A stretch of 37,902 nt of DNA, taken from positions 1-37,902 of the forward strand of contig NZ_AUWR01000031.1 in NCBI RefSeq assembly GCF_000455125.1, written 5' to 3'. Position numbers and translations under genes: made by a program. Below are positions 1-37,902 of the stretch, piece after piece. The stretch is from Mycobacterium sp. UM_WGJ. Its GTDB lineage: Bacteria > Actinomycetota > Actinomycetes > Mycobacteriales > Mycobacteriaceae. The notes below the pieces were generated by a model. That model worked only from the letters and a program-made list of their open reading frames with translations. It did not search any database and was not told the DNA's origin. Positions within the stretch are counted from its first letter, which is position 1. Each line of letters starts with the position of its first letter.

Positions 1-1
1 C

Positions 2-37
2 AACACCGACGCCTCGGTCGGCTCCAGCTGGGCCTGA
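2..37 (+). CDS. 3' end of an unidentified rightward gene (partial)
   Basis: A short open frame enters from the left edge and ends at TGA 35-37 with the tail NTDASVGSSWA. The 18-bp terminator hairpin that begins 20 bases later fits the end of a rightward transcript. Eleven residues are too few to assign a family, and another frame cannot be excluded, so this is only a plausible gene end. Confidence 0.3.
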   Translation, partial: NTDASVGSSWA

Positions 38-56
38 CCCTAGGGCCAATCGCGAA

Positions 57-96
57 CAAGAAACCGGCGCAGCCTGCGGGCTGCGCCGGTTTCTTG
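57..96 (+). terminator. Strong rho-independent terminator-like hairpin
   Basis: Bases 57-74 pair perfectly with 79-96, giving an 18-bp stem around the 4-nt loop TGCG. The right arm ends in TTTCTTG. It lies just after the stop at 35-37, so it most likely ends the unseen gene to the left. The 11 bases at 91-101 (TTCTTGCGTTC) recur at 111-121. Confidence 0.75.
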
Positions 97-147
97 CGTT
101 CTGAAGCCGCTTCTTGCGTTCCGAGAGAAAAGGACGGCCTGGGCAAA

Positions 148-187
148 GCTGACGTGGCCGGGGCTAACCAGCCCCGGCCACGTCAGC
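148..187 (-). terminator. Terminator hairpin for the leftward membrane protein
   Basis: Bases 148-164 pair perfectly with 171-187, a 17-bp GC-rich stem with the 6-nt loop TAACCA. It starts about 20 bases past the stop codon of the leftward gene at 208. Read leftward it is followed by TTTG, a short U tract. Together with the hairpin at 57-96 it separates two convergent transcripts. Confidence 0.7.
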
Positions 188-207
188 GCGTCTCTGGTGC
201 GTTCTGG

Positions 208-1305
208 TCAGCCCGTGGTTGCCGCCGACGAGCATGCACCCAGCACCGTGGTGGACAGGAACGTCGCGGCATTTGCCAGGTAGTTGTCGGTGGGGTCGTA
301 GGTCGGCAGCGCCAACACGAACGCCCGGCGGTACTGGGCGGACAGCTCCGCGAAGTCCTGCAGGGTGGGGTTGTTACTGCGGCGGCCCAGCTGCTGCATC
401 TTGTTGGCCAGGCTGATCATGATGGGACCTACCGCCAGGTTGACCGCCTTCTGCTGCGGGTTCCAATACGTTCCCGGGATGCTGGGATCGATGCCATGCC
501 ATTCGACGGCGTCAACGCCGAACTTGTCCAGCGTGGCCTTCCAGTCCGCGCACACCGGATTGGAACCGGTCAGATAGCGCTGCGGGTTGGCCGGGTTGCC
601 CGGCGACGCCGTCTTGGTGGGAGCGGCCTGCGTCTCGACCAGGGGGCCGCGGGCGGCCGCTGAGCCGTTGTTGGCGGCGGCGCAGATCGCGGCCAGCGCC
701 GAGGCTGCACTGTGCGCGGTGCCGGCCAGCGCAGCGTCCCGCTCGGTGTAGGTGGGAATGTGCTCGACGAAGGTGCGCGCGTAAGCGATGAACTGCTCGT
801 AGAGTTCGCGCATCACCCGGTGCGGGGTCAGCTTCACCAGACCGACCGTCTGGGCGGCAGCGTTGCGCACCACCTGCCCGGCGGCCAGGTACTGCTTCTT
901 CTGCTCGTCGTTCCACGCCGACGCCGGAATGGACTGGTCGCGCTCATTCCATTTGCCCTGTCCAAGCATCGACAGGGTGCTGGACAGGTTGCTGCTGATC
1001 GAAATCCACGCGGTACAGCTGGGGTCATTGATGATGATCGAGACCGGACCGGTGTCGTCTGCGCTGGCAATACCCGACGCCGCAGAGCTGCGGCTGGAGG
1101 CCGAGCCGTCCAGCGAACTCTTGCCCGGGTCGCCGCCCAGCAACACCACCGCGACCAACACCAGCGCCACCACGGCCAGCACGACTACGGCGGCCAACCC
1201 CCATTTCAGGCTCTTGTTCTGTTTAGGGGCAGCGGCTTCGTCGTAGTCCTCGTCTTCGTCCTCGTCGTCATAGTCAAAGTCGAGGTCATCGGTGCCGTTA
1301 GTCAC
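208..1305 (-). CDS. Membrane-anchored exported protein with a duplicated Cys-pair domain
   Basis: The function is not known to me. With the GTG start at 1303-1305 the product has 365 residues. Residues 6-23 form a very acidic cytoplasmic tail, 34-57 a single transmembrane helix, 58-90 a Ser/Ala/Gly linker, and the rest lies outside the membrane. The outer part holds two related halves, 97-208 and 252-358. Each begins and ends with Cys (C97/C208 and C252/C358). Both carry an SIPxxxWNxxQK motif (125-136 and 275-286) and a YxRxFVxxxPTYxxxDxxLAxxA motif (from 175 and from 325). A Pro/Thr/Ala linker of about 40 residues joins them. The frame stays open upstream to a TTG at 1377, but the GTG gives the usual charged N terminus. 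The gene is divergent from aspS. Disulfide closure of each half is an inference from the Cys spacing. Confidence 0.8.
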   Translation of the reverse strand: MTNGTDDLDFDYDDEDEDEDYDEAAAPKQNKSLKWGLAAVVVLAVVALVLVAVVLLGGDPGKSSLDGSASSRSSAASGIASADDTGPVSIIINDPSCTAWISISSNLSSTLSMLGQGKWNERDQSIPASAWNDEQKKQYLAAGQVVRNAAAQTVGLVKLTPHRVMRELYEQFIAYARTFVEHIPTYTERDAALAGTAHSAASALAAICAAANNGSAAARGPLVETQAAPTKTASPGNPANPQRYLTGSNPVCADWKATLDKFGVDAVEWHGIDPSIPGTYWNPQQKAVNLAVGPIMISLANKMQQLGRRSNNPTLQDFAELSAQYRRAFVLALPTYDPTDNYLANAATFLSTTVLGACSSAATTG

Positions 1306-1402
1306 AGTGAGCCAGCTTAAAGCACCGACCGGCGCGGGGCAGTGCCACAAGAGGGCTCTAGACTTGGCGACCGTCAAACCGTTACCGAACTAACCTGTCA
1401 CC

Positions 1403-1409
1403 AAGGGGG
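1403..1409 (+). promoter_or_regulatory. Shine-Dalgarno site of aspS
   Basis: AAGGGGG lies five bases before the GTG at 1415 and decides the aspS start. A TAACCT hexamer at 1391-1396 could serve as a -10 element, but I see no convincing -35 partner. Confidence 0.6.
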
Positions 1410-1414
1410 TATTC

Positions 1415-3184
1415 GTGCTGCGCAGCCACGACGCCGGCTCACTGCGGGCCACCGACGCCGGGCTCAGCGTCACGCTTGCCGGTTGGGTGGCGCGGCGACG
1501 TGACCACGGCGGTGTCATCTTCATCGACCTGCGCGACGCTTCCGGGGTGGCGCAGGTCGTGTTCCGTGACGCCGCTGTGCTGGAGCAGGCGCACCGGCTG
1601 CGCGCCGAGTTCTGTGTGACGGTCACCGGTGTCGTCGAGGTCCGTCCCGAAGGCAACGAGAACCCCGACCTGCCCACCGGCGCCATCGAGATCAATGCGA
1701 CAGAACTGCGGGTGCTCAACGAGGCTGCGCCGCTGCCGTTCCAGCTCGATGAATCCGCCGGCGAAGAGGCCCGGCTGAAGCATCGCTACCTGGACCTGCG
1801 GCGCGAGGGCGGCCCGGGAGCTGCGCTGCGGCTGCGTTCGGCGGCTAACGCCGCAGCCCGTTCGGTGCTGGCTGCACAAGACTTCATCGAGATCGAAACC
1901 CCCACCCTGACCCGCTCAACCCCGGAGGGCGCACGCGACTTCCTGGTTCCGGCGCGCCTGCAGCCCGGTTCGTTCTACGCGCTGCCACAGAGCCCGCAAC
2001 TGTTCAAGCAGCTGCTGATGGTGGCCGGGATGGAGCGTTACTACCAGATCGCCCGCTGCTACCGCGACGAGGACTTCCGCGCGGACCGTCAGCCTGAGTT
2101 CACCCAGCTGGACTTGGAGATGAGCTTTGTCGACGCCGAGGACGTGATCGGCATCGCCGAGCAGGTCCTCAAGGCGCTTTGGGCCCTGATCGGCTACGAC
2201 CTGCCGTTGCCGCTGCCCCGGATGACTTACGCGGACGCGATGCGACGGTTCGGCTCCGACAAGCCCGACCTGCGATTCGCTCTGGAGTTGGTGGAGTGCA
2301 CCGAGTTCTTCTCCGAGACCACCTTCCGGGTATTCCAGGCCCCCTACGTGGGTGCGGTGGTCATGCCGGGGGGCGCCTCGCAGCCACGGCGCACGCTCGA
2401 CGGCTGGCAGGAGTGGGCCAAGCAGCGCGGAGCCAAGGGCTTGGCGTACGTCCTGGTCGGCGAGGACGGAGAGCTGTCCGGACCGGTGGCCAAGAACCTG
2501 ACTGATGCTGAGCGCGCCGGGCTGGCCGGGCACGTGGGCGCGGCGCCGGGGGACTGCATCTTCTTTGCGGCCGGACCGGCCAAGCCGTCTCGCGCACTGT
2601 TGGGGGCGGCTCGTGGTGAGATCGCCCGGCGCCTGGACCTGATCGACCCGGAGGCCTGGGCGTTCACCTGGGTGGTCGACCCGCCCCTGTTCGAGCCGGC
2701 GGACGACGCCACTGCCGCCGGTGATGTGGCGGTCGGCTCGGGGGCCTGGACCGCGGTGCACCACGCCTTCACCTCGCCGAAGCCGGAGCATGCCGGCAGC
2801 GTGGAGACCGACCCCGGTTCGGTGCTCGCGGACGCCTATGACGTGGTGTGCAACGGCAACGAGATCGGCGGCGGCTCGATTCGTATTCACCGCCGCGATA
2901 TCCAGCAGCAGGTCTTCAAGGTTATGGGGATCGACGAGGAGTCGGCGAACGAGAAGTTCGGATTCCTCTTGGACGCCTTCAGTTTCGGCGCACCGCCGCA
3001 CGGCGGGCTGGCGTTCGGCTGGGACCGGGTGGTGGCACTGCTGGCCGGCGTGGAGTCGATCCGCGAGGTCATTGCGTTCCCGAAGTCCGGCGGCGGCATT
3101 GACCCGCTGACCGACGCGCCGGCGCCCATCACGGCGGCTCAGCGCAAGGAGGCCGGGATTGACGCGGTGCCTCAACCACGCTGA
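1415..3184 (+). CDS. aspS: Aspartate--tRNA ligase (AspRS)
   Basis: This is a class II aminoacyl-tRNA synthetase that charges tRNA with aspartate in the cytosol. Its 589 residues match the usual length of bacterial AspRS. The N-terminal OB-fold anticodon domain spans about 1-105. Motif 2 lies around residues 212-236 ([19 protein letters not shown]), the bacterial GAD insertion follows in the middle, and motif 3 (GLAFGWDR) is at 531-538. The first 50 residues are close to M. tuberculosis AspS. Mycobacterial AspRS enzymes are generally non-discriminating and rely on GatCAB to make Asn-tRNA; that this one does so is inferred from the family. The GTG start is supported by AAGGGGG upstream. The gene is divergent from the duplicated-domain protein, and a thioesterase follows 45 bases downstream. 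Confidence 0.97.
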
Positions 3185-3229
3185 GAGCGGACGCTAGACA
3201 GCAGCGCCAGGGTCGGCAAGGCTGCAGGC

Positions 3230-3643
3230 ATGGATTCGGCTGAGTTCGCCCGATTGGTCGTCGCCAATATGCCGTTCGCGGCGGAGTTGCAGATCGAGAT
3301 CGCTGAACTGTCACCCCAAGAGGTGCGTGCGACCATGCCGTGGGCTCCGGAGCGCTGCACCACCGGTGGGATGCTGCACGGGGGAGCGCTGATGGCGTTC
3401 GCCGACACTGCCGGAGCGGTGTGCGCGGTGGTCAATCTGCCTCAGGGCACCAGCACCTCGACCATCGAGTCCAAGACCAACTTCTTTCGAGCGGTGCGGG
3501 CGGGCGTTGTGACGGCGACCAGCATTCCGCTGCATGTCGGTCGCACGACGATCGTCGTGCAGACCGACCTGAGTGACGACAACGGCAAGCTGGTCGCCCG
3601 AGTCACGCAGACCCAGGCGGTGCTGTCTCCGAAGCCGCAGTAG
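3230..3643 (+). CDS. PaaI-type hotdog-fold thioesterase
   Basis: A 137-residue protein of the PaaI/YigI-like hotdog superfamily, which hydrolyses acyl-CoA or aryl-CoA thioesters. The hallmark segment TGGMLHGGALMAFADTAGA lies at about residues 45-64: its HGG turn and the following helix carry the usual active-site Asp. The length is standard for a single hotdog domain, and such proteins act as dimers or tetramers. The ATG follows a weak purine-rich site (CAAGG). The gene probably reads through from aspS. It ends six bases before the convergent rpf gene, so no separate terminator fits between them. The substrate cannot be told from the sequence. Confidence 0.85.
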   Translation: MDSAEFARLVVANMPFAAELQIEIAELSPQEVRATMPWAPERCTTGGMLHGGALMAFADTAGAVCAVVNLPQGTSTSTIESKTNFFRAVRAGVVTATSIPLHVGRTTIVVQTDLSDDNGKLVARVTQTQAVLSPKPQ

Positions 3644-3649
3644 CCGGGC

Positions 3650-4078
3650 TCACCAGAACGGTTTGAGCAGCTGGCGCATCGCCGGCGGCACCCAGCCTTT
3701 CACCGACGACGGGAATACCCGTCCCGGTCCGCATTTCGGCCAGGCGTACGGGCCCTGTTCGTCGAGGACTCTATTGGCCACCGCGATCTGTTCCTCGCGG
3801 GATGCTTTCGCCGGCGAACCCACGCCGCCGAATGCGCGCCACGTCGACGGTTTGAACTGCAGACCGCCATAGAAACCATTGCCGGTGTCGGCGGCCCAGT
3901 TACCGCCCGATTCGCATTGTGCGACGGCATCCCAGCCCATCGCCATGTTGTCCGCATGGGCCACTCCCGCCGAACTTATCAGCGTGCCCACGATCCCCCC
4001 GGTGACCAGCCCGGACGTCGCCCAATTGAGCCGCCGCCGCCCGAACTTCACGACACGCCGTGCCGTGTTCCGGTGCAT
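3650..4078 (-). CDS. Resuscitation-promoting factor (Rpf), secreted muralytic protein
   Basis: A 142-residue exported protein of the Rpf family, lysozyme-like transglycosylases that cleave peptidoglycan and help dormant mycobacteria resume growth. Residues 1-42 are a signal peptide: Arg-rich start, hydrophobic segment, then AHA-D as the likely cleavage site. The Rpf domain spans about 48-120 and contains [13 protein letters not shown] with the catalytic Glu56. C55 and C116 match the conserved disulfide pair. A short C-terminal tail ends in KPFW, and there is no LysM, G5 or long Pro/Ala region. The compact form and the wording GLQFKPSTW most resemble RpfC of M. tuberculosis, but I do not assign an orthologue. 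The ATG at 4076-4078 is preceded by GGAGG (4086-4090). A long AT-rich upstream region probably holds its control signals. Confidence 0.93.
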
Positions 4079-4095
4079 ATCACAACCTCCGTGAT
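4079..4095 (-). promoter_or_regulatory. Hairpin displaying the rpf Shine-Dalgarno in its loop
   Basis: Read leftward, ATCAC (4095-4091) and GTGAT (4083-4079) can pair, leaving GGAGGTT, the ribosome-binding site, in a 7-nt loop directly before the ATG at 4078. The stem is only 5 bp, so any effect on translation is an inference. Confidence 0.4.
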
Positions 4096-4119
4096 AGGTG
4101 TGTATCAGTGAGGTTTCAG

Positions 4120-4125
4120 AGCATA
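4120..4125 (-). promoter_or_regulatory. Candidate -10 element of rpf
   Basis: Read leftward, TATGCT is a good mycobacterial -10 hexamer about 41 bases upstream of the rpf start. It would give a leader of about 35 nt containing the GGAGG site. No convincing -35 element is seen. Confidence 0.35.
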
Positions 4126-4201
4126 ACGCGATAAATGATGAAATTGCACATTTCGGTTACTTAAAGATGCAAATGTTTCGGTTGTTATTAATTGGGGTAA
4201 A

Positions 4202-4228
4202 AGTTAACTAAAGTTGTTTTAGTTAACT
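4202..4228. repeat. Perfect 11-bp inverted repeat, operator candidate
   Basis: AGTTAACTAAA (4202-4212) is mirrored by TTTAGTTAACT (4218-4228) around GTTGT. An AT-only palindrome like this in a GC-rich genome suggests a protein-binding site more than a terminator, because no gene end is near. The binding protein is unknown. Confidence 0.55.
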
Positions 4229-4285
4229 AAGTTGTTATTGTTACGTATGTTGCGAGAGATCTCTTATAAATTAAGAGAATTTTGA

Positions 4286-5269
4286 GTGGCTAATGTTGCT
4301 AGAGTGATGCCTGATGCCAGTGTGACTTCTGGTTCGGTGGAACCGGCTCTGAGGGCGGCCGGAAAAAATCGGCGGAATCGCGCGGGTGGTTCAGTCGCAG
4401 CACGCCCGAACGCCCCTAGGCTGCCTCGGGTGGCCGACCGCTATGGATCCGACATCCTTGCCGACAACCCGCACACCGCACGCAGGGTCCGCTCTGTCGA
4501 GGTGCCGGTGCAGCGCGGCATGGTGGTCGAAGACGCCCAAAGCGGCTACGTCGGGGCCGTCGTGCGGATCGCCTACGGTCGGATGGATCTGGAGGACCGG
4601 CACGGCCGCATCCGCGGATTCCCCGTTGGCCCCGGCTACCTGATCGATGGCAAGCCGGTGATCTTGACCGAGCCCCGCCCGACGGCACCCGCGGCGCCGG
4701 CCCGGACGGCGTCGGGCTCGGTGGCGGTACGCGGCGCGCGCGCCAAGGTGGCGCTGGCCAGCCGGATCTACGTGGAGGGCCGCCACGACGCCGAACTGGT
4801 CGAGCAGGTCTGGGGGGAAGACCTGCGCATCGAAGGTGTGGTGGTCGAGTACCTGGGCGGCATCGACGACCTGGCCGGCATCGTCGCCGAATTCCAGCCC
4901 GGGCCCGGCCGACGGCTCGGGGTGCTGGTCGACCACCTGGTGGACGGTTCCAAGGAGACCCGCATCGCCGAGGCGGTGCGCCGTGGACCGGGCGGTGCAC
5001 ACGCCCTGATCGTCGGGCACCCCTACGTCGACATCTGGCAGGCGGTGAAGCCGGAGCGGCTCGGAATGCAAGCCTGGCCCAAGATTCCACGCAACGTGGA
5101 GTGGAAGCACGGGATCTGCGCCGCGCTGGGCTGGCCACACGCCGGTCAGGCCGATATCGCGGCGGCCTGGCAGCGCATCCGGAGCCGGGTGCGGGACTGG
5201 ACCGACCTGGAGCCGGAGCTGATCGGCCGGGTCGAGGAGTTGATCGACTTCGTGACCGCGCCGGCCTGA
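4286..5269 (+). CDS. DUF3097 family protein
   Basis: A conserved actinobacterial protein of the DUF3097 family; its biochemical role is unknown to me. The longest frame gives 327 residues from GTG 4286. The part that looks like the family begins at VADRYGSDIL (residue 49), and there is an in-frame GTG at 4430, so the first 48 Ser/Arg/Ala-rich residues may be untranslated or a lineage-specific extension. A conserved core, IYVEGRHDAELVEQVWG, lies near residues 161-177. An acidic patch follows (GVLVDHLVDGSKE) and then WPKIPRNVEWKHGIC. The EGRHDAE segment resembles the EGxxD start of Toprim folds, which would suggest nucleic-acid chemistry; this is only an inference. The gene is divergent from rpf and convergent with the toxin gene 6 bases away. 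Confidence 0.75.
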   Translation: MANVARVMPDASVTSGSVEPALRAAGKNRRNRAGGSVAARPNAPRLPRVADRYGSDILADNPHTARRVRSVEVPVQRGMVVEDAQSGYVGAVVRIAYGRMDLEDRHGRIRGFPVGPGYLIDGKPVILTEPRPTAPAAPARTASGSVAVRGARAKVALASRIYVEGRHDAELVEQVWGEDLRIEGVVVEYLGGIDDLAGIVAEFQPGPGRRLGVLVDHLVDGSKETRIAEAVRRGPGGAHALIVGHPYVDIWQAVKPERLGMQAWPKIPRNVEWKHGICAALGWPHAGQADIAAAWQRIRSRVRDWTDLEPELIGRVEELIDFVTAPA

Positions 5270-5275
5270 GGTTGA

Positions 5276-5527
5276 TCAGCGGTAGGCGTCGCTGCGTTTG
5301 GCGACGGCGAAGATCGTGATGATGGCTGCGGCATCGTCGATCTGGTAGACGATCCGATACTGCCCGAACCGTACCCGCCAGTCATTGTGGCCACCGACCA
5401 GCTTTTTCGCCCCGGTCGGGCGCGGGCTAGCGGTGAGCCCGATAATCGTCTGCAGCGCCGTCTCGAACGCATCACGCGGCAGCCGCTGCAACTGCTTGAG
5501 GACGTCCGGGTGAAAGGCGACTTTCAC
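5276..5527 (-). CDS. RelE/ParE-superfamily toxin
   Basis: An 83-residue basic protein of the RelE/ParE fold. RelE members cut mRNA in the ribosomal A site and ParE members attack gyrase; the features here favour a RelE-like RNase. Visible features are KQLQRLPRD near residues 11-19, KKLVGGHNDWRVRFGQYRIVYQI at 41-63 with R51, R53 and R58, and the tail AKRSDAYR with K77, R78 and Y82. These are the positions at which family members keep basic and aromatic catalytic residues, so the toxin looks intact. The GTG start (5525-5527) overlaps the antitoxin stop (GTGA), giving antitoxin-first translational coupling. Confidence 0.85.
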   Translation of the reverse strand: MKVAFHPDVLKQLQRLPRDAFETALQTIIGLTASPRPTGAKKLVGGHNDWRVRFGQYRIVYQIDDAAAIITIFAVAKRSDAYR

Positions 5528-5805
5528 GACGCGACAAACGCCGCAGCGTTGACGCCCAGGGCATCGAGCATTTCACTCAGTGACATGGTGTTAAACGCAT
5601 TCGCGCGCATGTTCTGCACGCGTAGCGCGTCTGCGACGTCGGCGTGTTCATGCAGACGCTCGTAGTCTGCCATCGAGATGATCACCGCGATCTCGGTTCC
5701 GCTATCGGTGATGATGGCCTCTTCGCCGGAGGTAGCGACGTCGCGCACGATGGCACCGAGCTGGGCCCGCAAATCGCGAAGGCTATGCGTACTCATGTTA
5801 AACAT
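5524..5805 (-). CDS. Phd/YefM-type antitoxin of the RelE-like module
   Basis: A 93-residue antitoxin if the ATG at 5803-5805 is used, or 90 residues from the ATG at 5794-5796 (MSTHSLRDLRAQLG). The N-terminal half has the Phd/YefM DNA-binding fold: LRDLRAQLGAIVRDV, then ITDSGTEIAVIISMADYERL. The C-terminal half (about 50-90) is a helical toxin-binding tail. These antitoxins neutralise the partner and repress their own operon. The open frame extends further upstream to 5913, but that part is not family-like and lies under the alcohol dehydrogenase start. The stop overlaps the toxin GTG by four bases. Confidence 0.85.
   Translation of the reverse strand: MFNMSTHSLRDLRAQLGAIVRDVATSGEEAIITDSGTEIAVIISMADYERLHEHADVADALRVQNMRANAFNTMSLSEMLDALGVNAAAFVAS
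5795..5805. promoter_or_regulatory. Short palindrome at the antitoxin start, possible operator
   Basis: ATGTTAAACAT is a 5-bp inverted repeat around a single base and lies exactly over the two candidate antitoxin start codons. Antitoxins of this fold usually bind such palindromes near their own promoter. Its small size keeps this tentative. Confidence 0.3.
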
Positions 5806-5879
5806 ATTACTCGCCCAATCTGCGTCCCGCGTTCGCAATCCGGCTGAACAGCGCCGGAGGAGCCACCCGGGCGAGTTGG

Positions 5880-6998
5880 ATGACACCCATGAAAACAATT
5901 GCCGCCGTGGCACATGCGCCCAACCAACCTTTCGAGATCATGGAATTGGACCTCGACGGGCCGGGTCCGGGTGAGGTACTGATCAAGTTCACCGCTGCCG
6001 GTCTGTGCCATTCAGACCTGCATCTGGCTGACGGGGACTGGCCGGCCCGGTTCCCGATCGTCGGCGGGCACGAAGGCTCCGGGATCATCGAGGACGTCGG
6101 CCCCGGGGTTACCAAAGTCAAGCCCGGTGATCACGTGGTGTGCTGTTTCATCCCCAGCTGCGGGGCCTGCCGATACTGCTCGACCGGACGGCAGAACCTG
6201 TGCGACATGGGAGCCACCATCCTGGAGGGCTGCATGCCCGACGGCACGTTCCGGTTCCACTCGGGCGGAACCGATTACGGCGGCTTCTGCATGCTGGGCA
6301 CCTTCGCCGAGCGGGCGACCGTCTCGCAGCACTCGGTGGTCAAGGTCGACGACTGGCTGCCGCTGGAGACCGCGGTGCTGGTCGGCTGCGGGGTCCCCAC
6401 CGGCTGGGCGACGGCCAACTATGACGGCGGGGTGCGCGCCGGGGACACCGTGGTGGTCTACGGCATCGGCGGCGTCGGCATCAACGCCGTGCAGGGCGCC
6501 GCGCACGCCGGCGCCAAGTACGTGGTGGCCGTCGACCCGGTGGAGTTCAAACGCGAAACCGCCCTGAAGCTGGGTGCCACGCACGCCTTCCCCACCGCCG
6601 AGGAGGCGATGGCCAAGATTGCCGAGCTGACCTGGGGACAGATGGCCGACCAGGCGCTGATAACCGTCGGCGACCTGGACGAAGCCGTCACCACCGCGGC
6701 ATTCAACACCATCGGCAAGGGCGGCACCGTGGTGATCGCCGCGCTGGCGAAGCTGGAGAGCCTGGACGTACACGTCTCGGGTTCGCAGCTGGCGTTGTTC
6801 GGCAAGACCGTCAAGGGCACGCTGTTCGGCGGCGCCAACCCGCAGTACGACATCGTGCGGCTGCTGCGCCTCTATGACGCCGGTCAGCTCAAGCTCGACG
6901 AGCTGATCACCCGGCGTTACACCCTGGAGCAGGTCAACGAGGGCTACCAGGATCTGCGTGACGGCAAGAACATCCGCGGGGTGATCGTGCACCGCTGA
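5880..6998 (+). CDS. adhD: Zinc-dependent (AdhD-like) alcohol dehydrogenase
   Basis: A 372-residue medium-chain zinc alcohol dehydrogenase that oxidises alcohols with a nicotinamide cofactor; many mycobacterial members are of the NDMA-dependent type with tightly bound cofactor. Catalytic zinc ligands are C43 (GLCHSD), H64/E65 (GGHEG) and C170 (VGCGVPTG). The structural zinc is held by C94, C97, C100 and C108. The Rossmann motif GIGGVG lies at 195-200. Long stretches, including the region around ATILEGCMPDG and the C-terminal NIRGVIVH, agree with M. tuberculosis AdhD (Rv3086) as I remember it, more closely than with AdhB. The family start matches the second ATG at 5889, so the first three residues are doubtful. 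The gene is divergent from the antitoxin. The physiological alcohol is unknown. Confidence 0.9.
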   Translation: MTPMKTIAAVAHAPNQPFEIMELDLDGPGPGEVLIKFTAAGLCHSDLHLADGDWPARFPIVGGHEGSGIIEDVGPGVTKVKPGDHVVCCFIPSCGACRYCSTGRQNLCDMGATILEGCMPDGTFRFHSGGTDYGGFCMLGTFAERATVSQHSVVKVDDWLPLETAVLVGCGVPTGWATANYDGGVRAGDTVVVYGIGGVGINAVQGAAHAGAKYVVAVDPVEFKRETALKLGATHAFPTAEEAMAKIAELTWGQMADQALITVGDLDEAVTTAAFNTIGKGGTVVIAALAKLESLDVHVSGSQLALFGKTVKGTLFGGANPQYDIVRLLRLYDAGQLKLDELITRRYTLEQVNEGYQDLRDGKNIRGVIVHR

Positions 6999-7041
6999 AC
7001 CGGCGAGTGGCCGATGGGGCAGGTGACAGCGGTGAGCAGCT

Positions 7042-8388
7042 ATGCGTGGTATGCCTGAAGTCGTGTCCGACGGACTGTTCGACCTCAGCGGCGCCCCGGC
7101 GCCCGAACCGCACGGATCCGGTGCCACCTCCACTCCGTTGGCGGTGCGGATGCGTCCGGCGTCCCTCGACGAGGTGGTCGGCCAGGATCACCTGCTGGGG
7201 CAGGGCTCCCCGCTGCGTCGGCTGGTCGATGGCTCCGGGGCGGCCTCGGTCATCCTCTACGGTCCGCCCGGGACCGGAAAGACCACGCTGGCCTCACTGA
7301 TCTCCGGTGCCACCGGACGACGATTCGAGGCGCTCTCAGCCCTGAGCGCCGGGGTCAAGGAAGTGCGCGCCGTGATCGACACCGCCCGACGCGCGGCCGC
7401 GTACGGCGAACAGACCGTGCTGTTCATCGATGAGGTGCACCGGTTCTCCAAAACCCAGCAGGATGCATTGCTGGCCGCGGTGGAGAACCGGGTGGTGCTG
7501 TTGGTGGCCGCAACCACCGAGAACCCGTCGTTCTCGGTGGTCGCCCCGCTGCTGAGCCGGTCGCTGATCCTGCAGCTGCGGCCACTGGAGCCCGAGGACA
7601 TCGCGGCGGTGCTGCGGCGCGCCATCGACGACGAGCGCGGCCTGGGCGGACGCATCGAGGTGGCGCCCGACGCCGTCGACCTGCTGGTTCGGCTGGCCGC
7701 CGGCGATGCCCGCCGGGCCTTGACCGCACTGGAAGTGGCGGCTGAGGCGGGCCGACGGGTGACCGTGGAGATCGTCGAGGGATCCCTGGACCAGGCCGCG
7801 GTGCGCTACGACCGCGATGGTGATCAGCACTACGACGTGATCAGTGCGTTCATCAAGTCGGTGCGCGGCTCCGACGTCGACGCCGCGCTGCACTACCTGG
7901 CCCGGATGCTGGTGGCAGGGGAGGACCCACGGTTCATCGCCCGTCGGCTGATGATTCTGGCCAGCGAAGACATCGGGATGGGCGATCCGACCGCGCTGCA
8001 GACCGCGGTGGCCGCGGCGCAGACCGTCGCGCTGATCGGCATGCCCGAGGCGCAATTGACCCTGGCGCACGCCACCGTGCATCTGGCAACAGCGCCGAAG
8101 TCCAACGCGGTGACCGCCGCGCTGGGCGCGGCCATGGCCGACATCCGGGCCGGCAAGGCCGGGGCGGTTCCGGCGCACCTGCGCGACGGGCACTATGCGG
8201 GAGCGCAGTCCCTGGGCAATGCGGTCGGTTACCGGTACGCCCACGACCATCCAGACGGCGTTGTGCCGCAACAATATCCACCCGATGAGCTGGTCGGGGT
8301 GGACTACTACCAACCCACCGGCCGGGGTGCGGAACGCGAGATCGGCGGGCGGTTGGCACGACTCAGGGCCATCATCCGGCGCCGCTAG
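7042..8388 (+). CDS. rarA: Replication-associated recombination protein A (RarA/MgsA AAA+ ATPase)
   Basis: A 448-residue clamp-loader-like AAA+ ATPase, the orthologue of Rv2559c. RarA acts at stalled replication forks and single-stranded DNA junctions. The Walker A motif GPPGTGKT is at 74-81, Walker B VLFIDE at 126-131 and sensor-1 TTEN at 159-161. The C-terminal half holds the MgsA tetramerisation domain ([20 protein letters not shown], then [10 protein letters not shown]). The length is normal. The ATG at 7042 has no clear ribosome-binding site; the ATG at 7051 (MPEVVSDG) fits the family start better. It lies 43 bases after the alcohol dehydrogenase. A pseudogene on the other strand begins 20 bases past its stop. 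Confidence 0.95.
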
Positions 8389-8408
8389 CTCACCAGGCGT
8401 GCTTTTCG

Positions 8409-9008
8409 TCAGCCGGCCGAGCCGGCTTGGCCCAGCCAATCGGCCAGCGAGCGCCCGGCGTCGAGGACGTGTTGCTCGGCGATGGCGCGCGATGCCTCCG
8501 CGTCGCCAGTGGCCAGCGCCGTGACCAGCTTGCGGTGGTCTTCCAGTGAATGGTGCTCGTGCTCGGGAAACACCGTCAGGAAGTTCGTCGGTACCACCCG
8601 CGCCGCATGCCGGATCTGGATGAGCAGCTGCGGCGAATGCGCGGCCCGGTGAATCTCCTGGTGAAACTCCCAGTTGGCGTCGCCGATGGCGTCCGAGCCG
8701 CGTAGGGCCTCGACGTCGGCGACCAGCGTCCGCAGGCGCTCGACTTCGGTGGGGGAGATCCGCTCGGCGGCCCAGGCGGCGGCCTGCCCGGTCAGCACGC
8801 CCAGGATGGTGAAACTGTCCAGCACATCCTCGGGGCGAATCCCGATCACGGTGACGCCGCTGCGCGGTGCGACCTCCACCAGGCCTTCGTAGGACAACTC
8901 CAGCAGGGCCTCGCGCACCGGTGTGCGGCTGGTGGCGAACTCGGTGGTGATGGCGTCGAGGTCGAGGCGGGTTCCGGGCGCCAGTTCACCGGTGATGCTC
9001 TCGGAGCT
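8409..9008 (-). pseudogene. GntR-family (FCD) regulator, 5'-truncated
   Basis: The frame encodes the C-terminal part of a GntR/FadR-type repressor. The end of the winged helix (ITGELAPGTRLDLDAITTE, then FATSRTPVREALLELSYEGLV) is followed by an FCD ligand-binding domain with the metal-site pattern NWEFHQEIHRAAHS and a later EDHRKLVTAL. The opening of the HTH domain is missing. In this frame similarity runs up to ESITGELAPG near 9000, and a TAG stop follows at 9015-9017. No usable start exists above the GTG at 8918, which would remove the first helices of the DNA-binding domain. From about 9001 rightward the sequence belongs to a truncated monooxygenase on the other strand. The gene is therefore probably a remnant, although a truncated FCD protein might still be made. 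Confidence 0.75.
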
Positions 9009-9414
9009 GATGAACTACGACTTCGCCCAGCACAACCTCGACGACCCGATCACCGACGAGTTGATCGCCTCGGTGTCGGGAATCCGCGGCCTGGTGCAGA
9101 ACCTGCGCACTCACATCGGCGGTGACATCACACTGCGCGACCTGGCCGGGCATCGGGCCACGCTGCTACAGGGACCACGCTTTGTCGGCACCGGAGCCCA
9201 AGTCGCCGACCAGATGGAGGAGTGGTTCCACGGCGGCGCCTGCGACGGATTCGTCTTGGCCGCAACGCATTCACCGGGCTCCTATGAGGATGTGGTGCGG
9301 ATGGTCGTCCCGGAGCTGCAGCGCCGCGGACTGTTCCGCACCCACTACGAAGGCAACACCCTGCGTGAGCACCTGGGCCTGCCCCGGCCCGCCGCGGCCG
9401 CCGTACCGGCATGA
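9001..9414 (+). pseudogene. C-terminal remnant of an NtaA/SnaA/DszA-type flavin monooxygenase
   Basis: About 137 codons encode the C-terminal third of a luciferase-like monooxygenase of the nitrilotriacetate/dibenzothiophene-sulfone type. Recognisable parts are GPRFVGTGAQVADQMEEWF, GACDGFVLAATHSPGSYEDV and VVPELQRRGLFRTHYEGNTLRE, the standard ending of this family. A full member has about 440 residues, so roughly 300 are missing along with the flavin-binding barrel start. Upstream of about 9001 the same frame runs into the antisense of the GntR gene. The in-frame GTG at 8923 and ATG at 8995 would only make a chimera. The stop overlaps the CoA-transferase start (ATGA), which shows that the two were once one operon. 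Confidence 0.8.
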
Positions 9415-10607
9415 CAGGCGCGATGCTGGCCGGCATCCGGGTGCTCGACCTGGCCACCTTGGCAGCGGCGCCGCTGGTGGCCACCTATCTCGGCGAGTTC
9501 GGTGCCGACGTCATCAAGGTCGAGCAACCCGGCTCCGGGGACCCGATCCGCGGCTGGGGCAATCAGCGCGACGGCGTCGGGCTGATGTGGAAGTCGGTGT
9601 CGCGCAACAAGCGCTCGATCACCTGCAACCTACGACTGCCCGAAGGCCAGGATCTGGTGCGCAAGCTGGTGGCCCACTCCGATGTGGTGATCGCCAACAC
9701 CCGTCCACAGACCCTGCGCGCGTGGGGGTTGGACTACGAGGCGTTGCGGGCGGTCAACGACCGCATCGTGATGCTGCACATCACCGGCTTCGGGCTCTCC
9801 GGTCCCAGGAGTGAGAGGCCGGGCTTCGGCACGCTCGGTGAGGCGATGAGCGGCTTTGCCAACATCACCGGTGAAACCGACGGCCCACCCACGCTGCCGC
9901 CGTTCATGCTGGCCGACGGCGTCGCGTCGCTGAATGCCGCCTACGCGGTGATGATGGCGCTGTATCACCGCGACATGCACGGCGCGTCGGGTCAGCTGAT
10001 CGACGTCAACCTCATTGACCCGCTGGCTCGCCTGCTCGAGCAGACCCTGCTCGGCTACGACCAACTCGGTCTGGTGCCGACCAGAGCCGGCAACCGCTGG
10101 GACATCTCGGCGCCGCGCAACACCTACCGCACCGCCGACGGCCGCTGGCTGGCCATGTCGGGCAGTTCACCGGCGTTGGCACTGCGGGTGTTTCGGGCGA
10201 TCGGGCGCGCCGACCTGGTGGACGACGCCGACTTCAGCGACCCGCAGCGCCGGCTGGCCCGCGCCCGCGAAGTCGATCAGGTGGTCGCCGACTGGGTGGC
10301 CACCAAGACCCTGGATGAAGCCATGGCGGTGTTCGACGCCAAACAGGTCGCGGCCGCAGCGGTATATGACATCACCGACCTGGTCGCCGACGAGCAGCTG
10401 GCGCATCGCGAAGTCTTCGTCAAGGTCGACGACGACGAACTCGGCGCCATGACCGTCCAGGCCCCGGTGCCGCGCTTCTCCGACGCGACCGGGCGCGTCG
10501 AACACCTGGGCCCTCGCCTGGGGGAGCACAACACCGAGGTCTACCGCGAACTGCTCGACCTCACCTCATCCGACATCGACGACCTGCACGCCCGCGGCGT
10601 GTTGTGA
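9411..10607 (+). CDS. Class III (CaiB/BaiF) CoA-transferase
   Basis: A 398-residue family III CoA-transferase, which moves CoA between organic acids through enzyme-bound aspartyl-CoA intermediates. The N-terminal AGIRVLDLATLAAAP segment and GADVIKVEQPGSGDPIR are typical. The catalytic Asp is D169 (FMLADGVAS), the same number as in formyl-CoA transferase. The length is normal. The ATG overlaps the stop of the truncated monooxygenase by four bases, and a malyl-CoA-lyase-like gene follows 28 bases later. In the 3-hydroxypropionate bicycle of Chloroflexus a class III CoA-transferase and a malyl-CoA lyase act on C4-C5 dicarboxylic acids, so a similar pairing is possible here. The actual substrates are unknown. 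Confidence 0.88.
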   Translation: MTGAMLAGIRVLDLATLAAAPLVATYLGEFGADVIKVEQPGSGDPIRGWGNQRDGVGLMWKSVSRNKRSITCNLRLPEGQDLVRKLVAHSDVVIANTRPQTLRAWGLDYEALRAVNDRIVMLHITGFGLSGPRSERPGFGTLGEAMSGFANITGETDGPPTLPPFMLADGVASLNAAYAVMMALYHRDMHGASGQLIDVNLIDPLARLLEQTLLGYDQLGLVPTRAGNRWDISAPRNTYRTADGRWLAMSGSSPALALRVFRAIGRADLVDDADFSDPQRRLARAREVDQVVADWVATKTLDEAMAVFDAKQVAAAAVYDITDLVADEQLAHREVFVKVDDDELGAMTVQAPVPRFSDATGRVEHLGPRLGEHNTEVYRELLDLTSSDIDDLHARGVL

Positions 10608-10619
10608 CCCCCGAACCTC

Positions 10620-10627
10620 AAGGAGAG
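10620..10627 (+). promoter_or_regulatory. Shine-Dalgarno site of the lyase gene
   Basis: AAGGAGAG sits about 8 bases before the ATG at 10636. It is one of the strongest ribosome-binding sites in the window and fixes this start. Confidence 0.7.
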
Positions 10628-10635
10628 ATCGCCCC

Positions 10636-11541
10636 ATGCTGTTGCGCCGTTCCGAGTTGGCCGTGCCCGCTGCCAACCACAACATGTTCGCCAAGGCGGC
10701 CGCCTCGCAGGCAGACCTGGTCTTCCTCGACCTGGAGGATGCGACCGCGCCCGCCGAGAAAGTCGGCGCCCGCGCCAAGGTGATCACCGCGCTGAACGAC
10801 CTGGACTGGGGACGCACCGCGCGCGCCATCCGGATCAACGGTCTAGATACGCAGTGGTGCCACGATGACATCATCGAGGTGGTCACCGCCGCCGGCCACA
10901 ACCTGGACACCATCGTCGTCCCCAAAGCCTGCACCGCCCGCGACGTCTGGTGGGTCGACCTGCTGCTCACCCAGCTGGAGGCCAAACTCGGCCTGGAACA
11001 CCAGATCCGCCTCGAGGTGCTCATCGAGGAGGTCGAGGGGCTGGCCAACGCCGAGGAGATCGCCAAGGCCAGTCCGCGGATCGACGCGCTGATCTTCGGA
11101 GTCGGCGACTTCTCGCTGTCGCAGGGCGCGCGGGTGGACACCAACTTCGTACCGATCTGGGACTACCCGGGCGACTTCTGGCACTACGCCCGCAACAAGG
11201 TGGTTGTCGCGGCCCGCATCGCCGGCATCGAGGCCATCGACTCGCCCTACCCCGACTACGCAAACCGCGACGGCTACGAATCCGAGGCCCGCCGGTCCTC
11301 GCTGTACGGCTTCACTGGCAAGTGGGCGATTCACCCCACCCAGATCCCGGTCGCCAACGCGGTGTTCTCGCCGACCGCCCAGGAGATCGCGCTGGCTGAA
11401 CGCAACATGGCCGCCTACCGCGAGGGTGAGGCGAAGGGGCTGGGCGCGGTCGGGGTCGACGGCGTGCTGGTTGACGCCGCGCACGTCAAGATGGCGCAGA
11501 ACACCCTGGCGCGGGTAGCCCTGATAAACGGGGAGCGCTGA
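10636..11541 (+). CDS. Malyl-CoA/methylmalyl-CoA lyase-like protein (HpcH/HpaI-CitE superfamily)
   Basis: A 301-residue TIM-barrel lyase that, in its family, cleaves or forms 3-hydroxyacyl-CoA thioesters such as malyl-CoA or citramalyl-CoA with Mg2+. RRSELAVPAANHNMFAKAA at 4-22, the acidic LDLEDA with E34 and D35, and RINGLDT with R66 match the substrate and metal sites. The C-terminal half (FGVGDFSLSQGAR, then GFTGKWAIHPTQI) follows L-malyl-CoA/beta-methylmalyl-CoA lyases closely, more so than the shorter CitE proteins. It is the last gene of a run with the CoA-transferase and the truncated monooxygenase. Cleavage would release acetyl-CoA or propionyl-CoA plus glyoxylate, or pyruvate for a citramalyl-CoA substrate. 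Which of these applies cannot be read from the sequence. Confidence 0.85.
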   Translation: MLLRRSELAVPAANHNMFAKAAASQADLVFLDLEDATAPAEKVGARAKVITALNDLDWGRTARAIRINGLDTQWCHDDIIEVVTAAGHNLDTIVVPKACTARDVWWVDLLLTQLEAKLGLEHQIRLEVLIEEVEGLANAEEIAKASPRIDALIFGVGDFSLSQGARVDTNFVPIWDYPGDFWHYARNKVVVAARIAGIEAIDSPYPDYANRDGYESEARRSSLYGFTGKWAIHPTQIPVANAVFSPTAQEIALAERNMAAYREGEAKGLGAVGVDGVLVDAAHVKMAQNTLARVALINGER

Positions 11542-11580
11542 CTCCGCCCGAGAGTGGCGGCGGCCCCTACCCTGGAGCTG

Positions 11581-11991
11581 GTGAACACCGAAGTGCTCGA
11601 CATCGACACCTCGCGGCGTCGCACCGTCGACCTCACCGATGAGGTGCGGTCGTTCTGTGCCCGCCACGGTGACGGGCTGTGCAACGTCTTCGTGCCGCAT
11701 GCGACGGCCGGGGTGGCGATCATCGAGACCGGCGCCGGCTCGGACTCCGACCTGGTCGACACGCTCGAGCGGCTCTTGCCGCGCGATGACCGCTACCGGC
11801 ACGCGCACGGCTCGCCCGGGCACGGCGCCGATCACGTGCTGCCGGCGATCGTGGCACCGTCGATCACGGTTCCGGTAGCCGGCGGTGAGCCGCTGCTGGG
11901 CATCTGGCAGTCGGTGGTGCTGGTCGACCTGAACCGCGACAACCCTCGTCGAAGTGTGCGGTTGAGCTTTGTCGGCGCCGCCGCCACCTGA
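11581..11991 (+). CDS. YjbQ/UPF0047 family protein (Rv2556c-like)
   Basis: A 136-residue protein of the UPF0047/YjbQ family, some members of which show weak thiamine-phosphate synthase activity; the true role is unsettled. HATAGVAIIETGAG near residues 40-53 and the GHGADHVLPAIVAPS and PVAGGEPLLGIWQSVVLVDLN blocks are the family signature. The closest protein I recall is M. tuberculosis Rv2556c, which also precedes alaS. The GTG at 11581 (VNTEVLDIDT) has GGAG a few bases upstream and fits the Rv2556c start. The frame also stays open to a GTG at 11554, which would add nine residues. Its neighbour alaS begins 84 bases after its stop. Confidence 0.85.
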   Translation: MNTEVLDIDTSRRRTVDLTDEVRSFCARHGDGLCNVFVPHATAGVAIIETGAGSDSDLVDTLERLLPRDDRYRHAHGSPGHGADHVLPAIVAPSITVPVAGGEPLLGIWQSVVLVDLNRDNPRRSVRLSFVGAAAT

Positions 11992-12037
11992 GGATCCTTG
12001 CCTGCAGAGAACCCGATCGGCAGCCCGGTACTGTAGT

Positions 12038-12060
12038 GCCGTCTAAACGGATGAGACGGC
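12038..12060 (+). promoter_or_regulatory. Small hairpin in the alaS leader
   Basis: GCCGTCT (12038-12044) and AGACGGC (12054-12060) form a 7-bp stem with a 9-nt loop, directly before the GGGAAG ribosome-binding site of alaS. TACTGT at 12029-12034 could be the -10 element. No T-box features are present. A role in alaS control is speculative. Confidence 0.35.
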
Positions 12061-12075
12061 GGGAAGCGATAGATA

Positions 12076-14769
12076 GTGCAGACACACGAGATCAGGAAAC
12101 GCTTCCTCGATCACTTCGTGAAAGCGGGCCACACCGAGGTGCCCAGCGCTTCGGTGATCCTGGATGACCCCAACCTGTTGTTCATCAACGCCGGCATGGT
12201 GCAGTTCGTGCCGTTCTTCTTGGGTCAGCGCACCCCGCCGTACGCCACCGCCACCAGCATCCAGAAGTGCATCCGCACGCCGGATATCGACGAGGTGGGC
12301 ATCACCACCCGGCACAACACCTTCTTCCAGATGGCCGGCAACTTCTCGTTCGGCGACTACTTCAAGCGCGGTGCGATCGAGCTGGCCTGGACGCTGCTGA
12401 CGGGCAGCGTCGCCGACGGTGGTTACGGACTCGACCCCGAACGGCTGTGGGCCACCGTCTATCTCGACGACGACGAGGCCATCGCGTTGTGGCAGGAGAT
12501 CGCGGGACTGCCGCTTGAGCGGATCCAGCGCCGTGGCATGGCCGACAACTACTGGTCGATGGGCATCCCCGGGCCCTGCGGCCCGTCGTCGGAGATCTAC
12601 TACGACCGCGGCCCGGAGTTCGGTGTCGACGGCGGCCCGGTGGCCAACGAGGACCGCTACATCGAGATCTGGAACCTCGTTTTCATGCAGAACGAGCGCG
12701 GCGAGGGCACCTCCAAGGAGGACTTCGAGATCCTCGGGCCGCTGCCGCGCCAGAACATCGACACCGGCATGGGCATCGAGCGGGTCGCCTTCCTGCTGCA
12801 GGGCGTGCACAACGTGTACGAGACCGACCTGGTAAGGCCGGTCATCGATCTGGTGGCCACTCGCGCGCCGCGTGGCTACAACAGCGGCAATGACGCCGAC
12901 GACGTGCGATACCGGATCATCGCCGACCACTCCCGCACCGCGGCCATCCTGATCGGCGACGGCGTGAGCCCCGGCAACGACGGCCGCGGCTACGTGCTGC
13001 GCCGGTTGCTGCGCCGGGTGATCCGCTCGGCCAAACTGCTGGGCATCGAAGGCCCGATCGTCGGCGACCTGATGGCTACCGTGCGCGATGCCATGGGTCC
13101 GTCGTATCCGGAACTGGTCACCGACTTCGACCGGATCAGCCGGATCGCGGTTGCCGAGGAGACCGCGTTCAACCGCACCCTGACCTCGGGCTCGAAGCTG
13201 TTCGAGGACGCGGCGGCAGCCACCCGGTCTGCCGGGGTCACCGTGCTCTCCGGCAGCGACGCCTTCGCCCTGCACGACACCTACGGATTCCCGATCGAAC
13301 TCACGCTGGAGATGGCCTCGGAGGCCGGCCTGCAGGTCGACGAGGCCGGGTTCCGCACGCTGATGGCCGAGCAGCGGCAGCGGGCCAAGGCCGACGCCGC
13401 CGCGCGCAAGCACGCCCACGCCGACCTGAGCGCCTACCGGGAGCTGATCGACGCCGGACCCACCGAGTTCACCGGGTTCGACGAGCTCACCACCGAAGGC
13501 CGCATCCTGGGCATCTTCGTCGACGGCAAGCGGGTGCCGGTGGTATCGCACGAGGACCAGAAGGGCATGGCCGCCGATCGCATCGAGCTGGTGTTGGACC
13601 GCACCCCGCTCTACGCCGAGGCCGGCGGACAGATCGCCGACGCCGGCACCATCAGTGCCGGGGCTGCCCAGGCGACGGTCACCGACGTGCAGAAGATCGC
13701 CCAGACACTGTTCGTGCACCGGGTCAACGTCGAGTCCGGCGAATTCGTCGAGGGTGACACGGTCACTGCAGCGGTGGACCAGGGCTGGCGCAAGGGGGCC
13801 ACCCAGGGCCACTCGGGCACCCACATGGTGCACGCCGCGCTGCGGCAGGTGTTGGGGCCCAATGCGGTTCAGGCCGGCTCGCTGAACCGGCCCGGTTATC
13901 TGCGGTTCGACTTCAACTGGCAGGGCGCGCTCAGCGATGAGCAACGCCGCCAAGTTGAGGAGGTCACCAACGAGGCGGTGCAGGCCGACTTCGAGGTACA
14001 CACCTTCACCGAAGAACTCGAGAAGGCCAAGGCCATGGGCGCCATGGCGATGTTCGGCGAGAAGTACCCCGAGAAGGTGCGCGTCGTCGAGATCGGCGGG
14101 CCGTTCTCGCTGGAACTGTGTGGCGGCACCCACGTGCATAACTCGGCGCAGATCGGTCCGGTGACCATCCTGGGAGAGTCGTCGGTCGGCTCCGGTGTGC
14201 GCCGTGTCGAGGCCTATGTCGGGCTGGACTCGTTCCGGCATCTGGCCAAGGAGCGGGCGCTGATGGCGGGGCTGGCCTCGTCGTTGAAGGTGCCCTCCGA
14301 GGAAGTGCCGGCCCGGGTGGCCAACCTGGTCGAGCGACTCAAGGCCGCCGAGAAGGAACTGGACCGCGCCCGGCTGGCCAGTGCCCGAGCGGCCGCGGTG
14401 AACGCCGCCGCCGGCGCCGAACAAATCGGTAACGTGCGCTTGGTGGCGCAGCGGATGTCGGGCGGAATCGGCGCAGGCGACCTGCGTTCGCTGGTCGGCG
14501 ACATCCGCGGCAAGCTGGGGGAGACGCCCGCGGTGGTGGCTCTCATCGCCGATGGTGACGACAGCGTTCCCTACGTGGTGGCCGCCAACGCCGGCGCGCA
14601 AGAGCTCGGGTTGCGCGCCGACGACCTGGTCAAGGAGTTGGCGGCGGCGGTGTCCGGCCGCGGCGGCGGCAAGGCCGATCTGGCGCAGGGCTCCGGTAAG
14701 GACCCCGCCGGGATCGAGGCCGCGCTCGCGGCGATCCGCGCGTCGGTCGCCCGGAGCGCGCCGGCGTGA
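12076..14769 (+). CDS. alaS: Alanine--tRNA ligase (AlaRS)
   Basis: An 897-residue class II synthetase that charges tRNA-Ala and edits Ser/Gly mischarges. The catalytic domain covers about 1-450, with [12 protein letters not shown] and [19 protein letters not shown]. The editing domain carries the zinc ligands H579 and H583 (HSGTH) and C682 and H686 (CGGTH), followed by the DHHA1-type C-terminal domain ([26 protein letters not shown]). Its length is close to the 904 residues of M. tuberculosis AlaRS. The GTG start ([10 protein letters not shown]) matches the family and is preceded by GGGAAG. It is first in a tight unit, because its stop overlaps the ruvX GTG by four bases. Confidence 0.97.
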
Positions 14770-15290
14770 CCTCACCCCACCATCGCACCCCGGACCGGCC
14801 CGGCAGGTCGGACGATCCCGGGCGCGGGCGACGACTCGGGGTGGATGTGGGCAGTGTGCGGATCGGAGTGTCGTGTAGCGACCCCGACGGACTCTTGGCG
14901 ACCCCGGTAGAGACCGTGCGACGACACGCGTCGGGCTCGCACCTGCGCCGACTGGCTGACCTTGCCGACGAATATGACGTCGTCGAAGTGGTGGTGGGCT
15001 TGCCGCGCACCCTGGCCGACCGGGCCGGCTCGGCCGCCGCGGACGCCATCGCGGTGGCTGACGACCTGGCCCGGGTATTGGCCCAGCGACGTCGGCTCGC
15101 CCCGGTGCGGCTGGCCGACGAGCGGCTGAGCACGGTCAGCGCGGCGCGGTCACTGCACCAGGCCGGGATGCGTTCCAAACGTCAGCGTTCGGTGATCGAC
15201 CAGGCCGCCGCGGTGACGATTTTGCAGAGCTGGCTCGACCAGCGCCGGGCCCTGGGCGCGCCGGCCCCGACGGAGGACGACGATGTCTGA
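14766..15290 (+). CDS. ruvX: Putative pre-16S rRNA nuclease / Holliday-junction resolvase-like YqgF (RuvX)
   Basis: A 174-residue YqgF/RuvX protein with an RNase H-like fold. E. coli YqgF is implicated in 16S rRNA 5' maturation, and M. tuberculosis RuvX has been linked to Holliday-junction cleavage. [11 protein letters not shown] near residues 26-36 supplies the first catalytic Asp, [13 protein letters not shown] the middle block, and [11 protein letters not shown] plus [15 protein letters not shown] the C-terminal acidic residues. About 20 Pro/Arg-rich residues precede the domain. It starts with GTGA overlapping the alaS stop and overlaps mltG by 8 bases, so its translation is coupled on both sides. 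Confidence 0.92.
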
Positions 15291-16536
15291 CGACCAGTTC
15301 GGGAAGAAGGCCAGACCGGCGGCGGTAGGGCCGCCGAGGCGCCGGATGAGCCGCACCCAGCGGGCCCGGGAGAACCGGCGGCGACGCCAGCTCAACCGGC
15401 ACCGCCGCATCGCCCGGGGCCTCGGTGTGGCGCTGATCGTCCTGGTCGCGATCGCCGGGGTCTTCGTGGGGTCCAAGTACTGGCACTCCAGTGGTCCCGT
15501 CGTCGACTTCACCGGTGACGGCGGCCAGCAGGTGCTGATCGAGGTGCACGAGGGCGACTTCACCACCGCGATCGCCGAAACCATGCTGGAGGCGGGGGTG
15601 ATCGCCAACGTCGGGACGTTCCTGAGCGCCGCGCAGGGCAACTCCGCCATCGCGGCGATCCAGCCCGGCTTCTACCGCTTGCGGGCCGAGATCCCAGCCG
15701 CCACTGCGGTGCAGCAGCTCAGCGACCCGGAGAATCGGGTGGGCAAGCTGGTGATTCCGGAGGGTCGTCAACTCGACGACACCACCGACATGAAGACCGA
15801 CCGGGTGACTCCTGGAGTGTTCACCCTCATCGCCGAGGCCAGCTGCCTGGACCTCAACGGTGAACGTACCTGTCTCAAGGCCCAGGATCTGCGCCGCGCC
15901 GCGGAGATCGAGACGCCGCAGGCACTGTCGGTGCCCGAGTGGGCCTTGGGGCCGGTCAGCAAGATGGGGCGCGACCACCGTCGCATCGAGGGGCTGATCA
16001 CGGCGGGCACCTGGAACGTCGACCCGACCGCGTCGGCGCCTACCGTGCTGGCGAAATTGATCAGCCAAAGCAGTGCGGAGTTGGACAGGTCCGGCCTGCC
16101 GGGCACTGCCGTGCAGCTGGGCATGACTCCCTACGAGATGCTGGTGGTGGCTTCACTGGTGCAACGTGAAGCGCTGCCGCGCGACTTCGCCAAGGTGGCC
16201 CGGGTGATCGACAACCGGCTGGGGGAGCCGCAGCGGCTGGAGTTCGATTCGACGGTCAACTATCCGCTGGACCGCCAGGAGGTGGCCACCACCGACGCCG
16301 ACCGGGCCAAGGTGACGCCGTGGAACACGTACGCGTCCGAAGGTCTGCCGGCCACTCCGATCTGCTCACCGGGCACCGACGCCCTGCATGCCGCTGAGCA
16401 TCCGGAGCCGGGCGACTGGCTGTACTTTGTGACGATCGACAAGGATGGCACCACTTTGTTCACGCACAACTACCAGCAGCACCTGACCAACATCGAGATG
16501 GCGCTGGACAACGGTGTCCTCGACAGCTCCCGCTGA
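15283..16536 (+). CDS. mltG: Endolytic peptidoglycan transglycosylase MltG
   Basis: A 417-residue membrane protein of the YceG/MltG family (Rv2553c), which cuts nascent glycan strands and so limits their length. An Arg-rich cytoplasmic N terminus of about 45 residues precedes one transmembrane helix (about 46-62). A LysM-like subdomain follows, then the catalytic domain with E296 in the [10 protein letters not shown] motif and [23 protein letters not shown]. The C-terminal [10 protein letters not shown] and DWLYFV motifs are also typical. ATG 15283 has GGAGGA shortly upstream. The gene overlaps ruvX by 8 bases and aroE by 23 bases, which keeps the mycobacterial alaS-ruvX-mltG-aroE order. Confidence 0.94.
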
Positions 16537-17341
16537 GCCCGGGCCGCGGCGGGCCGCGGTGCTGGGCTCGCCCATCGCGCACTCGCGGTCACCGCAACTG
16601 CACCTGGCGGCCTACCGGGCGCTCGGTCTGCCGGACTGGACCTATGAGCGCATCGAATGTGGCGCCGAGGAGTTGCCGGCGCTGGTCGCCGGTTTCGGAC
16701 CGGAATGGGTCGGCGTCTCGGTCACCATGCCGGGCAAGTTCGCGGCCTTGGCGTTCGCCGACCAACGCACCCGCCGCGCCGAACGTATCGGCTCGGCGAA
16801 CACACTGGTACGCACCGCAACCGGATGGTTAGCCGACAACACCGATGTCGACGGGGTGAGCGGGGCGCTCGGTTCGGTGTCGGGGTCAGCGATCGTGCTG
16901 GGCTCCGGCGGCACCGCGCCGGCCGCGGTGGTGGCGCTGGCCGAACTGGGTGCCAGCCACATCACGGTGGCCGCGCGCAACGCCGACAACGCCGCGCGGG
17001 TGGTGGCGTTGGCCACCGAAGTCGGTGTGCCGGCTCGCTTCTGCGCACTCGATGACCCGGACCTGGCCGCGGCGGCCGCCGACGCGTCGGTACTGGTCAG
17101 CACTCTTCCGGCTGACGTCGCAGCCCGATATGCGCCGGTTCTGGCCGGGGTGCCTGTGCTGCTGGACGCCCTCTACGATCCGTGGCCGACGCCATTGGCC
17201 ACCGCGGTGAGCTCCGCCGGCGGCACCGTGATCAGCGGCCTGCAGATGCTGCTGCATCAGGCGTTCACCCAGGTTGAGCTGTTCACCGGCCGGCCCGCGC
17301 CTCGCGCGGAGATGACTTGCGCGGTCGCCGACCTCGGCTGA
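16514..17341 (+). CDS. aroE: Shikimate dehydrogenase
   Basis: A 275-residue NADPH-dependent shikimate 5-dehydrogenase that converts 3-dehydroshikimate to shikimate. The shikimate-binding GSPIAHSRSPQLH lies near residues 18-30, the catalytic Lys in VSVTMPGK near 74, ADNTDVDG near 113, and the NADP loop GSGGTAPAAV near 133. Close to the C terminus the segment SGLQMLLHQAFTQVELFTG is typical. The GTG at 16514 overlaps the end of mltG by 23 bases. The first dozen residues ([12 protein letters not shown]) are not conserved, so a slightly later start is possible. It is separated from the main aro cluster by the prepilin peptidase and a small exported protein. Confidence 0.94.
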   Translation: MSSTAPAEPGPRRAAVLGSPIAHSRSPQLHLAAYRALGLPDWTYERIECGAEELPALVAGFGPEWVGVSVTMPGKFAALAFADQRTRRAERIGSANTLVRTATGWLADNTDVDGVSGALGSVSGSAIVLGSGGTAPAAVVALAELGASHITVAARNADNAARVVALATEVGVPARFCALDDPDLAAAAADASVLVSTLPADVAARYAPVLAGVPVLLDALYDPWPTPLATAVSSAGGTVISGLQMLLHQAFTQVELFTGRPAPRAEMTCAVADLG

Positions 17342-17351
17342 GCATGGCGCC

Positions 17352-17789
17352 ATGGACGGGCCGAAAGTGGTGGCGGCGGGTTCAGTGCTGGCGTGGCTGA
17401 CGCTGCTGAGCGGCTACGACATCCGCCAGCGCCGACTGCCGAATTGGTTGACGCTGCCTGCGGCGGTGCTGGTTCCGGCGCTGGCTGCCGTCGTGGGTCG
17501 AGGACCGGCGGCGCTGGCGGGCGCGGCGGCTCTTACCGGGGTCTATCTGGTCGTTCATCTGATCGCCCCGGCCGGATTGGGTGCCGGCGACGTCAAGCTG
17601 GCGGTCGCGCTCGGGGCGCTGACCGGGTCCTTCGGCGCTGACGTGTGGCTGCTGGCGGCGCTGGCCGCGCCGCTGCTGACCGGGCTGTGGGGGCTGTTCG
17701 TGGCGATGGCGGGCCGCGGGCCGACGGTGCCGCATGGGCCGTCGATGTGCCTGGCCAGCGCCCTGGCGGCGGGCTTGGCCGGCTGGTGA
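17352..17789 (+). CDS. Type IV prepilin-peptidase-like A24 protease (Rv2551c-like)
   Basis: A 145-residue, multi-spanning membrane protein of peptidase family A24. The two catalytic aspartates are D23 in YDIRQRRLPN and D80 in GLGAGDVKLA, the GxGD signature. About five hydrophobic helices are visible. The N-terminal methyltransferase domain of full-size PilD enzymes is absent, as in the M. tuberculosis homologue Rv2551c, which also follows aroE. The family cleaves leader peptides of type IV pilins and pseudopilins; no pilin gene lies in this window, so the substrate is unknown. It starts 10 bases after aroE and probably shares its transcript. Confidence 0.88.
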   Translation: MDGPKVVAAGSVLAWLTLLSGYDIRQRRLPNWLTLPAAVLVPALAAVVGRGPAALAGAAALTGVYLVVHLIAPAGLGAGDVKLAVALGALTGSFGADVWLLAALAAPLLTGLWGLFVAMAGRGPTVPHGPSMCLASALAAGLAGW

Positions 17790-17872
17790 ACGGGTGCCTG
17801 CCGGCGCCGGTTCGGGGATGTAATGCTCAGGGAACGTAAATTAACGTCGCCTGTGACCTTGCCAGGAAATGT

Positions 17873-17901
17873 TTGCCGCTCAGCCCGCTATTAGGTAACA
17901 T
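17873..17901 (+). promoter_or_regulatory. SigA-type promoter of the small exported protein gene
   Basis: TTGCCG (17873-17878) and TAACAT (17896-17901) are separated by 17 bases, the optimal spacing for a housekeeping promoter. Transcription would start near 17908, about 43 bases before the GTG at 17951, with the AGAGGGGG ribosome-binding site at 17938-17945 in between. Confidence 0.6.
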
Positions 17902-17950
17902 CGGCTCTATTGAACTGCTGCTGACCGGTGCGTAGCCAGAGGGGGTGACC

Positions 17951-18358
17951 GTGAAGCGAGCTGTAGTTGGGGGCGTGGCAGCTGCCGCGGTCGCCGTCGG
18001 TGGGGGCATCGTCCTTGCCGGCAACATGGCATCTCCGTCCTTGCCTGACGTGCAGGTTCCGGCGATTCAGCTGTCCAGCGCCGAGGGAAACGACGCCACC
18101 GTGCAATGGCTGGACCTGTTTGCGCAGACCTCGGCTGCCAACGCGGACTCCTTCGGCGGCTACCTGCTGGACCCGAGTTCCGCTGTCCCGCCCGGTGAAT
18201 CGCCGTTAGTGCTGATCGACCCGGAGACCTCCGCGGAGGACTTCGACCAGATCCTCGACGGGGTGGTCGGCAATGCCGGTAGTCAGCTCAATGCGGTGAC
18301 CTCGCCGAGCAACGGTCGCGACGCCGTCACCTACCTGATCCTCAAAAACGGTTCCTGA
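17951..18358 (+). CDS. Small exported protein of unknown function
   Basis: I do not recognise the family. From GTG 17951 the product has 135 residues. An N-terminal KR pair is followed by about 25 hydrophobic Ala/Val/Gly residues, a signal peptide or anchor. The mature part is acidic, without Cys, and contains DATVQWLDLFAQTSAANADSF and a later LVLIDPETSAEDFDQIL. There is no lipobox. An earlier GTG at 17945 is in frame, but AGAGGGGG sits at the right distance for 17951. It has its own SigA-type promoter. In M. tuberculosis the corresponding gap between Rv2551c and aroC holds about ten genes, including toxin-antitoxin pairs and lipoproteins; here this single gene fills it. Confidence 0.72.
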   Translation: MKRAVVGGVAAAAVAVGGGIVLAGNMASPSLPDVQVPAIQLSSAEGNDATVQWLDLFAQTSAANADSFGGYLLDPSSAVPPGESPLVLIDPETSAEDFDQILDGVVGNAGSQLNAVTSPSNGRDAVTYLILKNGS

Positions 18359-18481
18359 ACCCGGCTGGCGGGTCTCGAACCGGATCGAATCCCGGTTGCC
18401 GCAGCACTGAGCCGTGCGTGTGTGCAACCGTAACCTCCTCCAAGCCCGGGCGGGCCTGACCGGCATGGGAAGATGGGACAC

Positions 18482-19699
18482 GTGTTGCGTTGGATAACCG
18501 CCGGGGAATCGCACGGTCGCGCGTTGGTGGCCCTGGTCGAGGGCATGGTCGCGGGAGTGGCCGTCACCTCGGCTGACATCGCCGATCAGCTCGCCCGCCG
18601 GCGCCTGGGCTATGGCCGCGGGGCCCGGATGAAGTTCGAGGCCGATGCGGTCACCGTGCTGTCGGGGGTGCGGCACGGGATCACCCTGGGCGGTCCGATC
18701 GCCGTCGAGATCGGCAACACCGAATGGCCCAAGTGGGAGACGGTGATGTCCACCGATCCGGTTGACCCGGCGGTGCTGGACGGCGAGGGCGGCGCCCGCA
18801 ATGCGCCGCTGACCCGCCCGCGGCCCGGCCACGCCGACTTCGCCGGCATGCTCAAGTACGGCTTCGACGACGCCCGCCCGGTACTCGAACGCGCCAGCGC
18901 ACGTGAGACCGCCGCTCGCGTCACCGCGGGCACCATCGCCCGGGCATTCCTGGACCAGGCGTTGGGCGTTCAGGTGATCTCCCACGTGATCTCGATCGGC
19001 GCGTCCGACCCCTACGACGGTCCGGTGCCGCAACCGGCCGATCTGGCCGCCATCGATGCCAGCCCGGTGCGTGCCTTTGACGCCGGCACCCAGGAAGCCA
19101 TGATCGCCGAGATCGAGGCAGCCAAGGCCGACGGCGACACGCTGGGCGGTGTGGTCGAGGTGGTCGTGTCGGGCCTGCCGATCGGTCTGGGCTCCTTCAT
19201 CAGCGGTGATGACCGGCTCGACAGCCAGCTGGCTGCCGCGATCATGGGCATCCAGGCGATCAAGGGCGTCGAGATCGGCGACGGCTTCACCACCGCACGC
19301 CGGCGCGGCAGCGCGGCCCACGACGAGATGTACCCCGGGCCGGACGGTGTGGTGCGCTCCACCAACCGGGCCGGCGGCCTCGAGGGAGGCATGACCAACG
19401 GTCTGCCGTTGCGGGTGCGTGCGGCGATGAAGCCGATCTCCACGGTGCCGCGCGCCCTGGCCACCGTCGACATGGCCACCGGCGAGGAAGCGGTCGCGAT
19501 CCATCAACGCTCCGACGTGTGCGCGGTGCCAGCCGCCGGCGTGGTGGCCGAAGCCATGGTCGCGTTGGTCCTGGCCCGCGCCGCGCTGGACAAGTTCGGC
19601 GGCGACTCGCTGACCGAAACCCGGCGCAACATCGAGGCCTACCGGCGTTCGGTGGCCGACCGGGTGCCGGCGGCGGACCAGGAACGGGCCTCGGGGTAG
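18482..19699 (+). CDS. aroC: Chorismate synthase
   Basis: A 405-residue FMN-dependent chorismate synthase (called aroF, Rv2540c, in M. tuberculosis), which converts EPSP to chorismate. It opens with [17 protein letters not shown], which holds the conserved [42 protein letters not shown] and [18 protein letters not shown] follow in family order, and [13 protein letters not shown] and [13 protein letters not shown] lie in the C-terminal half. The GTG at 18482 gives the family start; an ATG at 18473 would add three residues. It heads the aroC-aroK-aroB-aroQ operon, with aroK 3 bases downstream. Confidence 0.96.
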
Positions 19700-19702
19700 C
19701 CC

Positions 19703-21893
<2,191 letters not shown>

Positions 21894-22584
21894 GTCTCGG
21901 TGCCGCCGTTGTCCTCGATCACGGGGAACTCGGTGGTGGCGTCGGTGTCGGCCGGGAACTCTTCGGTGGTGAAGCCTCCCGAAAGACCGTCGGGGCTGGT
22001 GAGCGTCGCCTCGGTAGCCGGCGCGGCAGCCTCGGTCTGTACGGCACCGGTCTCTTCAGCGGCCAGCGCGGGGGCGCCGACGGTGGCGAACACGTCGGTC
22101 GGCGGCTGGCTCTCCTCCGCGGCGGCCCGCACCGGGCGGCGTTCCGGATGCTTCTCGTACTCCTTGTCGATGGCGCGGCGCCCGAGGGCCACGGCGGCCA
22201 CCGCCACCACGAACACCAGCAGCGCGGTGAAGGCCGCGAAGCTGGTCAGCTCGTTGAAGAAGGTGCTGATGTAGAGCGCCTTGTAGACCTGGCCGATGAG
22301 CCACGAGACGAAGCCGCTGAGCAGTCCGGCGACCAGCCCGGCGCCCAGCCAGGTCATCGCGAGGTCAGCGCGCCGGTCCGGGTCGGCGGTGGCTTTGGCG
22401 TCCTCACGGCCGTCGGAACGGCCCCAGACGAACACTGCGATCGCGAACACGATCATCAATGCCAGGCTGATCAGACCGGCCTGCGCCTCGAAGGCGTTGA
22501 TCAGCACCCCCTGGATGAGGCGGATCACGACCATCAGTGCAGCGAACACCAGCCCGCGCAGAAACCACTTGCTCATGGGGCCAC

Positions 22585-22601
22585 AGCGTAGCGAGTACCG
22601 T
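22585..22601. promoter_or_regulatory. Back-to-back -10 elements for two leaderless transcripts
   Basis: The gap between the divergent genes is only 33 bases. Leftward, TACGCT (22590-22585) lies 8 bases before the membrane-protein ATG. Rightward, TACCGT (22596-22601) lies 8 bases before the pepQ GTG. Both fit the mycobacterial TANNNT element placed about 7 bases from the transcription start, so both messages would begin at or next to their start codons. Neither gene shows a Shine-Dalgarno site. Confidence 0.45.
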
Positions 22602-22609
22602 CACACCGC

Positions 22610-23731
22610 GTGACACATTCCTCCCGTCGGGCGCGTCTGAGTGCTGCGATCGGCGCCGCCGACCTGGACGCGATGCTGGTCACGGACCTGATCAACGTGC
22701 GTTATCTGTCCGGGTTCACCGGTTCGGCCGGGGCGCTGCTGGTCTATGCGGACGAGCGGCCACCGGTGTTGGCAACCGATGGTCGCTATCGCACACAGGC
22801 TGCCCGCCAGGCCCCCGACCTGCAGGTCGCGATCGAACGCGCCGGGCCCCGGCACCTTCTCACCCAGGCTGCGGCGGCCGGGGCGCTGCGGGTCGGCTTC
22901 GAGGCCCACGTGGTGACCGTGGACGGATTCGATGCCCTTTCGGCAGCCCTGCGGGGGGAGCGAGCAGTGCCCGGCGGGGACAGCCCCGTCGAGCTGGTCC
23001 GGGCCTCGAACACCGTGGAGGCGCTGCGCGAGGTCAAAGACGCCGGCGAAGTCGCCATGCTGCGACTGGCCTGCGAGGCTGCCGACGCGGCTCTGGGTGA
23101 GCTGGTGGACCGCGGTGGACTGCGGCCGGGGCGCACCGAACGGGAGGTCCGCCGGGAACTGGAAGCCCTGATGCTCGACCACGGGGCCGACGCCGCGTCG
23201 TTCGAGACGATCGTGGCCACCGGCCCCAACTCGGCGATTCCGCATCACCGGCCTACCGACGCCGTGCTGGCCGCCGGGGACTTCGTCAAGATCGACTTCG
23301 GCGCCCTGGTGGCCGGCTACCACTCCGACATGACCCGCACGTTCGTGCTGGGGCCGCCCGCGGACTGGCAGCGGGAGATCTATCAGGTGGTGCAGGCCGC
23401 GCAGCGGGCCGGCCGGGAGGCGCTGCAACCGGGCGTGGAACTGTGTGCGGTCGACGCCGCCGCGCGCACCGTGATCGCCGAGGCCGGCTACGGCGAGACC
23501 TTCGGTCACGGCCTCGGTCACGGGGTCGGGTTGCGGATTCACGAAGCGCCCGGAATCAATGCGGCGGCCGACGGTACACTGCTTGCCGGTGCTGTGGTGA
23601 CCGTAGAGCCCGGCGTCTATCTGGCTGATCGTGGCGGGGTCCGTATCGAGGACACGCTCGTGGTCGCTGATACTGCCGGGCAGGCCCCGGACCTGCTGAC
23701 TCGGTTCCCCAAGGAACTGACCATTCTCTAG
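22610..23731 (+). CDS. pepQ: Xaa-Pro dipeptidase (M24B metallopeptidase)
   Basis: A 373-residue cytoplasmic aminopeptidase-P/prolidase type enzyme (Rv2535c). The N-terminal creatinase-like domain spans about 1-130. The pita-bread catalytic domain follows with metal ligands in KIDFGALVAGYHSDMTRTF (two Asp), GHGLGHGVGLRIHEAP (His), TVEPGVYL (Glu) and GVRIEDT (Glu), a complete dinuclear metal site. It hydrolyses X-Pro bonds in short peptides. The GTG start at 22610 lacks a ribosome-binding site and appears leaderless. efp follows 15 bases after the stop, an association common in Gram-positive bacteria. Confidence 0.93.
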   Translation: MTHSSRRARLSAAIGAADLDAMLVTDLINVRYLSGFTGSAGALLVYADERPPVLATDGRYRTQAARQAPDLQVAIERAGPRHLLTQAAAAGALRVGFEAHVVTVDGFDALSAALRGERAVPGGDSPVELVRASNTVEALREVKDAGEVAMLRLACEAADAALGELVDRGGLRPGRTEREVRRELEALMLDHGADAASFETIVATGPNSAIPHHRPTDAVLAAGDFVKIDFGALVAGYHSDMTRTFVLGPPADWQREIYQVVQAAQRAGREALQPGVELCAVDAAARTVIAEAGYGETFGHGLGHGVGLRIHEAPGINAAADGTLLAGAVVTVEPGVYLADRGGVRIEDTLVVADTAGQAPDLLTRFPKELTIL

Positions 23732-23746
23732 GAGACGTGAACGACC

Positions 23747-24310
23747 GTGGCTTCAACTGCTGACTTCAAAAACGGGCTGGTGCTGGTGATCGACGGCCAG
23801 TTGTGGCAGATCACCGAGTTTCAGCACGTCAAGCCGGGCAAGGGTCCGGCCTTCGTGCGCACCAAGCTCAAGAATGTGGTGTCGGGCAAGGTCGTGGACA
23901 AGACCTACAACGCCGGCGTGAAGGTGGAGACCGCCACCGTGGACCGCCGCGACGCCACCTACCTGTACCGCGACGGCAACGACTTCGTGTTCATGGACAG
24001 CGAGGATTACGAGCAGCACCCGCTGCCGGAATCGCTGGTCGGCGACTCGGCGAACTACCTGCTGGAGAGCATGCTGGTGCAGATCGCCTTCCACAACGGG
24101 GTGCCGCTGTATCTGGAGCTGCCAGTCAGCGTCGAGCTGGAGGTCACCCACACCGAGCCCGGCCTGCAGGGCGACCGGTCCAGCGCGGGCACCAAGCCGG
24201 CCACCATGGAGACCGGTGCCCAGATCAATGTGCCGCTGTTCATCAACACCGGAGACAAGCTGAAGGTCGACACCCGCGACGGCAGCTACCTGGGACGGGT
24301 CAACTCCTGA
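23747..24310 (+). CDS. efp: Translation elongation factor P
   Basis: A 187-residue three-domain factor that binds between the P and E sites and relieves ribosome stalling at polyproline runs. The N-terminal KOW-like domain carries the tip loop PGKGPAF with K32 at the position modified in some bacteria. No EpmA/B or YmfI partner is visible in the window. [20 protein letters not shown] and the C-terminal [21 protein letters not shown] are family signatures. The GTG start has AGGAG 11 bases upstream, at the end of pepQ. Its stop lies 2 bases before nusB, so pepQ-efp-nusB form one transcript. Confidence 0.97.
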
Positions 24311-24312
24311 CC

Positions 24313-24834
24313 ATGCCTGCTGGCAAGCCGGTAAAGGGCCGGCACCAGGCCCGTAAGCGTGCCGTCGACGTGCTCTTCGAGGCCGAGGCCCGGGGACTGA
24401 CGCCGGCCCAAGGCGCGGAGCTGCGAACAGCGCTGGCGAGTGAGCAGCCCGACGTGTCACCGCTGCACCCGTACACCGTCACGGTGGCCAATGGGGTCAC
24501 CGAGCACGCCGCCCACATCGACGACCTGATCACCTCACACCTGCAGGGCTGGAAACTGGAGCGGCTGCCGGCCGTGGACCGGGCGATCCTGCGGGTGGCG
24601 ATCTGGGAATTGCTGCATGCCGATGACGTCCCGGAGCCGGTCGCGGTGGACGAAGCGGTGAAGCTGGCCAAGGAGTTGTCCACCGACGATTCGCCCGGGT
24701 TCATCAACGGCGTGCTGGGCCAGGTGATGCTGGTGACACCGCAGTTGCGGGCCGCCTCGCTGGCGGTGCGGGCGGCGAGCGAGCCGGCGGTCACACCCGG
24801 TGAGCCCGACTCCGAGGACACCCCGCAGGACTGA
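24313..24834 (+). CDS. nusB: Transcription antitermination factor NusB
   Basis: A 173-residue all-helical RNA-binding protein that, with NusE (S10), binds boxA in rRNA leaders to support antitermination. [20 protein letters not shown] near residues 8-27, [23 protein letters not shown] in the middle and [24 protein letters not shown] near the C terminus match M. tuberculosis NusB (156 residues). Here there is an additional acidic, Pro-rich tail of about 20 residues ([17 protein letters not shown]). The ATG at 24313 fits the family start. The same frame is open far upstream through efp, but that part is antisense-like noise, not protein. The gene starts 2 bases after efp. Confidence 0.95.
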
Positions 24835-24906
24835 AAGCCGGGTTTCGCGAGGCCTGTCGGCCGAGGGATCCGGAGGTCGCTAAACCGGCCGATCCGCGTC
24901 AAGATC

Positions 24907-27660
24907 ATGCAGACTGGCCCCATGGGCCAAGATTGGGACGCACGGAATCGGAGACTACGAGTATCGGCTTTAGCGGCGGTGGCGAACCCGTCGTATTCGC
25001 GGGTGGACACCTGGAACCTGCTCGACGACGCGTGTCGGGAATTGGCGGCGGTCGACCGCGCCGGGATGGACACCGCCCACCAATATGCGCAGGTCAAGCG
25101 CTTGATGCAACGCCTGGAAGCCTACGAGCGATATTGGTTGTTCCCCGGCGCGGGAAGGCTGGCGGCGTTTCGCAACTACCTCGAGGGCATGGCGACGGTG
25201 TCGCTGACCGAGCAGGTGTCGCTGGTGGTGCGGCTGCTGTCGGACTACGGCGACCGGGCAGCGCTGTTCGACCTGGGGTTACCGCTGTCTGATCAGGAAT
25301 TGGTAGCGCAGGCCCGGCGGCAGCAGTTCTACACCGTGCTGCTGGCCGACGACTCGCCCCCTGATGCACCGGAAAGCCTCGCGGAAAGCCTTCGCGCACT
25401 GCGCAACCTCGACGACGAGGTGCAGATCGAACTGTTGGTGGCCTCCAGCGTTGAGGACGCCGTCACGGCCGTAGCGCTCAACGGTGAGATCCAGGCGGCG
25501 ATCGTGCGCCACGACCTTCCGCTGCGATCGCGCGACCGGGTCCCGCTGATGACCACGCTTTTGGGCGCCAACGACGACGCGGGAGTCGTCGATGGCAGCC
25601 ACGACGCAATCGAGTGCGGCGAATGGATGCGGCTGCTGCGTCCCCACATCGACCTGTATCTGCTGACGGACGAATCCATCGCCGCGGACACCGAGGAAGA
25701 GCCCGACGTCTACGACCGCACCTTCTACCGGCTCAACGACGTCACCGATCTGCACAGCACGGTGCTTGCCGGAATCCGGAAGCGCTACGCCACACCGTAT
25801 TTCGATGCGTTGCGGGCCTATGCTGCCGAGCCGGTCGGTCAGTTCCACGCGTTGCCGGTGGCCCGCGGCGCCAGCATCTTCAATTCCCGCTCGCTGCAGG
25901 ACATGGGAGAGTTCTACGGCCGCAACATCTTCATGGCCGAAACCTCGTCGACCTCGGGCGGGTTGGATTCGCTGCTGGACCCGCACGGCACCATCCGGGT
26001 GGCGATGAAAAAGGCTGCCAAGACCTGGAACGCCGACCACACCTATTTCGTCACCAACGGGACCTCGACGGCCAACAAGATCGTGGGGCAGGCGTTGACC
26101 CGGCCCGGTGACATCGTCCTGATCGACCGCAACTGTCACAAGTCGCATCACTACAGCCTGGTGCTGGCCGGTGCTTATCCGATGTACCTGGACGCCTACC
26201 CGCTGGCGGCCACGGCGATCTACGGCGCGGTGTCGCTGCACACCATCAAGCGGGCACTGCTGGACCTGGAAGCCGCCGGACAGCTGCACCGGGTCCGGAT
26301 GTTGTCTTTGACCAACTGCACATTCGACGGCGTCGTCTACAACCCCGGCCGGGTGATGGAGGAAGTCCTGGCGATCAAGCCGGACATTTGTTTCCTTTGG
26401 GATGAGGCCTGGTACGCCTTCGCGACGGCGGTGCCGTGGGCCCGGCAACGCACCGCCATGGTGGCCGCCGAACGCCTGGAGAGCATGCTCGGCTCACCGC
26501 GTTACGCCCAGGAGTACCAGGCATGGCGCGAATCCATGGCGGGCATTGATCGCGACCAGTGGAGCGAACACCGGCTGCTGCCGGCTCCCTCGGCGCGGGT
26601 GCGGGTCTATGCGACCCACTCCACGCATAAGTCCTTGTCGGCCCTGCGGCAGGCGTCGATGATCCACGTCCGGGACAAGGACTTCAACGCGCTGGCGCGG
26701 GATGCGTTCGCCGAGGCGTTTTTGACTCACACCTCCACCTCACCGAACCAGCAGCTGCTCGCTTCGCTGGATCTGGCGCGCCGCCAGGTGGACATCGAAG
26801 GCTTTGACCTGGTCCGGCGGGTTTACGACATGGCGCTGGTGTTTCGCCACCGGGTTCGTAAAGACCGGCTGATCAACAAATGGTTCCGGATTCTCGATGA
26901 GGACGACCTGGTGCCCGATGAGTTCCGGAATTCCACGGTCAGTTCCTACCGTCAGGTCCGCCAGGGCGGTTTGGCGGAGTGGAACGAGGCCTGGCGTTCC
27001 GACGAATTCGTGTTGGACCCGACCCGGGTGACGCTGTTCGTGGGTCGGACCGGGATGAACGGCTATGAATTCCGCGAGAAGGTCCTGATGGACCGATTCG
27101 GCATCCAGATCAACAAGACCTCCATCAACTCTGTGCTGTTGATCTTCACCATTGGTGTCACCTGGTCCAGCGTGCACTACCTGCTCGATGCGTTGCGCCG
27201 GGTCGCCGGCGAACTGGACCGGGCCTGGGCGGCGGCCAGCAGCGACGATCGGGCGTTGCAGCAGCGCAAAACCGTTGAGATCACCGAAGACCTGCCGCCA
27301 CTGCCGGATTTCAGCGAGTTCGCGCCCGCGTTTCGTCCCGGCGGTGCCAGCACATTCGGCGACATGCGATTGGCGTTTTACGCCGGCTATGAAGAGTCCG
27401 ACCGCGAGTATGTGATGCTCGGCGACGCCGGGCGCCGGGTCGCCGACGGTAAGACGCTGGTCTCGACGACCTTCGTGGTGCCCTACCCGCCCGGGTTCCC
27501 GGTGCTGGTTCCCGGTCAGGTGATCTCCAAGGAGATCCTCTACTTCCTGGCCGAACTCGACGTGAAAGAGATTCACGGCTACAACCCCGAGCTGGGGTTG
27601 GCGGTGTTCACGCCCGAGGCATTGGACCGCTACGCGCAGGCACCCGGCCTCGCCGATTAA
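24907..27660 (+). CDS. Orn/Lys/Arg-type PLP-dependent amino acid decarboxylase (Rv2531c-like)
   Basis: A 917-residue fold-type I decarboxylase resembling the inducible lysine/arginine decarboxylases of Gram-negative bacteria and M. tuberculosis Rv2531c (947 residues). The N-terminal wing, about 1-270, contains RDRVPLMTTLLG and HIDLYLLTDESIA. The PLP domain runs from about 300 to 650: AETSSTSGGLDSLLDPHG, YFVTNGTSTANKIV, DRNCHKSHH, DEAWYAF, and the PLP lysine K575 in THSTHKSLSALRQ. The C-terminal domain holds VPYPPGFPVLVPGQ and the KEIHGYNP end. The product would be a polyamine-type amine; Lys, Arg and Orn cannot be told apart by eye. The start may be ATG 24907 or 24922, and neither has a clear ribosome-binding site. 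The Rv2532c gene that lies between nusB and Rv2531c in M. tuberculosis is absent. Confidence 0.92.
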   Translation: MQTGPMGQDWDARNRRLRVSALAAVANPSYSRVDTWNLLDDACRELAAVDRAGMDTAHQYAQVKRLMQRLEAYERYWLFPGAGRLAAFRNYLEGMATVSLTEQVSLVVRLLSDYGDRAALFDLGLPLSDQELVAQARRQQFYTVLLADDSPPDAPESLAESLRALRNLDDEVQIELLVASSVEDAVTAVALNGEIQAAIVRHDLPLRSRDRVPLMTTLLGANDDAGVVDGSHDAIECGEWMRLLRPHIDLYLLTDESIAADTEEEPDVYDRTFYRLNDVTDLHSTVLAGIRKRYATPYFDALRAYAAEPVGQFHALPVARGASIFNSRSLQDMGEFYGRNIFMAETSSTSGGLDSLLDPHGTIRVAMKKAAKTWNADHTYFVTNGTSTANKIVGQALTRPGDIVLIDRNCHKSHHYSLVLAGAYPMYLDAYPLAATAIYGAVSLHTIKRALLDLEAAGQLHRVRMLSLTNCTFDGVVYNPGRVMEEVLAIKPDICFLWDEAWYAFATAVPWARQRTAMVAAERLESMLGSPRYAQEYQAWRESMAGIDRDQWSEHRLLPAPSARVRVYATHSTHKSLSALRQASMIHVRDKDFNALARDAFAEAFLTHTSTSPNQQLLASLDLARRQVDIEGFDLVRRVYDMALVFRHRVRKDRLINKWFRILDEDDLVPDEFRNSTVSSYRQVRQGGLAEWNEAWRSDEFVLDPTRVTLFVGRTGMNGYEFREKVLMDRFGIQINKTSINSVLLIFTIGVTWSSVHYLLDALRRVAGELDRAWAAASSDDRALQQRKTVEITEDLPPLPDFSEFAPAFRPGGASTFGDMRLAFYAGYEESDREYVMLGDAGRRVADGKTLVSTTFVVPYPPGFPVLVPGQVISKEILYFLAELDVKEIHGYNPELGLAVFTPEALDRYAQAPGLAD

Positions 27661-27661
27661 G

Positions 27662-27667
27662 TACGCT
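27662..27667 (+). promoter_or_regulatory. Candidate -10 element for a leaderless tetR transcript
   Basis: TACGCT ends 8 bases before the ATG at 27676, the spacing expected when transcription begins at or next to the start codon. No Shine-Dalgarno site is present, which supports leaderless expression separate from the decarboxylase gene. Confidence 0.4.
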
Positions 27668-27675
27668 GACTCGTC

Positions 27676-28254
27676 ATGGCCACGTCGGACGCAGTTGGCG
27701 GGTCGGGTGGCAATCCCCGGCTGTCCGTGCAGGACTGGGTGCAAGCCGGCTTCCGGATTCTGGCCGAAGACGGGCTCAAGGCGCTGACCATCGACCGGCT
27801 TTGCAAACGGCTCGGGGTCACCAAAGGCAGCTTTTACTGGCATTTCGCCGACATGAAGGCCTACCGCCAGGGACTGGTCGACACCTGGGCGACCGTGCGC
27901 GACTCCGAACGCGGCGACTTCGATGCGCTGTCGGAACTGCCGCCGCGTGAGCGGTTGTCGCGCATGATGACCGCCCTGGTCGGGCCCGCGCATTGGATGC
28001 TCGAACGTGCGATGCGCGAATGGGCGCGGTCGGAGGACAGCGTCGCCGCGGCGGTACGCAGCTCGGATCGGCGGGTGCTCCAAGCGGTTCGGCAGGTGTT
28101 TCTCGACGACGGCTTCGACGCAGACGAGGCCGAGATGCGTGCCAACGCAACGTTCGCCGCCGGAATCGGGTTTCTGCATCTGGCCGGGTCGGCGCCGAGC
28201 TCATCGGCCGCGGGACGGCGAGAACAGTTCCTGGACGTCATGCTTCGCCACTGA
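27676..28254 (+). CDS. TetR-family transcriptional regulator
   Basis: A 192-residue TetR-type repressor. The DNA-binding domain spans about residues 16-62; its helix-turn-helix is LTIDRLCKRLGVTKGSFYWHFADMKAY at about 38-64, a clear family signature. The C-terminal helices form the ligand and dimer domain. They include HWMLERAMREWARSEDSVAAAV and FLDDGFDADEAEMRA, which resemble a TetR C-terminal subfamily linked to lipid metabolism genes. It lies 15 bases after the decarboxylase and 33 bases before a flavoenzyme gene on the same strand. A perfect palindrome in that gap is a likely operator, so the regulator probably controls the downstream pair. The ligand is unknown. Confidence 0.9.
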   Translation: MATSDAVGGSGGNPRLSVQDWVQAGFRILAEDGLKALTIDRLCKRLGVTKGSFYWHFADMKAYRQGLVDTWATVRDSERGDFDALSELPPRERLSRMMTALVGPAHWMLERAMREWARSEDSVAAAVRSSDRRVLQAVRQVFLDDGFDADEAEMRANATFAAGIGFLHLAGSAPSSSAAGRREQFLDVMLRH

Positions 28255-28257
28255 CGT

Positions 28258-28275
28258 CCATACCAAAAGGTATGG
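28258..28275. promoter_or_regulatory. Palindromic TetR operator candidate
   Basis: CCATACC (28258-28264) and GGTATGG (28269-28275) form a perfect 7-bp inverted repeat around AAAA. It lies between the tetR stop and the flavoenzyme ATG at 28288. TATGGT (28271-28276) and TACGGT (28276-28281) could be the -10 element, overlapping or touching the right half, so a bound regulator would block RNA polymerase. TACGGT lies 6 bases before the ATG and there is no ribosome-binding site, pointing to a leaderless message. Confidence 0.65.
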
Positions 28276-28287
28276 TACGGTCCGACC

Positions 28288-29448
28288 ATGGCGACCACGA
28301 TGGCACCGGTGGTGTCCGAGGAATTCATCTCCCGACTGGCGCAGCGCGCCGCGGCGGCCGAGGAGCTGCGCCGACTGCCGGCAGACACCGTCGACGAATT
28401 CCGAAAGTCCGGGCTGGCCGACCTGCTCTTGCCGGCACGCTACGGCGGACGCCAGGCCGAGTTTCCCGAGATCCTCGACCCGATTCGGCGCATGGCGCAT
28501 GGCTGCGCGTCGAGTGCCTGGACGCTCGGCTTCTACATCCTGCACAACTGGATGCTGGCGCTCTTCGGTGAGCAGGCCCAGGACGAGGTGTTCGCCGACG
28601 GGCCGGTGCTGTGCCCGGCGCCGTTGGCGCCGACCGGACGCGGCGTGCCCGACGGTGACGGAATCCGGCTGTCCGGGCGTTGGTCATGGGCGACCGGGGT
28701 GATGGATGCCGACTGGATCATGGTCGGAGCGATCTGCGGTCCCGACGACGGCCCTTACCCTGCGCTGGTGCTGCTCCCGGCGGCCGACATTCACATCGAG
28801 GATGTCTGGCACACCGCGGGCATGCGGGCCACCGGTTCCAACGATGTCGTCATCGAGGATGTGTTAGTCCCGTCGCACCGGCTGGTCAAGGTCGTCGACA
28901 TCTACTCCGGTACCGCGCCCGGCGCCGAGCTGCACGACGGCTCGGCGTACCGGTGGCCGATGGTCCCGGCGCTGGCCCTGGTCGCCGCGATGCCCGCCCT
29001 CGGGTCGGCCGAATGGGTCGCCGACTTGTTCGCCGAGCGCTTGGCCGGACGGGTCCTGGCGTATTCCGGTGCCGCGCAGAAGAATCAGCCGGCGGCCCAG
29101 ATTCGCCTCGGTGATGCGCGGGTTCGGCTGCGTGCGCTGCGCGGCTTGCTCGGCGACACTGTCGGCCGGATTCAAGGTGCGGTGGACGCGCGGGAGCGGA
29201 TCGGCCGTTCCACTCGGGCCGATGCCCGGGCGGCGGCCGCGTACATCGTCCACGAATCCCGCGCCGTGATCGCCGATCTGCTCGAAGCCTCCGGTGCCAG
29301 TGCGCAGTTCGTAACCAGCCCGCTGCAGCGCGCCAAACGCGATGTCGACGTGATCTGCGGGCACGTAGTCTTCGACTACGACGTGGCACGCGAGTTGTCT
29401 GGCGCACTCGAGGCCGGCGTGAAGATCTCACCGATCTCGATGATCTGA
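28288..29448 (+). CDS. Acyl-CoA-dehydrogenase-fold flavoenzyme, HsaA/DszC-like monooxygenase
   Basis: A 386-residue protein with the acyl-CoA dehydrogenase fold but with the type 2 C-terminal domain found in reduced-flavin-dependent monooxygenases such as HsaA and DszC. The N-terminal helical part has LPADTVDEFRKSGLADLLLPARYGG (about 31-55). The middle beta domain has SGRWSWATGVMDADWIMVGAI, DVWHTAGMRATGSNDVVIEDVLVP and PSHRL. The C-terminal bundle has RSTRADARAAAAYIVHES. The catalytic Glu of true acyl-CoA dehydrogenases is not evident. It follows a TetR gene and an operator candidate. A flavodoxin-fold oxidoreductase comes 14 bases later, so the pair could act as oxygenase plus flavin reductase. 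The substrate is unknown. Confidence 0.82.
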   Translation: MATTMAPVVSEEFISRLAQRAAAAEELRRLPADTVDEFRKSGLADLLLPARYGGRQAEFPEILDPIRRMAHGCASSAWTLGFYILHNWMLALFGEQAQDEVFADGPVLCPAPLAPTGRGVPDGDGIRLSGRWSWATGVMDADWIMVGAICGPDDGPYPALVLLPAADIHIEDVWHTAGMRATGSNDVVIEDVLVPSHRLVKVVDIYSGTAPGAELHDGSAYRWPMVPALALVAAMPALGSAEWVADLFAERLAGRVLAYSGAAQKNQPAAQIRLGDARVRLRALRGLLGDTVGRIQGAVDARERIGRSTRADARAAAAYIVHESRAVIADLLEASGASAQFVTSPLQRAKRDVDVICGHVVFDYDVARELSGALEAGVKISPISMI

Positions 29449-29462
29449 CCACGAAGGGCACC

Positions 29463-30101
29463 ATGAAAACGCTGTGGGTGGAAGCGAGTCCGAAGCAAGA
29501 GCACTCGCTGTCCTCGGCACTGACCCAGGCCTTTCTGGACGCCGCGCCCGCGGCAGCGGTCGGCGACGTCGAACGGTTCTCGGTGTGGACCGACGAGATG
29601 CTGGTGTTCGGGCGCGACGCCGCATTCGCCAAGTTCGCTCCGCTCTACGGCGAACGCCGCACCCCTGAGCAGAAGCAGATCTGGTCGGGCGTGCTGGCCG
29701 AAATCGACCGGGTGCGTTCATTCGACCGGCTGGTGGTGTCGTCGCCGATGTGGAATTGGCATGTGCCGCATGCGCTGAAGGCGTGGATCGACGTCATCGT
29801 GCAACCGATGGCCAGCTTCACGCTCAACGAGCGCGGCGAACACGTAGGCACATTGGGCGAGGGCAAGCCGCTGCAACTCGTCTTGACCCGCTCCAGCGCG
29901 TACGACGGCAATCGTGCCGACCTGCAGGACTTCCAGCGCCCCTACCTGGAGTACGTGTTCACCATGCTGGGCTACAGCGTTCAGACCCTGGTCTTCGAAC
30001 CGACGACGCGCTGGACCGCCGAGGAGCGGGAGCAGATGCGCGACGCCGCCCTGGCGAAGGCTCGCCGGGCGGGCGCGAGTCTCGTGGGCGAGAGCCGCTA
30101 G
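29463..30101 (+). CDS. NAD(P)H oxidoreductase with flavodoxin-like fold (AzoR-like)
   Basis: A 212-residue protein of the FMN-dependent NADH-azoreductase/quinone reductase family. The N-terminal [21 protein letters not shown] phosphate-binding loop (about residues 5-25) and the [23 protein letters not shown] block (about 97-119) are the family signature. The end of the sheet is TRSSAYDG and the C terminus has helical FTMLGY and [12 protein letters not shown]. Such enzymes reduce quinones, azo dyes or free FMN with NAD(P)H. GAAGGG lies just upstream of the ATG at 29463. Its position 14 bases after the flavoenzyme suggests it may supply reduced flavin. It ends seven bases before a convergent hydrolase gene. 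Confidence 0.85.
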
Positions 30102-30108
30102 ACCGGGC

Positions 30109-31311
30109 TCACAGACCCAGCGCCGCGTAGGTCCGGCGGACGAACTTCGGCTGCGCCACCCGCAGTTTGGCGATCGAGGTATTGCCGGCGACCGCGACGG
30201 CCATGTCGGCGGAGAGCGTCGGAGAGTTCTGGACCAGATAGATCAGGATCAGGTCCGCGGCCGGATCCGCCTGCCACCACGTGCCGTAGGCGCCCGGCCA
30301 GCCGAACGCGCCCGCACCGCCCGGTCCGAACAGCGGCTGGGACTTCGCCGGGTCGGTCACCACCGACAGGTTGAGACCGAACCCGCGACCGACCCAGAAC
30401 GGGGCGCCCAGGAACGCGTGCCGCTTCTGGTCGTCGGTGAGCTGATCGGTGCGCATCGCCCGCGCGGATTCCGCCGAGAGCACCCGGGTGCCGTCGAACA
30501 TGCCGTCGGCCAGCAACATCCGGGCGAACGCCAGGTAGTCGTCGGCGGTGGACATCAACCCGCCCCCGGCGTTGGGAAACGCCGGCATCGCGATCGGTAC
30601 CGGACCCATCGCGTCGTCGCGCAGCGTGTCCCCCTCGACGCGATACATGGTGGCGCTGCGCCCACGTGCCTGCGTAGTGACGCAGAAGCCGGTGTCGGTC
30701 ATTCCCAGCGGGCCCAGGATCCGGTCCTCGATCACCTGGGGCAGTGGCTTGCCCTCGATCCGCGACAGCAGCACGCCCAGCACGTCGGTGCCGTGGCCGT
30801 AGGTCATGCGCTCACCGGGCTGATCCACCAGGGGCAACGCCGCCAGCGCGGTCAGCCAGGCTTCGGGTCCGCGACCGAAGGGCAGTCGCTGGTATTCCCG
30901 CGCGATCGGACCGGGTACGGAAAATCCGTAGCCGATGCCGCAGCGGTGGGTCATCAGGTCGTCGACCGTGATCGCGCGCCGGGCCGCGGTGGTCGATTCC
31001 AGCGAACCGGCCGGGTCGACCAGCACCCGCGGCGCCGCGAACTCCGGCAGCCAGTGGGCGATCGGGTCGGTCAGCCGCAGCCGTCCTTCGTCGACCAGGG
31101 TCATCGCGGCGGCGATGGTGACCGGCTTGGTCATGGAGGCGATCCGGAAGACCGTGTCGCGGGTCATCGGAAGGCCGGCGCCGACATCGCGGTGGCCGAT
31201 CTCGTTGACCTGCAGCACCGAGCCGCGCTGCCAGACCAGCGTCACCACGCCGGCCAGCAGGCCGGTGTCGCAGGCCTCGCGCAGGGGCGCCTGATTCGGG
31301 TCGAGATTCAC
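30109..31311 (-). CDS. Serine beta-lactamase-fold hydrolase (family VIII esterase / class C-like)
   Basis: A 400-residue serine hydrolase of the beta-lactamase/penicillin-binding superfamily. The nucleophile motif SMTK gives S59 and K62. Y171 in MTYGHGTD is the second-motif Tyr, and [12 protein letters not shown] lies between. Near the C terminus [22 protein letters not shown] stands in the place of the KTG loop. The pattern is that of family VIII esterases such as EstB and of many mycobacterial Lip proteins, more than of true beta-lactamases. No signal peptide is visible, so it is probably cytoplasmic. The GTG start (31309-31311) lies 111 bases from the divergent pyrR. It is convergent with the oxidoreductase gene. 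Confidence 0.88.
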
Positions 31312-31349
31312 CCGGTCAGGTTAGCGGCGACCGCAAGCGCGGCGGGTGT

Positions 31350-31355
31350 TAGGCT
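31350..31355 (+). promoter_or_regulatory. Extended -10 promoter of the pyr operon
   Basis: TGTTAGGCT (31347-31355) contains an extended -10 (TG-N-TAGGCT). Transcription would begin near 31361 and give a leader of about 60 nt ahead of pyrR. I see no strong -35 element, which is acceptable for extended -10 promoters. Confidence 0.45.
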
Positions 31356-31383
31356 ACCCGGCAGTTCGACATCCTTTAATGAG

Positions 31384-31408
31384 CCGTCCTGCGAGGCGGA
31401 GAAGGAGG
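31384..31408 (+). promoter_or_regulatory. PyrR-binding loop and pyr ribosome-binding site
   Basis: TCCTGCGAGGC at 31387-31397 matches the core of the PyrR-binding loop known from Bacillus (UCCNGNGAGGY). CCG (31384-31386) and CGG (31397-31399) can close the hairpin. The strong Shine-Dalgarno AAGGAGG (31402-31408) follows directly. In M. smegmatis PyrR represses the pyr operon at the level of translation, so UMP/UTP-loaded PyrR bound here could block ribosome access. GTCCTGCG occurs twice, at 31386-31393 and 31408-31415, on either side of the ribosome-binding site. Confidence 0.7.
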
Positions 31409-31422
31409 TCCTGCGGTTTCGC

Positions 31423-31995
31423 ATGGGCGCTGCCGGTAATTCCAGCACCGACCGGGAATTGATGTCCTCGGCGGATGTGGGTCGCACTGTTTCTCGGATC
31501 GCACATCAGATCATCGAGAAGACGGCCTTAGACGACCCCGATAGAGCCAACTCCCCGCGCGTCGTGCTGTTGGGCATACCCACCCGCGGCGTCACCCTGG
31601 CCCAGCGGCTGGCCGCCAAGATCAGCGAATTCTGCGGAGTTGATGTCGCGCACGGAGCGCTGGACATCACGTTGTACCGCGACGACCTCATGCGTCAGCC
31701 CCCGCGGCCGCTGGAGCCCACCTCGATTCCGGCGGGCGGCATCGACGACGCGTGCGTGATCCTGGTCGACGACGTGCTCTTCGCCGGCCGATCGGTGCGG
31801 GCCGCACTGGACGCGTTGCGCGACGTGGGGCGACCCCGGATCGTGCAGCTGGCTGTGCTGGTGGACCGCGGCCACCGCGAGCTGCCGGTGCGCGCCGACT
31901 ATGTCGGCAAGAACGTGCCGACCGCCCGCGGCGAAAGCGTGCACGTACTACTGGCTGAACACGACGGCCGCGACCAGGTGGTGATTACCCGATGA
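31423..31995 (+). CDS. pyrR: PyrR: pyr operon regulator / uracil phosphoribosyltransferase
   Basis: A 190-residue phosphoribosyltransferase-fold protein that senses UMP/UTP and binds pyr mRNA; in many species it also makes UMP from uracil and [17 protein letters not shown] near residues 25-37, [14 protein letters not shown] near 51-64, [11 protein letters not shown] and the PRPP-binding loop [21 protein letters not shown] match M. tuberculosis PyrR (193 residues). The ATG at 31423 ([14 protein letters not shown]) is the family start, although the frame is open far upstream through the hydrolase gene. AAGGAGG lies 14 bases before the ATG, rather far. It is the first gene of the pyr operon and overlaps pyrB (ATGA). 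Confidence 0.95.
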
Positions 31996-32963
31996 GCACC
32001 AGGCATCTGCTGGCAGCCGGCGATTTGAGCCGTGATGAGGCCACCGCGATCCTCGACGACGCCGACCGTTTCGCTCAGGCGCTGGTGGGACGCGAGGTCA
32101 AAAAGCTGCCCACCCTGCGCGGGCGCACCGTGATCACCATGTTCTACGAGAACTCCACCCGGACCCGGGTCTCGTTCGAGGTGGCCGGCAAGTGGATGAG
32201 CGCCGACGTGATCAACGTGTCGGCGTCGGGATCCTCGGTCAACAAGGGCGAGTCGCTGCGCGACACCGCGTTGACATTGCGCGCTGCCGGCGCCGACGCG
32301 CTGATCATCCGGCACCCGTCCTCGGGGGCGGCGCACCTGCTCGCCGAGTGGACCGCGCGCGCCGAGGAGACCGGGCCGTCGGTGATCAACGCCGGCGACG
32401 GTACCCACGAACACCCGACCCAGGCGCTGCTGGACGCGCTGACGCTGCGCCAACGACTCGGCGGAATCGAGGGCCGACGGGTGGTGATCGTCGGCGACAT
32501 CGTGCACAGCCGGGTGGCCCGCTCCAACGTGCAACTGCTGGCCACCCTCGGCGCAGAGGTGGTGCTGGTCGCCCCGCCGACGCTGTTGCCGGCCGGGGTC
32601 AGCGACTGGCCGGTGACCGTGAGTTACGACCTCGACGCCGAGCTGCCCGCGGCCGACGCGGTGCTGATGCTGCGGGTGCAGGCCGAGCGGATGACCGGCG
32701 GATTCTTCCCGTCTACGCGGGAGTACTCGGTGCGGTACGGGCTCTCGGAGAAGCGCCGGGCGATGCTGCCCGACCACGCGGTGGTGCTGCACCCCGGTCC
32801 GATGCTGCGCGGCATGGAGATCTCCTCGTCGGTCGCTGACTCGTCGCAATCCGCGGTGCTGCAACAGGTTTCCAACGGCGTGCACGTGCGCATGGCGGTG
32901 CTGTTCCATCTGCTGGTGGGCAGCGGATCCGCGGGGTCGGCTGGAGAGGAAGCAGCGTTGTGA
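31992..32963 (+). CDS. pyrB: Aspartate carbamoyltransferase catalytic chain
   Basis: A 323-residue ATCase that joins carbamoyl phosphate and aspartate into carbamoyl aspartate. The carbamoyl-phosphate loop STRTR is at 55-59. [54 protein letters not shown] and [11 protein letters not shown] follow in the usual order. No regulatory PyrI chain is found nearby, as is normal in actinobacteria. It overlaps pyrR by four bases at the start (ATGA) and pyrC by four bases at the end (GTGA). Confidence 0.96.
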
Positions 32964-34252
32964 GCGTGCTGATCCGCGGAGTACGGTGCTACGGCGAAGG
33001 CGACCAGGTCGACGTCCTGGTGCAAGACGGCCAGATCGTGCAGATCGGGACCGGTCTGTCCGTACCGGACGGCGCTGAGGTCATCGACGCGCCCGGACAG
33101 GTGTTGCTGCCGGGCTTCGTCGACCTGCACACCCATCTGCGTGAACCGGGACGCGAATACGCCGAGGACATCGAAACCGGCTCGGCGGCGGCGGCCCTGG
33201 GCGGCTACACCGCGGTGTTCGCGATGGCCAACACCGATCCGGTGGCCGACTCTCCGGTGGTCACCGACCATGTCTGGCAGCGCGGCCAGCAGATCGGCCT
33301 GGTCGACGTGCACCCGGTCGGCGCAGTCACGGTCGGGCTGGGCGGCACGCAGCTGACAGAGATGGGCATGATGGCCGCCGGCACCGCCGGTGTTCGGATG
33401 TTCTCCGACGACGGTGTCTGTGTGGACCACCCGCTGGTGATGCGCCGCGCGCTGGAGTACGCGACCGGACTGGGGGTGTTGATCGCCCAGCACGCCGAGG
33501 AGCCACGGCTGACTGTCGGCTCGGTCGCCCACGAGGGGCCCAACGCGGCCCGGTTGGGCCTGGCCGGCTGGCCGCGCGTCGCCGAAGAGTCGATTGTGGC
33601 TCGAGACGTCCTGCTGGCCCGCGACGCCGGCGCCCGACTGCACATCTGCCATGCGTCCACCGCCGGCACCGTGGAGCTGCTGAAGTGGGCGAAGGCGCAA
33701 GGTATCTCGGTGAGCGCCGAAGTCACTCCGCACCACCTGATGCTCGATGACTGCCGGCTCGCCGACTACGACGGACGCAACCGGGTCAACCCGCCGCTGC
33801 GCGAGGCCTCCGACACCGAGGCGCTGCGTCAGGCGTTGGCCGACGGCGTGATCGATTGCGTGGCCACCGATCACGCCCCGCACGCCGAACACGAGAAGAC
33901 CTGCGAATTCGCCTCCGCCCGGCCCGGGATGCTGGGCCTGCAGACCGCGCTTTCGGTGGTGGTGGCCACCATGGTGCAGACCGGTCGGCTGACCTGGCGT
34001 GACGTGGCCCGGGTGATGAGCGAGCGGCCCGCGCAGATCGTCGGTCTGCCGGATCAGGGCCGTCCACTGGAGGTGGGCGAGCCGGCCAACCTGACCGTCA
34101 TCGATCCCGACACCACCTGGGTGGTCGCCGGTGCGCAACTGGCCAGCCGTTCGGACAACACCCCCTATGAGGAGATGACCCTGCCCGCGACCGTCACCGC
34201 GACCCTGCTGCGTGGCCGGATCACCGCCCGGGACGGGAAGAGCCCGGTATGA
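32960..34252 (+). CDS. pyrC: Dihydroorotase
   Basis: A 430-residue class I dihydroorotase, a zinc amidohydrolase that closes carbamoyl aspartate to dihydroorotate. The metal-binding [10 protein letters not shown] lies near residues 55-64. [12 protein letters not shown], the block starting [37 protein letters not shown] and [14 protein letters not shown] hold the other ligands and the catalytic Asp. The length is typical. The GTG start overlaps the pyrB stop, and the stop overlaps the start of a small membrane protein (ATGA). Confidence 0.96.
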
Positions 34253-34767
34253 ACACGCCCACGCTGATCGGCTCGCTGGTCTTCGCGTTTCTGCTGGTGG
34301 TGCTGATAGGCGTGGTGATCCGGTTGATGATGCGCGGTTGGCGCCGTCGCGGCCAGCTGCAGGACGCGCTGATCGGAACGCTGCCCACGGTGCCCGACAC
34401 GGTGGGGGCACCGACTGTGGCCGCCACCCGCGGGCAGTATCTGGGCTGCACGCTGGCCCCGAAGTGGAATGACCGGGTGGTGGTCGGCGACCTGGGTTAT
34501 CGCACCAAGGCGGTGCTGACCCGCTACCCCGAGGGAATCATGGTGCAGCGCAGCGGCGCTCGGCCGATCTGGATCCCTGCGGAGACGGTGATCGCCGTTC
34601 GCGCCGAACGCGGCATCGCCGGGCGCACGATTCCAACGCGCAGCCACGACGGAGTGCTGGCGATCCGCTGGCAACTGCCGTCGGGCACCGAGATAGACAC
34701 CGGCTTCCGCGCGGACGACCGCGCTGAGCACAGCCGCTGGTTAGCAGAAGAGGAAGACGACAGATGA
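34249..34767 (+). CDS. Small membrane protein of the mycobacterial pyr operon (Rv1382-like)
   Basis: A 172-residue protein with one N-terminal transmembrane helix (about 5-25, [15 protein letters not shown]), a basic stretch, and a cytoplasmic beta-rich domain with a PH-like look ([31 protein letters not shown], read in blocks at about 92-122). It corresponds by position and length to M. tuberculosis Rv1382, which also sits between pyrC and carA. The function is unknown to me; the fixed place in the operon suggests a link to pyrimidine synthesis or simply conserved order. Both ends overlap its neighbours by four bases (ATGA), so it is translationally coupled to pyrC and carA. Confidence 0.8.
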
Positions 34768-35885
34768 ACTCGCGTGCGGTGCTGGTTCTCGAGGACGGCC
34801 GGACGTTCACCGGAACGCCGTTCGGGGCCGTGGGACAGACCCTGGGTGAGGCGGTGTTCTCCACCGGCATGTCCGGCTATCAGGAGACCCTGACCGATCC
34901 CAGTTACCACCGGCAGATCGTGGTGGCCACCGCCCCGCAGATCGGCAACACCGGCTGGAACCGCGAGGACGGGGAGAGCCGCGACGACAAGATCTGGGTG
35001 GCGGGCTATGTGGTGCGCGACCCGTCGCCGCGGGCGTCGAACTGGCGGGCCACCGGAACCCTCGACGACGAGCTGGTCCGTCAGGGCATCGTCGGTATCG
35101 CCGGGGTCGACACCCGGACCATCGTGCGCCACCTGCGCAATCACGGCTCGATGAAGGCCGGGGTGTTCTCCGGTGACGCGCTGGAATCACCGGATGAGTT
35201 GGTGACCCGGGTCCGCGAGCAGCCGTCGATGCTCGGCGCCGACCTCGCCGGCCAGGTCAGCACCGACGCCGGATACGTGGTGGAACCCGAGGGCGCACAC
35301 CGGTTCACCATCGCCGCGCTGGACCTGGGCATCAAGACCAACACGCCGCGCAACTTCTCGCGGCGCGGAATCCGCAGCCACGTGCTGCCGTCGTCGGTCG
35401 ACTTCGCACAGATCGCCGACCTGAAGCCAGACGGAGTGTTCCTGTCCAACGGGCCCGGGGACCCGGCCACCGCGGAGGCGATGGTGGCGTTGACCCGCGA
35501 GGTGCTCGGCGCCGGAATCCCGTTGTTCGGAATCTGTTTCGGTAACCAGATCCTGGGCCGCGCACTGGGTCTGAACACCTACAAGATGACGTTCGGCCAC
35601 CGCGGCATCAACATCCCGGTGATCGACCACGCCACCGGCCGGGTGGCGGTGACCGCGCAGAACCACGGCTTCGCCTTGGAGGGCGAAGCAGGCCAACGCT
35701 TTGACACCGACTTCGGCCCGGCGGTGGTCAGCCACACCTGCGCCAACGACGGAGTCGTCGAGGGCGTCAAGCTCGCCGACGGCCGGGCGTTCTCGGTGCA
35801 GTACCACCCGGAGGCCGCGGCCGGACCGCATGACGCGGAATACCTGTTCGACCAGTTCGTCGACCTGATGGCAGGGGAGAAGTAA
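34764..35885 (+). CDS. carA: Carbamoyl-phosphate synthase small (glutaminase) subunit
   Basis: A 373-residue subunit that splits glutamine and channels ammonia to CarB. The N-terminal CPSase_sm domain has [33 protein letters not shown] and [18 protein letters not shown]. The class I glutaminase domain has GPGDPAT, the nucleophile C258 in FGICFGNQ, and the His/Glu pair in [12 protein letters not shown]. The length is normal. It overlaps the preceding gene by four bases, and its TAA shares one base with the carB ATG (TAATG). Confidence 0.97.
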
Positions 35886-37902
35886 TGCCGCGCCGTACCG
35901 ACCTGCGCCATGTTCTGGTGATCGGCTCCGGGCCGATCGTGATCGGACAGGCCTGCGAATTCGACTATTCGGGAACCCAGGCCTGCCGCGTGCTCAAGGC
36001 CGAAGGCCTGCAGGTGAGCCTGGTCAACTCCAATCCGGCCACCATCATGACCGACCCCGAATACGCCGACAACACCTACGTCGAGCCCATCACCTGGGAG
36101 TTCGTCGAAAAGGTGCTGGCTCAGCAGGCTGAGCGCGGCAACAAGGTCGATGCGCTGCTGGCCACCCTGGGTGGGCAGACGGCGCTGAACACCGCGGTCG
36201 CTCTGCATGAGCACGGGGTGCTGGAGCGCTACGGGGTCGAGTTGATCGGCGCCGACTTCGAGGCGATCCAGCGTGGCGAGGACCGCCAGCAGTTCAAGGA
36301 CATCGTCGCCAGGGTAGGCGGTGAGTCGGCGCGTTCCCGGGTCTGCTACACCATGGCCGAGGTCACCGAGACCGTCGCCGAACTCGGGTTGCCCGTCGTC
36401 GTTCGCCCCTCATTCACCATGGGCGGCCTGGGATCCGGGCTGGCGGCCAGCCTCGACGAGGTGGAGCGGATGGCCGGCGACGGCCTGGCCGCCTCGCCGA
36501 CGGCCAACGTCTTGATCGAGGAATCCATCTACGGGTGGAAAGAATTCGAGCTCGAGCTGATGCGCGACGGCAACGACAACGTCGTCGTGGTCTGCTCGAT
36601 CGAGAACGTCGACCCGATGGGCGTGCACACCGGCGACTCGGTGACCGTCGCCCCGGCGATGACGCTGACCGACCGGGAATACCAGCGGATGCGCGATCTG
36701 GGCATCGCGATCCTGCGCGAGGTCGGGGTCGACACCGGCGGCTGCAACATCCAGTTCGCGGTCGACCCCAAAGACGGCCGGCTCATCGTGATCGAGATGA
36801 ACCCGCGGGTCTCCCGCTCCTCTGCGCTGGCGTCGAAGGCGACCGGCTTCCCGATCGCCAAGATCGCCGCCAAGCTCGCGATCGGCTACACCCTCGACGA
36901 GATCATCAATGACATCACCAAAGAGACCCCGGCCTGCTTCGAGCCGGCGCTGGACTACGTCGTGGTGAAGGCGCCGCGCTTCGCGTTCGAGAAGTTCCCC
37001 GGCGCCGACCCGCGGCTGACCACCACCATGAAATCAGTGGGCGAAGCGATGTCGTTGGGCCGCAACTTCATCGAGTCGCTCGGCAAGGTGATGCGCTCGC
37101 TGGAGACCGATCGCGCCGGGTTCTGGACCAAACCGGACCCCGATGAAGACTCGGCCACCGCAGCGCTGGAGCGGCTGCGCACTCCCACCGAGGGCCGGCT
37201 CTACGACATCGAGCTGGCGCTGCGGCTGGGCGCCAGTGTGGAAGCGGTCGCCGAGGCCTCCGGCGTGGACCCGTGGTTCGTCGACCAGATCAACGGCCTG
37301 GTGGCGCTGCGCGCCGAGGTTGTCGACACCCCGGTGCTGGACGCGGACCTGCTGCGCCGCTGCAAATACAGCGGCCTGTCGGACCATCAGATCGCCGTGC
37401 TGCGCCCGGAACTGGCCGGTGAGGACGGGGTGCGGCTGCTGCGGGACCGGCTGGGAATTCATCCGGTGTTCAAGACCGTCGACACCTGCGCGGCGGAGTT
37501 CGAGTCCAAGACGCCGTATCACTACAGCACTTTCGAGCTCGACCCCGCTGCGGAGACCGAGGTGGCAGTCCAGGACGTCAAGCCCAAGGTGCTCATCCTG
37601 GGCTCTGGGCCCAACCGGATCGGCCAGGGCATCGAGTTCGACTACAGCTGCGTGCATGCCGCGATCACCTTGAGCCAGGCCGGGTTCGAGACGGTGATGA
37701 TCAACTGCAACCCCGAGACGGTGTCCACCGACTACGACACCGCCGACCGGCTCTACTTCGAACCGCTGACGTTCGAGGACGTGCTCGAGGTGTACTACGC
37801 CGAACAGCAGTCCGGGCAGGGCGGCCCCGGGGTGGTCGGCGTGATCGTGCAGCTGGGCGGACAGACCCCGTTGCGGCTGGCCCAGCGGCTCGCCGATGCC
37901 GG
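35885..37902 (+). CDS. carB: Carbamoyl-phosphate synthase large subunit (3' end outside window)
   Basis: The first 672 codons of the roughly 1,115-residue synthetase are present, and the frame is open to the window edge. The first ATP-grasp half covers about 1-400: [42 protein letters not shown] and [20 protein letters not shown]. The oligomerisation domain spans about 405-550, and the second half begins with [33 protein letters not shown] and [11 protein letters not shown]. It makes carbamoyl phosphate from bicarbonate, ATP and ammonia delivered by CarA, for both UMP and arginine synthesis. The ATG at 35885 overlaps the carA stop by one base. Confidence 0.97.

What the first reader, a model, noticed from the sequence alone, without database searches (positions are those of the whole stretch)
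8409..9414. Deletion scar that removed the 5' halves of two divergent genes
Seen directly: the leftward frame reads as a GntR-FCD regulator up to ITGELAPG near 9000, then meets a TAG stop at 9015-9017. From about 9001 the rightward frame reads as the last third of an NtaA/SnaA/DszA monooxygenase, which is fused upstream to antisense GntR sequence. A single deletion across a divergent promoter region explains both truncations. The monooxygenase stop still overlaps the CoA-transferase start (ATGA), so the downstream genes have lost their own promoter and regulator.
Basis: partly seen in the sequence, partly recalled or inferred. Interest (0 to 1): 0.7.

Follow-up and report, generated by a model that had tools for sequence, protein, structure and literature searches.

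The report
Recent deletion in a metabolic cluster
A single recent deletion of about 1,080 bases in this mycobacterium removed the shared control region of two back-to-back genes, the start of a regulator and most of an enzyme; it is a clear but ordinary gene-loss event.

Summary
Against relatives, window 8995|8996 is a clean breakpoint. All 33 whole-genome loci and all 67 named loci in which both flanks were found carry extra DNA there (1,075-1,080 bp in the nearest relatives); 0 of 125 loci run across unbroken. The missing segment occurs nowhere else in this genome, while 5 of 5 relatives have it. One correction: the losses are not "halves". gntR lost about 35 of 229 codons, including its start and first helix; the NtaA/DszA-type monooxygenase lost about 325 of 463. 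The intergenic region went too, with a 16-bp palindrome found within 2 mismatches in 64 of 70 named divergent gntR/monooxygenase loci, probably the operator. The remnants still show a functional-gene substitution pattern (2 nonsynonymous, 9 synonymous private changes; P = 2e-4 if neutral), so the deletion is young, perhaps strain-specific or from culture. The downstream CoA-transferase and lyase genes are intact but have lost regulator, operator and promoter region; their expression is untested. No direct repeat or evident microhomology marks the join, so end joining is plausible (a Ku gene is present). Real, but ordinary.

The parts
7042..8388 (+). rarA/mgsA-type AAA+ ATPase gene, intact; upstream neighbour and possible source of read-through transcription
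   Evidence: Pfam MgsA_C and AAA; rarA also precedes the cluster in 6 of 7 named Mycolicibacter loci
8409..8995 (-). gntR (FCD) remnant: about 195 of 229 codons, start codon and N-terminal helix lost; the only ATG/GTG/TTG-initiated ORF of 80 aa or more left in this frame is 8409-8918, which lacks most of the wHTH
8995..8996 (.). deletion junction (1,075-1,080 bp missing relative to the nearest relatives); creates an in-frame ATG at 8995-8997
8996..9414 (+). C-terminal remnant of an NtaA/DszA-family FMN monooxygenase (last 138 of 463 codons)
   Evidence: TIGR03860 positions 301-422 only; protein match 321-463 of 463, the first few residues by chance; residue 326 starts the true match
8923..9414 (+). 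chimeric open frame: antisense gntR run into the monooxygenase tail; not likely a real protein
   Evidence: no Pfam match at E 0.001
9411..10607 (+). family III CoA-transferase, intact; start overlaps the monooxygenase stop (ATGA)
   Evidence: Pfam CoA_transf_3, 367.8 bits; dN/dS 0.09-0.13 against six relatives
10636..11541 (+). HpcH/HpaI (CitE / malyl-CoA-lyase-like) C-C lyase, intact
   Evidence: Pfam PF03328; best solved relative is a malyl-CoA/beta-methylmalyl-CoA lyase

Best explanation
A conserved, probably catabolic cluster (gntR divergent from monooxygenase, CoA-transferase III, CitE-like lyase) suffered one deletion of about 1.08 kb without extensive homology, recently in the history of this lineage. 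It removed the first ~35 codons of gntR, the intergenic promoter/operator region including a 16-bp palindrome, and the first ~325 codons of the monooxygenase. Shown: breakpoint, size, uniqueness among the loci examined, absence of the segment elsewhere in the genome, and a functional-gene-like substitution pattern in the remnants. Inferred: joining by end joining; palindrome as the GntR operator; the pathway dead for want of its monooxygenase; CoA-transferase and lyase now silent, or served only by read-through from rarA or a fortuitous promoter.
For: Both flanks match relatives, with 1,075-1,080 bp extra between them in those at least 83% identical on both sides. Of loci with both flanks found, 33 of 33 whole-genome loci and 63 of 67 named loci have 1,030-1,090 bp extra, the other 4 (Nocardia, Gordonia) 1,176-1,276; 0 of 125 loci are unsplit. 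The deleted segment is absent from G000 and present in 5 of 5 relatives, one of them the source of the query. The only close monooxygenase match in G000 is this remnant; the other 6 matches are 31-38% identical over part of the length. The palindrome has no match at 2 mismatches in G000 and lies at this locus in 5 of 5 relatives; it is within 2 mismatches in 64 of 70 named divergent loci, against best matches of 6-10 mismatches in control stretches. Remnant private changes 2 N, 9 S. No direct repeat of 12 bp or more; a Ku gene is present.
Against: No reads, so the junction rests on one draft assembly (116 contigs). One genome per species is held, so fixation is untested. No expression data. 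13 of 80 named and 12 of 45 whole-genome loci lacked one or both flank matches and say nothing on size. In one search the control pattern (read backwards) also had one match in 3 of 6 genomes, so one match per genome is not in itself beyond chance; the position and conservation are the evidence. 10 of 80 named loci have no divergent gntR beside the monooxygenase, so the regulator is not universal.
Confidence: 0.9

Rival explanations
1. Assembly error: the 1.08 kb was dropped by the assembler.
For: Draft assembly of 116 contigs; the arrangement is seen in this genome alone among those examined; the remnants look fresh.
Against: No direct repeat of 12 bp or more in 8600-9400 and no evident microhomology to the relatives' flanks, so there is no repeat to collapse on; the missing segment is on no other contig; no N in the sequence read, 8000-10000.
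Confidence: 0.05
2. Rewiring rather than decay: the deletion put the CoA-transferase and lyase under rarA read-through, free of the regulator, and the truncated frames are tolerated or useful. The junction makes an in-frame ATG (8995-8997), so translation of the tail could still couple to the CoA-transferase start.
For: Same strand as rarA; no terminator-like site found in 8200-10700, though shuffles give only 0.6; in-frame ATG at the junction; downstream genes intact with dN/dS 0.05-0.14.
Against: The downstream pattern is equally explained by youth of the deletion; 79 of 80 named loci that hold the CoA-transferase also hold a full-length monooxygenase, so the pair without it is probably of little use; the terminator scan is a crude consensus.
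Confidence: 0.05

Closest known systems
Intact gntR / NtaA-DszA-type monooxygenase / CoA-transferase III / CitE-like lyase cluster of Mycolicibacter, Mycobacterium and Nocardia
   Same: Same genes, order and strand; in 6 of 7 named Mycolicibacter loci also the same rarA and UPF0047-alaS neighbours (M. engbaekii, L126, is the exception)
   Different: The window lacks ~1.08 kb: gntR start, intergenic region, first two thirds of the monooxygenase
Damaged cluster in Mycobacterium lepraemurium (L095)
   Same: Monooxygenase and lyase of this cluster match only in part
   Different: There the monooxygenase 5' part and gntR are present; damage lies elsewhere, so it looks like an independent loss

Membership tests
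Single-event deletion pseudogene pair | Both flanks collinear with relatives, with one block missing | tested here: met
Single-event deletion pseudogene pair | Missing block not present elsewhere in the genome | tested here: met
   (5 positive-control genomes)
Single-event deletion pseudogene pair | Junction present in the organism's DNA (reads or PCR) | not testable with these tools
   no reads held
NtaA/DmoA (TIGR03860) monooxygenase | Score above the curated cut-off over the whole profile | tested here: not met
   window remnant 116.8 bits against a cut-off of 279.7, positions 301-422 only; intact relative 513.2 bits
GntR/FCD regulator | Complete wHTH (PF00392) with start codon plus FCD (PF07729) | tested here: not met
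   FCD met; the ORF 8409-8918 has no PF00392 match; intact relative has both
Nonhomologous end joining product | Join without homology, in a cell with Ku and LigD | tested here: inconclusive
   no direct repeat, no evident microhomology by eye, Ku present; LigD not tested, and an imperfect inverted pair brackets the junction

The most novel reading that the evidence does not exclude
The deletion is a regulatory rewiring: it removed a regulator's start and its operator together and placed an intact CoA-transferase/lyase pair under read-through from the DNA-repair gene rarA, giving constitutive expression uncoupled from the monooxygenase.
Probability: 0.05. Interest if true: 0.35.

Novelty: new member of a known kind. 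Interest (0 to 1): 0.17.

Why it matters
It is a young, clean loss-of-function event: a caution for annotation (the chimeric ORF 8923-9414 and the headless regulator should be called pseudogenes) and a natural knock-out of a cluster whose substrate is unknown. By-product: comparing relatives exposes a strongly conserved palindrome that is a testable candidate operator for this GntR family in mycobacteria and some Nocardia.

Tried and rejected
Looked for the deleted segment elsewhere in the genome (translocation): none. Looked for a replacement monooxygenase: none close. Looked for sigma-70-type promoters and terminators in 8200-10700: 0 of either, against shuffle means of 0.2 and 0.6, so the scan is uninformative. 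Looked for repeats that could have mediated the deletion: no direct repeats of 12 bp or more in 8600-9400; three inverted pairs, one of which (arms 8941-8971 and 9026-9056, 71% complementary) brackets the junction. I did not test whether that is more than chance in such GC-rich DNA. The alternative that relatives gained an insertion is rejected: the extra segment is the 5' part of two intact genes in species as far away as Nocardia. Papers: three searches answered, search listings only seen, no paper opened. FMN-dependent monooxygenase, CoA-transferase, CitE, GntR, mycobacteri, at least 4 of 5: 0 papers. Mycolicibacter, pseudogene, deletion, genome, at least 3 of 4: 16,502 papers, 12 listed, none of those evidently on this locus. 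Mycobacterial end joining: 26 papers, 8 listed. In one search the L127 row was given on the wrong strand; I ignore that row (L127 was checked by tblastn and its genome's palindrome).

Full report
What is there. In the window, a leftward GntR-FCD frame and a rightward monooxygenase frame meet with their 5' ends cut off. Pfam and NCBIfam agree with the names: FCD for the left remnant, TIGR03860 (NtaA/DmoA) positions 301-422 only for the right remnant. Downstream are an intact CoA-transferase III, an HpcH/HpaI lyase and a UPF0047 protein, then alaS (name from recall of the sequence; 88-97% identical to its counterpart in six relatives). Upstream is rarA.

Organism. The genome itself is unnamed. 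The nearest named loci are Mycolicibacter heraklionensis, algericus, senuensis and longobardus, with Mycobacterium talmoniae (91-95% CoA-transferase identity), i.e. near the Mycobacterium terrae complex (this last name from recall).

The deletion. The query 8380-9480 matches relatives as two blocks that meet at window 8995|8996. In a search of 396 genomes of the genus, 86 had a match at E <= 1e-60; the window's genome has a single unbroken match, the 85 others two each, but at most two candidates per genome were scored, and I checked adjacency only in loci held. One of the 85, G363, has its two matches at different places: its locus after rarA has the monooxygenase but no gntR, and its other match is a gntR-like gene elsewhere. 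In the loci held, 33 of 45 from whole genomes and 67 of 80 named ones have both flank matches. All 33, and 63 of the 67, carry 1,030-1,090 bp extra; the other 4 are Nocardia and Gordonia with 1,176-1,276. None of the 125 spans the point unbroken. Of the 12 whole-genome loci without both flanks, one is G363 and the other 11 look like matches to paralogs (inferred from their weak, partial matches). In relatives at least 83% identical on both sides the extra is 1,075-1,080 bp. The lost block is absent from the window's genome while the same search finds it in 5 of 5 relatives, one of them the source of the query.

What was lost. Relative to L047 (taking the TTG starts listed; true starts are not known), gntR keeps codons 36-229 and the monooxygenase codons 326-463. 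The remaining gntR frame has no ATG, GTG or TTG before 8918, which cuts the recognition region. The intergenic region is gone too. In relatives it carries the palindrome ATCTGATATATCAGAT (the pattern was chosen from these same relatives). It is within 2 mismatches in 64 of 70 named loci with gntR divergent from the monooxygenase, with best matches of 6-10 mismatches in equal-length control stretches inside the monooxygenase. The six others are five loci of Nocardia, Williamsia and Gordonia with gntR 51% identical or less (5-6 mismatches) and one Williamsia at 3 mismatches; the remaining 10 of the 80 have no divergent gntR beside the monooxygenase (identities). At up to 2 mismatches it occurs at one place, this locus, in each of five relatives' genomes and not at all in the window's genome; the control pattern, read backwards, also had one place in 3 of the 6 genomes, so it is the position and conservation, not the count, that speak. 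I infer that it is the regulator's operator.

Age. Between window and six relatives, remnants and intact genes have similar dN/dS: gntR 0.07-0.11, monooxygenase 0.01-0.16, CoA-transferase 0.09-0.13, lyase 0.05-0.14. Changes private to the window are 2 N and 4 S in gntR, 0 N and 5 S in the monooxygenase, 5 N and 11 S in the CoA-transferase, 3 N and 11 S in the lyase. If the 329 remnant codons had been neutral throughout, at most 2 N of 11 would have P = 2.3e-4. A rough one-sided 95% bound, assuming dN/dS 0.10 before the event, puts the deletion in the last quarter of the private branch (counts are small and the model simple). It may be confined to this strain or have arisen in culture. Nothing here distinguishes these.

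How it arose. No direct repeat of 12 bp or more lies in 8600-9400; an imperfect inverted pair brackets the junction and was not tested against chance. Taking the closest relatives as stand-ins for the ancestor, the two broken ends share no base at the join (read by eye; a few bases could be hidden by divergence). A Ku gene is present, so end joining is plausible; LigD was not tested. The join creates an in-frame ATG at 8995-8997, so a 139-codon tail could be translated if transcribed.

Consequence. Of 80 named loci found with the CoA-transferase, 79 hold a full-length monooxygenase (the exception, M. lepraemurium L095, is itself damaged) and 78 a lyase match, L095's being partial. The genes evidently belong together. 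The closest solved relatives by sequence are DszA for the intact monooxygenase, a malyl-CoA/beta-methylmalyl-CoA lyase for the lyase, and succinate-hydroxymethylglutarate CoA-transferase and a CaiB/BaiF protein for the CoA-transferase. The likely pathway is oxygenation of a small substrate, CoA activation of a resulting acid and C-C cleavage; substrate unknown (inference). Without the monooxygenase the pathway should be dead in this strain. Expression of the remaining genes is untested.

Verdict. Real, well supported, ordinary.

Noticed in passing
L127 (G097:C1:1909000-1924000) against window 5880-14769: Synonymous divergence is 0.24-0.28 over gntR to lyase but 0.40-0.51 in the flanking rarA, UPF0047, alaS and alcohol dehydrogenase genes, as if the cluster had been exchanged by recombination between these lineages.
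   Followed up: partly
L095 (Mycobacterium lepraemurium): The same cluster is damaged there too: monooxygenase matched only to residue 398 of 463 with a stop inside the match, lyase matched only over 104-185 of 301.
   Followed up: no
L047-L126: rarA lies upstream of the cluster in 12 of 80 named loci (6 Mycolicibacter and L054, L065, L066, L075, L076, L110); in the others no rarA match lies in the stretch held (some stretches are short), so the cluster has moved or been transferred.
   Followed up: partly
5276-5790 (-): A type II toxin-antitoxin pair: ParE-family toxin and Phd/YefM antitoxin.
   Followed up: no
G363 (L130, L129): This genome has the monooxygenase, CoA-transferase and lyase after rarA but no gntR match there; a gntR-like gene lies elsewhere.
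   Followed up: no
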